Shown here: positions 1-64,000 of the stretch, one piece after another | Layout: every line of letters begins with the position of its first letter | How positions within the stretch are numbered: the first letter of the stretch is position 1 | IMG/VR virus record: IMGVR_UViG_3300042374_000500 | Location: 1-64,000 of that record | Reading direction: 5' to 3' (one strand) | Length of the DNA stretch: 64,000 nucleotides | Source of the DNA: a virus | Notes under the pieces: model-generated | The model's input: only the letters and a program-made list of their open reading frames with translations | Told to the model about the DNA's origin: nothing | Database searches by the model: none | Translations under genes and position numbers: made by a program

Positions 1-6
1 GGGATT

Positions 7-81
7 TGTAGCTACATTGAGGTAAAATAAGCCATATTTTGTAGCTACATTTGGAATAATTAACTTAACTTTGTAGCTACA
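7..81. promoter_or_regulatory. Three identical palindromic operator-like sites
   Basis: The perfect 10-bp palindrome TGTAGCTACA occurs at 7-16, 40-49 and 72-81, each time preceded by TT (TTTGTAGCTACA). The copies are 33 and 32 bp apart, about three helical turns, so they face the same side of the DNA. The last copy overlaps the -7 promoter box of the next gene. I found no other perfect copy in the window. The layout is that of an operator array for a dimeric repressor, and the first gene downstream encodes a ribbon-helix-helix protein that may bind here. Confidence 0.75.
66..73 (+). promoter_or_regulatory. Promoter -7 box (TAACTTTG)
   Basis: TAACTTTG fits the Bacteroidetes -7 consensus TAnnTTTG and lies 17 nt before the ATG at 91. 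The -33 TTTG is unclear: candidates at 38-41 and 50-53 give spacers that are slightly too long or too short. The box overlaps the third palindrome, so a protein bound there would block transcription. Confidence 0.6.
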
Positions 82-90
82 ATTAAAATT

Positions 91-381
91 ATGGCAAAAA
101 GTAAACCAATTGGAGTTAGATTTGACTTATATAAGTTGGATATGATTCAAAAAGAGCAAAATTTGACATCTGTTCAGCAAGTAGTGAATTATTTAATGGA
201 TAATTATGGCAAAATAAAGCCCGTAGAGGAGGTTTTACCAATTAAGCCGATAGAATATCCAAAAAAAGCACAAAAGACCGAAATAAAGCCCCAAAATGGC
301 AAAGCGGAACCTCCTAAAGGATTAACTGGAATAGATTTAGCTATTTGGAAGTCTGAAAATAAAAATAAAGTTGTAAATTAG
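91..381 (+). CDS. Ribbon-helix-helix DNA-binding protein
   Basis: This 96-residue protein has an N-terminal region that reads as a ribbon-helix-helix (Arc/CopG/MetJ-like) fold: a basic beta strand around residues 4-12 (KPIGVRFD), a helix around 14-23 and a second helix around 27-40 after TSVQQ. RHH proteins bind DNA as dimers of dimers on tandem palindromes. The second half is Lys/Pro-rich and probably disordered. The gene follows three tandem palindromes, so autorepression is a reasonable inference. There is no toxin-like partner, which argues against an antitoxin role. It is likely co-transcribed with the next two small genes. Confidence 0.65.
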   Translation: MAKSKPIGVRFDLYKLDMIQKEQNLTSVQQVVNYLMDNYGKIKPVEEVLPIKPIEYPKKAQKTEIKPQNGKAEPPKGLTGIDLAIWKSENKNKVVN

Positions 382-384
382 CGT

Positions 385-540
385 ATGAAAAGTAAATTAA
401 AAATGATGAAAAGAGCAGATGGCTCTTATTCTCGCAGAGGTTTATGGGATAACATTCGTGCAGCTGCTGGTTCTGGTAAAAAACCAACACCTGAAATGTT
501 AAAACAAGAAAAAAAGATTAAAGCACAAGAAAAAAAGTAA
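385..540 (+). CDS. Small basic protein, unknown
   Basis: A 51-residue lysine-rich protein starting MKSKLKMMKRADGSYSRRG and ending in a Lys/Glu run. It begins 3 nt after the stop of the RHH gene and ends 3 nt before the next start, so it is part of the same operon. Its RADGSYSRRGLWDN and GSGKKPT stretches resemble small proteins I associate with aquatic phages, often beside DUF6321 genes as here. No catalytic motif is visible. The function is unknown. Confidence 0.7.
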   Translation: MKSKLKMMKRADGSYSRRGLWDNIRAAAGSGKKPTPEMLKQEKKIKAQEKK

Positions 541-543
541 CTT

Positions 544-828
544 ATGTCTGGAGCTTGGCAAAGAAAAGAGGGTAAAAACCCTGAAGGTGGCTTAAATGCC
601 AAAGGTCGTGCATCTTACAATGCAGAAACAGGCGGCAATTTAAAAGCTCCTGTTAAAGAAGGTACTAACCCTCGTAGGGTTTCGTTTGCAGCTCGTTTTT
701 CTGGTATAACGGGTGCTATGAAAAAACCAAATGGCGAACCTACTCGTAAGGCATTAGCACTTAAAGCTTGGGGATTTGGTAGTGTTGAAGCAGCTCGTAA
801 GTTTGCTAACGCACATAAAAAATCATAA
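544..828 (+). CDS. DUF6321-like small phage protein
   Basis: A 94-residue basic protein with the pattern of the DUF6321 family, which is common in aquatic phages: GAWQRKEGKNPEGGLNAKGR at the start, then GGNLKAPVK, NPRRVSFAARF and a C-terminal RKALALKAWGF with SVEAARKFAN. The conserved basic and aromatic residues suggest nucleic-acid or structural binding, but no activity is established as far as I know. It is the last gene of the short left-end operon and faces the reverse-strand recombination genes across a small hairpin. Confidence 0.75.
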   Translation: MSGAWQRKEGKNPEGGLNAKGRASYNAETGGNLKAPVKEGTNPRRVSFAARFSGITGAMKKPNGEPTRKALALKAWGFGSVEAARKFANAHKKS

Positions 829-852
829 TTTACTTTTATGGTTTAAAGTAAA
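829..852. terminator. A+T-rich bidirectional hairpin
   Basis: TTTACTTT (829-836) pairs with AAAGTAAA (845-852) around an 8-nt loop, directly between the stop codons of two convergent genes (828 and 870). The stem is 8 bp but A+T-rich and lacks a strong U tract, so it is a plausible but weak terminator for both directions. Confidence 0.45.
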
Positions 853-869
853 ATATAAATTATTTTATG

Positions 870-1139
870 TTATTTTTCTTGTGGTGTTTGATCTTCTAAT
901 ATTTTTCTACCCGCATCCGATAATGGTCGTGAAAACAATCTAAGTTTTTTACCAGTATTTGGGCATACGAAAGTAATGCCAGCATCTTGGTATGCTTTTA
1001 ATACTATTTCTAATCCACCATCACCATCAGGACTTGCGCCTACTACATGAGGTTCATCATAATCAAATTGCATACAAAAATCACATCCTTCTGTATAAAC
1101 TTGTATTTCTTTTGGAATTTCTGTTTTTTTCTTTGCCAT
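870..1139 (-). CDS. Unknown early-region protein
   Basis: An 89-residue acidic protein starting MAKKKTEIPKEIQVY. It has a CDFC pair at residues 19-22 and a later CPNTGKK segment, so metal binding is possible but the usual second cysteine pair is missing. It is the last gene of the leftward recombination unit, starting 2 nt after the stop of a small zinc-ribbon gene. I do not recognise the family. Confidence 0.65.
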   Translation of the reverse strand: MAKKKTEIPKEIQVYTEGCDFCMQFDYDEPHVVGASPDGDGGLEIVLKAYQDAGITFVCPNTGKKLRLFSRPLSDAGRKILEDQTPQEK

Positions 1140-1141
1140 AA

Positions 1142-1318
1142 TTATCTTTTTATTTTTGTCATTTTTTCACAATGCGGACATTGTATTTCTTCTAAATATC
1201 TTACTTCAATACTTTCATCAAACCATTTAATCATATCAGTTTCTATAACTGCTACATGATAATTTAAACATGCATCACAAACTATTTCAGCTACTTCATA
1301 TACAACACTAACCTCCAT
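1142..1318 (-). CDS. Small zinc-ribbon protein
   Basis: A 58-residue protein starting MEVSVVYEVAEIVCDAC. Two Cys pairs, CDAC at residues 14-17 and CPHC at 47-50, have the spacing of a zinc ribbon, with His21 and His49 nearby. The start overlaps the end of the upstream gene by 11 nt and the stop lies 2 nt before the next ATG, as in a translationally coupled operon. The function is unknown; small zinc ribbons often bind nucleic acid or proteins. Confidence 0.7.
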   Translation of the reverse strand: MEVSVVYEVAEIVCDACLNYHVAVIETDMIKWFDESIEVRYLEEIQCPHCEKMTKIKR

Positions 1319-1661
1319 CATTTAAATGTTTTATATCTACTATTTTTACTTCCTCTCCATCAATCATTGCATCTAAAGTTGCCTCAATCATCTCTCTTTG
1401 TTCTGGATTTAACAATGCAATTTTTTCTTGGATGGCAGGTATAGCAAATATATCACTATTTATTTCTTTTTTTATGCCAGATCTTACTTGATCAGTTAAA
1501 AATGGATGAGTTACAATATCATTAAACATCCAATTAATTTTACCTACATAAACCTTAAATAATTTTTCACCTTTAGTATCAGGAAATTGTCTACAAAAAT
1601 CCTCAAATTGCTCTTGCGCCATTTTTAGATTTTGGATAGCACTTATGATATTAGCACTCAT
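1308..1661 (-). CDS. Unknown protein in recombination unit
   Basis: A 117-residue, mainly alpha-helical, acidic protein (MSANIISAIQNLKMAQEQFEDF). It overlaps the exonuclease gene by 4 nt (ATGA type), so the two are probably translated together, and an accessory role in recombination or replication is possible. No known motif is visible, and no cysteine clusters or membrane segments are present. Confidence 0.7.
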   Translation of the reverse strand: MSANIISAIQNLKMAQEQFEDFCRQFPDTKGEKLFKVYVGKINWMFNDIVTHPFLTDQVRSGIKKEINSDIFAIPAIQEKIALLNPEQREMIEATLDAMIDGEEVKIVDIKHLNDGG

Positions 1662-2401
1662 TTATTAAAGTTTGTATGTAATTCTTGGATTGTATGTAAA
1701 TATTCTCTTGCTTTTTCTACTTTGTGTTGTATGCGTAAAATATCATCTTCACTTCTCTCAATAGAGAAAAACAATATTCTTTCATTAGCAGGAATGTCTG
1801 CAAATGTCATATTAAATTCAAGTTTCAATGCTTCTTTTACATATTCTGGGCTTTCTTCTGAAATTACATTCATCTTATAAAGCAATGATTTTTTTTCTTG
1901 CTCAATAATTCCAAACGGAGTATCTAATAAACAAAAAACAACATATGCCCTTTTTGCTCCGGTTAGCCACATATAAGATTGCATTTGCCAGTAATATAAA
2001 TTATCAATTTTATCAAGTATATTTCCTGTAAAAGTCCATAAATCATAACTTGACTTTACATCATATATATCAATACCATCAGCATCAACAGCAATTACAT
2101 CCGGGGTGCCAGCTATAAAATCATTTGAATATCTTTCTGTGTTTTTTTCATATTTATTTTCATCCAACCATTTGTAATTGCATAAAAATTTAATCGCTTC
2201 ATCTTCAACTTCATTCCCCTTACGCATTTGCTTTGTGCTAATGTCTTTTTTTCTGCCATACTTTTCGGCAACATAAACTTCAAGTAAATGTTTTTGTGCA
2301 GTTTTAGAAAGCAATCCAGCTTCTTTGTCAGCTTTAGTTACAGGTTCGGTCATTAAATAACCGACAGAGCTTGCTCTGATTAGTGTTTCGTTCCAGTTCA
2401 T
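1658..2401 (-). CDS. YqaJ/lambda-exonuclease-like nuclease
   Basis: A 247-residue PD-(D/E)XK nuclease of the YqaJ viral recombinase type. The catalytic pattern is visible: GNEVEDE (62-68), GTPD (98-101), then YDVKSS (113-118) carrying the D/E-x-K pair, and a QMQSYMWL helix (139-146) typical of the family. Such enzymes resect DNA ends 5' to 3' for phage recombination and replication. A single-strand annealing partner usually sits beside them; none is recognisable here, though the gene just upstream (2401-2760) is a candidate by position. NinG is encoded in the neighbouring unit. Confidence 0.85.
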   Translation of the reverse strand: MNWNETLIRASSVGYLMTEPVTKADKEAGLLSKTAQKHLLEVYVAEKYGRKKDISTKQMRKGNEVEDEAIKFLCNYKWLDENKYEKNTERYSNDFIAGTPDVIAVDADGIDIYDVKSSYDLWTFTGNILDKIDNLYYWQMQSYMWLTGAKRAYVVFCLLDTPFGIIEQEKKSLLYKMNVISEESPEYVKEALKLEFNMTFADIPANERILFFSIERSEDDILRIQHKVEKAREYLHTIQELHTNFNK

Positions 2402-2760
2402 TAAAGTGTGTTTAGTTTTTTGTTATAATGTTCTAATAGTTCAGGATTGCTTTTACTCATTAACTCCCAAGCTTTTAATTCCTCTTTTGTTTTGCAAGAA
2501 TCAATAAATGATTTTGTCTTTTCGGCTAATGTTTGTTTTGACTGAGTAGGAATTACTTCAATAACTTCATCATGATAATACCCTAAGCTTTTTAATCTTT
2601 CTACATTTTGTTTGTGATACTCTTCTACCAACTCTCTTGCAATATCAAGAGCTTTGTTTGCAGACTCACCTTGATTAAGAGAAAATTCAACGCCAATTTT
2701 TTCAGACGAGTAATTGCCTAAATTAAATGTTCTAGTGTAGTTAACGGTTTGGATGTGCAT
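2401..2760 (-). CDS. Unknown protein upstream of exonuclease
   Basis: A 119-residue protein. The first half looks beta-rich (MHIQTVNYTRTFNLGNY ... GVEFSLNQGE) and continues into helices with a Lys/Glu-rich C-terminus. Its stop codon shares one base with the exonuclease start, suggesting coupled translation. The N-terminus resembles small beta-domain proteins that sit next to phage recombination nucleases, but I cannot name the family. An annealing or DNA-binding accessory role is only an inference from position. Confidence 0.65.
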   Translation of the reverse strand: MHIQTVNYTRTFNLGNYSSEKIGVEFSLNQGESANKALDIARELVEEYHKQNVERLKSLGYYHDEVIEVIPTQSKQTLAEKTKSFIDSCKTKEELKAWELMSKSNPELLEHYNKKLNTL

Positions 2761-2765
2761 AATAC

Positions 2766-2963
2766 TTATTTTGATCTTGTTACAATTGTTTTTTCATCAA
2801 TAAATTTAATTTTAAACATTTTACTTTCATGTCCTTTTTTCTTTTTAAGATTTGAAACCATAACCATAACTGATGTGTATGGGTTATCTAATCTAATACT
2901 TTCTCCTAATGTCAAATCAGCCACCTTACTTGAAACTGATTCTGGATCTATTTTTCTTGCCAT
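2766..2963 (-). CDS. Unknown small basic protein
   Basis: A 65-residue lysine-rich protein starting MARKIDPESVSSKVADL. It is the first gene of the leftward unit 2963-870 and is preceded by two tandem copies of the AT-rich promoter-associated motif. Short alternating hydrophobic stretches (SVMVMVSNL, MFKIKFI) suggest a small beta-rich DNA-binding fold, but nothing specific can be recognised. Confidence 0.6.
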   Translation of the reverse strand: MARKIDPESVSSKVADLTLGESIRLDNPYTSVMVMVSNLKKKKGHESKMFKIKFIDEKTIVTRSK

Positions 2964-2981
2964 TTTATATATTTTTTGTAA

Positions 2982-3025
2982 AATTAATTTAATTAAATAT
3001 AATAACCAAAATTAATTTAATTAAA
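2982..3025 (-). promoter_or_regulatory. Tandem AATTAATTTAATTAAA promoter motifs
   Basis: Two perfect copies of AATTAATTTAATTAAA lie at 2982-2997 and 3010-3025, 28 bp apart, just upstream of the leftward gene starting at 2963. On the transcribed strand the distal copy runs into TAATTTTG (3007-3014), which fits the TAnnTTTG -7 box. The same sequence is found at several other operon starts in this window. Confidence 0.5.
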
Positions 3026-3026
3026 A

Positions 3027-3055
3027 ACCCTCCCAGTATAGAAATACAGGAGGGT
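3027..3055 (-). terminator. Rho-independent terminator after ninG
   Basis: ACCCTCC (3027-3033) pairs with GGAGGGT (3049-3055), with an inner GTAT/ATAC stem (3036-3039 with 3044-3047) capped by an AGAA loop. On the reverse strand the stem is followed by TTTTTAATT. It ends the leftward unit 4101-3098 and separates it from the next one. Confidence 0.8.
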
Positions 3056-3097
3056 ATATTTGCTTAAAACCACCAATCTACAATTACTTCTGTAAAA

Positions 3098-3634
3098 TTA
3101 AATAAATTTCTTTTTTACTAAGTTAAGCTTTGCCCTGTATTCTAGGATCAAAGATTTAAGCTCATCTCTTGTTGGTCTTACTGCTTGTCTTGCTATTTCT
3201 CTAAGGTATTCAACTAATGCCCCATTTTCTTTATGTAATTTATATTCAAATTCTTCAATATTACCAGTTTTGAAATAGTTACACTCCATACATTGAGGTC
3301 TGCAGTTTTCATCCATCCATCTAGTTCCAAGATTTGATCTACCCATAAAATGACCGCATTGTATTTCTGCTATAGTATGTTTCTTACCACAAGTATAACA
3401 TTCTACCATACCTGTTTTATCTGCATATTTATTTCTTAAATACTGGCTAAATACATGATCAAGATCTGAAACTAAATTCTGAAAACTTTCTGAATCATCT
3501 TCAAACTCTTCCATTCTTTTTTGCGTAGAAACTACTGTAGCACATTGCTTGCACATCTTTTTAGAAAAATGATAATCAATATTCCCGCAACTAACGCATC
3601 TTTTCTTCTTCACTATTATTGTTGAATTTCTCAT
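3098..3634 (-). CDS. ninG: NinG-like recombination protein
   Basis: A 178-residue protein of the lambda NinG (Rap) family, linked to resolution of recombination intermediates. It has two N-terminal zinc-ribbon pairs (Cys13/16 and Cys28/31), a third pair at Cys79/82, then the family signature CGHF (93-96), TRW (104-106) and NCRPQCMECN (110-119), an HNH-like cysteine/histidine core. The length is close to that of other NinG proteins. Its first 44 nt overlap a small upstream gene in another frame. Confidence 0.88.
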   Translation of the reverse strand: MRNSTIIVKKKRCVSCGNIDYHFSKKMCKQCATVVSTQKRMEEFEDDSESFQNLVSDLDHVFSQYLRNKYADKTGMVECYTCGKKHTIAEIQCGHFMGRSNLGTRWMDENCRPQCMECNYFKTGNIEEFEYKLHKENGALVEYLREIARQAVRPTRDELKSLILEYRAKLNLVKKKFI

Positions 3635-3761
3635 CTTCTTTTAGTTTATGTAGTTTATCATTTATGAACCTAAATTTACCTATGTATTCACCTTTTTTTG
3701 TTACTTCAATTACCATATCTAATCTCTTAGCCATTTCATAAATCAAATCCCTATTCTCCAT
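3591..3761 (-). CDS. Small helical protein nested between neighbours
   Basis: A 56-residue charged protein (MENRDLIYEMAKRLDMVIEV) predicted to be helical. The start overlaps the end of the previous gene by 11 nt and its last 44 nt overlap the ninG start in a different frame, which fits a compact, translationally coupled phage operon. There is no recognised family. The overlap makes the exact ninG start slightly uncertain. Confidence 0.6.
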   Translation of the reverse strand: MENRDLIYEMAKRLDMVIEVTKKGEYIGKFRFINDKLHKLKEDEKFNNNSEEEKMR

Positions 3762-4101
3762 ACTTCTCTTTTAAACTTTGTATCATATGCCAATCTCTTA
3801 TTTCTTCTTCAGACATTTTAATTTCACTTATTAATAAACTATCTTGGTTATAAGTTTGCTTATAATATTCTTCAGCACTCCTCCCATAATTATTTTTTTT
3901 ATTACTTTTATTTGTTGCCAATATATCTTTCATAAATTCCCACGCTTCTACTGCTTCTACATCTTTACTGTTTCTTGCATCTATAATTTGTTGTTTTTCT
4001 TTTTCATATAGATTTTTAGCATTGTTAAGAAACCATATTTTAAATTCATTTAGTTCCATAGAACTATAATGCTCAATTAATTCTTTCATTGCAGTTTTCA
4101 T
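3751..4101 (-). CDS. Unknown helical protein, first gene of ninG unit
   Basis: A 116-residue, mainly helical, charged protein (MKTAMKELIEHYSSMELNEF) with no recognised motif. It is the first gene after a well-formed leftward promoter at 4123-4153, divergent from the replication operon, so it is probably expressed early. The gene ends in an 11-nt overlap with the next small gene. Confidence 0.65.
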   Translation of the reverse strand: MKTAMKELIEHYSSMELNEFKIWFLNNAKNLYEKEKQQIIDARNSKDVEAVEAWEFMKDILATNKSNKKNNYGRSAEEYYKQTYNQDSLLISEIKMSEEEIRDWHMIQSLKEKYGE

Positions 4102-4122
4102 AGGTTATTATTTTTGGTAGGG

Positions 4123-4153
4123 CAAAGATAATTAATTTAATTAAACCACAAAA
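4123..4153 (-). promoter_or_regulatory. Leftward promoter, TTTTG-N18-TATCTTTG
   Basis: On the reverse strand TTTTG (4149-4153) is followed after exactly 18 nt by TATCTTTG (4123-4130), matching both Bacteroidetes boxes. The ATG at 4101 is 21 nt downstream. The spacer contains TTTAATTAAATTAAT, the same spacer found in the promoter at 50846-50875. Confidence 0.75.
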
Positions 4154-4178
4154 TAAATTTAAAAAAAAGTTAAAAAAA

Positions 4179-4209
4179 TTTGGGTATTTAAAAAATAACA
4201 CTATTTTTG
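4179..4209 (+). promoter_or_regulatory. Rightward promoter of the replication operon
   Basis: TTTG (4179-4182), a 19-nt spacer, then TATTTTTG (4202-4209) match the -33 and -7 boxes. Transcription would start near 4216, which excludes the in-frame TTG at 4207 as a start codon and supports the ATG at 4234. It is divergent to the 4123-4153 promoter, so 4102-4233 is a control region between the two early units. Confidence 0.75.
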
Positions 4210-4233
4210 TCATCCAATAATCAAAACAAATTT

Positions 4234-4431
4234 ATGGAAATCAAAACTGAATTAAGGCTTCACGAAAGAATAAAAGAAGCTTTAGATGGCCGTACACAAA
4301 GGTGGCTGTCATTAAATGCAAAGATACCAGAATCGGAATTATCACGAAAGATGCAGGGTAAATTATTATTTACTGATGCAGAAATATCTCGTATTAACGA
4401 GGCGTTGAAAACCGATTTTATAAACGATTAA
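4234..4431 (+). CDS. Cro/CI-type HTH regulator candidate
   Basis: A 65-residue protein (MEIKTELRLHERIKEAL) with a short helix-turn-helix pattern: RTQRWLSLNAKIPESELSRKMQGKLLFTDAEISRINEAL resembles the central helices of XRE/Cro repressors, with SELSRKMQGK as the recognition region. It sits between divergent promoters and is the first gene of the replication operon, a classic place for a transcriptional switch. The start at 4234 was chosen because the upstream TTG lies in the -7 box. Confidence 0.65.
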   Translation: MEIKTELRLHERIKEALDGRTQRWLSLNAKIPESELSRKMQGKLLFTDAEISRINEALKTDFIND

Positions 4432-4441
4432 GATAAAAAAA

Positions 4442-5173
4442 ATGCCAAAAGATACATTCTACTTCTCGCATGATTACAATGCGCGCAATGATGAGAAGAT
4501 AAAAAGACTAATAAGAAAGCATGGCATGATAGGCTATGGTATATTTTGGTCAATAGTAGAGGATTTATATAATAATGCGAACGCATTGCAAACGGATTAC
4601 GATGGCATTGCGTATGATTTAAGAACGGATAGCGATGTTGTTGCATCCGTAGTAAATGACTTTGATTTATTCGTTTTTGATGGTGATTTTTTTGGTAGTA
4701 ATTCGGTACAAGAAAGACTTGATCAGAGGAATATAAAAAGCGAAAGTGCAAGAAAATCAGCAAGTTATAGATGGAATAATGCGAACGCAATGCAAACGCT
4801 ATCCGATAGCAATGCTAAAAAGGAAAGGAAAGGAAAGGAAATAAAAGGAAAGGAAATAAAGGAAATAAACATTTCGTTTGATTCTTTTTGGGATTTGTAT
4901 GACAAGAAAACAGGTGAAAAAGGAAAGCTAACTGAAAAATGGAATAAGTTGTCTGACTCTGAAAGAACAGAAATTATGAGATATATTCCAAATTACAAGA
5001 TTTGCCAGCCTGATAAAAAGTTTAGAAAAGATCCACAAACATTTTTAAACAACAAATCTTGGAATGATGAGCTTATAGGTTCGGGAGAAATACCAAAACA
5101 ACAAATTTATAAAAACGATGACTTTGAGGCGTACAAGAAACGCCAACAAGAATTAGGAAAAACTTTAAATTAA
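4442..5173 (+). CDS. Lin1244/DUF4373-type replication initiator
   Basis: A 243-residue protein whose first ~110 residues match the Lin1244/Lin1753-like (DUF4373) winged-helix domain: DTFYFSHDYNARNDEKI, then LIRKHGMIGYGIFWSIVE and a SARKSASYRW segment. This domain is found at the start of phage and mobile-element replication proteins. The middle is repetitive at the DNA level (see the repeats at 4571-4798 and 4822-4869) and encodes a Lys/Glu-rich linker; the last ~80 residues look like a helicase-loader-type tail. It is followed after 4 nt by the primase-helicase, as initiator and helicase genes usually are. A role in loading that helicase at the origin is inferred. Confidence 0.8.
   Translation: MPKDTFYFSHDYNARNDEKIKRLIRKHGMIGYGIFWSIVEDLYNNANALQTDYDGIAYDLRTDSDVVASVVNDFDLFVFDGDFFGSNSVQERLDQRNIKSESARKSASYRWNNANAMQTLSDSNAKKERKGKEIKGKEIKEINISFDSFWDLYDKKTGEKGKLTEKWNKLSDSERTEIMRYIPNYKICQPDKKFRKDPQTFLNNKSWNDELIGSGEIPKQQIYKNDDFEAYKKRQQELGKTLN
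4571..4798 (+). repeat. 24-bp direct repeat pair inside the initiator gene
   Basis: AATAATGCGAACGCATTGCA followed by AACG (4571-4594) recurs at 4775-4798 with one mismatch, both encoding NNANA(L/M)QT. The copies are 204 bp apart. Shorter related pieces rich in GCAATGC/GCATTGC lie around them. These are iteron-like and could be initiator binding sites. Confidence 0.6.
4822..4869 (+). repeat. Purine-rich GGAAA repeat array
   Basis: Seven GGAAA units occur at 4822, 4827, 4832, 4837, 4847, 4852 and 4861, three of them extended to GGAAATAAA (4837, 4852, 4861). The strand is almost pure A/G over ~50 nt. It lies next to the 24-bp repeats in the initiator gene and could be the easily melted part of an origin, or only the coding sequence of a Lys/Glu linker. 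Confidence 0.55.
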
Positions 5174-5177
5174 TACG

Positions 5178-7043
5178 ATGATAGCTACTATTTTTAAAAA
5201 CATTTTTAGCAAGGAACCACATTTCATAACCGTTGACAAAGCACTTGAAAGGATTAAGCTAGGTGCAAGTAAAGCTTTGGTTTTAGACATTAGGTTGGCT
5301 TTGGATAAGGAAAAGGCTAATAAGCTAAAGCTCAATTTACCTTCAATTTGCTTTAGCGGTAAGTTTGGAGCAGATAGGAAGGATGAGCAATTGGTTGCGC
5401 ATAGCGGATTTATAGTTTTAGATTTTGATGATATTTCTGATTTAAGGGATAAACAGACTGAAATCATTCAAAAGGATTTTGTGTATGCCTGTTGGGTTAG
5501 TCCTTCAGGTAATGGGTTAAAAGCTTTGGTTAAAATAGCGGATGGCAAAAAGCATAGAGAGCATTTTCAATCATTACAAGAGGTTTTCCCAGAAGTTGAC
5601 CGAAGCGGAATTAATGTTAGCAGGGTTTGTTACGAAAGTTTTGATCCCGATATTTACATCAACGACAAGGCTGCGGTTTTTACCAAAGCAAAAAAAATAG
5701 AAAAGGTTGTAGTCAACGAAATTGAAACAATTGACGATTCTGAAAACTTTCGTAGAATTCTAAAATGGCTAACCAATAAAAACGATGCTTTTGTCACTGG
5801 AGAGCGAAATACTTACATTTTTAAGTTGGCATCTGCATGTTGTAGGTTTGGAATCAACGAGGAGGCCGCTTTAAGCCTCATTTCAGCCGAATATTTAGTG
5901 AGTAACGACTTTACTATGTCGGAGATGAGAAGCGCTGTAAAGAGCGGATATAGGGCAAATAGGGCTATTGCTGGTTCGGCTATTATACAAAAGGAAAAGT
6001 TGGTCAATAAGACTACGAATTTTGAAATTGATGTTAAGAAGGAATTTGTAGATGAAAAAGGCGATAACTACAGGGTTGAAGATGTGGTATATGGAATTGA
6101 TGTAAAGGATAAAGCTTTGCTTATCAATCAAAATGGATTTGACAAGGTTATGGGGGTTGGTGTTCCAGAGCTTGATTATATTTTTAAGCCAAAAAGAGGC
6201 GAAATTACATTACTTACTGGTATTGGTAACTACGGTAAAACAGCTTGGCAAAAATCCCAATTGCTAAGTAGAATCATCATGTATGGAGAAAAGATTGCTA
6301 CATTTTCTCCGGAAGATACACCAGCGGAAGAATATTTTCATGACTATGTTGAGATGCTTTTGGGATGTGAGTGTACTCCGTTTAACCCAAATAGACCGGC
6401 TAATGATATTTACGAGGCAGCCTATGATTATATTTCAAAGCATATTTTTTATATTAGTGCAGAGATGCTTTCGCCTACACCCCAATATATCAAAGAAAAG
6501 TTTTTGGAATTGATTGTGCAAGAGAAGGTTGATTTTTGTTGTATAGATCCATTTAACCAAATGACCAATGATTACAAAGGTTTTGGTGGAAGAACTGATA
6601 AGTATTTGGAAACATTATTGGCTGATTTTTCAAGATTTGCGAAAAAGAATGATGTGTATTTTTGGGTTATTGCGCATCCAAAATTAATGGAAAGAGATAG
6701 GGGTGGAAACTACAAATGTCCAGATGTATTTGATGTGAATGATGGGGCTATGTGGAACAATAAAATGGATAACATTACAGTTTACCATAGACCATTTGCG
6801 CAGACAGATCCAAGTAGTCCGGTGGCAGAATTTCATTCTAAGAAAATTAAAAAGAAAAGTGTTGGTAGAAAAGGGTTTGTTATGGTTGAGTATATTTGGG
6901 ATAGAAGAAGATTTTTTATTGAGGGAAGGGATTTTATACAAGAAATGTTGAATAAAAAAGGACTTGATTTTTGGAAAAGAAAAGAAGCTAATCAATCATG
7001 GCTTCCATATAAAGATGAAGAAGGTGGAGAAGTAATATTTTAA
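5178..7043 (+). CDS. Primase-helicase (VirE/BT4734-like plus RecA-fold helicase)
   Basis: A 621-residue two-part replication protein. The N-terminal ~270 residues match the BT4734/VirE-type primase-like region common in Bacteroidetes elements: an LDFDD acidic motif (81-85) and SPSGNGLKALVKI (108-120). The C-terminal part is a RecA/DnaB-type ATPase with Walker A GIGNYGKT (~347-354), a Walker B-like VDFCCIDP (~450-457) and the IAHPK motif (~497). It probably both primes and unwinds DNA at the fork. It lies directly after the initiator and before ssb. No separate DNA polymerase is seen in the window. Confidence 0.82.
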   Translation: MIATIFKNIFSKEPHFITVDKALERIKLGASKALVLDIRLALDKEKANKLKLNLPSICFSGKFGADRKDEQLVAHSGFIVLDFDDISDLRDKQTEIIQKDFVYACWVSPSGNGLKALVKIADGKKHREHFQSLQEVFPEVDRSGINVSRVCYESFDPDIYINDKAAVFTKAKKIEKVVVNEIETIDDSENFRRILKWLTNKNDAFVTGERNTYIFKLASACCRFGINEEAALSLISAEYLVSNDFTMSEMRSAVKSGYRANRAIAGSAIIQKEKLVNKTTNFEIDVKKEFVDEKGDNYRVEDVVYGIDVKDKALLINQNGFDKVMGVGVPELDYIFKPKRGEITLLTGIGNYGKTAWQKSQLLSRIIMYGEKIATFSPEDTPAEEYFHDYVEMLLGCECTPFNPNRPANDIYEAAYDYISKHIFYISAEMLSPTPQYIKEKFLELIVQEKVDFCCIDPFNQMTNDYKGFGGRTDKYLETLLADFSRFAKKNDVYFWVIAHPKLMERDRGGNYKCPDVFDVNDGAMWNNKMDNITVYHRPFAQTDPSSPVAEFHSKKIKKKSVGRKGFVMVEYIWDRRRFFIEGRDFIQEMLNKKGLDFWKRKEANQSWLPYKDEEGGEVIF

Positions 7044-7061
7044 TAATAAAAAACAAACACA

Positions 7062-7400
7062 ATGATCAGAATTAGCGTAATCGGAAGATTAGGACAAGAT
7101 GCAGTAGTTAACACAGTGAATGGTAAAACAGTGATTAATTTTTCAATGGCTTACAGCGAAAAGTTTAAAAACCAACAAGGTGAAGATGTAGATAAGACTA
7201 CATGGGTTTCATGTGCTTATTGGACAGACAAATTAAATGTATCTAATTACTTAAAAAAAGGTACAATGATTTACATGGAAGGTAAGCCAGAAGCAAAGAC
7301 TTACAATAACGATAAAACAAAAGAAGTGATTGCGCAGTTGCATGCTAGAGTTACATCTTTACAACTTTTATCAGCAAAACAAGACGAAAATAATGCATAA
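7062..7400 (+). CDS. ssb: Single-stranded DNA-binding protein
   Basis: A 112-residue OB-fold SSB. The family pattern is clear: MIRISVIGRLGQDAVV, VINFSMAYSEK, TTWVSCAYW, YLKKGTMIYMEGKPEAKTY. It is shorter than cellular SSB and lacks the acidic DDDIPF-type tail, ending instead in KQDENNA, so it may not recruit host partners in the usual way. It follows the primase-helicase and protects exposed single strands during replication. Confidence 0.93.
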   Translation: MIRISVIGRLGQDAVVNTVNGKTVINFSMAYSEKFKNQQGEDVDKTTWVSCAYWTDKLNVSNYLKKGTMIYMEGKPEAKTYNNDKTKEVIAQLHARVTSLQLLSAKQDENNA

Positions 7401-7621
7401 TGTATATTCACGAATTAATAAACCCTATAGAAGTTGAAACACCACTTGGACGCGGAAAAGCAATCGCATGGATTGACTACGGAACAGAAGTCAATACCGT
7501 TTGGAAAGTCGTATTTTACCACAATGGTATGGTGCGGAACTTTTACGATAAAGACATACTCATCTATCCAAATAAAATGGACGGTGGGGACATAGATTTA
7601 AAGTATTTTAAAACCCAATAA
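7400..7621 (+). CDS. Unknown small beta-rich protein
   Basis: A 73-residue protein (MYIHELINPIEVETPLGRGK) whose start shares a base with the ssb stop (TAATG). It looks like a small beta-barrel: TPLGRGKAIAWIDYG and TVWKVVFYHNG have an SH3-like alternation. The function is unknown; its position suggests a replication or DNA-binding accessory. Confidence 0.7.
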   Translation: MYIHELINPIEVETPLGRGKAIAWIDYGTEVNTVWKVVFYHNGMVRNFYDKDILIYPNKMDGGDIDLKYFKTQ

Positions 7622-7622
7622 T

Positions 7623-7895
7623 ATGCAACAAGAATTAGTATTTGACGGAACTGATTATGTTCATGAAAGAGATGGTAAAAGATTAGCTAAGAATCATTTT
7701 AAATTAAAGGAACTTATGCAAGATCAAAGGTTTAGAACCCTTAGTGAAATTTCAGCCATCACTCATATACCTGAAGCATCAGTATCGGCAGGTTTGCGTG
7801 ATTTTAGGAAAGAAAAGTTTGGTAGGCATACCCTAAATAAAAATTATTTAGAAAATGGCTTATATTCGTACCAATTAATCCTAAATAACACATAA
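7623..7895 (+). CDS. Winged-helix-like protein
   Basis: A 90-residue protein. Residues ~27-75 (LKELMQDQRFRTLSEISAIT, then PEASVSAGLRDFRKEKFG) form a helix-turn-helix with a probable wing (YSYQLI), like small phage winged-helix proteins that bind DNA. It belongs to the replication operon and could be regulatory. The family is not certain. Confidence 0.68.
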   Translation: MQQELVFDGTDYVHERDGKRLAKNHFKLKELMQDQRFRTLSEISAITHIPEASVSAGLRDFRKEKFGRHTLNKNYLENGLYSYQLILNNT

Positions 7896-7896
7896 A

Positions 7897-8019
7897 ATGG
7901 CAAAAGTTAAAACAGATTCAAGAAAGGTAACATTTGGTAGTAGAAAAAAAGGCAGTGCAAAGAAATCGTATAACAAACATTCTCCAAAACCCAAGCAATA
8001 TCGCGGTCAAGGAAGATAA
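7897..8019 (+). CDS. Very small basic protein
   Basis: A 40-residue protein (MAKVKTDSRKVTFGSRKKGS) of which about a third is Lys/Arg, ending in QYRGQGR. It starts 1 nt after the previous stop. Such proteins could bind nucleic acid or be packaged, but the function is unknown. Confidence 0.55.
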   Translation: MAKVKTDSRKVTFGSRKKGSAKKSYNKHSPKPKQYRGQGR

Positions 8020-8028
8020 AATTAAATT

Positions 8029-8169
8029 ATGAATAATAAAGCAGCTAAAAAATTAAGAAGATTATCTGTGTTTATGGCATCAGGTGCTGGTAAAACATTA
8101 GAGGATGCTAAAAGGATATATAAAAACCTAAAAACAGTACATAAAGAAAATAAAAAAGCCCCTCGTTAA
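8029..8169 (+). CDS. Small basic protein, unknown
   Basis: A 46-residue basic protein (MNNKAAKKLRRLSVFMASGA) with SGAGKTLEDAKRIYKNLK that faintly recalls the 51-residue protein at 385-540. The coding end lies inside the terminator stem: the last three codons and the stop are part of the hairpin. Confidence 0.6.
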   Translation: MNNKAAKKLRRLSVFMASGAGKTLEDAKRIYKNLKTVHKENKKAPR

Positions 8170-8178
8170 AAAGGGGCT
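8157..8178. terminator. Bidirectional terminator
   Basis: AGCCCCT (8157-8163) pairs perfectly with AGGGGCT (8172-8178) around an 8-nt loop. Rightward it is followed by AATTTACG and a T run; leftward, TTTTTTATTTT follows. It ends both the replication operon and the convergent two-gene leftward unit starting at 8819. Confidence 0.85.
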
Positions 8179-8197
8179 AATTTACGTTTTTTTAAGA

Positions 8198-8461
8198 CTA
8201 AGCGTTTGCGGCTGTATTAACTTGCGCTACAGTAGAAGTTGTGTAAAACAATACTGGTACTTGATTTAAGCCAGTAGGAGCTACTTCAACTATTGAGTTC
8301 ATAGTTACTCCATTTGCTACAGTTCCTGAAGGAGCTGGGTAAGCCATAATTGTGTTTACTGGGAATCCGTAAGCAATACCTGAAGTTGCAGGAGTTCCAT
8401 TAGGGTTTAATAAAGCATATTGGTTTCTTTGATATGCTGTAATTGATACTATACTTGCCAT
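8198..8461 (-). CDS. Small paralogous protein (NPNGTPATSG family), short form
   Basis: An 87-residue protein closely related to its neighbour: both have a YQRNQY/YRRNQY start, NPNGTPATSG, a VANGVxMNS core, a P(T/S)GLNQxP segment and a final YT...TVAQ. It lacks the poly-Thr tail of the neighbour. It looks like a compact beta domain, comparable to the small proteins at 14500-15199 in the virion region, so a minor virion or adhesion component is possible. It lies on the strand opposite the virion operon. Confidence 0.7.
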   Translation of the reverse strand: MASIVSITAYQRNQYALLNPNGTPATSGIAYGFPVNTIMAYPAPSGTVANGVTMNSIVEVAPTGLNQVPVLFYTTSTVAQVNTAANA

Positions 8462-8498
8462 TTTTTAATATTTTTGATTGTTTTTAAATTTTTTTTAA

Positions 8499-8819
8499 TT
8501 AAGCTGCTGTTGTTGTAGTTGTAGTAGGAGCCGCTGTAGTTGTAGTTGTAGTTGCAATACCACTTCCGTTAATAGCTGCAATTAATTGAGCAACAGTTTG
8601 ATTGGTATACAACTTTTCAGCTGGTTGGTTAAGACCGCTTGGGTACATAAGAATCAATGAATTCATTTGTACGCCATTTGCTACTACAGTTGTTGGTTGT
8701 ACCTGTAAATCAACAGTAGGTAATGAGAATAACACACCGCTAGTTGCAGGGGTGCCGTTAGGGTTCGTTAAATCGTATTGGTTTCTACGATAAACATAAA
8801 CTGATAAATGATTTGCCAT
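8499..8819 (-). CDS. Small paralogous protein with poly-Thr tail
   Basis: A 106-residue paralogue of the 87-residue protein downstream, with the shared core NPNGTPATSG ... VANGVQMNS ... PSGLNQP, followed by a tail of the form ATTTTTTAAPTTTTTTAA. The same type of poly-Thr/Ala/Pro segment ends or interrupts five proteins in the virion region. This suggests a surface or virion protein with a flexible, possibly modified tail. Expression is probably from the leftward TATATTTG promoter at 8863-8870. Confidence 0.7.
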   Translation of the reverse strand: MANHLSVYVYRRNQYDLTNPNGTPATSGVLFSLPTVDLQVQPTTVVANGVQMNSLILMYPSGLNQPAEKLYTNQTVAQLIAAINGSGIATTTTTTAAPTTTTTTAA

Positions 8820-8862
8820 TTTTTAATTGTTTTTTTTGTTATAAATTTTTTTTTGGGCAATA

Positions 8863-8870
8863 CAAATATA
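8863..8870 (-). promoter_or_regulatory. Leftward -7 box (TATATTTG)
   Basis: On the reverse strand TATATTTG lies 43 nt upstream of the ATG at 8819. It is identical to the -7 boxes of five rightward virion or lysis promoters, which suggests that this leftward pair is expressed late. Confidence 0.55.
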
Positions 8871-8876
8871 ATAAAT

Positions 8877-8907
8877 TTTGGTAGATATAAAAAATCGTGT
8901 AATTTTA
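8877..8907 (+). promoter_or_regulatory. Rightward promoter of the packaging operon
   Basis: TTTG (8877-8880), a 19-nt spacer and TAATTTTA (8900-8907) match the Bacteroidetes boxes with one mismatch (last A for G). The ATG at 8924 is 16 nt further on. TTTAATTAAATTAATT overlaps the -7 box here instead of filling the spacer. Confidence 0.5.
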
Positions 8908-8923
8908 ATTAAATTAATTAATT

Positions 8924-9589
8924 ATGAAATTGAAAGCTCCAAGTAATAGAGTAATCATTAAGGTTGATTTAGAAAGTAAAAACAGCCATACATTTAAGGA
9001 TGGTACAAAGATAAAATTAGAAAGAGTATATGATAATTTTAACATGCGTTATGTTAAGCCTGTTAATGCTGAAGTAGTTGATGCTACGGATATACCTGCT
9101 GGTTCTGAAATTTTAATTCATCATAATGCTACTCATGATACTTATAAAATTTTTAATTATCAAAAACCAACAGCTGAAGCATCTTCAGATATGCAATATT
9201 TCTCAATACCTATTGAAGAATGTTTTATGTGGAGAAACGAAAAAGGTTCTACATGGAACCCTTTAAATAATTTTATTACTGGTCTAAGGGTATTTGAACC
9301 ATACACTGGATTCCTACAAGGAGTTGAACCTACTTTAGTTAAAAATAAGATTTATGTTACTAGCGGTGAATTAACCGGAAATGTTGTAGGCACTGTAATA
9401 TCAAGTGATTATGAAATTATATATCAAAATGATGACGGAACTGAAGGTAGGATTATAAGATTAAGATATTATCCGGAAGGCAATGATAGAAACGAAATAA
9501 TTTCAGTTGAACATGAACTGACTGAGAAGGTAGTAAAGGGTGATTTATTGATTGGTTATAATATTTCAGATGCTAAAAAATTAAATTAA
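8924..9589 (+). CDS. Virion-operon protein, possible GroES-like barrel
   Basis: A 221-residue beta-rich protein at the head of the packaging operon. The first ~100 residues (APSNRVIIKVDLE, then VVDATDIPAGSEILIHHNAT and a closing IPIEECFMWR) have the strand order and spacing of a GroES-type barrel, with a longer, probably beta C-terminal half. This is a weak structural inference and not a clear family match; a recognisable GroES is encoded at 20247-20519. Its stop shares a base with the next start. Confidence 0.6.
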   Translation: MKLKAPSNRVIIKVDLESKNSHTFKDGTKIKLERVYDNFNMRYVKPVNAEVVDATDIPAGSEILIHHNATHDTYKIFNYQKPTAEASSDMQYFSIPIEECFMWRNEKGSTWNPLNNFITGLRVFEPYTGFLQGVEPTLVKNKIYVTSGELTGNVVGTVISSDYEIIYQNDDGTEGRIIRLRYYPEGNDRNEIISVEHELTEKVVKGDLLIGYNISDAKKLN

Positions 9590-9975
9590 TGTCAGCAGAA
9601 TTAGAAACCAAAATTAAGGATTTAGAAAAGCAAATAGCTTATTTAGAAGGAAAAAATGCTTATTATCAGCAAGATGGGATAGGTAAGCTTTATCATGCAC
9701 TTAATAGGAAAGCTAATGAAATGGCTGAATTGTTAAATAAAACAAGTCTTACTGCAATTGATATTGACGATCCTAAAATTAAGACATTTGAAAGACTACA
9801 AAAGATATGGGTAGATGCTGGAACGATTTCAGCTTCAATTAAAGCTTTAGAAGTATTAGCCGGTATTAATCAAGAAACAAACGATAAAAAAGAAATAGTT
9901 CAGGTTAATAGAAAGCCATTTTCTCCAGAAAACATGGCCGACGCGGTAGGCGAATTAGCTGGTAAAAGATATTAA
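9589..9975 (+). CDS. Small terminase subunit candidate
   Basis: A 128-residue helical protein starting with a coiled-coil-like segment (LETKIKDLEKQIAYLEGKN). It lies 2 nt before the large terminase, the usual place of the small subunit that recognises phage DNA. I see no clear DNA-binding HTH, so the assignment rests on position, size and helical content. Confidence 0.45.
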   Translation: MSAELETKIKDLEKQIAYLEGKNAYYQQDGIGKLYHALNRKANEMAELLNKTSLTAIDIDDPKIKTFERLQKIWVDAGTISASIKALEVLAGINQETNDKKEIVQVNRKPFSPENMADAVGELAGKRY

Positions 9976-9977
9976 TT

Positions 9978-12026
9978 ATGTACGAAAAAATTGAAGGCGG
10001 GAATGTTATAGACATTCAAGGGCTAAAGTGTAATTTGCCTCCTGAAGGTTATGTATACAATATAATTACAAAACAAGTAGAATTTAGGGGCATATATAAA
10101 AGGTCTGAAATTGAATGTGAGCAATTTTGGAAAAGAATACCTATGCCAGATTGGTATCAAGATACAATGAAGAAGTGGGATGAATTTGATAAAAAGAAAA
10201 AAGATGACGAGGTTGAATTTTATGATGAAAGACTAGAAGAATATAAGAAACAAGAGTGGGATAGAAGGTTAAATGGATTTTGGTACATGAACAATGGTAC
10301 TCCCACATATTTGACAGGATTGCATTATTTATATTTACAATGGTGGCCTATTGATATTGGTTATCCTAAGTTTCGTATTCCGGATTTGGAAAAGTTCTAT
10401 TTTATGGACTATTGTATTCAAGATCCATTATGTATGGGGATGCTTGAAGTAACTAAAAGACGTTTTGGTAAATCATTTGTAGCTGGATTATTTGTTTCTG
10501 AATACATTACTAGGACTAAGATGACAAACGGCGGTATTCAATCTAAAACAGGTTCGGATGCCAAAAAATTCTTTGCTAAGACAGTTGTTAATCCTTTCAG
10601 AAGATTGCCAAAGTTTTTTAGACCAGAATATGATATGTCTTTGGGTGTTAATCCTAAAACAGAGATGAGATTCCAAAAGACAAACGTAAGAGGTAAAAAA
10701 GCAGAAGATAGTGTTGACAAAGATGAATTAGGATCAATTATTGACCATCAATCAGCAGATACAGTAGCTTATGATGGACAAAAATTACATAGATATGTGG
10801 CAGACGAGTGTGGTAAAACCACAGAAGTAAATGTTTATGATAGACATGAGGTTGTGCGTTATTGTTTGTTAGATGATGAGGGTAAAATTATTGGGAAGGC
10901 TTTATATACTACAACAGTAGAAAAATTAACTACGGAAAAAGATGGGGTACAGGATGCGTTTAAGTTATTATGGGAGGAAAGTAATCAAGATAAAAGACAA
11001 GATAATGGGACGACTTCAAGCGGTCTTTATAGATTTTTTATGTCTGCTAAACGAACTAGAAACTTTGACGACTTTGGTTTCCCTGATGAAAATAAGACTT
11101 TAGACCAAATTTTAGCCGATAGAGAAACGGTAAAAAATAACCCAAGAGCATTATCTGCTCGTGTTAGAAAAGAGCCATTGACTATTGACGAGGCATTTAG
11201 TACAGACTCAGATAAGTGTATTTTTAATGTAATGAACATAGGCGCAAGGGAACAATATTTAAAAGAAAACCCTGTATTAAAGAGGCATGTCATTTTTTAC
11301 CGAGATATTGATCAAACAGTAAGGTGGAGAAATATTAATGATAAAGAAGAAGATTTTCATTGGGTTATAACTCAATTCCCACCAAAAGGCGAAGAGAATA
11401 AACATACATTTGATGTTAAAACTAGAAAACCGGGAAGGGTATCTGATGGCGCAATAGCAATTGACGGATACAGTAATAGTCAAGGTGGTAAATACGGTTC
11501 AAAAGCATCAGCTTGGATTGGTAGAAGATATGATTTATTAAACCCAGAAACTACCGGTAAGGCAATAGGTCATTTGTATGGCAGACCACAAATTAAAGAA
11601 ACATTGCATGAGCAAGTGCTTTTAGCGGCTGAATTTTATGGTTATCAAGCGTGGTACGAGCATAATAGTGATGATTATTTATCATATTTTAGAGATAGAG
11701 GCAGGGTTGGTTATTTAGGCTCATATCCACTTTCAACAATAGATCCTTCTAAAAGAGAATCAGCAGAAAGGTATAAAGGCTTCCCAACTACTCCTTTTAG
11801 CTTGACAAAACAAACAGATGTTGGAATTATGTATTTTGAATCCCATATTGATTCTATAGATTTTGAAAATTTGCTAGAAGATGCTAAAAAGTTTGATCCA
11901 AATAATAGAACTGATTATGACCAAACGGTATCATTTTTAATGTTAATAGTATGTCTTATGGAGCCAGTTCAAAAACAAATTAAACGAGAACCATTAGTTA
12001 GAAGCTATAAGCCAGAGTTCAATTAA
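9978..12026 (+). CDS. terL: Terminase large subunit
   Basis: A 682-residue packaging ATPase/nuclease. Walker A is the terminase form VTKRRFGKS at ~155-165 and Walker B/catalytic Glu is YVADECGK at ~271-279. The C-terminal nuclease region carries spaced acidic residues at AIDGY (~490), YEHNSDD (~560) and DYDQTVSFL (~646). It pumps DNA into the prohead and cuts it. The portal gene follows after a short gap with its own promoter. Confidence 0.88.
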   Translation: MYEKIEGGNVIDIQGLKCNLPPEGYVYNIITKQVEFRGIYKRSEIECEQFWKRIPMPDWYQDTMKKWDEFDKKKKDDEVEFYDERLEEYKKQEWDRRLNGFWYMNNGTPTYLTGLHYLYLQWWPIDIGYPKFRIPDLEKFYFMDYCIQDPLCMGMLEVTKRRFGKSFVAGLFVSEYITRTKMTNGGIQSKTGSDAKKFFAKTVVNPFRRLPKFFRPEYDMSLGVNPKTEMRFQKTNVRGKKAEDSVDKDELGSIIDHQSADTVAYDGQKLHRYVADECGKTTEVNVYDRHEVVRYCLLDDEGKIIGKALYTTTVEKLTTEKDGVQDAFKLLWEESNQDKRQDNGTTSSGLYRFFMSAKRTRNFDDFGFPDENKTLDQILADRETVKNNPRALSARVRKEPLTIDEAFSTDSDKCIFNVMNIGAREQYLKENPVLKRHVIFYRDIDQTVRWRNINDKEEDFHWVITQFPPKGEENKHTFDVKTRKPGRVSDGAIAIDGYSNSQGGKYGSKASAWIGRRYDLLNPETTGKAIGHLYGRPQIKETLHEQVLLAAEFYGYQAWYEHNSDDYLSYFRDRGRVGYLGSYPLSTIDPSKRESAERYKGFPTTPFSLTKQTDVGIMYFESHIDSIDFENLLEDAKKFDPNNRTDYDQTVSFLMLIVCLMEPVQKQIKREPLVRSYKPEFN

Positions 12027-12033
12027 TTAAAAA

Positions 12034-12065
12034 TTTTACTAAATTCTTAATATTTAGTATATTTG
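12034..12065 (+). promoter_or_regulatory. Late-type promoter before the portal gene
   Basis: TATATTTG (12058-12065) is a perfect -7 box; TTTTA at 12034-12038 is an imperfect -33 element about 20 nt upstream. The TTG start of the portal gene follows 18 nt after the box. Confidence 0.6.
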
Positions 12066-12083
12066 ACGTAAAATACAATCACA

Positions 12084-14474
12084 TTGGCAGATAGTCCGTT
12101 ATTCATATCAGCAGCAAATAGCAATGGCGAAGCATTAAAAAAGTTTCAAATTACTACAGATGTATCATCTAAAAAAGATTATGCATATGGTAAAAATGTT
12201 GCACAAAGCATCTATTCTACAATTTACGGTAACCAAACTTATTTTTGGTTAAGAAATAATAGATTTAGAAAAAACAGACAAATCGCAAACGGTAAAATAG
12301 ACATGAGTGTGTTTATGGATCGTTTGGAGATGAATAGTAAAGCTAACTTTGTAAATATTAATTGGAAATCAATTATTATTGGTAATACAATTGTTGCAAG
12401 GTTGGTTGGCTCATGGATGAGTAGAAATGAAAAGGTTACAGTTACTGCTACAGATAGCGCATCTGCAATGCTTAAAAAGAACGCAGCGGATGAAGCTGAA
12501 TTTATTTATCAAAATAAAGAAATACTTGCTCAATTACAACAAGAGTCTGGTATTCCAATTATCCCAAAAGATCAATTTATTGCGGAAGATAAAGATGAAT
12601 TAGATAGATGGATTAGCGAATTTAATCATTTACCAGAGGAAATACAATATAGCATTGGATGTAATAATGTATTAGAAGCTAATGGATGGAATGATGTCTT
12701 AAAACAAAGATTGTTGCATGATTCTGCTGAAGTAGGATTAGTATGTACTTATACTTTTATGGACGAAGAAGGTGAAGTTCATGTTCAATGGATTAGACCT
12801 GAAAATGCAATTTATTCTTATTCTGATTTTCCTGACTTTAGAGATACCACTTATAGAGGACACATTTTGTCAATGAAAGTTAGTGAAATTAGAGCAAGAT
12901 ATAGTATTGCAGCTGGGGGAACTTTAACAGAAGAGGATATTTTTAGATTGGCAGAATCATCAAAAGAATATCAAAGAACAGATAAGATTAAGTGGATGCA
13001 AGATTGGAATGTTGCTTGGTTAAGGCCTTATGATGAATGGAATATTGACTTAATGCAATTTGAAATTAGAACATTAGATTCTGATGGTTATACTGTTACT
13101 AAAACAAAGAAAAATGGTAGCACTATCATTAAAAAGGGGAAGCCTGAAAAATTAGACGAAAATCAACAATATTTAGAAGAGAAAAAATGGAACATATACG
13201 AAGGCGTATATTGTCCTGTTACTCAAACTATGATTAAGTGGGGTATTAAAAAGAATATGATTCGCCCACAAGATCCAAAAGAATTAGGAAACGCAGAGTT
13301 TTCATATAGCTTTTATATGTATGACCCTTACGATATGCGTAATGTGGCTGTACCTGAAAAAATAGAAGAGCCTATTGAGCAAATGATTTTAGCTAGATTG
13401 AAGATACAGCAAATGGTAGCCAAAATGGTGCCAGCAGGTGCTTCAATTGATGTAGATGCATTACAAGAACTAGATTTAGGTTTAGGGGATTCTGTAAAAC
13501 CATTAGAAGTGCAAAAGATTTGGGAACAAACAGGTAAGCTTTATTATCGTGGTAGAGATGCTGAAGGAAATAGAATTCCAGTTCCAATTACTGAATTAGC
13601 TAATACTGGTTTTGCTCCTCAATTGCAAGCTTTAATTCAATTATATCAATTCCATTATCAAGTCTTAAAAGATGAATTAGGAGAAGATCCTAATTTAATG
13701 AATCAAGCTGCACAACCAAGAGTTGCCGCTTCAAACATTGAGGCTTCAAGAGCTTTAGCAAATAACGCCACTGAATATATGTACGATGCATATATTTACG
13801 TTATGGAAGAAACATGTAAAAAAATAGCGTGTTTATTAAATAAGAGTGTTACTTATGGAGCTAAAAAATATAGAGATATATTAAAGGAAGAAGATGTAAA
13901 AGATAGAAACTTTGTTGCTACAGTTAAAATGATGCCACAAGCTCAAGAAATTGCTAATTTGCAAATAATGATGAACAATGCTATGGCATCAAATCCTCAA
14001 TTAGTTATGTATCTAGATCCATTTAAGGTAATGAGAATAGCTAAGGAAAATGTTGACTTAGGTGAATTGTATTTTAGGCAAGCTCAAAAAAGATATATAA
14101 AAACAGAGCAAGAAAATGCTCAAAATAATTCACAGCAAAACGCAGAAGCTCAACAAGCTAGTATTCAAGCAAAAATGCAAGCTGATACAATTATTGATGG
14201 TAAAAGGGCTTTAGCTAGAGAAAAGGAAATTATACTACAAGGTGTTTTTGATCTTGCAAAAGCAAATATTCCTGTACCAGCCGAGCTTCAGCAATTGGTT
14301 TCTGATACTTTGCAAAATGTAAATGTCCCAATTGAAGTGCAAAATGAAGAACAGCAAATGGCTTTAGCGCAACAAGCGCAACAGCAAGAGCAAATGCAAA
14401 TGGAGCAAATGGGCGAACAACAGCTTTCTGAAGAGGAACAAATGATGATGGAACAACAAATGCAACAACAATAA
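12084..14474 (+). CDS. Portal protein
   Basis: A 796-residue protein directly after the large terminase, the size and position of a podovirus-type portal, the dodecameric ring through which DNA is packaged and ejected. The sequence has the expected mix of N-terminal helices (YFWLRNNRFRKNRQIANGK), a wing region and a long C-terminal helical part that ends in a Gln/Met/Glu-rich tail (residues ~690-796). The start is TTG in the context ACATTGGCA, supported by the promoter 18 nt upstream; the next in-frame ATG would remove about 70 residues. The same TTG context starts the fibre gene at 37891. Confidence 0.78.
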   Translation: MADSPLFISAANSNGEALKKFQITTDVSSKKDYAYGKNVAQSIYSTIYGNQTYFWLRNNRFRKNRQIANGKIDMSVFMDRLEMNSKANFVNINWKSIIIGNTIVARLVGSWMSRNEKVTVTATDSASAMLKKNAADEAEFIYQNKEILAQLQQESGIPIIPKDQFIAEDKDELDRWISEFNHLPEEIQYSIGCNNVLEANGWNDVLKQRLLHDSAEVGLVCTYTFMDEEGEVHVQWIRPENAIYSYSDFPDFRDTTYRGHILSMKVSEIRARYSIAAGGTLTEEDIFRLAESSKEYQRTDKIKWMQDWNVAWLRPYDEWNIDLMQFEIRTLDSDGYTVTKTKKNGSTIIKKGKPEKLDENQQYLEEKKWNIYEGVYCPVTQTMIKWGIKKNMIRPQDPKELGNAEFSYSFYMYDPYDMRNVAVPEKIEEPIEQMILARLKIQQMVAKMVPAGASIDVDALQELDLGLGDSVKPLEVQKIWEQTGKLYYRGRDAEGNRIPVPITELANTGFAPQLQALIQLYQFHYQVLKDELGEDPNLMNQAAQPRVAASNIEASRALANNATEYMYDAYIYVMEETCKKIACLLNKSVTYGAKKYRDILKEEDVKDRNFVATVKMMPQAQEIANLQIMMNNAMASNPQLVMYLDPFKVMRIAKENVDLGELYFRQAQKRYIKTEQENAQNNSQQNAEAQQASIQAKMQADTIIDGKRALAREKEIILQGVFDLAKANIPVPAELQQLVSDTLQNVNVPIEVQNEEQQMALAQQAQQQEQMQMEQMGEQQLSEEEQMMMEQQMQQQ

Positions 14475-14499
14475 TTATAAAAAATTAAAATAAAAAAAA

Positions 14500-14880
14500 A
14501 TGGCAACGGTAAGTAAGCTTTTAATAAGACTTCAAAAATTTAGTTCAAAAATTAGTACAACTGTAGATGCGACTGAATCATTTAATACAGATAATTCTTT
14601 TTATCAAGATTTATCTGGTTGGGATTCGGCTGTTATTCAATTTGTAGGTACGTCTGGAACAATTAGTTTTAGCACTACAAATGATAATGGTTCTATTACA
14701 GGGCAATTATTGCCAGCACCAGAGGTTCCAACTAATTGGGTTACAGTATTAGGTGTTAATTTGACAACCAAAGCCGATGTGTCATCAATTAATGCGAGTG
14801 GTATGGTTGCATTTGGTATTATTGGTAATTATTTATTATTACAAGGTTCAGTAGCAACAACAACAACAGCCGCACCTTAA
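14500..14880 (+). CDS. Small virion protein with Thr/Ala/Pro end
   Basis: A 126-residue beta-rich protein (MATVSKLLIRLQKFSSKIST) ending in ATTTTAAP. The body, with repeated hydrophobic-polar alternation and an LSGWDSAVIQFVGTSGTISFSTT stretch shared in style with phage decoration proteins, suggests a capsid decoration or minor head protein. It sits between portal and scaffold/capsid genes. The function is inferred from place only. Confidence 0.6.
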   Translation: MATVSKLLIRLQKFSSKISTTVDATESFNTDNSFYQDLSGWDSAVIQFVGTSGTISFSTTNDNGSITGQLLPAPEVPTNWVTVLGVNLTTKADVSSINASGMVAFGIIGNYLLLQGSVATTTTAAP

Positions 14881-14899
14881 AATTTAAAATAGAAATAAA

Positions 14900-15199
14900 A
14901 TGGCAAATTCAATAGCTTATGTATTGTCTAAAAATACATACTCTAACCCCTTTCAAGCAAACCTTATAGGTGTTAATCAAGGCACTCAAATTGTCTATGC
15001 AACAACAAGCACATTAACATCCGCTAATAAATTGTATGCCGATAGTAGATTAACCCAACCTATTTATGGAGATGGAACAAGTTGGTATGGCGTGCAATTA
15101 TTAACAAATACTTCTGTAGTATATCCTATTACTATAAGCGCAAGTGGTACAATAGCAATTGGTTCTGGTACTACTACTACCACTACAGCAGCAGTTTAA
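14900..15199 (+). CDS. Small virion protein with poly-Thr tail
   Basis: A 99-residue beta-rich protein (MANSIAYVLSKNTYSNPFQA) with a C-terminal GSGTTTTTTAAV. The pattern ANKLYADSRLTQPIYGDGTSWYG is an indication of a small beta domain like the N-terminal part of the reverse-strand proteins at 8198-8819 (Y...N...TxxxxLYTxxT). It is probably a minor virion component. Its tail is one of six poly-Thr segments in the window. Confidence 0.6.
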   Translation: MANSIAYVLSKNTYSNPFQANLIGVNQGTQIVYATTSTLTSANKLYADSRLTQPIYGDGTSWYGVQLLTNTSVVYPITISASGTIAIGSGTTTTTTAAV

Positions 15200-15227
15200 A
15201 ATAAAAATAGAAACCAAATCAGCATTT

Positions 15228-16397
15228 ATGCCAGAGAATACAGACATGTCAGCACCAATTACGCTGGCAGAAGGTTACAATCCGTTTTCGGATGAAAATG
15301 CACCACAAGTGCAACAGCAAGTAGAAGTAGCCCCTACTGCAACAAATAATGAGCCAAATGAGCAACAAGCTCAATCGGTTCAAAATAATGAGCAAAATCA
15401 AGAACAACAAGTTTCATCACCGTCTTTTGATCCAAACGAATTCGTCAGAGAAAGATTTGGTTTTGAAAGCGTTGAACAAGCAGAACAAGAATTTAAAAAA
15501 CTTAAAGAAACGCCAAGTTTTGAATTCAAAGATGATGTAAGTAAAACATTATTTGATGCCATTAAAGAAGGTAAAGCAGATGATGTTTATGAAGTTTTGA
15601 ATCAACAAAAAAGATTAGAAAAATTGGTAAATTCAGAATTAAATTCTGAAATTGCTGCCGAGATTGTAAAAACAAATATTAAAAATAAACATAAAAGTTT
15701 ATCAAACGAAGATGTTGAGCTTTTGTTTTATGATCAATTTTTCGTACCTTTAAAACCTGAACAAGGTTATGATGAATCAGATGATGATTATGCTGCAAAA
15801 GTAAGTCAATGGCAATCACAAGTTGACTACACTGAAAGACGATTGATGATAGAGGCAAAAGTTTTAAAGCCGGAAATTGAAAAATTAAGAAGCGAAATTA
15901 CTTTGCCAGATATTTATAATGAAAGTGCTAGGGAGGCTGCATCTCAAGAAGAATTTGAGATAATGCAAGAAGCTAGGTCAATTTATGAAAGAACTTTAGA
16001 TTCGGACTTCCAGTCCTTCAATGGATTTAATGTTTCGGTAAAAGACGAGGATGTTGAAATACCGATTTCATTTAATGTAGCTGAAGAAGAAAGATTGGCA
16101 ATGAAGAATGATTTGGAGGATTTTGATACAGATTTATATTTTGAGAATAGATGGTTTAACAAGGAAGGGAAACCAAATGTTCAACAAATAATGGCAGATA
16201 AATATTTGCTTGAAAATCGTGAAAAAATCTTTTCAAAAATAGCAAATGAAGCTGCATCCCAAAGATTGTTAGCTCATTTAAAAAAGAACGGGAATATTAA
16301 TATCAACCAAACACCAACTCCACAAGGAGCGAAACCAGATCTTAATGGCATAGAGGCTGAAAGGCTAAGAATGGCAGAATGGGCATTTAGTTCGTAA
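15228..16397 (+). CDS. Capsid scaffolding protein candidate
   Basis: A 389-residue acidic, Gln/Glu-rich, helical protein lying immediately before the major capsid gene, the usual place for scaffold. Residues ~35-65 are a Gln/Asn-rich low-complexity segment and the rest is predicted coiled-coil, ending in a short conserved-looking EAERLRMAEWAFSS. I chose the ATG at 15228 because upstream in-frame codons run into the previous gene. Scaffold function is inferred. Confidence 0.6.
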   Translation: MPENTDMSAPITLAEGYNPFSDENAPQVQQQVEVAPTATNNEPNEQQAQSVQNNEQNQEQQVSSPSFDPNEFVRERFGFESVEQAEQEFKKLKETPSFEFKDDVSKTLFDAIKEGKADDVYEVLNQQKRLEKLVNSELNSEIAAEIVKTNIKNKHKSLSNEDVELLFYDQFFVPLKPEQGYDESDDDYAAKVSQWQSQVDYTERRLMIEAKVLKPEIEKLRSEITLPDIYNESAREAASQEEFEIMQEARSIYERTLDSDFQSFNGFNVSVKDEDVEIPISFNVAEEERLAMKNDLEDFDTDLYFENRWFNKEGKPNVQQIMADKYLLENREKIFSKIANEAASQRLLAHLKKNGNININQTPTPQGAKPDLNGIEAERLRMAEWAFSS

Positions 16398-16443
16398 CTT
16401 GTTATTGCCTTTGGAGGAGGCGTAAAAAAATAAATTCAATATT

Positions 16444-17853
16444 ATGGCAGGAATACCTACCTCAAATATTTTGCAGCCGGGTTCTATCTCGTTGCAATCC
16501 CAGAATAGACAACTGATGGTTGATCTACAATTATTAACTCCACAGTATTACAAGCAATACACTCAAAAGTATGGCAATGAAGATTTTACTTGGTGGTTAG
16601 CTGCTCATAGCGGCATGGAAGAAGTTAAAAACTTAAACTACTTCTGGTTTGAAAACCGCGGTAAATTAATGCCGGGTGTTACAAATACTAGCTCAGTTTC
16701 TGCTGGCGTTGGTGCTACAATTACTTTAACTTTAGGACAAGAGGCTTACTTTAACAATGGTACTCAAACTCCTTTAAGAGTTGGTGAAACTTTGCGTGTG
16801 GCTTCTTCAAACATTGAAGGGGTTATCATGTCAATTAATAGCACTACTGCATATGCATGGACTTTTACAGTTGCTCCAAAACAAACTACTCAAAGATTTG
16901 CTTCTGCTGGTTCAACTAGCTTGTTAGCAGGTGAAGTTTTATTGTTTGGTGGCGATGCAGATGCTGGTGAAGCTTCTGGACCAATCAATCCTTTGATTCA
17001 ATTAGATCAAAGATATGATAACAATGTAACAGAAATTCGTGATGGTTGGTCTAACACTGACTTAGCGCAAATGGCTGAAACATTTTATGAGTTCCCAGTA
17101 TCTCCAGACATGGCTGCAAATGGTGTAACTGCATTTACTTACAAAGGTATGTATAAGACTCTTGTTCGTTTTAAAAACAATGTGGAAGCTAAATTAATGC
17201 GTGGAAATATCCAAAACAACTCAACAATTAGCAATTCAACTGGTTCTGAAGGTATTATCCCTAAAGTTGTAGCTGATGGTGAAACTGTTGGTTATACTCC
17301 GGGTACTTTAGATATCCAAAAATTACACGAGATTACTCGTATCATGGATGTTAATGGTTGTGCTAAACAATCTGCATGGTTAACTGATATCTTCCAAAGA
17401 CAAGATTTCTCTGATGGTATCTTCGCTGCTTACCCAGCTGGTGCTTTCGTTTATGGACAAGGCGAGAAGTCTAAAGAAGCTTCTGTTGCTTATGGTTTCC
17501 AAGAAATCTTCATTGATGGATATTTATTGTCTGTTAAGAAGTATCCTCAATTCAACACTGAGGTTACAACTGGTTTAACTCCAAACGTTGATTACTTCCG
17601 TAATTTCGGTTTAATCTATCCAATGGGTGAAACTAAGGATGCTAAAACTGCTCAAGCTTACAAGAACATTACTATTATGTATCAACAACCTCCTCAAGGT
17701 GGAACAGTTGGTAATGGTATTCGTGTATGGCAATATGGTGGTGGATCTCCTAATCCAACAGATGGTACAATGACTAATCAAATTGCGATGATCACTTATC
17801 GTGGTACTCGTGTTTGTGCAGCAAACCAATTCATCATCGTTCAAGGTAACTAA
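16444..17853 (+). CDS. Major capsid protein
   Basis: A 469-residue protein after the scaffold candidate, with size, position and composition of a phage major capsid protein: an N-terminal arm, DFTWWLAAHSGMEEVKNLNYFWFENRGKL, a long alternating middle and a C-terminal beta-rich part (GTRVCAANQFIIVQGN). An HK97-type fold is expected from the family of tailed phages but is not visible directly. Its codon usage is richer in G+C-ending codons than that of its neighbours, as expected for a highly expressed gene. A run of 60 nt precedes the next gene. Confidence 0.75.
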   Translation: MAGIPTSNILQPGSISLQSQNRQLMVDLQLLTPQYYKQYTQKYGNEDFTWWLAAHSGMEEVKNLNYFWFENRGKLMPGVTNTSSVSAGVGATITLTLGQEAYFNNGTQTPLRVGETLRVASSNIEGVIMSINSTTAYAWTFTVAPKQTTQRFASAGSTSLLAGEVLLFGGDADAGEASGPINPLIQLDQRYDNNVTEIRDGWSNTDLAQMAETFYEFPVSPDMAANGVTAFTYKGMYKTLVRFKNNVEAKLMRGNIQNNSTISNSTGSEGIIPKVVADGETVGYTPGTLDIQKLHEITRIMDVNGCAKQSAWLTDIFQRQDFSDGIFAAYPAGAFVYGQGEKSKEASVAYGFQEIFIDGYLLSVKKYPQFNTEVTTGLTPNVDYFRNFGLIYPMGETKDAKTAQAYKNITIMYQQPPQGGTVGNGIRVWQYGGGSPNPTDGTMTNQIAMITYRGTRVCAANQFIIVQGN

Positions 17854-17934
17854 TTAGTTATTTAGAACTTATAATTATGGTAGGGGCAACTTTATTGATT
17901 GCCTCTACCTATTTTAACATTTAAAAACCATTTT

Positions 17935-18828
17935 ATGGCAAAGTTAAAGGCAATAGGGATAAATGAATATAATTTATCTCAACAAGGAGAATTTACTAAT
18001 GTAAGACAACATGAAGAAGCAGCTATTGCAATGACTGAAGCTTCTGTTGCAAATGAAGGAGTTACTTATAAAATTTTCAAATTATCAGATACTAAAAAAA
18101 ATGGTAAATACCATATGGAAGGTATTGATGATGTTTGGAATCCAGAGAAAAAAAGAATGGAAAGGATTAGACTTTTAACAGGTTATCCTAGTATTTGGGT
18201 AGAAGATCAAAAAGGTTTAGAAAAAAGTTTTGTTGAAAAAAATAGAAGGAGTTTAATATTTGACAGAAGGGTTTTAAGAATCCCTGATTACGATATGACA
18301 GCACTTGAATTTTTAAGTCTTTGTAATGCAAATTTGGACAATCCAAACAAAAAAGGCACTAGAAAGATTACTTTCTTTCAGTGGAATCCTCAAAGAACAG
18401 CTGAATTAGAAAGAGAAAAGAGAGTTGCTAAAGTTAAGGCTATTAAACATGCTTCTTTAGCTACTGATGAAGAAATGCGTAAACATTGTAATTATCTTGG
18501 TATTTTGTTTACAGACGAATTAGGTATGCCTAAATCTAATGAAGCATTAAGAAATGATTACGAATTATATGCTGAAGCACAACCTAATAAATTTATGGAA
18601 AGTGCTGGTTCTAAGGAAGTTGAAATAGCTTTTATTATTAAAAAGGCTTTAATAGACAATAGAATTGATGTTAATAGCAAAAAAGGATCTGCTTATTGGG
18701 CGAATGATGGTGGTTTTATTTGTAAAATACCATCGGATAAAAGACCTGAAAGCTATTTAGTTGAATATGCCATGTACCCTCAAGATGAGTGTAAAGCATT
18801 TTTAGAGCAATTAAAGAAATTAATGTAG
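17935..18828 (+). CDS. Unknown protein after the capsid gene
   Basis: A 297-residue protein starting MAKLKAIGINEYNLSQQGEF. The ATG at 17935 was chosen over upstream in-frame codons because it follows a typical A-rich leader. It is mixed alpha/beta with a basic segment (RTAELEREKRVAKVKAIKH) and no recognisable motif. It closes the portal-capsid unit before a strong terminator, so a head-completion or capsid-associated role is possible. Confidence 0.65.
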   Translation: MAKLKAIGINEYNLSQQGEFTNVRQHEEAAIAMTEASVANEGVTYKIFKLSDTKKNGKYHMEGIDDVWNPEKKRMERIRLLTGYPSIWVEDQKGLEKSFVEKNRRSLIFDRRVLRIPDYDMTALEFLSLCNANLDNPNKKGTRKITFFQWNPQRTAELEREKRVAKVKAIKHASLATDEEMRKHCNYLGILFTDELGMPKSNEALRNDYELYAEAQPNKFMESAGSKEVEIAFIIKKALIDNRIDVNSKKGSAYWANDGGFICKIPSDKRPESYLVEYAMYPQDECKAFLEQLKKLM

Positions 18829-18850
18829 TTCTTCCCCCTCTAAATAAAAT

Positions 18851-18884
18851 AAGCCCTGTAGCCTAAAAATTACGGGGCTTTTTT
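18851..18884 (+). terminator. Terminator after the capsid unit
   Basis: AAGCCCTGTA (18851-18860) pairs with TACGGGGCTT (18871-18880), ten pairs with one G-U, around a 10-nt loop, followed by TTTT. It ends transcription of the head genes. Confidence 0.85.
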
Positions 18885-18886
18885 CG

Positions 18887-18894
18887 TATATTTG
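18887..18894 (+). promoter_or_regulatory. Late -7 box (TATATTTG)
   Basis: TATATTTG begins 2 nt after the terminator T run and 17 nt before the ATG at 18912. There is no clear -33 box because that position falls in the terminator. It restarts transcription for the connector/tail genes. Confidence 0.55.
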
Positions 18895-18911
18895 TTGTAT
18901 AACTTATTCCA

Positions 18912-19607
18912 ATGAATGTTAATGATATGTATCGTATTTGTCAGTTTGCAGTTAATAAAGCGCAAAATGGCTATTTGACTCCATCTGAATTTAATCTTGT
19001 TATAAATCAAGCACAAGTTTCATATCAAGATTACTTGTTGGGAGAGTTTCAGCAATATCAATATGGTAGGCCTCAAGCTAGAGTTAGTTATAGCCAAAAT
19101 CAAAATGTTAGACAAAGATTAACTCCATTAATTGCAGAAACTACGTTGACAATAAATGGCACATCTGGCCAATCGCCTTATCCAGTTGATTATTTGCAAA
19201 CAGATGCAATTATAACACCAGCTTTTAAGAGAGTTAGATATTCTCAACAAGATACTTTATATTCTTATTACAATAGCGAAATTGATCCAATTGCAACTAA
19301 TCCTATTTATTTATTAGAACCTACTGGTTTTCAGTTTTATCCTGTAACATTAGGAAGTGCAATTTTAACTTATGTAAAAAATGCACCTGATATAGTTTGG
19401 GCTTATACTACCGTAAGCGGTAGGCCTGTTTATGCAGCTACTCAAACGGGAGTAGGGGTTACTCCAACCACAGGAACTGTGCAGCCGGTATGGGATGATG
19501 TAGATTTATTAGAAATAATATCTAGGGCATTAAAATTAATTGGCTTAAATTTACAAGACGGCCAAGTACAGCAATATGCTAATCAAGTAACACAAATTGG
19601 GCAATAA
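18912..19607 (+). CDS. Connector or tail protein candidate
   Basis: A 231-residue protein (MNVNDMYRICQFAVNKAQNG) with an N-terminal helical part, EFNLVINQAQVSYQDYLLGE, followed by a beta domain. This organisation recurs in the two related-looking proteins at 19607 and 20522 and in head-tail adaptor proteins of short-tailed Bacteroidetes phages. It lies between capsid and nozzle genes. The role is inferred from place and shape only. Confidence 0.55.
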   Translation: MNVNDMYRICQFAVNKAQNGYLTPSEFNLVINQAQVSYQDYLLGEFQQYQYGRPQARVSYSQNQNVRQRLTPLIAETTLTINGTSGQSPYPVDYLQTDAIITPAFKRVRYSQQDTLYSYYNSEIDPIATNPIYLLEPTGFQFYPVTLGSAILTYVKNAPDIVWAYTTVSGRPVYAATQTGVGVTPTTGTVQPVWDDVDLLEIISRALKLIGLNLQDGQVQQYANQVTQIGQ

Positions 19608-20239
19608 TGACTAGAAACGCATTTATAGAAAGAATATTAAGACAGGTTTATAATGGGCAACCATCGGATGATAGTAGTATCACTTATAATCTAGTTAATC
19701 AATGGCTTAATGATGCCATTGGTTCAGTTGTGAAAAAGAATTATACAGATAGCATTCAATTAGATGGAGTAGCTTATGTAAACAATTCATTTTATACTAC
19801 ATTTACTAATTTAGACATTGAAGCTGAACTTGTAGATAATGTGACTTATAGCGTTGATTTACCAATTATTCCAATAGCATTAGGTAAGAATGAAGGTATT
19901 GCCACTTTGCAGTTCGTTGGTGACAAGAAAACATCACAAACAGCTATTCCTTTAAGCATGAATCAAGTAGCTTATCAAGAGCTTTTAAGACCTATTCAAA
20001 ATAAAATAGTTTATTGGATTGAAGGTAAAAATATTTATATTAAAAGTTCAATTCCTTTAACAAGCTATAAAGCTACAATTAGAATGATTAGTGGTGGGGA
20101 TTCAACAGACTTAAATTCAACATTAATTGTGCCAGATGATTATGTGCCATTTATTGTTGAATACATAAAAGGGCAATTAGCTTTTGAAAGATCAAGACCA
20201 ATAGATACAAGTAATGACGGAGTAGACAACAACAACTAA
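19607..20239 (+). CDS. Connector or tail protein candidate
   Basis: A 210-residue protein (MTRNAFIERILRQVYNGQPS). It has the same general build as its neighbours: N-terminal helices ending in LVNQWLNDAIGSVVKKNY, a beta-rich centre and a final helical stretch (VEYIKGQLAFERSRP). Its start shares a base with the previous stop. Probably a structural protein of the neck or tail. Confidence 0.55.
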   Translation: MTRNAFIERILRQVYNGQPSDDSSITYNLVNQWLNDAIGSVVKKNYTDSIQLDGVAYVNNSFYTTFTNLDIEAELVDNVTYSVDLPIIPIALGKNEGIATLQFVGDKKTSQTAIPLSMNQVAYQELLRPIQNKIVYWIEGKNIYIKSSIPLTSYKATIRMISGGDSTDLNSTLIVPDDYVPFIVEYIKGQLAFERSRPIDTSNDGVDNNN

Positions 20240-20246
20240 ATAATAT

Positions 20247-20519
20247 ATGAAACCAATTAGAGATTTTGTTTTAGTAAAACCATTTGCACCAGAAGAAGTT
20301 ACAGAAGGCGGCTTATTGTTGCCAGAAAGTTATAGAGAAAGAAATTGTAAAGCAAAAGTTCTTTCTGTAGGCAGAGGAACTGCTAAAATTAAAATGGAAG
20401 CAAAAAAAGACGATGTTATTTTTCATATAAAAGGGGCAGGTGAGCCAATTATATTGGATAATGAACTTGTTTTTTTAATCCGCCAAAACGATATATTAGC
20501 TTACGCATCAAATAATTAA
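20247..20519 (+). CDS. groES: GroES-like co-chaperonin
   Basis: A 90-residue GroES (Cpn10) homologue. It has the family start KPIRDFVLVKPF, the mobile-loop region EEVTEGGLLLPES (GGLLLP corresponds to the GroEL-binding GGIVL-type loop), the CKAKVLSVGRG strand and the closing EPIILDNELVFLIRQNDILAYA. It would replace or modify host GroES on host GroEL to fold phage proteins, as T4 gp31 does for its capsid protein. It sits inside the structural operon, unlike a host gene. No GroEL is present. Confidence 0.9.
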   Translation: MKPIRDFVLVKPFAPEEVTEGGLLLPESYRERNCKAKVLSVGRGTAKIKMEAKKDDVIFHIKGAGEPIILDNELVFLIRQNDILAYASNN

Positions 20520-20521
20520 AT

Positions 20522-21292
20522 ATGTCACAAGTTAGAAATTATATAACACTAGATTCGGTAATCAATGATTATATTGATGAAAGTGAGCAATCCGTACACA
20601 AATACGCTAAATTATACAACATAGCTGTAAGAGGTATGGAGAAATTAGGGCTTGACTTTTTTTACAAAATAAAAACAGTTAAAGTTGCTATTGATACAAC
20701 AAATTATACGGCTCAATTGCCTAATGACTATATTAGTTATACTAAAATAGGTGTATTAAATTCAGTAGGAGAAATTATTCCATTGAAGTTTAATAACAAA
20801 ATGACATATTATGGAGATCAACAGCCAAATAGGTTAGCCTTGACTCAAGATGATACCCTAGCTGCATGGTACCAACAAGATATACCATTATGGTTTAATT
20901 ATTGGGATGGTTATGGATTCCAAAATATTTATGGGCTACCTAGTGGCTCTCCATTTGTAGGTCAATTTAATATTGATGATTCAAATGGTGTGGTTCTTTT
21001 AAATCAATATTTTTATTATTCTTATTTGATGATAGAGTATTTATCTAGCGGTAATCCAGAGGAAACATATTCTATACCAATTCAATTTAGAGAAGCGTTG
21101 CTTTCATGGTTGGCTTGGAGAGATATAGCTAGTATGCCAAGCACAAGAAAAGGTAACTTAGGAGATAAAAGAGATAGAAAGCAAGAATTTTATAATCAAA
21201 GAAGAATTGCTAATGCTCAATATAAGCCATTATACTTAATGCAAGCTTACGAACAAAATTTAGATACTCAAAGAATGACTGTTAAGGCATAA
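20522..21292 (+). CDS. Connector or tail protein candidate
   Basis: A 256-residue protein (MSQVRNYITLDSVINDYIDE) with an N-terminal helix bundle (YAKLYNIAVRGMEKLGLDFF), a beta-rich centre (DTTNYTAQLPNDYISYTKIG) and a C-terminal helical part (PIQFREALLSWLAWRDIA). It starts 2 nt after groES and ends just before the large nozzle-like gene, which suggests a tail-tube or adaptor role. No enzymatic motif is visible. Confidence 0.6.
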   Translation: MSQVRNYITLDSVINDYIDESEQSVHKYAKLYNIAVRGMEKLGLDFFYKIKTVKVAIDTTNYTAQLPNDYISYTKIGVLNSVGEIIPLKFNNKMTYYGDQQPNRLALTQDDTLAAWYQQDIPLWFNYWDGYGFQNIYGLPSGSPFVGQFNIDDSNGVVLLNQYFYYSYLMIEYLSSGNPEETYSIPIQFREALLSWLAWRDIASMPSTRKGNLGDKRDRKQEFYNQRRIANAQYKPLYLMQAYEQNLDTQRMTVKA

Positions 21293-21296
21293 AAAA

Positions 21297-24200
21297 ATGA
21301 TAATAAATACTCCTTTTAGCGGAAAATTAAACTTAGATGATGCTGAATATAGAATTAGTAATAATGACTATATTGATGCATTAAATGTAACAAAAGATGC
21401 GCAAGGTACTGCTGTAGATAAAGTAGTATCTAATATACAAGGAAATACCTTAATACCATATACGGCACCTGCGGGTGTAAATAAGGTTATTGGATTTTAT
21501 TCTGATAAAGTTAGAAATAGAGCTTATTATTTTTTATGGAATAGTAATGGTTTTAATACAATATTATATTATGACTTAAATGAAAATAAAGTAGTTCCTG
21601 TTTTAATAAGTAAAACACAAAGCAATGGCATTGATATTTTAAATTTTAACCCGTCTTATAAAGTATTATCAATAAATATATTTTATAGAGATATAGAAGG
21701 TGATATTTTATTTTTTAATGACGCATATAATCCGCCAAAAAGTTTAAATGTAATTAACTTATACGGTAATAATTGGAAGTTAGAATATTTGTTAGTTGCG
21801 AAAGCTCCTCCAGTAATGCCTCCAAAAGTAGTTTATGAAAATGATACTACTATAACTATAAATAATTTAAGAAACAAATTATTTCAGTTTTCATATAGAT
21901 ATGTTTATGATAACAATGAAAAGTCTGTATGGAGTTCAAAAAGTATAGTTCCATTACCTCAACAGCCATCTTTAACACTTACAGATGATACTGCTACAAA
22001 TAACGCAAGAATAGCTGTATTGTTTTCAACCGGTGGTCCAGATGTAAAAGCTATTGAGCTTTGTTTTAGAGAAACGACAAACGGATTAACTAGCGATTGG
22101 TTTTTGATAGAATCTTTTGATAAATCAAATCTTAATATATTAGATAATGATATTTTTGTTACAAAGTTTTTTAATGATTCTATATACACTCAATTAGATG
22201 TTATAGAAACGTTGCAATTGCAAGACTGGGTTCCTCAAAGGGCAAACGCAAGTGAATTAGCTAATGGAAATGTTTTATTGTACGCTGGAATTGTTGAAGG
22301 TTATGATAAAACATCAATGGACTTATCTGTTGATCAATTTACTTCTGACCTTAATAGTTTTTTTTATGACCAAGCTGGGATATTATTGCTTGCTACAGTA
22401 AATGGTACAGATAGCGGAACTGGGACAAGAATGAATATATATCTTTATGGTACTGGAACTAACGGAGCGAATGGGGAAGTTGTAACATTAAATAATGCAG
22501 CTGGATCTTATTTTATCAATTCATTTGCATCAAATGGCACTAATATAAATGCAGATTATTCAACATTTTCAAGTTCTTCTTTAGTTAGTACAATTTTAGC
22601 AGGAATTTCGGCTGCAATGGTAGTAAAAGGCTTTACTCAAGTATCATTAGTAGGCAATAAATTAGTTATGAATTATGCAAATGGATTTGTTTTGACTTCA
22701 GTAGGGTTTAAAACAATCCCTTTATATGATTCGGATAATACTAGATTTGCTAATGTGTGGGATTCTGGTTATCAATATGCTATTCAATATTTTGATGCAC
22801 AAGGAAGAACTATTGGCGCACAAACATCTATTGGCGGTACAATTAATACTATCTCAAGAGTATCAACAGCAGATTTCCCGGAAATAAGATTAAATATTCT
22901 TAATAGACCACCATTATATGCTACATATTATCAAGTATTAAGATCAAATAATACAACTTATAATAAAAGATTATGCTGGATAAGTGAATCTGCTTTTTCT
23001 GGTATAACTAATAATGTAGATAATTCAAGATTTATTTATATTGGGATTGGTAATATAGCTGCATATAATGAAGCCATAAGTTCAACACAAAATATTGTTT
23101 CTTATAATTTTACGGCAGGTGATAGAATTAGATTTATACAAAGGTATGATGCAGAAAATATACTTAGGACAATTCCAAAACAATACGATTATGAGATAGT
23201 TGGTACGGTATCTACATTTGAATATAATATTGATTGGCCTGCTCCATTAGCTATAGATAATAATACATATACGGCTAACGGTAATTTTTTAAAAATAAGA
23301 TATCCTATTAATGATTTAAATATTAATTTTCGTTTCCCTGGTACGGCTGATTTCCAGCATTATGAAATACTGTTATACAACTATACGACCAATGCAAATG
23401 AAAGTCAAAGGTTTTATTATGAATTTGGTAAACAATATGGGATAGGAAATCCGGGTACGGCAAATAGGTATCATTTTGGAATGTCGCAATTACCAAATGG
23501 TGGTGCTGTTGTGCCTGTTACAAATGGGGATTTGTTTTATAGACTTAGAACAGTACCATACACTGATAGTTTTAATTTTTCATCTAGTGTATTTGATATT
23601 GGAACTACAGGATCTTTTTCATCAAGAAGTGAAGCGTTCCCTATTGATGTATCAAGAGCAATAGAAAATGCTTCATATAGAATACAATCTCAACCAAATT
23701 CAATTATTAATTTAACAGGAACTGGATACCCTGTTGGTACAAGTTTAGGTTATTTTTTCCTTAATAAATCAAATCTTGTTGATAAGGTGGTGTCAATTAG
23801 TGGTTCTTTTAAAATGTCATCTGATGGTTCTTCTACTTTTTCGGTATATGCTCTTATTTGTACTACAATAGGCAATTTAAAATATACAGTTTCTTTATTA
23901 CCAATAGAAATTAATAATATAACTCAAAATACGCCTACTACATTTACAATTAATAAAAGATTTGTTGTTCCTGCAACAGGAAAAGTATGGATAGTAGCTA
24001 AATCTACAAATGATAATATTGGTTCTAATAATATAATTGTTCAAACATTGAGTTTTGATTTTCAAGTTATAAAAGAAAAAACAATTGGGATTATTGAGCA
24101 AAGCTTTAATGATACATATAATTTAGTTACGAATAGCAACGGCAGACCATCTGTTATTGATGAAAATGCAAGACAAACTTACTTTCCAACTGTAATAAGA

Positions 24201-25007
24201 TTTGGACAAGCATATCAGCAAAATACCAACTTGAATGCTACTAATAGATTTTTTTATGATGATTTTGATGAATATGATAGAACATTTGGTGATGTATTAA
24301 GATTGCATGTTAGAGATAGATATTTAAAAGTGTATCAACAATTTAAAGTAGGTACTGTGCCTATTTTGACTCAAATCGTAAAAGATGTTACAGGAAATCC
24401 TTTACAAGCCAATAGCAATCAATTAATTAATAAAATACAGTATTACGCAGGTGATTATGGTATTGGTGATGCCGCAACTAGTCTTGCATGGAATAACTTT
24501 GCAGATTATTTTGTAGATAATTATAGAGGAGTGGTTTGTAGGTTAAGTCAAAATGGGATTGAGCCACTTAGTATTCTTTATAAAACTAATGCTTTCTTTG
24601 TTGCCAAAACAGCAGCTTATAGAAGAGATTTAAATAATGGAATTAATGATGCTGGCGTTTATACTGGCGATCCTTGTATTTATGGTGTATTTGATGCAAA
24701 TACTAATAAATATATTATTGCTTTGGAGGAGATTAATAGATATTCTAATTGTACTTTTAACGGTGGTACTGCAAGAGCTTTTGTGCCTGTGCCTTCTACT
24801 ACAACTACGACCGCAGGGCCAACTACTACTACGACCGCAGGGCCAACTACAACTACGACCGCAGGGCCAACTACAACAACCACTACAAGGACTCCTACAA
24901 CAACAACAACTCTTCCTCCTCTTTGTACATTGGTTCCGGGATCATTTTTAAGAGCGCCTGATTGTGTATTAGTAGCAGGAGAATTTATATACGTTTCAAA
25001 TCCTTAA
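21297..25007 (+). CDS. Tail nozzle-like protein with poly-Thr linker
   Basis: A 1236-residue, mostly beta protein. Its start (NTPFSGKLNLDDAEYRISNNDYIDALNV) and repeated DG/FYSDK strands recall T7 gp12 / podovirus nozzle proteins, which end the tail tube and hold fibres. Residues ~1168-1204 are a linker of TTTTTAGP repeats, encoded by a 24-bp tandem repeat, followed by a short Cys-containing C-terminal piece (LCTLVPGSF, APDCVLVAGEF). Membership of the nozzle family is an inference from composition, size and place. Confidence 0.55.
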   Translation: MIINTPFSGKLNLDDAEYRISNNDYIDALNVTKDAQGTAVDKVVSNIQGNTLIPYTAPAGVNKVIGFYSDKVRNRAYYFLWNSNGFNTILYYDLNENKVVPVLISKTQSNGIDILNFNPSYKVLSINIFYRDIEGDILFFNDAYNPPKSLNVINLYGNNWKLEYLLVAKAPPVMPPKVVYENDTTITINNLRNKLFQFSYRYVYDNNEKSVWSSKSIVPLPQQPSLTLTDDTATNNARIAVLFSTGGPDVKAIELCFRETTNGLTSDWFLIESFDKSNLNILDNDIFVTKFFNDSIYTQLDVIETLQLQDWVPQRANASELANGNVLLYAGIVEGYDKTSMDLSVDQFTSDLNSFFYDQAGILLLATVNGTDSGTGTRMNIYLYGTGTNGANGEVVTLNNAAGSYFINSFASNGTNINADYSTFSSSSLVSTILAGISAAMVVKGFTQVSLVGNKLVMNYANGFVLTSVGFKTIPLYDSDNTRFANVWDSGYQYAIQYFDAQGRTIGAQTSIGGTINTISRVSTADFPEIRLNILNRPPLYATYYQVLRSNNTTYNKRLCWISESAFSGITNNVDNSRFIYIGIGNIAAYNEAISSTQNIVSYNFTAGDRIRFIQRYDAENILRTIPKQYDYEIVGTVSTFEYNIDWPAPLAIDNNTYTANGNFLKIRYPINDLNINFRFPGTADFQHYEILLYNYTTNANESQRFYYEFGKQYGIGNPGTANRYHFGMSQLPNGGAVVPVTNGDLFYRLRTVPYTDSFNFSSSVFDIGTTGSFSSRSEAFPIDVSRAIENASYRIQSQPNSIINLTGTGYPVGTSLGYFFLNKSNLVDKVVSISGSFKMSSDGSSTFSVYALICTTIGNLKYTVSLLPIEINNITQNTPTTFTINKRFVVPATGKVWIVAKSTNDNIGSNNIIVQTLSFDFQVIKEKTIGIIEQSFNDTYNLVTNSNGRPSVIDENARQTYFPTVIRFGQAYQQNTNLNATNRFFYDDFDEYDRTFGDVLRLHVRDRYLKVYQQFKVGTVPILTQIVKDVTGNPLQANSNQLINKIQYYAGDYGIGDAATSLAWNNFADYFVDNYRGVVCRLSQNGIEPLSILYKTNAFFVAKTAAYRRDLNNGINDAGVYTGDPCIYGVFDANTNKYIIALEEINRYSNCTFNGGTARAFVPVPSTTTTTAGPTTTTTAGPTTTTTAGPTTTTTTRTPTTTTTLPPLCTLVPGSFLRAPDCVLVAGEFIYVSNP
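24807..24878 (+). repeat. 24-bp tandem repeat, poly-Thr linker
   Basis: Three 24-bp units, starting at 24807, 24831 and 24855, each contain ACGACCGCAGGGCCAACTAC and encode TTTTTAGP. They differ only in synonymous ACT/ACA changes. Recombination between units would lengthen or shorten the linker in steps of eight residues. Confidence 0.85.
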
Positions 25008-25017
25008 AATAAAAAAT

Positions 25018-25449
25018 ATGCCATTTTCAGCAACAATTAGCTTAACTTCAGCAGCAACGAATACCGGCCCATTCAATTTATATTCAAATGTAGACAATTA
25101 TGTTATACCATTTGAAACAGCCGTTAGTAAAGCAAGTTTACTTTCAGGTACATATTTATCAACTAACGTTCCTAATTTAACAGTAATTTGTAGAGTTGCA
25201 TCTACAGGTACTTGTACTAATTATGTAGATATGCCTATTGATGATCCTTATGTTTATGTATATGAAAAATGTGGTACTTCGTTATATTATTATAAACCGG
25301 GGGTATCAGGACTAAAAGCACAAGATGATAATTCTCCTACACCTAATTGTTATGCAAAAATAAATGAAGGCTTGTTAAGTGCTATGGATGCATTATATGC
25401 TCTTACACTTAATAATACTTTAGTATCATCAAATTGTGAATGTGTTTAA
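25018..25449 (+). CDS. Small beta domain protein, paralogous to next gene
   Basis: A 143-residue beta-rich protein (MPFSATISLTSAATNTGPFN) with four paired cysteines and a C-terminal CECV. Its first ~75 residues resemble the start of the following protein: GPF(N)L ... NV ... VP ... LL(S)G ... TGTCTNYVDMPI against GICTNSLTLSV. The pair probably arose by duplication of an Ig-like domain. It is probably an appendage or tail-associated protein. Confidence 0.65.
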   Translation: MPFSATISLTSAATNTGPFNLYSNVDNYVIPFETAVSKASLLSGTYLSTNVPNLTVICRVASTGTCTNYVDMPIDDPYVYVYEKCGTSLYYYKPGVSGLKAQDDNSPTPNCYAKINEGLLSAMDALYALTLNNTLVSSNCECV

Positions 25450-25458
25450 AAATAAATT

Positions 25459-26688
25459 ATGTATATATTAGTTACATTAAATCCTGATCAAGGTACAGAT
25501 TTAGGCCCAAATTTTACATTAACTGCTAATGTTGGAACATTGGTGCCTGCAACAGCTACACTGACTGAATTATTAGCTGGAGTATCAGTTATTGCCGATA
25601 ATGCTGTTACTCAAGTTATTATAACTTCACAAGGGATATGTACTAATTCATTAACACTTAGTGTATTACCAGTTACAACTACTAGTACTACAACAACTAC
25701 AACTACCTTAGCACCTACAACTACAACAACAACATTTAGTCCTGAGCCTTGTAATTGTGTTGAGGTTAATATTACATCAGTAGGTGGAGTGGTAGCGACA
25801 TTAAATTGTTTTGGTGTAAATCAAAACTATGCTTATTCAACAGCAGGCATTAGGTATATTTGCGCATCAGTAGTTGGCGGTCTATTGCAAGCTGATATCA
25901 TATCAGGTACAGGAACTTTAACTCCTGTTGGCAATTGTAAAACAGGTCCTTGTCCTCCTTTGCCTCCTACTACAACAACTACAAGGGCTTCTACTACTAC
26001 AACTACATCCGGTCCAACTACTACTACAACTGCTGGGCCAACTACTACTACAACTACAGCAGCTGCGACTACTACAACAACACTACAACCATCTCTTTAT
26101 AGATACAGTTCGGCAAGTTCAACAGATGCTTGCAACAGTGGTTTAACAATGACAAATGTCGTGCTAACTAATCCACCATTCTGTTCTGCAACTACAATTC
26201 AATGTGATGAGTTTGTATTAGAGATAGCTGGTTTACCAGTTTATATTCGTAGTGGGAATAGTTATAGAACTGCAACAATTAATGATCCTAATACATCAGG
26301 TATTGCTACATTTGACGCAGGAACATGTATTGTATGTACAACAACAACTACTACTACCTCTACAACAACTACTACCACTACAGCAGCACCAGTTGTAAGA
26401 ACTGTAACTGGTGTTGGTGCAGGTTCTTCTGATATTTTAGGAGAAATTTATATAACTGCATCAGTATCTCTTAGTGGTAATGTAAGTGCAGATACTGTAA
26501 TAGAAGTACGTGTATCTACTGTTCCATATAATAATGTCGTTGTGCCTGTTACAATACTTAACGGTAGTTCTTCAGGTAGTGGGGAAACCTATGTTGGGCA
26601 GGGAAGTCTACCATCATCTATATCGGGTGAATGTGTTTTATCTTCTGATAATATATATGTAACTTTCACTGGTTATCAATGTGTTTAA
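25459..26688 (+). CDS. Multi-domain appendage protein with three poly-Thr linkers
   Basis: A 409-residue protein made of short beta domains separated by Thr-rich linkers at residues ~74-95, ~172-212 and ~295-313. Its N-terminal domain is paralogous to that of the previous protein. Each domain carries a few cysteines (CNCVEV, CTTTTT, CVLSSDN). This bead-on-string build suggests a flexible, surface-exposed virion protein, perhaps an adhesin. The DNA of the linkers consists of ACT/ACA codons and is prone to in-frame length changes. Confidence 0.65.
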   Translation: MYILVTLNPDQGTDLGPNFTLTANVGTLVPATATLTELLAGVSVIADNAVTQVIITSQGICTNSLTLSVLPVTTTSTTTTTTTLAPTTTTTTFSPEPCNCVEVNITSVGGVVATLNCFGVNQNYAYSTAGIRYICASVVGGLLQADIISGTGTLTPVGNCKTGPCPPLPPTTTTTRASTTTTTSGPTTTTTAGPTTTTTTAAATTTTTLQPSLYRYSSASSTDACNSGLTMTNVVLTNPPFCSATTIQCDEFVLEIAGLPVYIRSGNSYRTATINDPNTSGIATFDAGTCIVCTTTTTTTSTTTTTTTAAPVVRTVTGVGAGSSDILGEIYITASVSLSGNVSADTVIEVRVSTVPYNNVVVPVTILNGSSSGSGETYVGQGSLPSSISGECVLSSDNIYVTFTGYQCV

Positions 26689-26706
26689 TATATAAAATAA
26701 AATAAA

Positions 26707-27255
26707 ATGCCATTAATATTTCGCCAAGACCCTTATACGATATCATTTGATGAAAATGCTAATGCATTTGAGGCTTTTTATTCGTATTTCCCTGAATTTA
26801 TGGGTGTAGTTAATGTTACCATGTTTACTTTTAAAAATGGTCAAATTTGGAAACATGGGACAACCCCTTTCTGTAATTTCTATGGGGTTCAATATAATGC
26901 ATCAATAACCAACGTATTTAATTCAAATTCATTGGATAAAAAGACATGGATTTCAGTAATGGAAACAGGTAATACTACATGGGCTTGTCCAGTTATATAT
27001 ACCCAAATGGAAACAGGTGGAAGTACAAGTATAAAGCAGTCAAGTCAGCTTTTAGAGTCTGATTTTGTGACTTTAGAGTCTGAGTATCAAGCATCATTTT
27101 TGAGGGATTCTAACAGTCCGGGAGGGCTAATAGAGGGGGATAGTTTAAAGGGTAATTATATGGTTATAAAATTTGAGAAAGCAAGTGCAAATTCTTTCGT
27201 ATATTTGAACAGCGCAACGACTAAGTATATTAATTCACCATTGAATAATAGATAA
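26707..27255 (+). CDS. Structural protein, unknown
   Basis: A 182-residue beta-rich protein (MPLIFRQDPYTISFDENANA) with aromatic clusters (FEAFYSYFPEFMG) and no known motif. It ends with a TAATG overlap to the cupin-like gene. The surroundings point to a virion component. I do not recognise the family. Confidence 0.6.
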   Translation: MPLIFRQDPYTISFDENANAFEAFYSYFPEFMGVVNVTMFTFKNGQIWKHGTTPFCNFYGVQYNASITNVFNSNSLDKKTWISVMETGNTTWACPVIYTQMETGGSTSIKQSSQLLESDFVTLESEYQASFLRDSNSPGGLIEGDSLKGNYMVIKFEKASANSFVYLNSATTKYINSPLNNR

Positions 27256-27779
27256 TGATTATTAGGGAAAATGATGAGATTGTAGATAATATTGAAGCTG
27301 CAATGATGCAATTCCCTGATGAATTAATAGATGGTCCGTTAGTTCATAAATTTACAGAAGGAATGTATATAAGAGAAATCTTTATGCCTGCTGGATCTTT
27401 ATGGACAAGTAAGATACATAAAACAGAACATCCATATGTTGTTTCTCATGGAAAAGCTGCTGTATCTATTGATGCGCAAGAATGGTATGAAATAACAGCT
27501 CCTTATACTGGTATCACAAAACCGGGAACAAGAAGAGTTTTATATATATTGGAAGATTGTATTTGGACTACATTTCACAGAATAGATGGAATGAAATCTG
27601 AATACAATGATTTAAGTGAAGAGGAAATAGAGAAGATAGTTGAATCAATTGAAGATAAAATATTAGAGCCTTATATTAATCAGATTACTGGTTCAGATGT
27701 AGGCAAAGAATATAAAGAAATTTTAAAAAATAAAAATCAGGAATTATGGCTTTCGCAATCGCAGGATCAACAGCTTTAG
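27255..27779 (+). CDS. Cupin-like virion protein
   Basis: A 174-residue protein whose core (KFTEGMYIREIFMPAGSLWT, SKIHKTEHPYVVSHGKAAVS, TRRVLYILEDCIWTTFHRID) has the cupin strand order, with His/Glu residues in the place of metal ligands (HKTEHP ... H at the end). Cupin-like proteins are found among structural genes in several Bacteroidetes phages; no substrate is known. Its last 34 nt overlap the next gene in another frame. Confidence 0.65.
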   Translation: MIIRENDEIVDNIEAAMMQFPDELIDGPLVHKFTEGMYIREIFMPAGSLWTSKIHKTEHPYVVSHGKAAVSIDAQEWYEITAPYTGITKPGTRRVLYILEDCIWTTFHRIDGMKSEYNDLSEEEIEKIVESIEDKILEPYINQITGSDVGKEYKEILKNKNQELWLSQSQDQQL

Positions 27780-28450
27780 CAATAGGTGCTGTAACAGCCG
27801 GTGCTGGGGCATTGGTAGGGGGCATATCAGCTATTGGGGCTAATAAAAGAAGAAAAGCTCGTGAAAAAGAATTAGATGAATATGCTCAACAAAGCCCTTT
27901 GTATACTGGCAGTAAGCCAATTAGTGAATACTACCAACAAGCATTAAATAGGGCTAATGAAAATGTTTATCAATCTCAACAATATCAAATGGGAGCTATG
28001 CAAGCTAGAAGAGCAACAGCTCAAGGTCTAGGGGCATTGCAAGATAGAAGATCAGCGATAGGTGGTATTAGTAGATTACAAGCGGGGCAAAATTATGCTA
28101 TGCAAAATTTAGCCGCACAAGCAGAAGCTCAAAGAAATGCTAGATTTGGACAATTAGGATCAGCTACTCAAATGAAAAACGCAGATTTAATGCAGCAATT
28201 TGATATTAACAAAATGACTCCTTATAATCGTCAGTTAGGATTAAAGCAAATGAAAGCTCAAGCTGCTAATCAAGAATATGCACAAAATGTTCAAAATACA
28301 TTTAGTTCTTTAGGTAATTTAGCTTCTGTGGGCATGATGGCAGGTAATCCTAGCCCAGCACCAGCAGCAGGTATTCCTTTAACAAATCAAGCTGGATTTG
28401 ATTCATTTATGGCGAGTAGAGGCCCAGCACCTAGACCAAAATTACCTTAG
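27746..28450 (+). CDS. Small ejection-protein candidate
   Basis: A 234-residue protein with one N-terminal hydrophobic, Gly/Ala-rich stretch (residues ~3-30, AIAGSTALAIGAVTAGAGAL), then KRRKAREKELDEY and long Gln/Ala/Met-rich helices. This is the build of small internal ejection proteins of short-tailed phages (compare T7 gp14), which leave the head and insert into the host envelope. It is the first of three consecutive genes of this type. Confidence 0.6.
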   Translation: MAFAIAGSTALAIGAVTAGAGALVGGISAIGANKRRKAREKELDEYAQQSPLYTGSKPISEYYQQALNRANENVYQSQQYQMGAMQARRATAQGLGALQDRRSAIGGISRLQAGQNYAMQNLAAQAEAQRNARFGQLGSATQMKNADLMQQFDINKMTPYNRQLGLKQMKAQAANQEYAQNVQNTFSSLGNLASVGMMAGNPSPAPAAGIPLTNQAGFDSFMASRGPAPRPKLP

Positions 28451-28479
28451 ACCAAAATTATAATATCAAAATCTAAAAA

Positions 28480-29811
28480 ATGGCAGCTACAGGATTATTA
28501 GGGATAAACCCATATTTTAAAGGTGTAAATATAGATACATCTAAGCCAGTTAATTTAGCTATTCAGCTTGAGCAAAAAAATCAAGCTAAAAAAGAAGCTT
28601 TAGATAAGTATTTTATGGATTATGAGAAATCAATTAATCCAGCAGGTATGCGTTCTCAAGATCAAGATATTGTATTAAAAAAGCTGAATGAAAATAAGCA
28701 GTTCTATATGCAAAATAGAGATCGCATATTGAATCCATCTAAATATGGCGCAGAGGCTCAATCTAAATACATGGCTGGTTTTAAAGATATTTTATCTGAT
28801 ATAGCTAAATCAAAACAAGCATCCGCTGAAGATAAAGTATTGCAAAATACTTACAGCAGAATAAAAACACAAGGATTAGAAATACCAGATGGCTTTATGG
28901 AGGCAATACAAGAAAGCCAAAAGCCGATTTATGCAGGTTACAAACCTGTAGATTTATTTCAATTTGATTTTAATGCGCCATTTAGTACAGAAAAATTTCA
29001 AAGAGATATATTTGCCGGTATTGAGCCGGATAAAAAAAATATAGGTAGTAGAGTAAATAAAGAAGGACAGATAATAAATATATATAAAAATGAATTTGAT
29101 AACGCAAGCTTAAAATCATTTCAAAATAGAGCAGCATCTCAATACAGAACAAATCCTAGTGTAACTAAAGAGGTTAATAGATTAATTAAAACAGGTGAAT
29201 ATTTAGATTTGCAACCTTACTATCAAATGCTTAATCCAAAAATGTCAATAAATAATGCTGATCCAGCTGATGTAGCGGCAGCTTTTGCATTAAGTTTAAA
29301 ACAACTTGGTAAAACTACTGAATCAACACCTGTATTTAAACCAGTTGGTCGTAAACCAGATGATAAAGAAGATGATTTTTCGCCAGAATTAATGGTTGAT
29401 AATTTTTATGAAGCTGGAGATCCATTTACAGCTAATGTTAGTGGAAAGCTTATTAAAGGCAAAAAAATACAATTACCTCCAGAAATAGCTTTAAATTATG
29501 ATAGAAAAGTTGGTAATAAAAAGTTTTCTCCTAATTATTTTGTTATGACAGATGATAAATTAAATGTTTATCCAATCTTTGTAACGGGCAAAACAGCATC
29601 CGGTAATGACATTTTATCTGGAGAAGGTGGAACAATTATTGATGAAAAAATACCTGTTAAAACAAGTCTTATACCAACAATAGGTAAAGAATATGGCGGT
29701 ATTGGTTATACTAGAAGAAATCTTAACAGAAATCAAATGCCTGCGACACCAACTAAACCTGTAACTAATAAACCAAAAGCCAAATCGGGAATTATTTGGA
29801 AAAATAAATAA
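28480..29811 (+). CDS. Middle ejection-protein candidate
   Basis: A 443-residue charged helical protein (MAATGLLGINPYFKGVNIDT) with Lys/Asp/Gln-rich helices and a Lys-rich C-terminus. Its place between a small membrane-inserting candidate and a giant protein recalls the T7 gp14-gp15-gp16 order of internal virion proteins. No motif confirms this. It lacks predicted membrane segments. Confidence 0.5.
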   Translation: MAATGLLGINPYFKGVNIDTSKPVNLAIQLEQKNQAKKEALDKYFMDYEKSINPAGMRSQDQDIVLKKLNENKQFYMQNRDRILNPSKYGAEAQSKYMAGFKDILSDIAKSKQASAEDKVLQNTYSRIKTQGLEIPDGFMEAIQESQKPIYAGYKPVDLFQFDFNAPFSTEKFQRDIFAGIEPDKKNIGSRVNKEGQIINIYKNEFDNASLKSFQNRAASQYRTNPSVTKEVNRLIKTGEYLDLQPYYQMLNPKMSINNADPADVAAAFALSLKQLGKTTESTPVFKPVGRKPDDKEDDFSPELMVDNFYEAGDPFTANVSGKLIKGKKIQLPPEIALNYDRKVGNKKFSPNYFVMTDDKLNVYPIFVTGKTASGNDILSGEGGTIIDEKIPVKTSLIPTIGKEYGGIGYTRRNLNRNQMPATPTKPVTNKPKAKSGIIWKNK

Positions 29812-29816
29812 TAACT

Positions 29817-32800
29817 ATGCCAGATCAATTTGAACAATATTACAAGTATTTAAAAGCTAATGGAGCTGACGTGGCACCAGATTTTAATTCATTTAAAAAT
29901 ACTTTATCTAATTACGATAATTCTTCTAAGTATTATTCATATTTAAAAGATAATCAATTTGATGTACCTGAAAGTTATGATTCTTTTGCAGATACATTTG
30001 GTTTAAAAAAAAAAGATGGTGGCATCGTATCTTCCCCTATTCCATCAAAATTACCATCTCAAGATTATCTTAGTCAAGGTCAAAAGTTTGCTGAAACTGC
30101 TTTTACGATTCCTACCGAAAAGAGGGAAAAGGAAAAGAAAATAAGAGTTAGTCCTAAATTATTTGGTCAACCCGGAACGGTTGATGTGGATATAATTGAA
30201 GAAGGCGAAGATGTTGGCTATAAAAATATAGCACAAAGATTTGCAAATGATCTTATTATAAGTGGTACAGATCTCGCATCAGGTATTTCTGAATTAATGA
30301 GAGATATGGGTGCGAAGCAAGCAAAAGGGATTGCAAAAATAACTGGAAGTAAAAAAGCACAAGAATTCGCTGAAACAAAAGGACAAGCATTATATACTCC
30401 GGAAGGTCAATTGACCGAATATGCTAAAAAAGCAACTTGGGCTACAGATCCAGAAGCTAAAACTATTCTTGGATTAAATGGTCTTAATGCGGATGCAAAA
30501 GAAATGCAAGAGTCTTACCAATTACCAGATACTGGTGTGGGTAAAACACTTACCGCACTTTCAAGTTTTGCTCCTGATATTTTAGCAACAGGATTACTTC
30601 CAGAAGCAAGAATTGCTGAAGGCGCAAGCGCACTTGCAAAATTAGGTTCTGGTTTATTCAATAATTTTACAAAATATTTAATAGTTAAAGATCCACTAGT
30701 TGCTTATAAAGAAGCCAAAAAGGCTGGAGCAACTGCAGGAGAAGCTGTAAAAGAGGTACCCGGAGCTGCTTTAAAAGGAGCTGTTACTGGTGTGACTCTT
30801 GCAGGTACTGGTATGTTAAGTTCTTTGGCTACTAAGGGCATCATGAATAGCGCTACTAAATATTTAGTAGGTGCTGCAAGTTCTTCTGCCCCATCTTCTA
30901 TGCTTAAAAAGGCAGCTGAAATAGGTTTGACTGGGAAGGGTGGATTTATAACAAAAGAAGGAGTTAATGCAATAACAGATGTTATTGGATATGGATTACT
31001 TTATCCAACAGGAGCTTCTTTGATTGAAAGAGGTGAATTGCCAAATGAAGAAGAAATAACTACTGGTATAGGTACAGCATTAGCTTTTAGAATTAAAGGC
31101 GCAATTGAAGGAGGCATCAAGTTTGGCGAATTAAATAAATTAGTTGAAGATGTGCAAAGCGCAAAGCAGGGTACAGCCTTTATTAATTTTATGAGAGCTA
31201 CTCCAGAAAGTATTCAAAAAGTATATAATAGTCCAGAAACAGCAAATGAACTTCAATTGCAGGCTCTGGAAGCTGCACAAAGGGCAAGAAAAGCCACAGA
31301 TTTAGAAGAAAAGCAAAAAGCAGTGATACAGGCTTCTACCTTGTCAAAGGCGGCAAATGTGAAGCAAATGGCTGATTATGTAGTTAATAATAAAAATGAT
31401 TTTCAAGAATTAAAAGAAAGCACACTCCCTGACGAATTTAAGCAAGCTTTTTTAGAAAAAGCAAATTTGGTTAATAAGAGTGTTAATCCAGTAGAAATAG
31501 AAAAAACAAATATTGGCAATAGAATTAAGCAAGCATCTGATTTTATAACACAAAAAGAAGCTGAATTAAATTCTACTCAAGATCCGGTAGCTAAAGCTGA
31601 AATACAAGTTCAATTAGAGCAAACCAATAAATTACTGAAGCAGCAAGAGCAGGCTTTAAGAGATTTAATATTTGAGCAAAAGCCGCCAAGAGATTTAGAT
31701 CTAAATGAAATAAATAGTATTAAAGAAAATAGAAAATTAGATAATCAAGAAATTGATTTGCAAATATCTAAGCTTGACAAAAACGATCCAGATTATAATG
31801 AGAAGTTAGAAAGCTTGTCTAAGAAAAAGGAAGAGCAAAATGATTATTATGATTCAGTTTTAAAATCTGCAAAAGAAACGGAAGATGTAGATATATCTGT
31901 AATTATGCCAGATGAAATGGCTGAAATTGAAAATATTGAAATAAAGCGTCCAAAAGAACAAAGTATAAATGAATTTGTTAATAGAATAGCAGCAGGAGAA
32001 AAAATGGAATCTCCTGAAGATTTACAATTTTACGAAAACAATAAAGATCAGGTAGAGGCTATATTAAAAGAAAAGGCAAAACCAGTAGAAGTTAAGCCTG
32101 AAATAAAAATTGAGCCTAAAAAGATAAGTATTGAAAATAAAGAATATACAACTAAAACAGGCAGACAAAAAGTTACATACGAGGATGGGCAGTTAATAGT
32201 AAGAGATATAAAAACAGGAAAAGAAGTTTCTGCTGCTACTCGTAAAAAAGCTATTGACGAATATGTAGATGCATTTGATTTTGAAAAAGGCAAAACAGCA
32301 GAAGAAAATATTACTGAATTACCGGAAGGATTAAATCCGGAAGAAGCTAATTTATTTATCATAGAAAATTCAGAGAATCCTCTTGAATTAGCAAGCATTT
32401 ATTTTTTTGAAGAACCATCTGGTAAAGCAGAAACGAAGGATCAAATGATTGGCGAATTTGGTTTAGGTAAAATAACGCAAGATAGTTTTAATAGATTTGG
32501 AGATAGAAATAAGGTAACGGGCGGAATGGCTAGAACATACTTTAAAAAAGATGGTTTACCGCTAGATGTTGCTGCAAAAGAAATGTCAGATTACTATGAA
32601 GTTGAAATAACTCCACAAGATTTGGCAGATTTTATTGTTAAGTATCCAAGTGGATCTCAGGCAGCTTTAAGACAATTTGAAACAAGAACTGCTAATGAAG
32701 CTGCTAATAAATTCAAAGAGCTTACTGGTCTTGATATAGACAGGAAGATGGCTGAAAAAATATTAAATGATAAAAAGAACAATTTAACAGATATTGAACA

Positions 32801-35800
32801 AGAACTTTTAAATGCAAATTATGAATCAGAACAACAATTCCAAGATGCCTACTGGGAAGCCTACAAAGCAATTGACAAAGGAGCAGAAGCTAGCCCTGTT
32901 AGTGAAATTAAGCCTACAGAAGCCACCGAAGAAAAAGTAGAGCTAAAAGAAGAAGTAGAGGTAAAGCCTAAAAAACCAATTAAGGAAGCTAAAGTTACGG
33001 AAGATGAAGCTATCAATATTGATCAAGTTTCAAATGAATTAATGCGTCAAGAGCTTGAGATGGCTGAATATGAGAAAATAAAGATTTCTGATAAAGACGC
33101 TTATGAAAAAGCAAAGAAGAGGTTATTGGAAGGTTATAATATAGAAAATCTGTTAAAAGATATAGAGTCTGGTAAAAAGAAAGTGATTGATGATGAGGAG
33201 TCTATTATGTTGGGAATAACTAATGGAACACTAGCTAAACAAATAGATAAAAATCCAAAGAATATTGATCAATTAGTTGATTTACGAAAGAGAGTAATTG
33301 ATGCATTGGATATTACCGGTAGTTCGCTTGGTAGGGCATTGAGAACAAGACAGTTGGCTATTAAGCCTATGGAAACATTATCTGATTTTATTCTTGACGC
33401 TCAAGATGCTGCTGGAGTAGATGTGCTTACACCTTCTCAAAAAGAAGAAGCTTTTAAAGATTATGAAAAATATAAAAAAGCATCAGAAGATTCCGAAAGA
33501 AAAATATTAGAATTAGAAGAATTAAATAGACAATTATTAGCTGAAAAAGAATTTAATTTAATAAAAAAATCTGTAGTAAAATCAAAGCAGAAAAAAGATT
33601 ATGCTAAAGAAAGAGATGAGGTAATTAATTCAATAAAAGACAAGTTAAAAAAGGCAAGAGCCGGAGAAAGCGGATTAATGGCTGTTCCTGTTCCTTATGC
33701 AGCAGAGCTTATTGCAATAAGTCCTGAAATAGGTAAGTTGACAAAATTATATATAGAGGAAGGCGTAGAAAAATTATCTGATGTAGTTTCTAAAATACAT
33801 GAAAACATTAAAAATGATATAGAAGGAGTTACAGAAAGAGATATTAGAAATGTAATTGCTGGTAAGTATAATAAGCCAAGACCGGCAAAATCGGATCTTG
33901 ATAGGAAAAAAGCATTGTTAAAGAGGGAAGCTGAATTATTAAATCAAATAGAACAGGTGCTTGCAGGCGAGCCAAAAGAAGAAAGGAAAGTAATACAGAA
34001 AAATCAAAGAATTAAAGAACTGCAAGATGAATTAAGAGCTGCACAACAACAAATGGGTTATGATGAAGTTACTAAAATTCAACAAGCTGAAAAAAGAGCA
34101 GAAACTAATATAGCAGAAATAGAGAAAAAATTAGAAGAGAATGATTTATCAATAAAGAGAGCAGAAAAAATAAGCAGTCCTAGATTAGAGGAATTAAGAG
34201 AAAAGCAAAAAGAATTGCGAAATGAATTAAAAAGAAGAAGATTAGAAGATGCTGGTGTTATTACAAATAAGGATAATGAATTAAAAAGATTGCAATCAGC
34301 TACCAAAAGAAATGAAACAGAGTCTAAGAAAATTGAAAAACAAATTGAAGAAAAAGATTTTGAAGATAAAATAAAGGCCCCATCTTTCTTAGAAAATGTA
34401 GAACTGCAAAAAAAATATCCAAAAGAATATAAAGAATTTTTAAATTCAATCGCTAAAAAAAGAGATATAAAATATGAATACGAAATAAAGAAAGCACAAG
34501 AAAGAATGGCAAGAGCTACTTCTGGCGAAAAACGTGCAAAATTTGCTAAAGAAGCGTTTAATACAGTAAAAGCGTTAAAATCTAGTATTGATAACTCTTT
34601 TGTCGGAGTACAAGGTGGATTGGCTTTTATGGCTAACCCATTGCAGGGTGCTAAAGCTCTTGTTGAATCCTATAAAGATATGGTTAATGAAGGAAGATTT
34701 AAAAGAGGTTTAGTTGAAATTTTTGAGAATAAAGAATTAATGGATTTGGTAGATAAATCAGGACTAGATATATTAAATCCACAAGAGATAGAGGAAAAGA
34801 GGAGAGAAGAATCTATGGGAGGTTCAAATTTGTTAGAGAGATCTTTAGGAGAAGTAAAAGGTGTAAAAATAATTCCAGCAAAAGTATTAACAGCTCCATT
34901 TGAAAGAGCTTATACAAGTATGGGAAATAATTTAAGGCTCAATATATTCTTAAAAAGAATAGCTCAATTAGAAAAAGAAGGCATTACTTATGAGAACAAT
35001 CCTGAAGAAATCAAAGCCGCAGCAAGGGCTGTTAATGAATTAACCGGAAGAGGTAAACTAGCTAAAGGTCTTGAAACGTCCGCTGAAAAGTTATCATGGT
35101 TAATCTGGTCGCCAAAATTATTAGCTTCTACAGTAAATTTATTAGGTATTAATGATATAGGTAGTGTTTTAATGATTAGCAAGGGGTATTATCGTAGATT
35201 ACCACCAAAAGCTTTCAAATTTGCTACTTCTCAATTAGCATCTGGTATCGGTATGGGCGTTTCTATTATGGCCGCAATTGCCTTATTAGATAAAGATAAG
35301 GAGGTTGATGCAGATCCAAGAAGTGTAACTTTTGGACAAATAAAAGATAAAATTACAGGTACTGCTGTTAATGTGTATGGTAGATTTACATCTGTTGTAA
35401 GATTTGTTACATTGATGGCTCTTGGAGTTAAAGAAGTAAGAGGTGAATTAAAGACTGTTGATACCGGCAAGGAATTTTTTAAATTTTTTAGAGGTAAATT
35501 TAATCCAGTAGCTGGAACCGCTTATGATGCAGTTATTACAAGAAAAACTTATGAAGGAAAGCCTTATGAATTAAGCGATTTACCTAAAGATTTGCTTGCC
35601 CCGCTATCGGTACAGGATATAAAAAAGTATTTAGAACAAGATGGCACTCTTGATATTTTGACTAAAGGCTTTGCTACATTTAATGGCTTGAAAGTAATGA
35701 ATGAAAAAGATTTTATACCTCAAACACAGCAAAAACTATATGAAAAAGGACTAACTTCCGACTATTTAGATAGACTATCAATTATAGATAGAAGAACCAA

Positions 35801-36083
35801 AAAACCTTTGACAAAAGAAGAATTTGCTAAATATTCAGATATGAGAGATGCTATTTTAAAAGAAGATTTAACAAGATTATACGAGGACGGTGTGCCAGTA
35901 CTAGGGGAGAGAAAATTAAAGCCTTATAATAAAGCCACAGTAGATGAAATAGACAAAGCTCTTGATTGGTTAAAATCTAAAGCTACTAGAGAAACTAAAG
36001 ATAAGTTATTTGGAGCTGAAAAGGTTTCAATGAAATCCGAGATAGATGAAGCCTATTATGAATTAATGAAAGAGAAATTCTAA
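29817..36083 (+). CDS. Giant (2088 aa) internal virion/ejection protein candidate
   Basis: The largest gene here. The N-terminus holds a duplicated 31-residue motif: YYKYLKANGADV at 8-19 with FNSFKNTL, and YYSYLKDNQFDV at 39-50 with YDSFADTFGL. A hydrophobic segment lies near residues 320-360, long charged coiled coils at ~480-760 and ~1190-1560, and an alpha-helical C-terminal part with a membrane-like stretch near ~1800-1825 (GIGMGVSIMAAIALL). Similar giant proteins in phages and conjugative elements have been called polyvalent or ejection proteins. I find no recognisable protease, transglycosylase or nuclease motif. Function is inferred from size and place. Confidence 0.6.
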   Translation: MPDQFEQYYKYLKANGADVAPDFNSFKNTLSNYDNSSKYYSYLKDNQFDVPESYDSFADTFGLKKKDGGIVSSPIPSKLPSQDYLSQGQKFAETAFTIPTEKREKEKKIRVSPKLFGQPGTVDVDIIEEGEDVGYKNIAQRFANDLIISGTDLASGISELMRDMGAKQAKGIAKITGSKKAQEFAETKGQALYTPEGQLTEYAKKATWATDPEAKTILGLNGLNADAKEMQESYQLPDTGVGKTLTALSSFAPDILATGLLPEARIAEGASALAKLGSGLFNNFTKYLIVKDPLVAYKEAKKAGATAGEAVKEVPGAALKGAVTGVTLAGTGMLSSLATKGIMNSATKYLVGAASSSAPSSMLKKAAEIGLTGKGGFITKEGVNAITDVIGYGLLYPTGASLIERGELPNEEEITTGIGTALAFRIKGAIEGGIKFGELNKLVEDVQSAKQGTAFINFMRATPESIQKVYNSPETANELQLQALEAAQRARKATDLEEKQKAVIQASTLSKAANVKQMADYVVNNKNDFQELKESTLPDEFKQAFLEKANLVNKSVNPVEIEKTNIGNRIKQASDFITQKEAELNSTQDPVAKAEIQVQLEQTNKLLKQQEQALRDLIFEQKPPRDLDLNEINSIKENRKLDNQEIDLQISKLDKNDPDYNEKLESLSKKKEEQNDYYDSVLKSAKETEDVDISVIMPDEMAEIENIEIKRPKEQSINEFVNRIAAGEKMESPEDLQFYENNKDQVEAILKEKAKPVEVKPEIKIEPKKISIENKEYTTKTGRQKVTYEDGQLIVRDIKTGKEVSAATRKKAIDEYVDAFDFEKGKTAEENITELPEGLNPEEANLFIIENSENPLELASIYFFEEPSGKAETKDQMIGEFGLGKITQDSFNRFGDRNKVTGGMARTYFKKDGLPLDVAAKEMSDYYEVEITPQDLADFIVKYPSGSQAALRQFETRTANEAANKFKELTGLDIDRKMAEKILNDKKNNLTDIEQELLNANYESEQQFQDAYWEAYKAIDKGAEASPVSEIKPTEATEEKVELKEEVEVKPKKPIKEAKVTEDEAINIDQVSNELMRQELEMAEYEKIKISDKDAYEKAKKRLLEGYNIENLLKDIESGKKKVIDDEESIMLGITNGTLAKQIDKNPKNIDQLVDLRKRVIDALDITGSSLGRALRTRQLAIKPMETLSDFILDAQDAAGVDVLTPSQKEEAFKDYEKYKKASEDSERKILELEELNRQLLAEKEFNLIKKSVVKSKQKKDYAKERDEVINSIKDKLKKARAGESGLMAVPVPYAAELIAISPEIGKLTKLYIEEGVEKLSDVVSKIHENIKNDIEGVTERDIRNVIAGKYNKPRPAKSDLDRKKALLKREAELLNQIEQVLAGEPKEERKVIQKNQRIKELQDELRAAQQQMGYDEVTKIQQAEKRAETNIAEIEKKLEENDLSIKRAEKISSPRLEELREKQKELRNELKRRRLEDAGVITNKDNELKRLQSATKRNETESKKIEKQIEEKDFEDKIKAPSFLENVELQKKYPKEYKEFLNSIAKKRDIKYEYEIKKAQERMARATSGEKRAKFAKEAFNTVKALKSSIDNSFVGVQGGLAFMANPLQGAKALVESYKDMVNEGRFKRGLVEIFENKELMDLVDKSGLDILNPQEIEEKRREESMGGSNLLERSLGEVKGVKIIPAKVLTAPFERAYTSMGNNLRLNIFLKRIAQLEKEGITYENNPEEIKAAARAVNELTGRGKLAKGLETSAEKLSWLIWSPKLLASTVNLLGINDIGSVLMISKGYYRRLPPKAFKFATSQLASGIGMGVSIMAAIALLDKDKEVDADPRSVTFGQIKDKITGTAVNVYGRFTSVVRFVTLMALGVKEVRGELKTVDTGKEFFKFFRGKFNPVAGTAYDAVITRKTYEGKPYELSDLPKDLLAPLSVQDIKKYLEQDGTLDILTKGFATFNGLKVMNEKDFIPQTQQKLYEKGLTSDYLDRLSIIDRRTKKPLTKEEFAKYSDMRDAILKEDLTRLYEDGVPVLGERKLKPYNKATVDEIDKALDWLKSKATRETKDKLFGAEKVSMKSEIDEAYYELMKEKF

Positions 36084-36092
36084 TAAAAATCT

Positions 36093-36100
36093 TATATTTG
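36093..36100 (+). promoter_or_regulatory. Late -7 box (TATATTTG) before ferritin
   Basis: TATATTTG lies 19 nt before the ATG at 36120 with no obvious -33 TTTG. It lets ferritin and the small gene behind it be transcribed separately from the giant gene upstream. Confidence 0.5.
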
Positions 36101-36119
36101 AACAAAAAAAAATATCAAT

Positions 36120-36614
36120 ATGTTACCAAAATCATTATTAAGCGCAAGCATGAAAAAAGGCTTACAAGATGCATTGCAAGTGGAATTATATCAATCAAAT
36201 CTATGGAAGCACCTTGCAAATAATCTTCAAAGATTAGGATTGTTTGGTAGTCAGAAATATTTTTTAGCCGAAAGTGCTGAAGAACTTACTCATTATCAAA
36301 TGATTGTGGAATTTATTAATGACATGGGCGATGTGGCTGATATGCCAAAAATAGAATCCGTAACTGATAAAATAAACTCTATTGGGGATGCCTTAGATTT
36401 AGGTTATGAAACAGAATTGGATGTATTAAACCAATATAAGGATTTATATAAAAAGGCAGAAGAGGAAGATTGTGTAGTTGCTCAATTTTTATTACAATTC
36501 ATAGAAATACAAAGAAAAGCAGTAGGTCAATACGGAGATTTATTATCCAAATACAAAATAGCTGAAGAAACTAAAGAAATTCTTGAATTTGATCAACATA
36601 TTAACGATTTATAG
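36120..36614 (+). CDS. Ferritin-like protein
   Basis: A 164-residue four-helix protein that aligns throughout with bacterial FtnA-type ferritin. Putative diiron ligands are Glu22 (VELYQSNLWKHL), Glu55 and His58 (AEELTHYQ), Glu99 (YETELDVL) and Gln131 (FIEIQRKA). The glutamate of FtnA helix D that completes site B appears to be replaced by a small residue, with Glu129 as a possible substitute, so ferroxidase chemistry may differ. It could store iron, protect against peroxide, or act in the virion. It has its own late-type promoter, between ejection and fibre genes. Ferritins are rare in phage genomes. Confidence 0.85.
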   Translation: MLPKSLLSASMKKGLQDALQVELYQSNLWKHLANNLQRLGLFGSQKYFLAESAEELTHYQMIVEFINDMGDVADMPKIESVTDKINSIGDALDLGYETELDVLNQYKDLYKKAEEEDCVVAQFLLQFIEIQRKAVGQYGDLLSKYKIAEETKEILEFDQHINDL

Positions 36615-36616
36615 TC

Positions 36617-36781
36617 ATGCCATATAAGTCAAAAGCACAACAAGCTTACTTCAATATTCACAAAAAAGAACTTGAAAAACAAGGGGTGGATGTTAATGAA
36701 TGGAACCAAGCTAGCAAGGGAAAGAAATTACCTGCTAAAGTTAGCAAGTTAAAAGCTATGAGGAAAAGAAAAATGGGGTAG
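36617..36781 (+). CDS. Small basic protein, unknown
   Basis: A 54-residue lysine-rich protein (MPYKSKAQQAYFNIHKKELE) with the PYKSKAQQxxF start seen in many small phage proteins, whose function I do not know. It begins 2 nt after the ferritin stop and ends 17 nt before the next promoter box, so it is co-transcribed with ferritin. Confidence 0.65.
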   Translation: MPYKSKAQQAYFNIHKKELEKQGVDVNEWNQASKGKKLPAKVSKLKAMRKRKMG

Positions 36782-36798
36782 ATTTCCTATATTTTTCT

Positions 36799-36806
36799 TA
36801 TATTTG
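36799..36806 (+). promoter_or_regulatory. Late -7 box (TATATTTG) before fibre genes
   Basis: TATATTTG lies 17 nt before the ATG at 36824. It probably drives the fibre cluster up to the terminator at 47423. Confidence 0.5.
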
Positions 36807-36823
36807 ATGTAAAATTTAATACA

Positions 36824-37342
36824 ATGCCCATAGTACCGAATTTTACAGCTAGCCAGTTTAGTGGCACACCATCGGTTATTACTTTAAGAGATACAAGTAC
36901 AGGTTCTGATGTTACTATTGCTAAGCGTAGAATTTATCTATTGCAAGCTAATGGTACTATGTTAGTTCCAGCTGGTACACTTACAACTTATATTGATTGG
37001 CCCTTAGCAAATACAAGTATTAGTTTAGATGTATTATCACAAGATAGTGCATTGAGTATTACTGTTCAATGGTTGACTTCTGCAAATGCAGTAGTTACAT
37101 CAAAAACAACTTCATTCGCATTTACTGCATACAACGAAACATTTTATTATGGATTAACAGAGAGTCAAGTTGCAAATTCAAATTTAAGCGCAAGTACGAA
37201 TTGGTATCAAACTAAATTAGTATTAAGAGTTGAACTTGATAGCGCAGACCAAGCAATTACATTTGCATCTGATATTTATTCAGCACAAGCTGCATTAAAT
37301 AGAGCGACATATATTTCTACTAACCAAGCTTTATTCTTTTAA
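36824..37342 (+). CDS. Virion protein near fibres, unknown
   Basis: A 172-residue beta-rich, Ser/Thr-rich protein (MPIVPNFTASQFSGTPSVIT). The pattern resembles small phage proteins with an Ig-like sandwich that lie near fibres (RDTSTGSDVTIAKRRIYLLQ). No motif is visible. It starts the fibre operon after a promoter and is followed after 2 nt by the next structural gene. Confidence 0.6.
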   Translation: MPIVPNFTASQFSGTPSVITLRDTSTGSDVTIAKRRIYLLQANGTMLVPAGTLTTYIDWPLANTSISLDVLSQDSALSITVQWLTSANAVVTSKTTSFAFTAYNETFYYGLTESQVANSNLSASTNWYQTKLVLRVELDSADQAITFASDIYSAQAALNRATYISTNQALFF

Positions 37343-37344
37343 AT

Positions 37345-37878
37345 ATGTTAGTTCCACAAACAGTAGTATCAATAGCGGAGATTTCGCAATACTTATGGAA
37401 TGATTCTATTCCTAAGCAAAATGTATTTTTTAATGGAAGCATTGACCCACGCAAAGCACAACAGCTTTACATGGAAAGAAAAGCTTTGCAATATGGTATT
37501 AACCAATCTTTAACAGGACTTCCGGGAACTTCTAATTATGTCTATGCTCTTTGTGGTTCTAAATTACAAGTAGCAATTGAAATATTAGGTAATGGTGGTG
37601 GCGGTGGTGGTGTAATACCGGGCGGTGGCGGAAACTTTAGTGTGTTTGAATATTCATCTAACGCAGTTGAAAATTCTGTTACAATATACTTCCCAGAAGC
37701 AGTTGGAAAAAGATGCGTAAATGCATTTAGACAAGGTAACAATATTGGTACTATATTAACAGCAGGAACACCAACTGGAAATCAAGTTGTTTGGGATAAA
37801 AATTCGGCATCATTAACAGTTGCTTCAACAGTTCGTTTTTACAATCAAGAATTTGTAAGAGTAGTTGTTCAACAATAA
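37345..37878 (+). CDS. Virion protein with Gly-rich loop
   Basis: A 177-residue protein with an N-terminal helical half, a Gly-rich hinge at ~91-102 (GNGGGGGGVIPGGGG) and a C-terminal beta half (FSVFEYSSNAVENSVTIYFP). The hinge suggests two domains joined flexibly, as in fibre adaptor proteins. It is directly upstream of the first fibre gene. The role is inferred. Confidence 0.55.
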   Translation: MLVPQTVVSIAEISQYLWNDSIPKQNVFFNGSIDPRKAQQLYMERKALQYGINQSLTGLPGTSNYVYALCGSKLQVAIEILGNGGGGGGVIPGGGGNFSVFEYSSNAVENSVTIYFPEAVGKRCVNAFRQGNNIGTILTAGTPTGNQVVWDKNSASLTVASTVRFYNQEFVRVVVQQ

Positions 37879-37890
37879 AAAGTTTTTACA

Positions 37891-40800
37891 TTGGCAATAC
37901 AGAATTTAATAACAGGTGAATTTCAGATAAGAAAATTAAATGGAGTTCTTGTAGCTAACAATGGTATCGTTGATGCAGTTGGTAATATTACATCTGGTAC
38001 GTCTGGTACAAGTGGTACAAGTGGTACAAGAGGTACTAGTGGTACTTCGGGTTTTGCTGGTACAAGTGCCATGATAGTTTATACATTTACAGCAATTCAA
38101 AATCAAACTACTTTTCTTGTTCCTAGTGGGTTTGTAAATAATATGATTGCTGTTTTTGTTAATGGCGTTAAATTATCACAATACGATTATATAACAGTAA
38201 ATGGTTTTAGTGTAGTTTTAAATAATCCTCTTGATGCGGGGGACATTGTAGAAATAGATAATTTTGTTGCTAATTATGTTTCTACTTCAGGAAGTTCGGG
38301 TACAGCTGGATCTTCAGGTACGTCTGGTACAACAGGTACTTCAGGTAGTTCTGGATCTTCAGGTACGTCTGGTACAACAGGTACTTCGGGTAGCTCTGGT
38401 ACTACAGGAACTGGCGGTACTTCAGGTACAACTGGTACTTCTGGTACTTCAGGCAGTTCTGGTTTTAGTGGAAATAGGTATTTTACTACATCTAATACTG
38501 TATTTACTTTAGGTAATTCTGGTACTTTGATTGTAGGGACAAATTTATCATTTAGTCCTGCACAATCAATAATTATTGTTTACGATAATACAAACTTCCA
38601 AGAGTGTGAAGTTATTTCATATAATTCAACAACTGGGCAATTGCAATTTGCAGAACCCAACAGAACAGTTGGTTCGGGTACTTATTCAAACTGGTCAGTT
38701 AACTTAGATGGCGCAACTGGAGCAGCAGGGACTTCAGGAAGTTCAGGAACATCTGGTTCTACAGGAACATCCGGTACAACTGGTACTTCCGGAACTTCTG
38801 GTACTTCTGGTACTTCCGGAACATCCGGAACTTCTGGTACAACTGGAACTTCTGGTACAACTGGCACTTCCGGAACATCTGGAACTTCAGGTAGTTCTGG
38901 TTCAAGTGCTACAAGCGGTACTTCTGGTACTTCTGGTACCTCTGGCACAACTGGTACATCAGGGACAAGTGGAACTTCAGGAACTTCAGGAACTTCAGGT
39001 ACTACTGGAACGTCAGGTACATCTGCAATAGATGGTACTAGCGGCACGTCAGGTACAACTGGAACATCAGGAACTAGTGGTACATCAGGAACAAGCGGAA
39101 CAACAGGTACAAGCGGTACGTCAGGTACTTCAGGGGCAAATGGTATGAATGGAGTTGCAGGAGGTCTTGTGTACTATCTAAATCAATCTTTAAATACAGA
39201 TACTCCGTTTGGCAGTCCAACATATAAGCAATGGTCGTCAAATCCAACGGGAGGCGCAGAGCAATCGGTAGCATTAAATAATGTACCCAACAACACAAGA
39301 ACTCTTATTGCTACTTATGCGACTGATTCAGGAGTACCTAATGTCACCACAATACCTTCAGGGTTATGGGCGTGGACAACACATTTTGACATAAACCATA
39401 ATTGTGATTTAGCGGTAGATGTTGAACTTTACAAATATACAACAGGCGGGGTATCAACACTTTTAGGTACTACTAACATAGATACTGAACCAGTATCGTC
39501 AAATACTATTAAAGAATTTTTTACTGATTTATTTTTAATATCACAATCTTTAAACGCTACCGATAGACTTTATTGCAAAATATATGTTCTGCATAGTCAT
39601 GGTGGGAATGCTGATATAAATTTTTATACTGAAGGAATAAGTAATTACTCTTTTGCACAAACAACATTCAATCCACCAAGTGGTACGTCTGGTACTTCTG
39701 GTACTTCAGGAATAGATGGAACTTCCGGATCTAGCGGTTCTTCAGGTACATCTAGTACATCTGGAACTTCTGGTACGACAGGTACATCTGGAACTTCAGG
39801 TGAAAATGGTACAAGCGGTAGTTCTGGAACTTCAGGTTCTAGCGGAACTACAGGTACTTCTGGTACTTCTGCAACTTCAGGTACAACCGGTACTTCTGGA
39901 ACTTCAGGTGAAAATGGCACAAGTGGCACATCTGGTACAACCGGTACGTCTGGAACTTCAGGAACTTCTGGATCTTCAGGGGTTACTGGTTCTTCAGGTA
40001 CAAGTGGAACTACAGGTACATCTGGTACAAGCGGAGCTACTGGTTCTACTGGTACAAGTGGTACATCTGGAGTCACTGGATCTAGTGGTACTTCTGGTAC
40101 AAGTGGCGCTAATGGTACAAGTGGCGTTAATGGTACAAGTGGAAGTTCGGGAAGTAGTGGAGTATCTCCATCTGTATCAGGGTTTTTACCTTTAACTGGT
40201 GGAACATTAAGTGGTACTCTTTATTCTACTTACAATACTGCTAGTGGTATAGCTAATAACGGTTTCAATGTTGCAAAAACCATAATTGGTAATTTACATA
40301 TACAAAACGGAGACGGTACTAATGGTAATAACAGGCAAGCAGCTTTAACATTTCAAGGGGGTAATGCAAGCGAGGCTCAAGCAGGCATTTATGTGTCTAA
40401 TAATAGTACTACAGGTACAGCTATGGGCTTTGCTACAACAGATTCATATGCAACAGGCCCACAATTATTTTTAACTGCTACTAATGCGGGTCAAGTAACT
40501 TTCCCAAGAGCTTTAGTTCAAGTAAATGGATATTTAAGAACAGCAGGGGCAACATCTAATACAGTGTTATTTAACAATTCAGGCTCTTCTGTTGATTTTG
40601 GTAATGTTTTAGGACAAGGAAGTACAGGTAGAAGTACATTTTTTAGAGGGGCTTCAGCTCTTGTTTCTGTATGGTGGGGTACTACTGATGGTAATGGTAA
40701 CAACATACCATATGCAGCAATAGATGCAACAGCTGGTGAGTTTAAGTTTTATAGAAATACAGGTGGAACTGGTGGTGGAACATGGACAAATATTATGACC

Positions 40801-42624
40801 ATGAACGCATCTGGTCTTACTATGGATTCGGGTAATTTTATAGGCAATCTTACAGGAAATGTTACAGGATCGGCTGGTTCTGTTGCATGGGGAAACGTAA
40901 CTAGCAAGCCTAGTCTTATTATGTATTATCAAGGGTTCACATTGAACGCTGATACAATGGATGGCAACTCTACCGGGTTTACGTATGCTGTAAATGCTCC
41001 ATATACAGGTCCTATCGCTAGGTTTAGTGAAACTGGGTATTCTTTACAATTAAATGCAGCATATAGTGGAGGAGGTAACCTTATTGCTTTTAGAACTAGA
41101 AATGGAGATGCTGGAGCATTTAATCCTTGGAGGGAGTTTATTACTTCTGGTAATATTGCTGGTCAATCAGTTGCTTATGCTACTTCTGCTGGTAGTGCTA
41201 GTACTGCAACCTCAGCAACTTCTGCAACATATTTAAATAGTAGTAATTATATTCAACAAACAGGTTCTACAGGTTCTTGGAACGCTGATTTCCAAAATAC
41301 GCCAGCCGGTACCGCAAGATATGGAGGAGATGTTGGAGCAAATGGGACTAATAATCCCGGAGGAAGTTGGTGGATTCAACAAAACTTTAGACATACTAAT
41401 GCTTCTAACTTTTGGGGTATACAAATAGCATGGGGATGGGAAGATAATGCTAATAGATTAGCTACAAGAAATGTATCTGGAGGTACTTTTGGAGGATGGG
41501 TTTATTATTTAAATAGTAATAATTTTACATTATATGCTCCTTCTTTGACTGGTAGTGGGGCAAGTGGTACATGGAATATAACTTCTGCTAATACAAATAG
41601 TATTTCAAGTGCAGTTGGTGGTGCTTATACATGGACGGGTATTCAATATTTTAGATCCAATAGAAATACAAGCTCAGATTCACCATCGCTACAAGCTTAC
41701 TCCGATAATGGAAGTGGTGCTATAATGGCTTTTCATAGAGGCGGATATTATGCAATAAATATGGGACTTGATTCCGATAACGTATTTAGAATTGGTGGAT
41801 GGAGTGCAGCTGCTAATAGATTACAATTAGATATGAGCGGCAATTTAACCATTGCTGGAACTGGAATTTTTGGTATCACTGGTGCTGCTGGTAGTTTAAC
41901 TTATAATGGTACTGCTGATAATATTTATAATAGCGGATTTTATAGAAACTATGGCGATACTGGGCTTTATAATGAATCTTATGGATGTATGTTTAGAAGA
42001 AATTCATCTTCAAGTCATGGATCATGGGAGGCATTTGGATATAATAAAAATGGGTATGCTGGAATAAACATAGTAGATCCTCAAGGATATTGGAATAATT
42101 CAATGTATGAAAATGGTAATGGAGGTTTATATCAAGAAAATGGGGCAGGGTGGCAATATTACTTTCAAAGGTCAGCCAATGACTGTTTAGGTCTTAGCGG
42201 TTCTGAAACATACGATTGGGTAAGAGCATGTACAAATGGTAAGCATAGAATTACAAATGATACTTGGTGTGATGCAATATCTTACGCTGTTTCATTTAAT
42301 CCTATATCAGATGCTAGACTAAAAGAAAATGTCGTAACTGTTGACAATGCTCTTGATAAAATATTACAATTAAGAGGTGTTTATTATAGTTGGATTATAG
42401 ATACAGAACAAAAAAAACATATTGGCGTTATCGCACAAGAAGTTCAAGAAGTTTGTCCTGAAGCTGTACTTTATCATGAAGAAACTGATACACTTACTGT
42501 AAGTTACAATGACTTATCTGGTGTCTTTATAGAAGGTTTTAAAGAATTAAATCAAAAGTTAATTGATGCTAATGCGAGAATTGAGATGCTAGAAACTAAA
42601 CTTAACCAATTATTAAACGCATAA
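37891..42624 (+). CDS. Tail fibre with collagen-like GTSG repeats and S74 chaperone
   Basis: A 1577-residue fibre. Four blocks of Gly-X-Y triplets with X,Y = Thr/Ser (residues ~35-60, ~131-195, ~277-415, ~597-760) alternate with globular domains. A domain at ~196-276 (RYFTTSNTVFTLGNSGTLIV) recurs in the fibre at 43407. The C-terminus is a peptidase S74 intramolecular chaperone: SDARLKENV near residue 1472, then IGVIAQEVQEVCPEA and a final coiled coil. It probably trimerises and self-cleaves before the conserved Ser. The start is TTG in the context ACATTGGCA. The Thr/Ser-rich triplets are candidate O-glycosylation sites. Confidence 0.85.
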   Translation: MAIQNLITGEFQIRKLNGVLVANNGIVDAVGNITSGTSGTSGTSGTRGTSGTSGFAGTSAMIVYTFTAIQNQTTFLVPSGFVNNMIAVFVNGVKLSQYDYITVNGFSVVLNNPLDAGDIVEIDNFVANYVSTSGSSGTAGSSGTSGTTGTSGSSGSSGTSGTTGTSGSSGTTGTGGTSGTTGTSGTSGSSGFSGNRYFTTSNTVFTLGNSGTLIVGTNLSFSPAQSIIIVYDNTNFQECEVISYNSTTGQLQFAEPNRTVGSGTYSNWSVNLDGATGAAGTSGSSGTSGSTGTSGTTGTSGTSGTSGTSGTSGTSGTTGTSGTTGTSGTSGTSGSSGSSATSGTSGTSGTSGTTGTSGTSGTSGTSGTSGTTGTSGTSAIDGTSGTSGTTGTSGTSGTSGTSGTTGTSGTSGTSGANGMNGVAGGLVYYLNQSLNTDTPFGSPTYKQWSSNPTGGAEQSVALNNVPNNTRTLIATYATDSGVPNVTTIPSGLWAWTTHFDINHNCDLAVDVELYKYTTGGVSTLLGTTNIDTEPVSSNTIKEFFTDLFLISQSLNATDRLYCKIYVLHSHGGNADINFYTEGISNYSFAQTTFNPPSGTSGTSGTSGIDGTSGSSGSSGTSSTSGTSGTTGTSGTSGENGTSGSSGTSGSSGTTGTSGTSATSGTTGTSGTSGENGTSGTSGTTGTSGTSGTSGSSGVTGSSGTSGTTGTSGTSGATGSTGTSGTSGVTGSSGTSGTSGANGTSGVNGTSGSSGSSGVSPSVSGFLPLTGGTLSGTLYSTYNTASGIANNGFNVAKTIIGNLHIQNGDGTNGNNRQAALTFQGGNASEAQAGIYVSNNSTTGTAMGFATTDSYATGPQLFLTATNAGQVTFPRALVQVNGYLRTAGATSNTVLFNNSGSSVDFGNVLGQGSTGRSTFFRGASALVSVWWGTTDGNGNNIPYAAIDATAGEFKFYRNTGGTGGGTWTNIMTMNASGLTMDSGNFIGNLTGNVTGSAGSVAWGNVTSKPSLIMYYQGFTLNADTMDGNSTGFTYAVNAPYTGPIARFSETGYSLQLNAAYSGGGNLIAFRTRNGDAGAFNPWREFITSGNIAGQSVAYATSAGSASTATSATSATYLNSSNYIQQTGSTGSWNADFQNTPAGTARYGGDVGANGTNNPGGSWWIQQNFRHTNASNFWGIQIAWGWEDNANRLATRNVSGGTFGGWVYYLNSNNFTLYAPSLTGSGASGTWNITSANTNSISSAVGGAYTWTGIQYFRSNRNTSSDSPSLQAYSDNGSGAIMAFHRGGYYAINMGLDSDNVFRIGGWSAAANRLQLDMSGNLTIAGTGIFGITGAAGSLTYNGTADNIYNSGFYRNYGDTGLYNESYGCMFRRNSSSSHGSWEAFGYNKNGYAGINIVDPQGYWNNSMYENGNGGLYQENGAGWQYYFQRSANDCLGLSGSETYDWVRACTNGKHRITNDTWCDAISYAVSFNPISDARLKENVVTVDNALDKILQLRGVYYSWIIDTEQKKHIGVIAQEVQEVCPEAVLYHEETDTLTVSYNDLSGVFIEGFKELNQKLIDANARIEMLETKLNQLLNA
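37996..40165 (+). repeat. Gly-Thr-Ser triplet repeats, fibre 1
   Basis: Nine-base-period DNA encodes GTS/GSS/GTT triplets in four blocks (about 37996-38070, 38286-38475, 38722-39140, 39679-40165). Codons vary, so the DNA is not an exact repeat. No proline occurs in the triplets, unlike animal collagen; thermal stability would have to come from other contacts or modification. Confidence 0.85.
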
Positions 42625-42625
42625 T

Positions 42626-42991
42626 ATGAGCAAGACATACACTTGGAGAATTATTGATTCAGCTATTATACCAAATAAAGATGGTATGGAAAATATAGTA
42701 TATAAAGTACACTATATCAAAAGAGTGGTTGAAGAAATTGATGGTAAAAGATATGAAGCAGACTTTGTAGGTGAAGCCAAAATGCCTGCTCCAGACCCAA
42801 ATAACTTCTCTCCAATCAATGAACTTACAACAGAGGTGGTTTCTGGATGGTTAGAGTCTTTATTAAACCAAGACTTTATTAATAGCAGGCTAGATGGAAT
42901 GTTGGCTTTTAAAAAAAGAAGTGATAATTTTGTATATATAAATCCTCCTTTTTCAACAAGAGAAGTTCCAGTAGCTGATACAAACATTTAA
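42626..42991 (+). CDS. Fibre-associated small protein
   Basis: A 121-residue protein (MSKTYTWRIIDSAIIPNKDG) starting 1 nt after the fibre stop. The pattern VVYKVHYIKR, DGKRYEADFVGEAKM and the long amphipathic part NELTTEVVSGWLESLL resembles small proteins found downstream of phage fibre genes (assembly or chaperone-like). I cannot name the family with confidence. Confidence 0.6.
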   Translation: MSKTYTWRIIDSAIIPNKDGMENIVYKVHYIKRVVEEIDGKRYEADFVGEAKMPAPDPNNFSPINELTTEVVSGWLESLLNQDFINSRLDGMLAFKKRSDNFVYINPPFSTREVPVADTNI

Positions 42992-43012
42992 AAACAAATT
43001 AAATATAAAAAA

Positions 43013-43396
43013 ATGAAAACAATTGAACCAGTACAAGTTTGGTATAATGGCCAAGAAGTAAATGCAACAGTATTAAATGCATATGCAAGCGATGTGCAAC
43101 TAAATGTTTCTGCTAATTTTTATTACACTTTATTTATTGTGAATGAATACAATTATATAAATCAAGTAAATAGCGGAATGTTAATAATGGATGGTCAAGC
43201 TTACCAAGATTGGGATCAAGATTCTTTTGCTTGGGATTGGGTGGCTTCTAAGCTTAACTTAACAATTACAGGAGAATATGTTCCTAATATACCTCCATCA
43301 CCAACACCAATACCAGTGCGAACAACAACAACAGAAGCACCAGCAACAACAACAACAACAACAGAAGCACCAATAGTAGAAGCACCAATAGCATAA
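43013..43396 (+). CDS. Small protein with poly-Thr/Glu-Ala-Pro tail
   Basis: A 127-residue protein: a beta-rich domain (~1-90, with YYTLFIVNEYNYINQVNSG) and a C-terminal tail of the type TTTTEAPATTTTTTEAP. The body ends in a Pro-rich hinge. It lies between the two fibre genes and shares the tail type with five other proteins in this window, so it is probably a virion or fibre accessory. Confidence 0.6.
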   Translation: MKTIEPVQVWYNGQEVNATVLNAYASDVQLNVSANFYYTLFIVNEYNYINQVNSGMLIMDGQAYQDWDQDSFAWDWVASKLNLTITGEYVPNIPPSPTPIPVRTTTTEAPATTTTTTEAPIVEAPIA

Positions 43397-43406
43397 TTCT
43401 AAAAAG

Positions 43407-45680
43407 ATGAGCAAAAATACAATTTTAAGTGAATTACCTAATATTGATGGTATAATTAAAGGAAACTTAGATGCTAATTTTAGCACAGCAGTTCCTAATG
43501 TTGACTATCAATTGCCTATAAGTCTTACGACAAATGGTGTTAGTGGACCATCTACATTTAGTGGTAATGTCTTAAATGTGCCTATTTATAGCTCATCTTC
43601 TGGTACAGCAGGTAGTTCAGGTAGTTCGGGTAGTTCGGGGAGTTCTGGGACAACTGGTACGTCAGGCACAAGCGGTAGTACAGGAACTTCAGGAACAAGT
43701 GGCACATCTGGCACAAGCGGAACAAGTGGCACATCTGGCAGTTCAGGCACTACAGGTACAAGCGGAACATCTGGGACTAGCGGTACAAGCGGAACAAGTG
43801 GCAGTAGTGGAACAACAGGTACTAGTGGAACTTCAGGGTATTCTGGAGATAAGTATTTTACTACTTCAACAACTTCTTTTACTTTAGGTAATAGCGGTAC
43901 TATAACAGTACAGACAGCATTGGCATATACAATTGGTCAAACTATCCTTATTGTATATAATATTACAAACTATCAAGAATCAGTAGTTACAGCATATAAT
44001 CCTAGTACGGGATCTCTTTCATTTGGCGCTCCAGCAACCACAGTTGGTTCAGGTACTTATGCAGCATGGATTGTCAACTTAGCTGGTGCTAGCGGTGGTG
44101 ATGGTAGTTCAGGAACTTCAGGTTCTTCTGGTATTACTAGTACTTCTGGAACCACAGGAACATCAGGTTCTTCAGGTAGCTCAGGTTCTTCAGGCAGTTC
44201 AGGTTCTACAGGTAGTTCAGGTTCTTCAGGCAGTTCAGGTACTTCAGGAACTAATGGTACATCAGGATCGTCTGGCACCACAGGATCATCTGGCACATCA
44301 GGTACTAGAGGTACTAGCGGAACTAGCGGTACTAGCGGTACTAATGGAACTGGTGGCAGTTCGGGTGTTTCAGGTAGTTCAGGTACTTCGGGTACAACTG
44401 GTACTTCGGGTACTAGCGGTACTAATGGAACTGGTGGCAGTTCGGGTGTTTCAGGTAGTTCAGGTACTTCGGGTACAACTGGTACTTCGGGTACAACCGG
44501 TACTTCAGGCACTTCTGGAACGTCAGGTTCTTCGGGTTCTTCGGGTTCGTCAGGTTCGTCTGGAGTAAATGGTAATAATGGTTCTTCAGGTTCGTCTGGA
44601 GTAAATGGCGGAAATGGTTCTTCAGGCACTTCTGTTTCTGTATCAGGTACTACAAATTATATAACTAAATTTACATCAGCATCTACTATTGGTAATAGTA
44701 ATATTACATCAAATGGATCTGAAGTTGATATAGCAGGGGGGAATAATCCTTTAAGAGTTTTTGGAGTAGAGCCATATGTTAGTATTCATGCAATAGGAGC
44801 AACAAATTCTGCGGGTCTTAGGATTTATCCATCAGGCGGATTTGGTGCTTATATTGGCAATTATGCAACAGGGGCATTAGTTTTAGTATCTGCAAATGCA
44901 GAAGCGGCTTTTGTATATGGTGATGGTAATATTGTATCTAATGGAGGATGGTTTATTAATAATTCCACATTCAGAGGTTTGCATAATAGTGCGACTGCGA
45001 TGTATTTTGCATCAAAAGATTCAGGTTATTATGATATATCATCATCAGGAGTTTCAGTTTCTTCGTTGAGATTATTTACAGGAGGCAATCAAGCAAGTCT
45101 TAGAGGATATGTGTATGCAGACACTAATAATGATATAGGTTTTTTACATCATAATGGTGGTTGGAGTGTTAGAACTAATACAGCAGGTGTTACTTTATAT
45201 GGTGATTCTGGTTCAACTGGTACCTTTACTGCAACAAAATATAAATTTGGTAGTAATAATACTCTTTCTGGTAATGGATTAGTTGAAATTGTTGATATGG
45301 CAGAAGTTGGAATGGCAACACAAGCGGCTTCCTATAGATGGTATAATAGTACTGCTGCTACTATATTAATGTCCTTAAATTCAAGCGGAAATTTAACTGC
45401 GGGGGCATTTTTTGAAGGTTCAGATATTAGATTTAAAAATGTCATAGAAACCAATCCTCAGATAGATTTAACAAGTATAGACGTAATTAAATTCATTCGT
45501 ACAGATAATGAAAGTGGACAAGTAAGATATGGCTATTCAGCACAACAAGTACAAGAAATACTTCCAGATTTGGTTACTGAATCTGAAGAAAAGTTAAGTT
45601 TGAACTATATGGATGTTCACACATTAAAAATAGCTGCTTTAGAAAAACGCATTGCTGAATTAGAAGCTAAACTAAAATAA
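43407..45680 (+). CDS. Second tail fibre with GTSG repeats and S74 chaperone
   Basis: A 757-residue shorter relative of the first fibre. GTSG blocks cover residues ~64-146 and ~230-411, separated by the KYFTTSTTSFTLGNSGTITV domain (~150-229) that is shared with fibre 1. After a receptor-side beta domain comes the S74 signature SDIRFKNV (~671) with YGYSAQQVQEILPDLV and a C-terminal coiled coil (IAALEKRIAELEAKLK). Two fibres with the same assembly domain but different tips could bind two receptors or be alternatives. Confidence 0.83.
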   Translation: MSKNTILSELPNIDGIIKGNLDANFSTAVPNVDYQLPISLTTNGVSGPSTFSGNVLNVPIYSSSSGTAGSSGSSGSSGSSGTTGTSGTSGSTGTSGTSGTSGTSGTSGTSGSSGTTGTSGTSGTSGTSGTSGSSGTTGTSGTSGYSGDKYFTTSTTSFTLGNSGTITVQTALAYTIGQTILIVYNITNYQESVVTAYNPSTGSLSFGAPATTVGSGTYAAWIVNLAGASGGDGSSGTSGSSGITSTSGTTGTSGSSGSSGSSGSSGSTGSSGSSGSSGTSGTNGTSGSSGTTGSSGTSGTRGTSGTSGTSGTNGTGGSSGVSGSSGTSGTTGTSGTSGTNGTGGSSGVSGSSGTSGTTGTSGTTGTSGTSGTSGSSGSSGSSGSSGVNGNNGSSGSSGVNGGNGSSGTSVSVSGTTNYITKFTSASTIGNSNITSNGSEVDIAGGNNPLRVFGVEPYVSIHAIGATNSAGLRIYPSGGFGAYIGNYATGALVLVSANAEAAFVYGDGNIVSNGGWFINNSTFRGLHNSATAMYFASKDSGYYDISSSGVSVSSLRLFTGGNQASLRGYVYADTNNDIGFLHHNGGWSVRTNTAGVTLYGDSGSTGTFTATKYKFGSNNTLSGNGLVEIVDMAEVGMATQAASYRWYNSTAATILMSLNSSGNLTAGAFFEGSDIRFKNVIETNPQIDLTSIDVIKFIRTDNESGQVRYGYSAQQVQEILPDLVTESEEKLSLNYMDVHTLKIAALEKRIAELEAKLK

Positions 45681-45681
45681 T

Positions 45682-47019
45682 ATGGCATATAATGATTTGA
45701 GTCAAAATCAGACAATTAGTTTTAATAATTTACAAAGTGGTGTTAATCAAGGTGTATTTACAGCTAAAGCTGCTATACCAGTTAGTACTAAACAGATAAC
45801 AAAAACTGAAGCTAATACTTATGTAAATATAAATACATCACTTCCATCATATGCTGCCAAAGCATCAAATCAATTAGTAACTAAAGAAGATTTATCAGGA
45901 ATTACTAGTACTTCTCCATACACAATGTATGGTGTGGCAGGAACAGCTGCTTATAAATCTTTAGATGGAGGCAATACATTTACAGCATTATCAGGTCTTA
46001 CATCAGCTTACAACTGGATGGGGATAGCAGGAGATAGTACAGGAACATATATTGCAGTTGTTACTAATTCATTAAATCTTGTAGTTTATCTATCTAGTGA
46101 TGGTGGTTCTACATTCACACAAAAGTTAATAAGTGGGGTTTTTGGTGGCAACCTTTATCCGACAAGTGTAGCTATGTCTAATAATGGACAATATATAGGT
46201 ATAGCAGGTCTAACAAACACATTAAATGTAGGAGGTCTCAAAAAAGCTATGCTTGTAGCATCATCAGATTATGGTAGTTCATTTGGTACTATATATACAG
46301 ATTCTATGAATGTTAATATGTATCAAGACTATCCATTTAAAATATCAGTATCAGGCAATGGCCAATATATGACTGCTGTTTATTCCTATGAAGTAGATCC
46401 GGGAGGGATTAATAGGCCAAGACCTTGGTCATTTAGAATTTACTCAACTAACTATGGATCTACTTGGACAAGAAGTGGAGGTAGCGAGTTTTCAAGATTT
46501 TTTGATATTGCATTAGATGGTACAGGTCAAAATCAATTTTTAACAAGCGATTGGGCTAGACCGGGATTAGGTGGATCACAAGGTATAAAAGCATCTGTTA
46601 CAAATGATTTTGGTGTTAATTGGAATGAAAGATATTCAAATACTGTTGGACTTTCTCGGCCAAGACAGGTAGGATTTATCTCTGCCACTATATCAGATAA
46701 TGGCCAAGTTATGGTGGGATCTACAAACGAAACCACAAGTACACCATTTTACGATCCCTCTAATTTTTCACCTTTAGTTGTAGCATCATTTAATTCAGGC
46801 AGTACTTTTGCACAAAGTGGTGGATATAATAATGCTATAGAAATAGCTGGTGGTACAGCAGTCACTGGAGGTATTACAAATAACTATATTGCAATGATGT
46901 TAAACAACATAGGTCAGTTTAATTACAGTACAAATGGAGGATCTAGTTTTTTAGTCAGTACTACAACAGCTCGTGCTTGGAATCAAATATATAGAAAAGC
47001 ATTATTAAACACTCCATAG
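45682..47019 (+). CDS. BNR/Asp-box repeat protein
   Basis: A 445-residue protein with a helical N-terminal part (~1-70) and a beta-propeller built from BNR/Asp-box repeats: SLDGGNTF, SSDGGSTF, SSDYGSSF, STNYGSTW, TNDFGVNW, FNSGSTF and STNGGSSF. Such propellers occur in sialidases and in many non-catalytic adhesins; sialidase active-site residues cannot be assigned from the sequence. It follows the two fibres immediately, so a tip or host-glycan-binding role is likely. Confidence 0.75.
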   Translation: MAYNDLSQNQTISFNNLQSGVNQGVFTAKAAIPVSTKQITKTEANTYVNINTSLPSYAAKASNQLVTKEDLSGITSTSPYTMYGVAGTAAYKSLDGGNTFTALSGLTSAYNWMGIAGDSTGTYIAVVTNSLNLVVYLSSDGGSTFTQKLISGVFGGNLYPTSVAMSNNGQYIGIAGLTNTLNVGGLKKAMLVASSDYGSSFGTIYTDSMNVNMYQDYPFKISVSGNGQYMTAVYSYEVDPGGINRPRPWSFRIYSTNYGSTWTRSGGSEFSRFFDIALDGTGQNQFLTSDWARPGLGGSQGIKASVTNDFGVNWNERYSNTVGLSRPRQVGFISATISDNGQVMVGSTNETTSTPFYDPSNFSPLVVASFNSGSTFAQSGGYNNAIEIAGGTAVTGGITNNYIAMMLNNIGQFNYSTNGGSSFLVSTTTARAWNQIYRKALLNTP

Positions 47020-47052
47020 GGTAAAATATTTTTTTAATTAAATAAATTAACT

Positions 47053-47060
47053 TAATTTTG
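47053..47060 (+). promoter_or_regulatory. -7 box (TAATTTTG) with AT-rich upstream motif
   Basis: TAATTTTG lies 18 nt before the ATG at 47079 and is preceded by TTTTTAATTAAATAAATTAAC, a variant of the AT-rich spacer motif. The in-frame TTG at 47058 is part of the box and so is not the start. Confidence 0.6.
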
Positions 47061-47078
47061 TCTTTAAAACATAAAAAC

Positions 47079-47414
47079 ATGAAATCAATAGAATTAAAGA
47101 TTGTAAAAGAAACCCAAGAAGGACAAGATCAGTATGTAAGTACATACGCTATTTTAAGAGCAGTTATTAATAACCCAACAGAGGGTGGTATTAATGTAGA
47201 GGAAATGCTTGTTAGATTAAAACTTTTGGATAAGTTAGACAAGTTTAAAGAGCTTTTTGAAACAACTGCTCCTGTAGAAGAATTATTACAAAAGACAGCA
47301 ACTTTAGAGTTAGAAGATAGTGAATTTAACAAATTGAGAGATTTGTATAAAAACATGAAATTCTTAGTTGTTTCTAAGTTCCTAGTTGAAATTAGTGAAC
47401 AATTAGATAAATAA
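47079..47414 (+). CDS. Small acidic helical protein
   Basis: A 111-residue protein (MKSIELKIVKETQEGQDQYV) rich in Leu, Lys and Glu, predicted helical. It has its own promoter of the AT-rich-spacer type found before early genes, and ends in the terminator shared with the convergent glycosyltransferase gene. The separate promoter suggests its timing differs from that of the fibres. Function is unknown. Confidence 0.65.
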   Translation: MKSIELKIVKETQEGQDQYVSTYAILRAVINNPTEGGINVEEMLVRLKLLDKLDKFKELFETTAPVEELLQKTATLELEDSEFNKLRDLYKNMKFLVVSKFLVEISEQLDK

Positions 47415-47422
47415 TAATAAAT

Positions 47423-47450
47423 AGGCAGCTTAAATCGCTGCCTTTATTTT
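47423..47450. terminator. Bidirectional terminator between convergent genes
   Basis: AGGCAGC (47423-47429) pairs with GCTGCCT (47437-47443) around TTAAATC, followed rightward by TTATTTTTT and leftward by an A+T-rich stretch. The stop codon of the reverse-strand gene (47430-47432) lies in the loop, so the terminator is part of that gene's end. Confidence 0.85.
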
Positions 47451-50400
47451 TTCTATAACCATCTGAGCTGTTATTGATTTATGACATTCAAAGTGTTTGT
47501 CAGTGTCTTTATGTTTGCACCAATTCCAATCTCCCTTATCAAAGATAATCCCATTTTCATTCCAACAGCTATTACAAACATTGGTATTTGTTATTCTAAT
47601 GCAGTCTAATTGAAATTCGTGATCAGCGGAAGTGAAATTGCTTATCATTATTACTTTCTTTTTTAAAGCCCAAGCAAGCCAGCTTAACCCACTAGAAAGA
47701 CCAATAAAGAATTCACTATTTAATATTACATCAATCGTGTTTTCTATTGAAGTATCAGATATTTTAGTACAATTATCAAATGGATTGTCCTCTTTAGATA
47801 CGTTTATTACAGCATATCCTTCCTCGTGTAAATAATTGATTACCTCTTGCCAGCCTTCTCTAGTCCAAAACTTGCATCCAGAAGTTGAATTAGTGGCTAT
47901 AGTAATATATTTACCACTAAGCTTGCTTTTGTTTTCAATCTTCAAAATAGGTCTTATTTCTTTAAATTCAAGACCTAGTATATTTGTAGCTGCTTTCTGT
48001 AATGGAATAGTATTTGGAACTTCTGGTTCTTTATCACTATTATAAAACCATCCTAATCTATATAAAGCATAAATGTTATCTACAACTACACCCGGTTCTA
48101 CTAATTCCAATTCAGGATAGTCCAGTATTTTATTCCAAAAAGTGGACAATATAACCTTACATTGATGTAGTTTTTGAAACTCTAATGCATAAGGAACCCA
48201 AGCCAATGTATCTCCTAATGATTTACTTTCTAATACAATAAATACTCTTTTGCCATTTAAATGTAAATAATTTGCATATATCATCTGATTATTTTGCCAA
48301 ACCTTAGTTGTCCAATTGGTAAAATATGTTCTATTTAGCTTTATCCAATGATTTGATTTAACAAAGTTTTCATATTGGCATTTACCTTCCCCATCATAAA
48401 ATGCAACTTTAAATAAATCATCAACATTGCCTTTAATTTCTAAAAACGGATTATCAACAAAGTGTTGCGTGATAGATGCTTTTTGATTTTGAATAGGTAG
48501 TTCAATTATTTTTTTATAAGCATCCTCTTGTCTAAAAGCAAATATAGGGGTGGTATTGTCTGTAGGTACTTCGTAATTACATTCTAGGGTATTTAAATCA
48601 CTATCAATTGGCTGTAAATAATCGGTAAACATATTTCCATATTGAGGCAAATTTCTAGCTATAATAGGCAATCCGTAGCTAATGGCTTCCCTTAAAACTA
48701 AGGGGTTACATTCCCAAGTGGAATTAAACATAAAAATGTCAGCTGCGGTCATAAATTTATCAATATCATTTCTTTCTCCCCACACTTTAACATTTGGAGG
48801 CAAATCTTTCATTAATGGCTCCCAATAATCTTTAAAGTTCCCAGCTTGGTTCCCAACAAAATGAAAATCTATATTTGGATATTTTTTAGCAATTTCAATT
48901 CCTTCTCCTTGATTTTTACCAGATGTCCATAATCCAACATTTAAAACATTCTTTTTATGCATAGATAAGCCTAATTCATTTATTGCTTGTATATAATGAG
49001 CTTGATCAAATGGCTTTTGATTTATAGGGTATTCTATTGTAACAAATTTAGATACCATATTAGCAAAGGTTTGCTCGTGATATGGGCTACAGAATATATA
49101 TGAATCTGGGTGAAATATCTTTTCTTTGTCAGGATCAAAAGATACATCGTGGCAAGTTTCTACAATTCTATATTTTCTATTTGAATCATAAAGTCTTTTT
49201 ACCATTCCCATATCTAACCTTTCTGATGGCTCATCTATATGTATTAAATCAGGCCTCCATTTATCAATTACCTTGAATAGCTCCATCTTATCTTCATACA
49301 AAGTAGTAAAGTTTTCTCCTAGTAAACTTTTTATCTTATCTCTTTGAACCACAAAATCTAAGCTATAACATTGATATTCAACAACATATATTTCACAATC
49401 AGTATAATCATTAAGAGCTTCAATTCTTTTAAGCAAAAATTGAGGCATGCCACCTGTACTCAAATGAGGTGCTAGATATAGTATTCTCATTTTCTTTTCG
49501 CCACCAATAAATTCATTTATCTTGTTTATATCCTTTTCTCCATGATAAAATAATAAATCTTCTTTCTTTGCAGGTATTCTAAGCCAATTGCCATCTACTC
49601 TAGCTTCTCCCGTAAATTCTAAATTAGAATGTAAACCATTAACATACATACAAGGCAAGCCATTGTAAGCAAGTCTTTTATATAGCAATACATTCATTAT
49701 TGTTTCTTCGTGATATGGAGCATACCATTGATGATTTGCTACTATTTTAGGATGATTGCACATCCAATACCATTCATCTAAAAAGTCTATTGTTTTTTGC
49801 CCAGCAACATAATATCCCGTTTGTCTATATCTTTGCCTCACATATTGGTTTATGCCAAATAAATCACAAGCCGGATGCTCTAAGGTAGTGCTTAAATCAT
49901 CTCGGCTATCTGCCCCACCACGACCATTTATATGCAAATAGTCATACACCCCTTCTACAAAATAAGGATAGGTTGAATCATAGTCATAGAAGTCAAAAAT
50001 CCTATCTACATAAGCACTTGCAACAGAATCAGTATCAACATAAGCTATTGTTTTTGCATAATTAGTTAAAGCATCTTTTGTAATTTTAGGTCTTTCAATA
50101 AGAAGCTTGTAAATACTTTTGTCTAATCTATCTATAAAATCTTTTCTTTTAATGTAGCTTTTAACATCACAATCCCATTTTATTGTATTAACGTCTACTA
50201 CATTTACTTTTTTATCTGAATTAAGCATATAAACGTAAATAGGATAAGAGCTGTAATTTCTAATGGAACGACAACAAGCATCCACAAGATCAAAATAGGA
50301 ATCGTCAGCATAAAGGACGTAAGCTTTTTCATGTTTTTGGGGTTTATTTATGTAGTATCCGTAATATTCATTTCCATAGATTAGCTGCAAATCTGGGTAT

Positions 50401-50840
50401 CTATGCTCCATTACTTCCAATGTTAAATCTGGTTGTAAATGTGTTTCATGGATATTACCCTCATGTTCCCCTTGTTCCATCATATATGGGATTGCCACTA
50501 AACAGCCCTTATTTTGGCTTATAATTGAATCTATAAGGACTTGGGCATCTTCGGTAGCTATATGCTCTAGAACATCCCCTAAAATCACAAAATCATATGG
50601 AGTAATATCAAACCCAACAATGCTTTGCACAAATACATTCTTATACTTATCCCTTAAATTGTACTTTTCTACATAAGGTTCAAAGATTTCAACAGCATCC
50701 ATATCAAATCCATAGTCCTTTAGGAGCATTGAATATGTCCCTATCCCGGGGCCTGCGTCTAATATTTTAGCGTTTTTACTTAAATTTTCTACTAGATATT
50801 GCTTAATATCTTCCTTAAAATAGCTGAAACTGTGTGGCAT
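47430..50840 (-). CDS. Four-domain methyltransferase/glycosyltransferase with TibC-like O-heptosyltransferase end
   Basis: A 1136-residue fusion. Residues ~1-165 are a SAM-dependent methyltransferase (ILDAGPGIGTY 26-36, LGDVLEH 87-93). Residues ~170-440 look like a GT-A-type glycosyltransferase (YVDTDSVAS). Residues ~450-760 are a GT-B glycosyltransferase (MRILYLAPHLSTGG, then NVGLWTSGKNQGEG and NSTWECNPLVLREAISYGLP). The C-terminal ~270 residues match the autotransporter strand-loop-strand O-heptosyltransferase (TibC/BAHT) family: KSLGDTLAWVPYALEF, CKFWTREGWQEVINYL, FIGLSSGLSWLAWALKK and a Cys cluster C-x2-C-x15-C-x10-C at 1089-1119, like the TibC iron finger. TibC-type enzymes add heptose to Ser on proteins. 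A role in glycosylating fibres is inferred. Confidence 0.85.
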   Translation of the reverse strand: MPHSFSYFKEDIKQYLVENLSKNAKILDAGPGIGTYSMLLKDYGFDMDAVEIFEPYVEKYNLRDKYKNVFVQSIVGFDITPYDFVILGDVLEHIATEDAQVLIDSIISQNKGCLVAIPYMMEQGEHEGNIHETHLQPDLTLEVMEHRYPDLQLIYGNEYYGYYINKPQKHEKAYVLYADDSYFDLVDACCRSIRNYSSYPIYVYMLNSDKKVNVVDVNTIKWDCDVKSYIKRKDFIDRLDKSIYKLLIERPKITKDALTNYAKTIAYVDTDSVASAYVDRIFDFYDYDSTYPYFVEGVYDYLHINGRGGADSRDDLSTTLEHPACDLFGINQYVRQRYRQTGYYVAGQKTIDFLDEWYWMCNHPKIVANHQWYAPYHEETIMNVLLYKRLAYNGLPCMYVNGLHSNLEFTGEARVDGNWLRIPAKKEDLLFYHGEKDINKINEFIGGEKKMRILYLAPHLSTGGMPQFLLKRIEALNDYTDCEIYVVEYQCYSLDFVVQRDKIKSLLGENFTTLYEDKMELFKVIDKWRPDLIHIDEPSERLDMGMVKRLYDSNRKYRIVETCHDVSFDPDKEKIFHPDSYIFCSPYHEQTFANMVSKFVTIEYPINQKPFDQAHYIQAINELGLSMHKKNVLNVGLWTSGKNQGEGIEIAKKYPNIDFHFVGNQAGNFKDYWEPLMKDLPPNVKVWGERNDIDKFMTAADIFMFNSTWECNPLVLREAISYGLPIIARNLPQYGNMFTDYLQPIDSDLNTLECNYEVPTDNTTPIFAFRQEDAYKKIIELPIQNQKASITQHFVDNPFLEIKGNVDDLFKVAFYDGEGKCQYENFVKSNHWIKLNRTYFTNWTTKVWQNNQMIYANYLHLNGKRVFIVLESKSLGDTLAWVPYALEFQKLHQCKVILSTFWNKILDYPELELVEPGVVVDNIYALYRLGWFYNSDKEPEVPNTIPLQKAATNILGLEFKEIRPILKIENKSKLSGKYITIATNSTSGCKFWTREGWQEVINYLHEEGYAVINVSKEDNPFDNCTKISDTSIENTIDVILNSEFFIGLSSGLSWLAWALKKKVIMISNFTSADHEFQLDCIRITNTNVCNSCWNENGIIFDKGDWNWCKHKDTDKHFECHKSITAQMVIEKIKAAI

Positions 50841-50845
50841 ATTTA

Positions 50846-50875
50846 CAAAAGTAATTAATTTAATTAAAAAACAAA
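50846..50875 (-). promoter_or_regulatory. Leftward promoter, TTTG-N18-TACTTTTG
   Basis: On the reverse strand TTTG (50872-50875) and TACTTTTG (50846-50853) are separated by 18 nt containing TTTAATTAAATTAAT, as in the promoter at 4123-4153. Only 5 nt lie between the -7 box and the ATG at 50840, so the mRNA would be leaderless or nearly so. Confidence 0.65.
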
Positions 50876-50897
50876 TAAAATTTCATAATATTGCATT

Positions 50898-51269
50898 ATG
50901 AAAATAGAAGTAAGTATCGGTGAAGTAGTAGATAAGTATACTATATTAACCATAAAAAAGCTATTCATTCATGACAATGAAAAGCTGGAAAACGTAGAAA
51001 AAGAATGGAAAATAATTAAATCTGCTCTATTAAAAAAATATCCTGAAACATTAACAGAGCCATTAACCCAAGAGCTTTATGATATAAATAAAAGGCTATG
51101 GAAAGTAGAGGATGATCTAAGGGATTGCGAGCATAAAAATTATTTTGGAGAAAAATTTGTGGAGTTGGCTAGGGAAGTTTACCAATTGAATGATGTGAGA
51201 GCCATTATAAAGAAGCAAATTAACCAAAAATATGGTTCTGAATTAATGGAAGAAAAATCTTATAAATAA
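50898..51269 (+). CDS. DUF6165 protein
   Basis: A 123-residue helical protein matching DUF6165: the start VSIGEVVDKYTILTIKK, the central LWKVEDDLRDCEH and REVYQLNDVRAIIKKQIN, and the end GSELMEEKSYK are the family pattern. DUF6165 genes often lie next to glycosyltransferases in bacterial surface-glycan clusters, and here it opens a cluster of sugar enzymes. Its biochemical role is unknown. Confidence 0.85.
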   Translation: MKIEVSIGEVVDKYTILTIKKLFIHDNEKLENVEKEWKIIKSALLKKYPETLTEPLTQELYDINKRLWKVEDDLRDCEHKNYFGEKFVELAREVYQLNDVRAIIKKQINQKYGSELMEEKSYK

Positions 51270-51270
51270 T

Positions 51271-52200
51271 ATGAATTTACGTTTTATTTGTGCGCAGCCA
51301 GCAAGTGATTATTACGTTTGGCAAGTTGAAACACTTTTGAATAATTTCATTAGTGTTGGTATTAATCCTAATAATGTTGATATAGTATGTTGGAAAGTAA
51401 ATGGAGTAATCCCAGAAAATTGGATAAAATTAGCTAATGGTTATCCAGCGAGATTTTTTTTCTATGATGACACTAGAGAAACAAGGCATTACATATCTTC
51501 CATAAGACCAAACATCTTAAAACAACATTTTCAAGCTTTCCCTGAATTAGAAAATGAAGCTATTTTGTATCATGATTGTGATATTGTATTTACTAAGCCA
51601 ATTGATTGGAACCAATTTTTACAAGACGACAAATGGTATGGATCTGATTGCAGATGGTACATAGGACACGACTACATTATAGGCAAAGGAGAAGATATAT
51701 TAGATAAAATGTGCGAAATAGTAGACATAGATAAGCAACTAGTAAAAGACAACGAACTAAATGCAATAGGCGCACAATATCTAATGAAGGGTATCAATGC
51801 AGAATATTGGGCAAGAGTAGAAAAAGATTGCGAAAGGCTATTTAAAGAAATAACCGATATAAACAATGAAAAGAAAGCCATAAATCCATCATATCATGAA
51901 TTACAGATATGGTGTAGCGATATGTGGTGTGTGCTTTGGAACGGATGGAAAATGGGCAAAGAAACTATATGCCACCCATCACTAGAATTTGCTTGGGCAA
52001 CAAGTACCGAAGCGGATTGGGATAGATTAAATATATTCCATAATGCGGGCGTTACAGATACAGCAAGTGGTTTATTTTATAAAGCATTGTATATAAATAC
52101 GTTGCCTTATAGTGAAACTTTGGATATAAAAGAAGGGACAGCAAGTAAAAAATATTGGGAAATAATACAAGAAACAGCTAAAAAATCAGTTTTATTATGA
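51271..52200 (+). CDS. GT-A-type glycosyltransferase
   Basis: A 309-residue protein with the nucleotide-sugar-binding DxD motif in ILYHDCDIVFTKP (Asp102-Cys-Asp104) and an IGAQYLMKGINAEYW helix, as in GT-A-fold transferases. The donor and acceptor cannot be read from the sequence. It overlaps the following methyltransferase by 4 nt (ATGA), which suggests the two products act together. Confidence 0.78.
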   Translation: MNLRFICAQPASDYYVWQVETLLNNFISVGINPNNVDIVCWKVNGVIPENWIKLANGYPARFFFYDDTRETRHYISSIRPNILKQHFQAFPELENEAILYHDCDIVFTKPIDWNQFLQDDKWYGSDCRWYIGHDYIIGKGEDILDKMCEIVDIDKQLVKDNELNAIGAQYLMKGINAEYWARVEKDCERLFKEITDINNEKKAINPSYHELQIWCSDMWCVLWNGWKMGKETICHPSLEFAWATSTEADWDRLNIFHNAGVTDTASGLFYKALYINTLPYSETLDIKEGTASKKYWEIIQETAKKSVLL

Positions 52201-52709
52201 CAACAAAAATAGTAGAGTCAGAAAATCCACTTGAACATTGGAACGATATTCAAAGCGTGGAAGGCAAGGTGGTATTGGATTTAGGGTGTGGATGGTTATT
52301 CCAGCCATTTGAATCAACTCCTCAATATTTTATAAGTAGGGGGGCTAAAAAAATAATTGGTGTAGATGCAGCATGCGGAGAAATTGAAAAGTTAAATCAA
52401 ACTTTTCTTGACCACACTTTTATTTGCAAAACAATTTTAGAATTTGATGATTTAGCTAACTTAATTATAGATCATAAGCCACAATTAATTAAAATGGATA
52501 TTGAAGGTTATGAGCATCATATGAAAAATATTACAGCAGAACAATTTGAATCAGTAGAAGAAATTGCCGTTGAATATCACAATCCAGAGTGTAAAAAAAT
52601 ATTAGAAGAAAAATTAACTGAACTAGGTTTTGATATATTTGCTACCAATCAATTTGGATGGTTTTGTACTGATATAAATGTAATGGGAATAATGCACGCA
52701 AAAAGATAA
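52197..52709 (+). CDS. FkbM-like methyltransferase
   Basis: A 170-residue SAM-dependent methyltransferase with motif I VVLDLGCG (25-32), motif II-like VDAACGEIE, and the FkbM signature IKMDIEGYEHH (~98-108). FkbM enzymes O-methylate sugars in surface glycans and antibiotics. It follows the GT-A gene and is followed after 1 nt by another probable glycosyltransferase. Methylated sugar on the phage glycan is an inference. Confidence 0.8.
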   Translation: MTTKIVESENPLEHWNDIQSVEGKVVLDLGCGWLFQPFESTPQYFISRGAKKIIGVDAACGEIEKLNQTFLDHTFICKTILEFDDLANLIIDHKPQLIKMDIEGYEHHMKNITAEQFESVEEIAVEYHNPECKKILEEKLTELGFDIFATNQFGWFCTDINVMGIMHAKR

Positions 52710-52710
52710 A

Positions 52711-53574
52711 ATGAAAATAAAAAAAGCTACATACGGAGGTGAGGATTGCAAAGATATTCTACAAAATAGAGTGTTGGCTAATAAATTAGTCATAAGAGTA
52801 AATAATGATATAATTGGTGATCCTGCTGTCGGGCAAGTAAAATATTTAGAAATTGAATTTGAAGATGGTTTTACTGCTACAGTAAGAGAAGGTGATACTT
52901 TTGTTTATCCTAAATCAAATAACCGGAAATTAGGTATATTTTATTCTAATAACAACAACCATAAAATATGGGACTCAATATATAAGTCTTTAGATACAAT
53001 AAAAGATGCTAGCGATGGAGTAGCTGACATAGTTATTTGTACATGGGAGCATATGCCAAATGTTCCATTTCAGCAATTAAATAGCTGGTACAAAAGCCAA
53101 TCTCATCTTAATCAACTTCTTCAAATTATGCAATGTCTATATACGGCAAAGACAATGGGAGAATATGACTACGTTTCTTTTCTAGAGCATGATGTTATGT
53201 ACCCAAAAGGCTATTTTGATTACCCAGATTTTGATCATGGCGATATTTTAACTAATATGAATTATGGAGGCGTTTGCATAGAAGGATGGCAAAAAAGAGG
53301 TCAAGACGATGAACCTTTCCACCAAATGACTATGAGATTAAATGATGCTATTCAGCATTGTTTGAGCATTTTACCAAATGCATTGGTTACCAATAGCGGG
53401 TTAATAGAATCTCAAACCTTTACAAGAAAGAAATGGCATTGTGAAAATGAAGCCATTCATATTAATCATGGAGTACATTTTACATCACATAATAGTATTT
53501 ACAAGAAAGATAATTTAATTCAAAATCACCCATATTGGGGCGAACATGATAAATATAAAAATTTATTTATATGA
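52711..53574 (+). CDS. DUF3395-like plus glycosyltransferase-like protein
   Basis: A 287-residue two-domain protein. Residues ~1-70 (KIKKATYGGEDCKDI, NKLVIRVNNDIIGDP, GQVKYLEIEFEDGFTA) have the pattern of the DUF3395 beta domain, known from several glycan-linked proteins. The rest contains ADIVICTWEHMP, FLEHDVMYP (acidic metal-binding motif) and a HINHGVHFTSH end, resembling GT-A-like enzymes. It probably forms part of the same glycan pathway. Its stop overlaps the zinc-protein start (ATGA). Confidence 0.7.
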   Translation: MKIKKATYGGEDCKDILQNRVLANKLVIRVNNDIIGDPAVGQVKYLEIEFEDGFTATVREGDTFVYPKSNNRKLGIFYSNNNNHKIWDSIYKSLDTIKDASDGVADIVICTWEHMPNVPFQQLNSWYKSQSHLNQLLQIMQCLYTAKTMGEYDYVSFLEHDVMYPKGYFDYPDFDHGDILTNMNYGGVCIEGWQKRGQDDEPFHQMTMRLNDAIQHCLSILPNALVTNSGLIESQTFTRKKWHCENEAIHINHGVHFTSHNSIYKKDNLIQNHPYWGEHDKYKNLFI

Positions 53575-53795
53575 ACAAAATAAAAGAGATCCTAATTTCT
53601 TATGCAACTGCATTTAACCCCACTGAAGAACAAAAAGAAGTAGCAGAAAAAAGACTTGAAATATGTGCTGGTTGTGAGTTTTGGGTGCAATCTGCAATAA
53701 GAGATTATTGTGGTAAATGTGGATGCACCACCAGTGCAAAAGTATTTAGTCCAGTAGGTGCAGATGCTTGTCCTGAAAAAAAATGGACAATTTAA
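53571..53795 (+). CDS. Zinc-binding small protein
   Basis: A 74-residue protein with two Cys pairs and extra cysteines: CAGCEFW (~32-38), CGKCGC (~47-52) and a late CPEKKW (~68-73). This is the pattern of a small zinc ribbon. It begins inside the previous stop, so it belongs to the glycan cluster and may assist one of its enzymes. Function is unknown. Confidence 0.75.
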   Translation: MNKIKEILISYATAFNPTEEQKEVAEKRLEICAGCEFWVQSAIRDYCGKCGCTTSAKVFSPVGADACPEKKWTI

Positions 53796-53816
53796 AAAAT
53801 ATAATATAATATTAGT

Positions 53817-53824
53817 TATATTTG
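53817..53824 (+). promoter_or_regulatory. Late -7 box (TATATTTG) before lysis genes
   Basis: TATATTTG lies 9 nt before the ATG at 53834 and includes the in-frame TTG at 53822, which is therefore unlikely to be the start. It separates lysis genes from the glycan cluster. Confidence 0.55.
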
Positions 53825-53833
53825 TTAAAAAAA

Positions 53834-54037
53834 ATGAGCAATTTTGACCAAATAGATAGTGATTTTACACCTTTGGGTGTTATAACAATGGCTATATCAT
53901 GGCTAAATATTTTAGGAATAGTAGTGTTAAATCCACTATTACAAACTGTAGTTTATTTGATGACAATTGTTTGGTTAGGGATGCAAATGTATGGTTTTAT
54001 TAAAAAGCAGTTTTTTAAACATAAAAATAATGGTTAA
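53834..54037 (+). CDS. Small membrane protein, holin candidate
   Basis: A 67-residue protein with two hydrophobic segments (LGVITMAISWLNILGIVV and LLQTVVYLMTIVWLGMQMYGF) and a Lys-rich end (KKQFFKHKNNG), the general build of a class II holin, which permeabilises the inner membrane. The gene opens the lysis cluster after a late-type promoter. A second holin-like protein is encoded at 55542. Confidence 0.6.
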   Translation: MSNFDQIDSDFTPLGVITMAISWLNILGIVVLNPLLQTVVYLMTIVWLGMQMYGFIKKQFFKHKNNG

Positions 54038-54581
54038 AAACATCCTAATTTTAGCACTTACATTTGTAGTGCTTTTTTTCGTTTTAGCCCCTCATAAGGG
54101 AGGCGATGCTAAAGTTATCACTACGATAGACACGCTAATAAAACATGACACAATAAGGAAATATAAAAAAGGGGATGCTATCCCTTTTGTTGTTTTAGAT
54201 ACAATTTACCAAGTTAAGGAGGTACACGATACCACCTATATAGTTAATGATTATAATAAGGTAAAAGTTTATTTAGATACTTTGCGTATAAATACGGATA
54301 ACTACGTATCTATTCAAGATACAATCTCTCAAAATAAGATTTTTGGTAGAGGATATGACGCACATTTTACTGAAAAAACTATTGTGAAAGTAAGAGAATT
54401 ACGCACGCCACCACCACCACCAAAAGCAGCACTATATTGGGGAGTAATGGCAACTAAGCAAGAAAATAATTTTGGATATGGGGGAGGCTTGATTTACAAA
54501 TCACCTAATAAAGGGATTATCCAATTAAATATTACTAACAATAAGCAGTTCCAATTAGGATACTACTCTAAAATATTTTAA
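54030..54581 (+). CDS. Membrane-anchored beta-rich protein
   Basis: A 183-residue protein with an N-terminal membrane segment (KNILILALTFVVLFFVLAP), a beta-rich, Asp/Thr-rich middle with repeated DTI/DTL phrases (TIDTLIKHDTI, VVLDTIYQV, VYLDTLRINTD), a Pro run and a C-terminal beta part ending in Phe (FQLGYYSKIF), as outer-membrane proteins do. It overlaps the holin candidate by 8 nt. A spanin-like role across the envelope is possible but not shown. The start at 54030 was chosen because it begins at the signal segment. Confidence 0.6.
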   Translation: MVKNILILALTFVVLFFVLAPHKGGDAKVITTIDTLIKHDTIRKYKKGDAIPFVVLDTIYQVKEVHDTTYIVNDYNKVKVYLDTLRINTDNYVSIQDTISQNKIFGRGYDAHFTEKTIVKVRELRTPPPPPKAALYWGVMATKQENNFGYGGGLIYKSPNKGIIQLNITNNKQFQLGYYSKIF

Positions 54582-54583
54582 CA

Positions 54584-54904
54584 ATGCCAGCAACAAAAAA
54601 GACAGATGAAAAAAAAGATGTAAATGTATCTGCAAATCCATTGCCTGTAAGCTTTAAAGATTTCGTTAAGCATCCAAAGGAAGCAATTGCATTTTTAGCT
54701 ATTATAGCAATGGGTTATTTGTATGTAGATATAAGAAGCACATTCCAGACCAATGCAGATAAGCAAGATAGAAGGGTTGATAAGGTAGAAACAAGACTAG
54801 ATGCAGTACAAGATGCATTAAGAAGAAGCGATTCTTCAGGTGCAGTAACCGCATCCCAATTAAAAATGTTAAATGATTTAGGAGCTATAAAATCCCTTAA
54901 ATAA
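54584..54904 (+). CDS. Single-pass membrane protein with coiled coil
   Basis: A 106-residue protein: basic N-terminus, one membrane segment (~34-50, AIAFLAIIAMGYLYVDI) and a helical, charged C-terminal part (DKQDRRVDKVETRLDAVQDA), likely coiled coil. Its stop shares a base with the next start. Its position in the lysis cluster suggests a holin regulator or an inner-membrane spanin subunit, but no homology is recognised. Confidence 0.6.
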   Translation: MPATKKTDEKKDVNVSANPLPVSFKDFVKHPKEAIAFLAIIAMGYLYVDIRSTFQTNADKQDRRVDKVETRLDAVQDALRRSDSSGAVTASQLKMLNDLGAIKSLK

Positions 54905-55218
54905 TGAAATACTTAGTATTTATATTTTTATTTGGTTGTGGTGTTACAGCTCAAGGTGTAAGTGAGGAGTCAAAAGAGGATCAAGAATTGGATATGCTTT
55001 TAAAAAAAGCGCAGTCTAATATCCAAGCTCAAGCTACATTGCAAGATGCAGCTAGTAAAGAACAAAAAAAGATAGTAAAGCAGACCATTAGTCAAATTGT
55101 AGGATTAAAAGAAGAAAACAAAGAATTAAAAATAGAATTAAATGAAACTAAAGCAAAGTTTGATAGTATTAGCTTTGATACTCTTGTGCCATTCCAGTTA
55201 CTCCCAATACCCCGTTAA
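54904..55218 (+). CDS. Probable lipoprotein in the lysis cluster
   Basis: A 104-residue protein whose start MKYLVFIFLFGCGVT has a lipobox-like LFGC at residues 9-12, which suggests an acylated outer-membrane lipoprotein after signal peptidase II cleavage. The rest is a Lys/Glu-rich coiled coil (ELKIELNETKAKF). Its last 77 nt overlap the next gene in another frame. Lipoprotein plus overlapping partner recalls Rz/Rz1 spanins, here without sequence similarity. Confidence 0.65.
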   Translation: MKYLVFIFLFGCGVTAQGVSEESKEDQELDMLLKKAQSNIQAQATLQDAASKEQKKIVKQTISQIVGLKEENKELKIELNETKAKFDSISFDTLVPFQLLPIPR

Positions 55219-55540
55219 AAGAGTATTTAGAGGTGATTCGGTGGTAATAATGAAAGTGTCACAAGCAGATACAATCAATATGCTTTACAAGTTTTATTCT
55301 CAAAAAATAGATTCACTAACCGATTCAGTAGCAATTAAAAACAAAACAAATGAAGAACTTTATAAAAAATTACTTGTTAAAAATGATACAATCTTTTATT
55401 GGAAAGGTAAATACGAAGCAAGTAGAGAGCGCGCTCCAAGATACAGAGATATTAACTACGAAAAAGAAGAAGCTTTCCACCTCCTCCAAAAAATCATCCT
55501 CATCGGAGTCATAATTTTACAATTTAGTCAAATAAAATAA
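55142..55540 (+). CDS. Exported/membrane partner of the lipoprotein
   Basis: A 132-residue protein beginning inside the previous gene. It has an N-terminal signal or membrane segment (MKLKQSLIVLALILLCHSS), a helical, Lys/Asp-rich centre (IDSLTDSVAIKNKTNEELYK) and a second hydrophobic stretch at the C-terminus (LLQKIILIGVIILQF). A protein with both ends in or near membranes could bridge the envelope. The overlap with the lipoprotein gene supports a spanin-like pair. Confidence 0.6.
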   Translation: MKLKQSLIVLALILLCHSSYSQYPVKRVFRGDSVVIMKVSQADTINMLYKFYSQKIDSLTDSVAIKNKTNEELYKKLLVKNDTIFYWKGKYEASRERAPRYRDINYEKEEAFHLLQKIILIGVIILQFSQIK

Positions 55541-55541
55541 T

Positions 55542-55772
55542 ATGAAACAATTTTTCCAAGAAGATAATGGTAGATTTAGTATGAAAAGACTATGTGGTTT
55601 ATTATGTACAATAGCTCTATGTGCTACAATGTACCATAACCAATTTAGTGAGCAACACTTTGCACCAAGCCCTATCCTAGTAGAGGCAGTAGCTATGTTA
55701 GCCTTTGGCACTTTAGGATTAACATCAGTTGAGAAAATATTTAAAAAGAAAGAAAATGAAAATGCCGAGTAA
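55542..55772 (+). CDS. Holin-like protein
   Basis: A 76-residue protein with the layout of small Bacteroidetes-phage holins: a short amphipathic start (KQFFQEDNGRFSMKRLCGLL), two hydrophobic segments (CGLLCTIALCATM; ILVEAVAMLAFGTLGLTSV) and a charged tail (EKIFKKKENENAE). It lies directly upstream of the endolysin and is the better of the two holin candidates by position. Confidence 0.65.
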   Translation: MKQFFQEDNGRFSMKRLCGLLCTIALCATMYHNQFSEQHFAPSPILVEAVAMLAFGTLGLTSVEKIFKKKENENAE

Positions 55773-55803
55773 CGAAAAATTTTACAATTAAAATATTATA
55801 AAA

Positions 55804-56271
55804 ATGAAATTATCAGAACATTTAGATCTAAGCGAAGTAACCCGTAGCGAAACAGCAAAAAGAAATGGTATTAGCAATATGCCAACAGAACTACATATAG
55901 CTAATTTTAAATTATTGGCTGAAAATATATTTGAACCAATTAGAAATAACTTTCGTTGCCCTATCCATATTTCTAGTGGATATAGATCAATTGAACTTAA
56001 TCGTGCTATTAAGGGAAGTCTAACTTCACAGCATTGCCAAGGCGAAGCCATTGATATTGATATGGATGGAAGTGCAAATGGCGTTACTAACAAAATGGTT
56101 TTTGATTACATCAAAGATAATTTAGAATTTGACCAATTGATTTGGGAATTTGGTACAAGTCAAAATCCGGATTGGGTTCATGTTTCATACGAAAGCACAG
56201 GTAAGCAAAGAAAACAAATTTTAAGGGCAACTAGGGTTAATGGTAGCACACAATACTCCCCATACAAATAA
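55804..56271 (+). CDS. M15-family peptidase, endolysin
   Basis: A 155-residue zinc peptidase of the M15_3 type. Ligands and catalytic residues are clear: SGYRS (58-62), SQH (75-77, His77), GEAIDID (80-86, Asp84) and WVHV (124-127, His126). Such enzymes cut peptide cross-links in peptidoglycan and act as endolysins at the end of infection. It follows a holin candidate. No export signal is visible, so release would depend on the holin. Confidence 0.88.
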   Translation: MKLSEHLDLSEVTRSETAKRNGISNMPTELHIANFKLLAENIFEPIRNNFRCPIHISSGYRSIELNRAIKGSLTSQHCQGEAIDIDMDGSANGVTNKMVFDYIKDNLEFDQLIWEFGTSQNPDWVHVSYESTGKQRKQILRATRVNGSTQYSPYK

Positions 56272-56276
56272 AATTT

Positions 56277-57284
56277 ATGCCAGCTAAAAATGGTAATGCA
56301 GATATTGCTAGACAATATCGCACAAAATATCCCGATATGCCAACATTAAAATTGGCAAGGATAATGTATAAAGAAAATAATTTAGCTTTCCCTAATGAGG
56401 AAGGCGCAAGGTCAACTTTAAGATACATAGAAGGTAAAAACGGGCAAAAGCACAGGTCTAGAAGTACAGTGAAAGAAAGTCAATTTTTAAAAACAGAGGA
56501 TAGACCAAAAAATCCATATAACTTACCAGCATCAGATGAAACTGCATTTGAGCCATTTATATTTAAAGGGCATAAAAAGGTTTTAATACTATCTGATATT
56601 CATGTGCCATATCATAGTATAGATGCGATAACGGCAGCTTTACAATATGCCAAGAAAAGTAAACCTGACGCTTTACTTTTAAATGGGGACACTATTGATT
56701 GTCATAGACTTAGCAGATTCATTAAAGATCCAAAGAAAAGAAACTTTAAATTAGAATTAGATACATTTAAAGCATTGTTTGATGTATTTGAAAAGGAACT
56801 AAAGTGTAAGATATATTTTAAAATAGGAAATCACGAGGAGAGATATGAGCATTTCTTATATGAGAAAGCCGGTGAATTGGTAGGGATAGAGGAGTTTGAA
56901 TTTGAGAATATCATTAAAGCTAGAGCCAGAGGAATAGAAATAATAGGGGACAAACGCCCAATGAAACTAAATAACCTTTGGGGAATTCATGGTCACGAAT
57001 ATGTAGGTGGTATCTCAGCTCCGGTAAACCCAGCAAGGGGCTTATTTTTAAAGGCAAAAGTTAGCACCTTTCAAGGGCATAACCACCAAACCTCAGAACA
57101 TACAGAACCCACTCTTACGGGCAAGATGGTAACTACTTGGTCACTTGGTTGCCTAAGTGAATTGCATCCCGCTTATATGCCTTTAAATAAGTGGAATCAT
57201 GGTTTTGCGGAAGTTGAGTTAGATCCAAACGGAGAGGACTTTGAATTCAATAACAAGCGTATTTTTAAAGGTAAAATTGTGTAA
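56277..57284 (+). CDS. Calcineurin-like metallophosphoesterase
   Basis: A 335-residue protein with all metallophosphoesterase motifs: DIH (107-109), GDTID (137-141), GNHEER (184-189), HGHE (238-241) and GHNH (267-270). The N-terminal ~60 residues look like a helix-turn-helix (LKLARIMYKENNLAFPNEEG). Substrates could be nucleotides, RNA or DNA ends; phages use such enzymes for DNA or RNA processing. It shares a base with the next gene (TAATG). Functional assignment within the superfamily is not possible from the sequence. Confidence 0.85.
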   Translation: MPAKNGNADIARQYRTKYPDMPTLKLARIMYKENNLAFPNEEGARSTLRYIEGKNGQKHRSRSTVKESQFLKTEDRPKNPYNLPASDETAFEPFIFKGHKKVLILSDIHVPYHSIDAITAALQYAKKSKPDALLLNGDTIDCHRLSRFIKDPKKRNFKLELDTFKALFDVFEKELKCKIYFKIGNHEERYEHFLYEKAGELVGIEEFEFENIIKARARGIEIIGDKRPMKLNNLWGIHGHEYVGGISAPVNPARGLFLKAKVSTFQGHNHQTSEHTEPTLTGKMVTTWSLGCLSELHPAYMPLNKWNHGFAEVELDPNGEDFEFNNKRIFKGKIV

Positions 57285-57688
57285 TGCCAAAGCAGAAGCC
57301 ATATAAAACTTATACTTATAAGATACCAACGTTTTACGTTACTATTAAAATAATGGTAGCACCTAAAATGTCGGATATGCTTACCGATAAGATATTTGAT
57401 TTAGATGACAATAAGGATAACTATGCAAAAACTGCTGCTGCATTGTGCCTAACATACAAAGATGATATATACATATGCTTGCCAAATGAGGGCAAATTTG
57501 CCACTGAATTTATGTTCCACGAGATAATCCATGCCAAGAACTTTATATACTCAAAAAGGGGTGTTAAATTAGACGTAGATAATGATGAGAATGAGGCATA
57601 TCTAGTCCAATATATTTATAGCAAATGCGAGGATGCTAAAAAGAAATTTGCCAAATCTCAAATACCTACTCCAAGTGAAAGCATATAG
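57284..57688 (+). CDS. HExxH metalloprotease-like protein
   Basis: A 134-residue protein with a zincin motif HEIIH (79-83) and a downstream Glu (NDENEAYLVQYIY, ~101-113) that could be the third ligand, as in ImmA/IrrE-type peptidases. The N-terminal ~60 residues are beta-rich. It might cleave a repressor or host protein, but no target is visible. It overlaps the next gene slightly. Confidence 0.7.
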   Translation: MPKQKPYKTYTYKIPTFYVTIKIMVAPKMSDMLTDKIFDLDDNKDNYAKTAAALCLTYKDDIYICLPNEGKFATEFMFHEIIHAKNFIYSKRGVKLDVDNDENEAYLVQYIYSKCEDAKKKFAKSQIPTPSESI

Positions 57689-57845
57689 AGTTTATTTCAA
57701 AAAAAACGGCATAAACCTAACTAAATTGGTCTATGCCGAGTCTTTACTTGAAGTACTTAATCAATTCAAAAAAATGGAGGTCATTCTTATCAAAGAAATA
57801 GATATGTTACCCGATGGAGAAATAGATATCATTTCTTTAAATTAA
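57675..57845 (+). CDS. Small protein at the end of the rightward genes
   Basis: A 56-residue protein from a GTG start (VKAYRVYFKKNGINLTKLVY), which fits its small domain best; an in-frame ATG at 57633 would add 14 residues within the previous gene. It has a beta-helix-beta pattern ending EIDMLPDGEIDIISLN. It is the last rightward gene and converges with a small leftward reading frame by 17 nt. Function unknown. Confidence 0.6.
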   Translation: MKAYRVYFKKNGINLTKLVYAESLLEVLNQFKKMEVILIKEIDMLPDGEIDIISLN

Positions 57846-57951
57846 ATTTTTCTTTTAATTGAGTAATAACATACTTTGCCATATATGTCCAACATATAAT
57901 CGCTAAAATAATTTGTACTTGAAACAAGTATTTTTCTAAAAAATCTATCAT
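57829..57951 (-). CDS. Possible 40-residue membrane peptide
   Basis: A 40-residue reading frame (MIDFLEKYLFQVQIILAIIC) with one hydrophobic segment and a Lys-rich C-terminus. It overlaps the convergent gene by 17 nt and contains a hairpin that may be a terminator for the rightward genes. It follows the next leftward gene after 2 nt, as the others in this series do. Support is modest. Confidence 0.4.
   Translation of the reverse strand: MIDFLEKYLFQVQIILAIICWTYMAKYVITQLKEKFNLKK
57916..57935 (+). terminator. Weak hairpin after the rightward genes
   Basis: TACTTG (57916-57921) pairs with CAAGTA (57925-57930) around an AAA loop and is followed by TTTTT. The stem is only 6 bp, so its strength is uncertain, but it is the only hairpin seen between the convergent transcription units. 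Confidence 0.4.
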
Positions 57952-57953
57952 AT

Positions 57954-58142
57954 TTAATCTAATTTAATAATTAATTGATAAGTATCAATGCCATTAGGTT
58001 TTACTTCGGAATTCCAAATTTTTAAGACGGATCTCCTTCGGTAAGCATCATGAAACTTAAATTCCCTAATCAGTTTATCATTCTTGAATAATTGCATTGT
58101 CCCTTTTATTTTGTACCATTCCTTCTCTCTCTCGTTCTTCAT
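57954..58142 (-). CDS. Unknown small basic protein
   Basis: A 62-residue basic, beta-rich protein (MKNEREKEWYKIKGTMQLFK). The first 65 nt overlap the next upstream gene in another frame; if translation starts at the internal Met (around 58097), the overlap shrinks to about 20 nt. It is part of the leftward small-gene series. No family is recognised. Confidence 0.5.
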   Translation of the reverse strand: MKNEREKEWYKIKGTMQLFKNDKLIREFKFHDAYRRRSVLKIWNSEVKPNGIDTYQLIIKLD

Positions 58143-58254
58143 ATAGCTTCTTTAATTCTTTAAATTCTGAAATTAATGTTTTTATCCTTTCTCTTAATTC
58201 ATCATTTTCTAATTGAAGCAAGTAGTTAGGGCTTATTGTATATTTATTTTTCAT
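58078..58254 (-). CDS. Small coiled-coil protein
   Basis: A 58-residue protein (MKNKYTISPNYLLQLENDEL) with a predicted coiled coil over residues ~12-45 (LRERIKTLISEFKELKKLYE). It starts within the stop of the gene before it (ATGA) and overlaps the next gene by up to 65 nt. Function unknown. Confidence 0.55.
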   Translation of the reverse strand: MKNKYTISPNYLLQLENDELRERIKTLISEFKELKKLYEEREREGMVQNKRDNAIIQE

Positions 58255-58451
58255 ATTATTTCAAGTAATGCTCTTTTATTAATATAAGCTTCCATTAAGG
58301 CGCTTTCTTGCTTGTAAATTAATCTTTCGTCAGTTTGGTCTTTGGCTAACTTAAATTTATACAAAGCAATAAGAACTTCACAGCAGTTTAGTTGTTCGTT
58401 GTTTGTGCATGAATTGATACAATTCAATACCCAATCTATGTTTCTTTCCAT
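58251..58451 (-). CDS. Small helical Cys-containing protein
   Basis: A 66-residue helical protein (MERNIDWVLNCINSCTNNEQ) with four cysteines: Cys11, Cys15, Cys23 and Cys24 (NCINSC, NCCEVL). They do not form a clear zinc ribbon. The gene ends in an ATGA overlap with the next, implying coupled translation. Function unknown. Confidence 0.6.
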   Translation of the reverse strand: MERNIDWVLNCINSCTNNEQLNCCEVLIALYKFKLAKDQTDERLIYKQESALMEAYINKRALLEII

Positions 58452-58452
58452 T

Positions 58453-58656
58453 TTAAAAATTTTCTTTTACGGTTAATATATGAATTTTTCCTATTTTATT
58501 GTACTTTAAAACTTCTGGCAATGCAAGGTTATTTTTAATTCTATATTTTATCGCTTGCTGTGTCATTGGAGCGGTAGGGTGTTTTCTATTTGCCCTAAAA
58601 TTGTCAGGATCAATTTTAGCTGCATATTCTTTTACACTAATTTGTTTTGTTTTCAT
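58453..58656 (-). CDS. HTH-like small protein
   Basis: A 67-residue basic protein (MKTKQISVKEYAAKIDPDNF) with MTQQAIKYRIKNNLALPEVL that looks like the recognition helix and wing of a MerR/excisionase-like small DNA-binding fold, followed by a beta end (KIGKIHILTVKE). It may be a small transcription factor among early genes. The stop overlap with its upstream neighbour is 20 nt. Confidence 0.6.
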   Translation of the reverse strand: MKTKQISVKEYAAKIDPDNFRANRKHPTAPMTQQAIKYRIKNNLALPEVLKYNKIGKIHILTVKENF

Positions 58657-58813
58657 TTAACTTTTCTTTTCTTTTTTTAAGTAAATTGTATCTATTAGTA
58701 AGGGTTACCATTTTTTTATAATCCCAAGTATCTGCTATGTTTTTATTTACTTGTTTCATTTCTAATTTTATAATTTTAATAATATTTTTAATTCTTGTTT
58801 TTCTATCAATCAT
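58637..58813 (-). CDS. Small Lys/Asn-rich helical protein
   Basis: A 58-residue protein (MIDRKTRIKNIIKIIKLEMK) rich in Lys, Ile and Asn and predicted helical. Both ends overlap neighbours (20 nt downstream, 8 nt upstream). No motif. The operon context and consistent spacing support it as a real gene. Confidence 0.5.
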   Translation of the reverse strand: MIDRKTRIKNIIKIIKLEMKQVNKNIADTWDYKKMVTLTNRYNLLKKRKEKLNENKTN

Positions 58814-59003
58814 TAACCTCTATTGTTTTAATTGTTTCCTTTATTGTGTCTAATTCACCATTTGTTGTGAGGATGTTTAAATACCTTTCAGCTTCTTCCA
58901 AGCTATGAGTTACACTTCTGCTTACATAAAGTCCATCTTTTTCAATAGAATATCGTACCATTCCATTGATTGTTGTTTCTTTTACTAATTCATACTTTGC
59001 CAT
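58806..59003 (-). CDS. Small beta-rich protein
   Basis: A 65-residue protein (MAKYELVKETTINGMVRYSI). The ATG at 59003 was preferred over an upstream in-frame start because the latter would overlap the ligase gene. It has KDGLYVSRSVTHSLEEAERYL and a Thr/Lys-rich end. No family is recognised. Confidence 0.6.
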   Translation of the reverse strand: MAKYELVKETTINGMVRYSIEKDGLYVSRSVTHSLEEAERYLNILTTNGELDTIKETIKTIEVND

Positions 59004-59026
59004 AATTGTTTGTTTTTTTTGTTGTT

Positions 59027-59686
59027 TTAAAAATGATATACTTTTGTTGGTTTTCGGCATTTAATCTGCCAATCGTGGTTATTGAGCATTTGAAAGCCAT
59101 AGGATAGCTTTGATTCAATCTTTTTTAATACCAAGCCTTCATATAGGTCGGTTTTAGATATGTCCTCAAATAGCTTTGTAAAGCCATTCATATAGGTAGG
59201 GGCTTTGTATATTCCATTAAGGTTGGTATGGCATAAGTGTTCATACATCTCCAAGCCATTTTCACCTATTTTACCTCTTTGGCAAGGATATGTTTCTTCA
59301 AGTAAATTGATTCTGGTCAATAGGTCATCTCCAATTAAATATTGGTCAGCCCATACAAGAATATCCCATATGATAAACTTATCTTTTTCTTTGTTGCCAT
59401 TTTCCCCTAATTTACCCTTGTTAAGATATTCTCCCGTATAAACATACCATTGATCGGATTGTGCTAACCCTTTAAAATCTATATTCGGGCAATACCAAGC
59501 CATTGGGCTTTTGTGCCGGTTATATACATAAACTTCAGTACCATTGGTAAAAACGATACAGCAAGTACCATTGTACTTTGGTTGCACTAAGTATTCTCCC
59601 GTATCAAAGGTGTCTAATTCTTTGGGTGGTATCTTAAATTCGGGGCGCGGCGGATATATGTAATTGAAATTTAAATAGGGTATCAT
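59027..59686 (-). CDS. Minimal nucleotidyltransferase ligase
   Basis: A 219-residue protein with the ordered motifs of ATP-dependent ligases/RNA ligases: motif I VQPKYNG (34-40) with catalytic Lys37, motif III-like TGEYLN (84-89), FIIWDIL (104-110), motif IV EGLVLKK (183-189) and motif V WQIKCRK (206-212). It ends right after motif V and so lacks any OB or C-terminal domain. It may seal nicks in RNA or DNA; which of these cannot be told. It overlaps the upstream gene by 4 nt. Confidence 0.78.
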   Translation of the reverse strand: MIPYLNFNYIYPPRPEFKIPPKELDTFDTGEYLVQPKYNGTCCIVFTNGTEVYVYNRHKSPMAWYCPNIDFKGLAQSDQWYVYTGEYLNKGKLGENGNKEKDKFIIWDILVWADQYLIGDDLLTRINLLEETYPCQRGKIGENGLEMYEHLCHTNLNGIYKAPTYMNGFTKLFEDISKTDLYEGLVLKKIESKLSYGFQMLNNHDWQIKCRKPTKVYHF

Positions 59687-59922
59687 ATAAAATATTTATC
59701 AAAAATTTCGTTAAAAACATTTTGCCTATTAGAAGCTACCGAGTTTACTTCTTCAATAAATTCCTCCCATTGGTCATCCTCTATTCGTATGTTCCATTGG
59801 TCGGCTAAAGATTGCCACATAATCAAAAAATCTTCCATATCTAAATAGGGCAAATGATTGTCTTTAAACATTACATACATAGTATCCCTTAACATTTGGG
59901 TTTTGCTTATTTTTTTATCCAT
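59683..59922 (-). CDS. Unknown acidic helical protein
   Basis: A 79-residue acidic helical protein (MDKKISKTQMLRDTMYVMFK) with aromatic clusters (IMWQSLADQWNIRIEDDQWE). It is coupled to the ligase gene by a 4-nt overlap (ATGA). No family is recognised; its coupling hints at a role with the ligase. Confidence 0.65.
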   Translation of the reverse strand: MDKKISKTQMLRDTMYVMFKDNHLPYLDMEDFLIMWQSLADQWNIRIEDDQWEEFIEEVNSVASNRQNVFNEIFDKYFI

Positions 59923-60044
59923 TTTATTATTCTTTTAAGTTCAAAAAATAGGTGGGCGGTTAGAAGTATTGTGATAGCTAATGGTACACAAACGACTATA
60001 AAATAAGTTAATTGTGCTAAAAAAATTATAGTAGCTTTAAGCAT
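59907..60044 (-). CDS. Small membrane protein
   Basis: A 45-residue protein from the ATG at 60044 (MLKATIIFLAQLTYFIVVCV) with a long hydrophobic stretch (~5-35) and a basic end (FELKRIIKWIKK). Longer in-frame starts lie in the upstream gene and were not used. It could alter the host membrane early in infection. Confidence 0.5.
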   Translation of the reverse strand: MLKATIIFLAQLTYFIVVCVPLAITILLTAHLFFELKRIIKWIKK

Positions 60045-60051
60045 ATTTATT

Positions 60052-60246
60052 TTATTTAATATGTGGTAATTGGCATATTCTAACTTCAGTAAATTTTCTA
60101 CCTTCATTATCTTCGCAATTTTGTATTGCATCTATGTAAAAATTAAATAGGTCAGTTTCATCCCCATTTTCATCACAAGCAGACAATACAACAAAATCTT
60201 CATCATTAAATTCATATAAGGCGTTTATTAGTTCTTTAACTTGCAT
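60052..60246 (-). CDS. Unknown acidic small protein
   Basis: A 64-residue acidic protein (MQVKELINALYEFNDEDFVV) with alternating beta/alpha pattern; such small acidic proteins can mimic DNA or inhibit host enzymes, but nothing specific can be shown. It lies just downstream of the 194-residue protein gene. Confidence 0.6.
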   Translation of the reverse strand: MQVKELINALYEFNDEDFVVLSACDENGDETDLFNFYIDAIQNCEDNEGRKFTEVRICQLPHIK

Positions 60247-60251
60247 ATAGA

Positions 60252-60836
60252 TTATTTTTTAAGTGCTACAATAGGGTTTATTAATTCAAATACTTGTTCG
60301 GGGTTGTCATACTGCATTAAGCGGTCAATACTGCCTTTAGCTACTGAAAAGGTCTTTTCTCCGCTAATTAAGTTTCCCTTGTCCATATCATCTATATCGG
60401 GGCAATTAAGGATAAGTTCACTTAATACCGCGCCATATTTCTCAACAAGGTCGGCATTGAACTTATACACTACATTTTCAGCCAATAAGCCTTCAAAATT
60501 TGCCAATATACCGGCTTTATTTTCATCTACAATAGTGTACTTGTCCATACAAATAAACATACAAGTAAATCCCGCTTCATCTTGAATTTTAAAATTATCG
60601 GGTGTACTGCGCTGGGTACGATATTCTTTCATAAATAGGTCTTTACCTACTGCTTTAATATCTCCCTCAATCATTTTAAGCTCTCCGGTAGCACTATCAA
60701 TCGTTTGCTTGAGTTCTGCATACCTTTGAACTTTGTTGCCCAACAAGGGGCTAGAAATAACCTTTTTATCGGTCTTTTTTGTTGTTTCTTTAACTTTTGT
60801 TGCGGATGCAAATAGGTTGGTTGTTGTGGTGTTCAT
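60252..60836 (-). CDS. Unknown protein with Thr/Lys-rich N-terminus
   Basis: A 194-residue protein. The first ~30 residues are Thr/Lys-rich (MNTTTTNLFASATKVKETTK), then a helical region and a mixed alpha/beta core (FKIQDEAGFTCMFICMDKYT). Its gene has its own AT-rich promoter and a perfect 11-bp inverted repeat in the leader, so it is probably regulated. No family is recognised. Confidence 0.65.
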   Translation of the reverse strand: MNTTTTNLFASATKVKETTKKTDKKVISSPLLGNKVQRYAELKQTIDSATGELKMIEGDIKAVGKDLFMKEYRTQRSTPDNFKIQDEAGFTCMFICMDKYTIVDENKAGILANFEGLLAENVVYKFNADLVEKYGAVLSELILNCPDIDDMDKGNLISGEKTFSVAKGSIDRLMQYDNPEQVFELINPIVALKK

Positions 60837-60856
60837 AAAATAGTTTTTGTTGGTTA

Positions 60857-60889
60857 TGTAATGTAAAGCTAAATACTTTTTACATTACA
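60857..60889. repeat. Perfect 11-bp inverted repeat in a leader
   Basis: TGTAATGTAAA (60857-60867) and TTTACATTACA (60879-60889) form a perfect inverted repeat with 11-nt spacing (centres about 22 bp apart, two helical turns). It lies between the promoter and the ATG at 60836. It could be an operator for a dimeric protein or a hairpin in the mRNA leader. Confidence 0.8.
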
Positions 60890-60890
60890 G

Positions 60891-60923
60891 CAAAATAAAT
60901 TAATTTAATTAAAATTATACAAA
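60891..60923 (-). promoter_or_regulatory. Leftward promoter with AT-rich spacer
   Basis: On the reverse strand TTTG (60920-60923) is followed after about 21 nt (TTTTAATTAAATTAATT in the spacer) by TTATTTTG (60891-60898), a -7 box with one mismatch. It lies between two genes of the leftward series and drives the 194-residue gene. Confidence 0.5.
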
Positions 60924-61490
60924 GGGGTTTATTTCGTGGGTATCTTCGGTGTATTCGTTGGTACCTAAAATACGATACATATCTTTTTCTTCATCATACC
61001 TTACTTCATTGCCGTCATCATCTACTTGTCTAGGCTCCCCGTATTGCTCCTCTACTTCTTTATTATGGGCGGTTACTCGTCCCGCAAACCATTCTCCCGT
61101 TTCCATAAAGTAAAGGTCAAAAATAAGGTCTGGAAACATACGGGCAACTTGTCTAATGTAAGGGATTGGCGGACTCCAAGCGGTATCAAAATTAATTGTC
61201 AATCCGTTTTCATCTTCTTCAACATAAGGCTCTTGTGCATCCCATTTACTTCCCCAATTTTCTAACCTCCAAAAATACCAATTATCATAGCCATATTTAG
61301 CTATTCTTTCGGCGTTTTGTTCGGGTGTTATGTCCTCACATATTGCAAGTTCTTCGGGCATAGGAATACATCCGTCCATTAGAAATATATCTACATCCAT
61401 TGCGCTTTTAGAAATAGATTTTTGCTTGAACATTTCAAGCTGTTCTTTGTTCCCACTAATTTGTAGGGTGTTACTGCACCAATTTGGCAT
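60915..61490 (-). CDS. YubB/DUF1281-like (Api92-like) protein
   Basis: A 191-residue protein with the family start MPNWCSNTLQISG, the conserved YGYDNWYFWRLENWGSKWDA and FDTAWSPPIP of the YubB/DUF1281 ferredoxin-like domain, known from phages and plasmids. The C-terminus is acidic. Function is unknown. It precedes the small unknown genes of the leftward series. Confidence 0.85.
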   Translation of the reverse strand: MPNWCSNTLQISGNKEQLEMFKQKSISKSAMDVDIFLMDGCIPMPEELAICEDITPEQNAERIAKYGYDNWYFWRLENWGSKWDAQEPYVEEDENGLTINFDTAWSPPIPYIRQVARMFPDLIFDLYFMETGEWFAGRVTAHNKEVEEQYGEPRQVDDDGNEVRYDEEKDMYRILGTNEYTEDTHEINPFV

Positions 61491-61501
61491 AATTTTAAGT
61501 T

Positions 61502-61702
61502 TTAATTGTTTATAAGATTGTAAATTTCTTCTATTGATTCTATTACATAGTTAGTAGTTATCATTGCTCCTAAACTTCTAATAATTGATACATCCCTCAT
61601 CATATCATCACGATATTTGCTTTTAATTTCAATAATACTTCCTACTCCTATCAATATAGTTTCGTTTTCAGTGTTTGTTAGTTTAATTATTTTCTTTTGC
61701 AT
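61502..61702 (-). CDS. Small unknown protein
   Basis: A 66-residue protein (MQKKIIKLTNTENETILIGV) with a beta-rich start and SLGAMITTNYVIESIEEIYN, a pattern seen in small phage proteins that I cannot name. Its start lies next to the first copy of a 28-bp direct repeat (61700-61727). Confidence 0.6.
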   Translation of the reverse strand: MQKKIIKLTNTENETILIGVGSIIEIKSKYRDDMMRDVSIIRSLGAMITTNYVIESIEEIYNLINN

Positions 61703-61900
61703 AAAATTTAATTTAAAAATTGTTGTGTTATTTCATTAGCTTTTTCTTCTTGCAAATAACCTAATAAATTTTCATTAGGTATAAAATTTAAAAGTTCTTC
61801 TAAACTTTCAATATAATTATCCCTAATATCTTCCTTAATTTGTTCAATTACTTGTAATAATAATTTTTCTTTCATAAAATTTAATTTAAAAATTGTTGTG
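61700..61900. repeat. 28-bp perfect direct repeat at two gene junctions
   Basis: The same 28 nt (CATAAAATTTAATTTAAAAA plus TTGTTGTG) occur at 61700-61727 and 61873-61900. Each copy holds the start codon of one gene (CAT) and the last codons and stop of the next upstream gene, so two proteins end in QQFLN. Confidence 0.85.
61708..61875 (-). CDS. Small helical protein ending QQFLN
   Basis: A 55-residue helical protein (MKEKLLLQVIEQIKEDIRDN). Its last five residues and start context are identical to those of the upstream neighbour because of a 28-bp direct repeat. It may be a shortened product of duplication or deletion at the repeats. Function unknown. Confidence 0.55.
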   Translation of the reverse strand: MKEKLLLQVIEQIKEDIRDNYIESLEELLNFIPNENLLGYLQEEKANEITQQFLN

Positions 61901-62414
61901 GTATGTTAGTATTTAATAATCTATATCCTTGTTCCTTGTATTTTTCAAGTTTATTCTTCAATGTCAATTTAAAGTGGTCGGGGTAATTTTCCCACATTTC
62001 TTGCAATGGCAATTTGAAGCTAATTGTCCTATATTCATTATCATTACCAATAACAATACCTTTAAGCATTTCTTTGGCTATTTTTTTGTCAAATTTAGCT
62101 TTGTCTTTAGCTTTTAAATAGGCATAGAACAAATCATCCAAATAATGTTCTAATGTCATTTTAATAACACATTTACCATCCTTATATAAGCTACTTTCAT
62201 ACACTAACGGGGGTAATGATTCGCAATACGTTTCCAATTCGTGTATAACCTCGTAACTAACGCCACTTACCCTATTGTAGCTAGTGCTTCCGCCTTTGCC
62301 ATCATTATTGCAATAACCTACTAATTTGCCATTTAGATATATATTAGCTTGAAAGCAAGAAGTTTCCTCACTTGCCCAATCCGAATACTTAATGTTTTTT
62401 AATTCAATTTTCAT
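61881..62414 (-). CDS. Unknown mid-size protein
   Basis: A 177-residue protein (MKIELKNIKYSDWASEETSC) with a beta-rich N-terminal half (CFQANIYLNGKLVGYCNNDG, GGSTSYNRVSG) and a helical C-terminal half, ending in PQQFLN encoded by the repeat. Proteins with this pattern are common in Bacteroidetes phages, with no known role as far as I can tell. Confidence 0.7.
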   Translation of the reverse strand: MKIELKNIKYSDWASEETSCFQANIYLNGKLVGYCNNDGKGGSTSYNRVSGVSYEVIHELETYCESLPPLVYESSLYKDGKCVIKMTLEHYLDDLFYAYLKAKDKAKFDKKIAKEMLKGIVIGNDNEYRTISFKLPLQEMWENYPDHFKLTLKNKLEKYKEQGYRLLNTNIPQQFLN

Positions 62415-62437
62415 TTTTTAAAATTTAGATTTATTAA

Positions 62438-62887
62438 TTAATTACCATAAGATACTTCATCCATTTCCTCTAAAATTCCGTTTATAATTTGATATTGATA
62501 ATCTTCTATATCTTCCCATTCAGTCCAATAATAACTATCGTTAATAATGGGAACTCTATATAAATTTTCTTCTTCATCTTCTACTCCATTACTTGTCAAT
62601 TCTTCCCACTCTTTTGCCGAGTATTCAGTATGTAAACAACTATCACTACAAAAATATTCGTAGTCAGCAAAATATCCCTCGTTCATTCCTTGCCCGCATT
62701 TATCACATTTACGGGCATATTTATCCCCTTTAACCACTTCTTCAATAACTTCACATTGTTTCATTTCTTCGGTGTATATACTATCCCCTAGCGCCTTGAA
62801 TTTATCAATGGCTTGTTGCTGGTTGTCTGCCTCTATCTCAAACATTGTTGAATAAGTGCGTAATAATTCAAAATTAAATACTGCCAT
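62438..62887 (-). CDS. Zinc-binding early protein
   Basis: A 149-residue acidic protein with an N-terminal domain (FELLRTYSTMFEIEADNQQQ) and a zinc motif: CDKCGQGMNEG (~61-71) and CSDSCLHTEYS (~80-90). An aromatic C-terminal part (WTEWEDIEDYQYQ) follows. Such two-Cys-pair proteins occur in phage early regions; function unknown. Its start is in the 24-bp repeat at 62885. Confidence 0.7.
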   Translation of the reverse strand: MAVFNFELLRTYSTMFEIEADNQQQAIDKFKALGDSIYTEEMKQCEVIEEVVKGDKYARKCDKCGQGMNEGYFADYEYFCSDSCLHTEYSAKEWEELTSNGVEDEEENLYRVPIINDSYYWTEWEDIEDYQYQIINGILEEMDEVSYGN

Positions 62888-62892
62888 AAAAT

Positions 62893-63084
62893 TTAATTTA
62901 ATTGTTTAATAAGTTTTAAAATTTGTTCGGGTGTTTCTTTTACATACCAACCCCCGTTATTATGGGATGGATGCTTTAAACGAGTGCGATTTCCCTCTAT
63001 AAATATTGCTTGTATCATTTCAACATTAAAATACATTTCTTTTGTTTCTTGTGAATAACATTCAGTTAGTTTAATAAATTTCAT
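62893..63084 (-). CDS. Small unknown protein ending KQLN
   Basis: A 63-residue protein (MKFIKLTECYSQETKEMYFN) with a beta start, a central basic part and GGWYVKETPEQILKLI, a pattern found in several small phage and FlbD-like proteins. Its stop lies in the 24-bp repeat. Function unknown. Confidence 0.6.
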   Translation of the reverse strand: MKFIKLTECYSQETKEMYFNVEMIQAIFIEGNRTRLKHPSHNNGGWYVKETPEQILKLIKQLN

Positions 63085-63102
63085 TTTGTTTAATTTAATT
63101 GT

Positions 63103-63306
63103 TTATTTGTTTATTTGTTTAATTAATACATCTTGTAAATGTTTAGGCAAATCAGTGCAAGACACTAATAATTCATCTTCATCTAAATCCAAAATGGCTT
63201 CATATTTATTGCCATAAATAACTACTTGATTTGTATCAACAAAAGAAAACATTTCAGTTTTATCTTTATTGCATATAACATAATCAGTTGAGGATAATTT
63301 TTTCAT
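63103..63306 (-). CDS. Small unknown protein
   Basis: A 67-residue acidic protein (MKKLSSTDYVICNKDKTEMF) with a beta-rich core (NQVVIYGNKYEAILDLDEDE). Its last residues KQINK come from the repeat core. Function unknown. Confidence 0.6.
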   Translation of the reverse strand: MKKLSSTDYVICNKDKTEMFSFVDTNQVVIYGNKYEAILDLDEDELLVSCTDLPKHLQDVLIKQINK

Positions 63307-63311
63307 AAAAT

Positions 63312-63527
63312 TTAATTTAATTGTTTACTATTTATTTTTTTAAGATTATAAGGGATGCAATCAAGATAAAAATCAAATTCATAGCCATAAATAGCCATTT
63401 CCTTGCCCATTTGGATAAGGTCGGCATATTCTATCCCTTTTTCTATTTCTAGAGCATTGTAGCGGCTTAAAATAGCTTGTATTTTTTTAGGTAGCTTGTT
63501 CGGGGTTTCAAATAGGTCTTTTGCCAT
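63312..63527 (-). CDS. Small unknown protein ending KQLN
   Basis: A 71-residue helical protein (MAKDLFETPNKLPKKIQAIL) with YNALEIEKGIEYADLIQMGK. Its end (SKQLN) is encoded by the 24-bp repeat at 63304. Function unknown. Confidence 0.6.
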   Translation of the reverse strand: MAKDLFETPNKLPKKIQAILSRYNALEIEKGIEYADLIQMGKEMAIYGYEFDFYLDCIPYNLKKINSKQLN

Positions 63528-63533
63528 AAAATT

Positions 63534-63677
63534 TTAGTTTGCACCGATAACCCTTTTAGCTTCGGTAAGTGTTAAAAAATATTGGTCATTGTATTTCCCG
63601 CTTTTAGATTGTAGCACATAATAAGTTCCTTTTGCGATAATTCTGCACCACTTGTTTTGATATAAAATTTCAGTCAT
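63534..63677 (-). CDS. Small basic protein
   Basis: A 47-residue protein (MTEILYQNKWCRIIAKGTYY) with a beta-rich pattern ending LTLTEAKRVIGAN. It lies between two leftward genes with short gaps (6 and 10 nt). No family is recognised. Confidence 0.55.
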   Translation of the reverse strand: MTEILYQNKWCRIIAKGTYYVLQSKSGKYNDQYFLTLTEAKRVIGAN

Positions 63678-63687
63678 AAAAATATTT

Positions 63688-63876
63688 TTAAATTGATAAA
63701 TAATTTTCCCAATAATGATTATCCATTTCGGTCTTTAAAGCTTCTTTTAGGGCTTCAATCTTGTTGATAACCGGATATGGGTTTTTAACTTTACCCTCTT
63801 TTAAACGGGTGTTTAAGGCCTTAATTTGTGCCTTTGTTTTGTTAATCCTTTGCATTGGTGTTAGATGTTTTTTCAT
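63688..63876 (-). CDS. Small basic helical protein
   Basis: A 62-residue Lys-rich helical protein (MKKHLTPMQRINKTKAQIKA). It follows a promoter-like region with the AT-rich motif and is the first gene of this leftward unit. It may bind nucleic acid. Function unknown. Confidence 0.55.
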   Translation of the reverse strand: MKKHLTPMQRINKTKAQIKALNTRLKEGKVKNPYPVINKIEALKEALKTEMDNHYWENYLSI

Positions 63877-63898
63877 TTGTTTTTTGTTTATTTTTAAG

Positions 63899-63930
63899 CA
63901 AATTAGAATTAATTTAATTAATGGCCAAAA
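63899..63930 (-). promoter_or_regulatory. Leftward promoter-like element
   Basis: On the reverse strand TTTTG (63926-63930) is followed after about 20 nt, containing TTAATTAAATTAATT, by TAATTTG (63899-63905), a -7 box shortened by one base. It probably starts the leftward unit at 63876. Confidence 0.45.
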
Positions 63931-64000
63931 TTATTTTAGCGCATAGTTTAAAATCATAAGCCCGAATGTTAAACTCATAGCTATATAAAAGCTAAAAAAT
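63931..64000 (-). CDS. Partial membrane protein running off the window
   Basis: The reverse strand is open from the window edge to a stop at 63931-63933, encoding ...FYIAMSLTFGLMILNYALK. This is hydrophobic and might be the end of a small membrane protein. It starts outside the window, or at the internal Met. The gene shows that the genome continues to the right. Confidence 0.4.
   Translation of the reverse strand, partial: FFSFYIAMSLTFGLMILNYALK

What the first reader, a model, noticed from the sequence alone, without database searches (positions are those of the whole stretch)
47430..50840. 1136-residue glycan-modifying fusion ending in a TibC-like protein O-heptosyltransferase
Seen: a methyltransferase (ILDAGPGIGTY, LGDVLEH), a GT-A-like region, a GT-B glycosyltransferase and a C-terminal domain with GDTLAWVPYALEF, SSGLSWLAWALKK and a C-x2-C-x15-C-x10-C cluster at residues 1089-1119. 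Known: this C-terminal pattern belongs to the autotransporter O-heptosyltransferase (TibC/BAHT) family, which adds heptose to Ser residues of secreted proteins and has an iron finger. Inferred: a phage protein that builds and attaches a sugar to protein. Such a four-part fusion in a phage looks unusual.
Basis: partly seen in the sequence, partly recalled or inferred. Interest (0 to 1): 0.8.

Follow-up and report, generated by a model that had tools for sequence, protein, structure and literature searches.

The report
Phage sugar-attaching enzyme for fibre collagen
This phage gene encodes a four-part enzyme whose end is a real relative of the bacterial protein heptosyltransferase TibC, and the company it keeps in phages and bacteria suggests that it decorates the Gly-Thr-Ser collagen-like repeats of the phage's own tail fibres with a small capped sugar chain.

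Summary
In detail: window 47430-50840 (-) is one 1136-aa ORF, methyltransferase / GT-A / GT4 / TibC-like domain. The last domain passes the curated TibC/Aah model (248 bits, cut-off 200; GT9 34.5) and superposes on TibC (Z 38.5). Catalytic Asp, donor Thr and Lys and four iron-finger Cys are invariant in 46 distinct phage sequences. Two TibC features are absent: the dodecamer-closing thumb, and adenine-contacting Arg286 (Thr in 43).

The fusion is common in uncultured phages, with modules added, lost or split. TibC-like domains form two branches. TibC's sits beside autotransporters. The other holds all phage copies; 15 of its 18 loci from cellular collections have Ser/Thr-rich Gly-X-Y repeats nearby, against 0 of 61 in TibC's branch. 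In phages, 33 of 38 enzyme-bearing records carry Gly-Thr-Ser repeats, and 15 of 50 repeat-selected contigs encode the enzyme (controls 0 of 49 and 0 of 46). The window has two such repeat genes close by.

Best reading: a tail-fibre O-glycosyltransferase acting on collagen-like Gly-Thr-Ser repeats. Acceptor, sugar and order of steps are inferred. New variant of a known kind.

The parts
47430..50840 (-). 1136-aa four-domain glycan enzyme gene
50346..50840 (-). residues 1-165: SAM methyltransferase domain (PF13489, ILDAGPGIGTY), proposed cap O-methylation
   Evidence: 32.3 bits, cut-off 27; separate or missing in relatives
49491..50345 (-). residues 166-450: GT-A glycosyltransferase of GT6/GT8-like fold, DxD in YVDTDS
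48483..49490 (-). residues 451-786: GT-B (GT4) glycosyltransferase with an E-x7-E motif (ECNPLVLRE)
   Evidence: PF00534; HepE and other GT4 enzymes, Z up to 28
47433..48482 (-). residues 787-1136: TibC/BAHT-type O-glycosyltransferase domain, including the N-terminal beta-barrel
   Evidence: TIGR04414, 248 bits; 8.7e-43; Z 38.5, rmsd 2.1, 345 residues
48210..48212 (-). Asp877 = TibC catalytic base Asp110
   Evidence: D in all phage rows; 93/95 bacterial rows
47736..47738 (-). Thr1035 at the place of TibC Arg286 (adenine contact)
   Evidence: T in 43 of 46 distinct phage sequences; R in 83/95 bacterial rows
47484..47576 (-). iron-finger motif, Cys1089/1092/1108/1119
   Evidence: all phage rows; 95/95 bacterial rows
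43407..45680 (+). 757-aa collagen-like tail fibre, 77 Gly-X-Y triplets mostly Gly-Thr/Ser-Ser; proposed acceptor
   Evidence: PF01391, E 2e-32; tail-fibre PHROGs
37891..42624 (+). 1577-aa protein with 128 Gly-X-Y triplets; second proposed acceptor
50898..51269 (+). DUF6165 protein next to the enzyme; role unknown
   Evidence: PF19662, 46.7 bits
51271..52200 (+). phrog_4417 protein; DCD motif suggests a GT-A glycosyltransferase (inference)
   Evidence: 7.7e-66, no function given; sequence
52197..52709 (+). FkbM-like methyltransferase (weak)
   Evidence: phrog_8156 methyltransferase, 2.4e-4
52711..53574 (+). 287-aa protein, perhaps another GT-A enzyme (EHDVMYP motif, inference only)
   Evidence: no family match

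Best explanation
A phage-encoded protein O-glycosylation machine. The C-terminal BAHT-type domain transfers a first sugar from a nucleotide-activated donor (heptose by homology) to Ser (or Thr) of the phage's own collagen-like (Gly-Thr/Ser-Ser)n tail-fibre repeats in the host cytoplasm, before the fibre trimerises. The fused GT4 and GT-A domains extend it and the N-terminal methyltransferase caps it, so the glycan is built from the C-terminal domain (first sugar) towards the N-terminal one (cap). Shown by computation: the domain identities, the conserved catalytic and Fe-binding residues, and the association with Ser/Thr-rich Gly-X-Y repeats in phages and separately in bacteria. Inferred: the acceptor residue, the sugar, the order of steps and the benefit (a stiffer, protease-resistant or differently adsorbing fibre). 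Rough odds: protein O-glycosyltransferase 0.85; collagen-like repeats as acceptor 0.7; heptose as first sugar 0.55; C-to-N order of steps 0.5.
For: Family: TIGR04414 over the equivalog cut-off, TibC by sequence and structure; invariant Asp110, Thr226, Lys230 and 4 Cys equivalents. Acceptor: the tree splits TibC-like domains into TibC's branch and a second one holding all 47 phage rows and 18 rows from cellular collections. Gly-X-Y runs of 7 or more triplets, mostly 0.6-1.0 Ser/Thr at X and Y, lie within 8 kb in 15/18 second-branch loci and 0/61 TibC-branch loci (Fisher 1.5e-13), 13 of the 15 within 1 kb. Within Methylococcales, which occur in both branches, 4 of 5 second-branch loci and 0 of 5 TibC-branch loci have them. 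The repeat proteins look exported (signal peptides, lipoboxes), while tested TibC-branch neighbours carry AIDA repeats and autotransporter domains. In phages, 33/38 enzyme-bearing records carry Gly-Thr-Ser repeat DNA, reversed-pattern control 0; 15/50 contigs picked by that repeat encode TIGR04414, against 0/49 picked by charged Gly-Pro-Lys-Gly-Asp collagen repeats and 0/46 picked by an arbitrary 15-mer. In 31 relatives and the window the nearby repeats are 80-83% Ser/Thr at X and Y. Order of steps: the BAHT part is C-terminal in the fusions examined and usually follows GT4 directly, while the N-terminal modules are the ones lost, split off or swapped.
Against: No chemistry was tested. Arg286, whose replacement by Ala abolished or largely diminished TibC activity (PMC4358343), is Thr. 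The hairpin thumb needed for the active TibC dodecamer is absent, so the oligomer and perhaps processivity differ. The gene often runs against the late tail genes (39 of 59 loci opposite to both neighbours), so co-expression with the fibre is not shown. In some large phages repeats and enzyme lie 40 kb or more apart. Both may be enriched in the same aquatic phages: the controls were not matched for habitat, and the loci are not phylogenetically independent, so the p-values are optimistic.
Confidence: 0.62

Rival explanations
1. It remodels the host's LPS or capsule (serotype conversion or superinfection exclusion), with the last domain as an LPS heptosyltransferase.
For: Weak GT9 similarity (34.5 bits); glycosyltransferases beside tail fibres of marine phages have been read this way (PMC7029224).
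Against: TibC/Aah model 248 bits over cut-off, LPS heptosyltransferase I 23.8 bits against a cut-off of 185; beta-barrel and iron-finger Cys kept; second-branch cellular copies sit beside repeat proteins that look exported.
Confidence: 0.12
2. It glycosylates a protein other than the collagen-like repeats: another virion protein, or a host surface adhesin.
For: BAHT enzymes are protein glycosyltransferases (PMC4358343); five of 38 enzyme-bearing records show no Gly-Thr-Ser pattern, though records may be fragments; other virion genes lie near too.
Against: Repeat association in both phages and cellular loci with clean controls.
Confidence: 0.2
3. The BAHT-type domain transfers a sugar other than heptose, or uses a nucleotide other than ADP, with the same fibre acceptor (compatible with the main reading except for the sugar).
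For: Arg286 replaced by Thr in 43 of 46 phage sequences; no rfaE domain II in the window phage; a strong rfaE domain I match in only 15/40 Flavobacteriales, the order of the nearest named phages' hosts.
Against: Thr226, Lys230 and Trp305, the phosphate and heptose contacts, are kept in nearly all.
Confidence: 0.3

Closest known systems
TibC / Aah autotransporter heptosyltransferases (BAHT, TIGR04414; PDB 4rap, 4rb4; PMC4358343)
   Same: Fold including beta-barrel, catalytic Asp, Thr226/Lys230/Trp305 equivalents, four-Cys iron finger with Phe368, curated model over cut-off.
   Different: No hairpin thumb, Arg286 replaced by Thr, Ser at position 300 (as in Aah); fused to GT4, GT-A and methyltransferase; separate branch of the tree; neighbours are collagen-like repeats, not autotransporters.
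Glycosylated bacterial collagen-like proteins (Bacillus BclA; C. difficile BclA1 and BclA3 with SgtA; PMC8968730, PMC7157674)
   Same: Collagen-like repeat proteins reported as glycosylated.
   Different: Those are spore proteins; repeats here are Gly-Thr/Ser-Ser and the proposed transferase is TibC-like.
Virion glycosylation in mycobacteriophages (Freeman 2023, as cited in PMC12619734)
   Same: Phages with glycans on their own virion proteins.
   Different: Reported on capsid and tail-tube C-termini; no TibC-like enzyme or collagen-like repeat named in the passage read.
Microcystis phage Mel-JY01 protein WWT39291, deposited as 'methyltransferase FkbM'
   Same: 1226-aa fusion ending in a TIGR04414 domain (317 bits).
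   Different: Different module order (GT4 first, methyltransferase region in the middle) and a cyanobacterial host.

Membership tests
BAHT (TibC/Aah, TIGR04414) | Match to the curated equivalog model over its cut-off | tested here: met
   248.3 bits against 200; 249.8
BAHT (TibC/Aah, TIGR04414) | TibC fold with N-terminal beta-barrel and two-lobed catalytic domain | tested here: met
   model 337-686 on TibC 21-387, Z 38.5, rmsd 2.1, 345 aligned
BAHT (TibC/Aah, TIGR04414) | Catalytic base Asp110 and donor contacts Thr226, Lys230, Trp305 | tested here: met
   all present in the window; invariant in phage rows except one Trp305
BAHT (TibC/Aah, TIGR04414) | Adenine contact Arg286 | tested here: not met
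   Thr in the window and in 43 of 46 distinct phage sequences; Arg in 83/95 bacterial rows
BAHT (TibC/Aah, TIGR04414) | Four-Cys iron finger | tested here: met
   4 Cys in all phage rows and 95/95 bacterial rows; iron itself not testable
BAHT (TibC/Aah, TIGR04414) | Hairpin thumb (F265, V266) that closes the dodecamer | tested here: not met
   loop deleted in the window and nearly all phage rows; L004, L057 and L059 keep a shorter, different loop; also absent in several second-branch bacteria
BAHT (TibC/Aah, TIGR04414) | Partner autotransporter gene next to it | tested here: not met
   collagen-like fibre instead; of six large TibC-branch neighbours scanned, four match AIDA repeats over cut-off
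BAHT (TibC/Aah, TIGR04414) | Transfer of heptose from ADP-heptose to Ser | not testable with these tools
   needs biochemistry
GT9 LPS heptosyltransferase | Match to the curated LPS heptosyltransferase I model over cut-off | tested here: not met
   TIGR02193 23.8 bits, cut-off 185.3

The most novel reading that the evidence does not exclude
A second branch of the TibC family is a collagen-repeat O-glycosyltransferase shared by bacteria and phages; in phages it has become the anchor of single-chain assembly lines whose module order mirrors the glycan (C-terminus first sugar, N-terminus cap), turning tail fibres into glycosylated collagen.
Probability: 0.45. Interest if true: 0.8.

Novelty: new variant of a known kind. 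Interest (0 to 1): 0.62.

Why it matters
If true, it adds a new acceptor class (collagen-like Gly-Ser/Thr repeats) to a protein glycosyltransferase family known for autotransporters, gives a reason why many uncultured phages carry Gly-Thr-Ser fibre repeats together with multi-domain glycosyltransferases, and makes phage fibre glycosylation directly testable in a phage grown on a named host (Mel-JY01) and in bacterial pairs such as Methylobacter. The literature searches here found no paper linking a TibC-like enzyme with phages or collagen-like proteins (open-access library only).

Tried and rejected
GT9/LPS heptosyltransferase for the last domain: rejected by score. One-off fusion: rejected, many relatives. 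Phage-borne ADP-heptose supply: rfaE domain II not found in 31 of 33 viral records nor in Mel-JY01, sub-cut-off matches in two records only; records may be fragments. I guessed that the ~280-aa gene upstream of second-branch BAHT genes was a flagellin; Pfam showed instead collagen-like, DUF6502, GT4, beta-propeller or weak methyltransferase. The reversed ORF 44057-44629 (-) is the antisense of the Gly-Thr-Ser repeat, not a gene. The methyltransferase domain was not folded; the sugar and nucleotide specificity of the GT-A and GT4 domains could not be read from their fold matches.

Full report
What is there. The ORF at 47430-50840 (-) is real and 1136 aa long; the window is most of a 66,305-bp virus record. 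Its large terminase is closest, at 28-29% identity, to Flavobacterium, Cellulophaga, Tenacibaculum and Maribacter phages, so a Bacteroidota host is likely but not shown. Domains: methyltransferase 1-165 (PF13489), GT-A 166-450, GT4 451-786 (PF00534) and a TibC-like domain 787-1136. The GT-A part, which no sequence model caught, folds with confidence (pLDDT 92) and matches GT6/GT8 transferases with an invariant DxD.

The last domain. TIGR04414 scores 248.3 bits against a cut-off of 200, GT9 only 34.5. The model superposes on TibC over 345 residues at 2.1 A, Z 38.5, beta-barrel included. I compared it with the residues named in PMC4358343. One search counts 47 phage rows, but one of them (L068) is the window's own locus again, so there are 46 distinct sequences. 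Asp110, Thr226, Lys230, Phe368 and the four Cys are invariant, Trp305 is kept in all but one, Arg286 is Thr in 43 and Val in 3, and the thumb hairpin is missing or, in three rows, short and different. Position 300 is Ser in most, as in Aah, which takes both ADP-heptose epimers. So the chemistry centre is kept, the TibC oligomer probably is not, and the donor nucleotide is open.

How common. A scan of viral contigs gave 67 loci. Architectures vary: all four parts in one ORF (18 loci, one with an extra domain); split near residue 450; methyltransferase missing, separate, or joined by an FkbM type; a pyruvyl transferase inserted (L047, L049); GT4 plus BAHT alone (L067); BAHT alone (L057, L059). 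In deposited phage records only Mel-JY01 and three metagenomic huge-phage assemblies hold the domain.

Acceptor. The first hint was the fibre gene nearby with 77 Gly-X-Y triplets. In 31 relatives and the window such repeats lie nearby with 80-83% Ser/Thr at X and Y. Tests: 33 of 38 enzyme-bearing records carry the Gly-Thr-Ser pattern, reversed control 0. Starting from the repeat instead, 15 of 50 contigs encode the enzyme, against 0 of 49 with charged collagen repeats and 0 of 46 arbitrary contigs; Fisher 1.8e-5 and 2.1e-5. One of the 15 (L175) is a record already in the first set. In the genome collection the tree (quick method, midpoint root) puts all phage rows in a branch apart from TibC, with 18 rows from cellular records; 15 of those 18 loci have Gly-X-Y runs nearby, 0 of 61 in TibC's branch. 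Of six large neighbours scanned in TibC's branch, four match AIDA repeats over cut-off, two of these with an autotransporter domain. The second-branch repeat proteins include apparent lipoproteins and secreted proteins directly beside the enzyme. Three of the 18 (L143, with an S74 fibre; L074; L084) may be phage contigs in bins.

Mechanism. Shown by computation: domains, residues, associations. Inferred: that the repeats are the acceptor, that Ser is modified, that heptose is first, and that GT4, GT-A and methyltransferase act in that order. The gene often points against its neighbours (39 of 59 loci), which leaves timing of expression open. Donor supply must come from the host: no rfaE domain II in the window phage, and a strong rfaE domain I match in 15 of 40 Flavobacteriales.

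Novelty. TibC-type enzymes, glycosylated bacterial collagens and glycosylated virions are each known; their combination was not found in the papers searched (open-access library only). Scored as a new variant of a known kind: a BAHT-type domain by model, fold and active site, but failing two BAHT features (Arg286, thumb) and lacking an autotransporter partner.

Noticed in passing
window 45682-47019 (+): 445-aa protein without family match shows about seven Asp-box-like repeats (SSDGGSTF, STNYGSTW and similar), suggesting a beta-propeller, perhaps a receptor-binding tip, between the fibre and the enzyme gene.
   Followed up: no
window 50898-53574 (+): A run of DUF6165, phrog_4417 (DCD motif), FkbM-like methyltransferase and a 287-aa unknown directly beside the enzyme: perhaps a small glycan gene island.
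   Followed up: partly
L148:4750-8430 (PP395634.1): Mel-JY01 WWT39291 is deposited as 'methyltransferase FkbM' but ends in a TibC-like domain over the curated cut-off.
   Followed up: yes
L047:3430-7848, L049:7968-11909: Relatives with a polysaccharide pyruvyl transferase domain inserted between the GT-A and GT4 parts.
   Followed up: partly
L070, L071, L072, L076, L077, L079: Small apparent bacterial lipoproteins made largely of Gly-Ser/Thr-Ser repeats, several with acidic tails, sit next to second-branch BAHT genes in Gammaproteobacteria and Polaromonas MAGs.
   Followed up: partly
L074, L084, L143: Contigs binned as Flavobacteriales, Chloroflexi and an unnamed bacterium carry phage-like fibre or glycosyltransferase fusions and may be phage.
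   Followed up: no
window 44057-44629 (-): 190-aa ORF rich in Pro, Glu and Val is the antisense of the Gly-Thr-Ser repeat, an artefact.
   Followed up: yes
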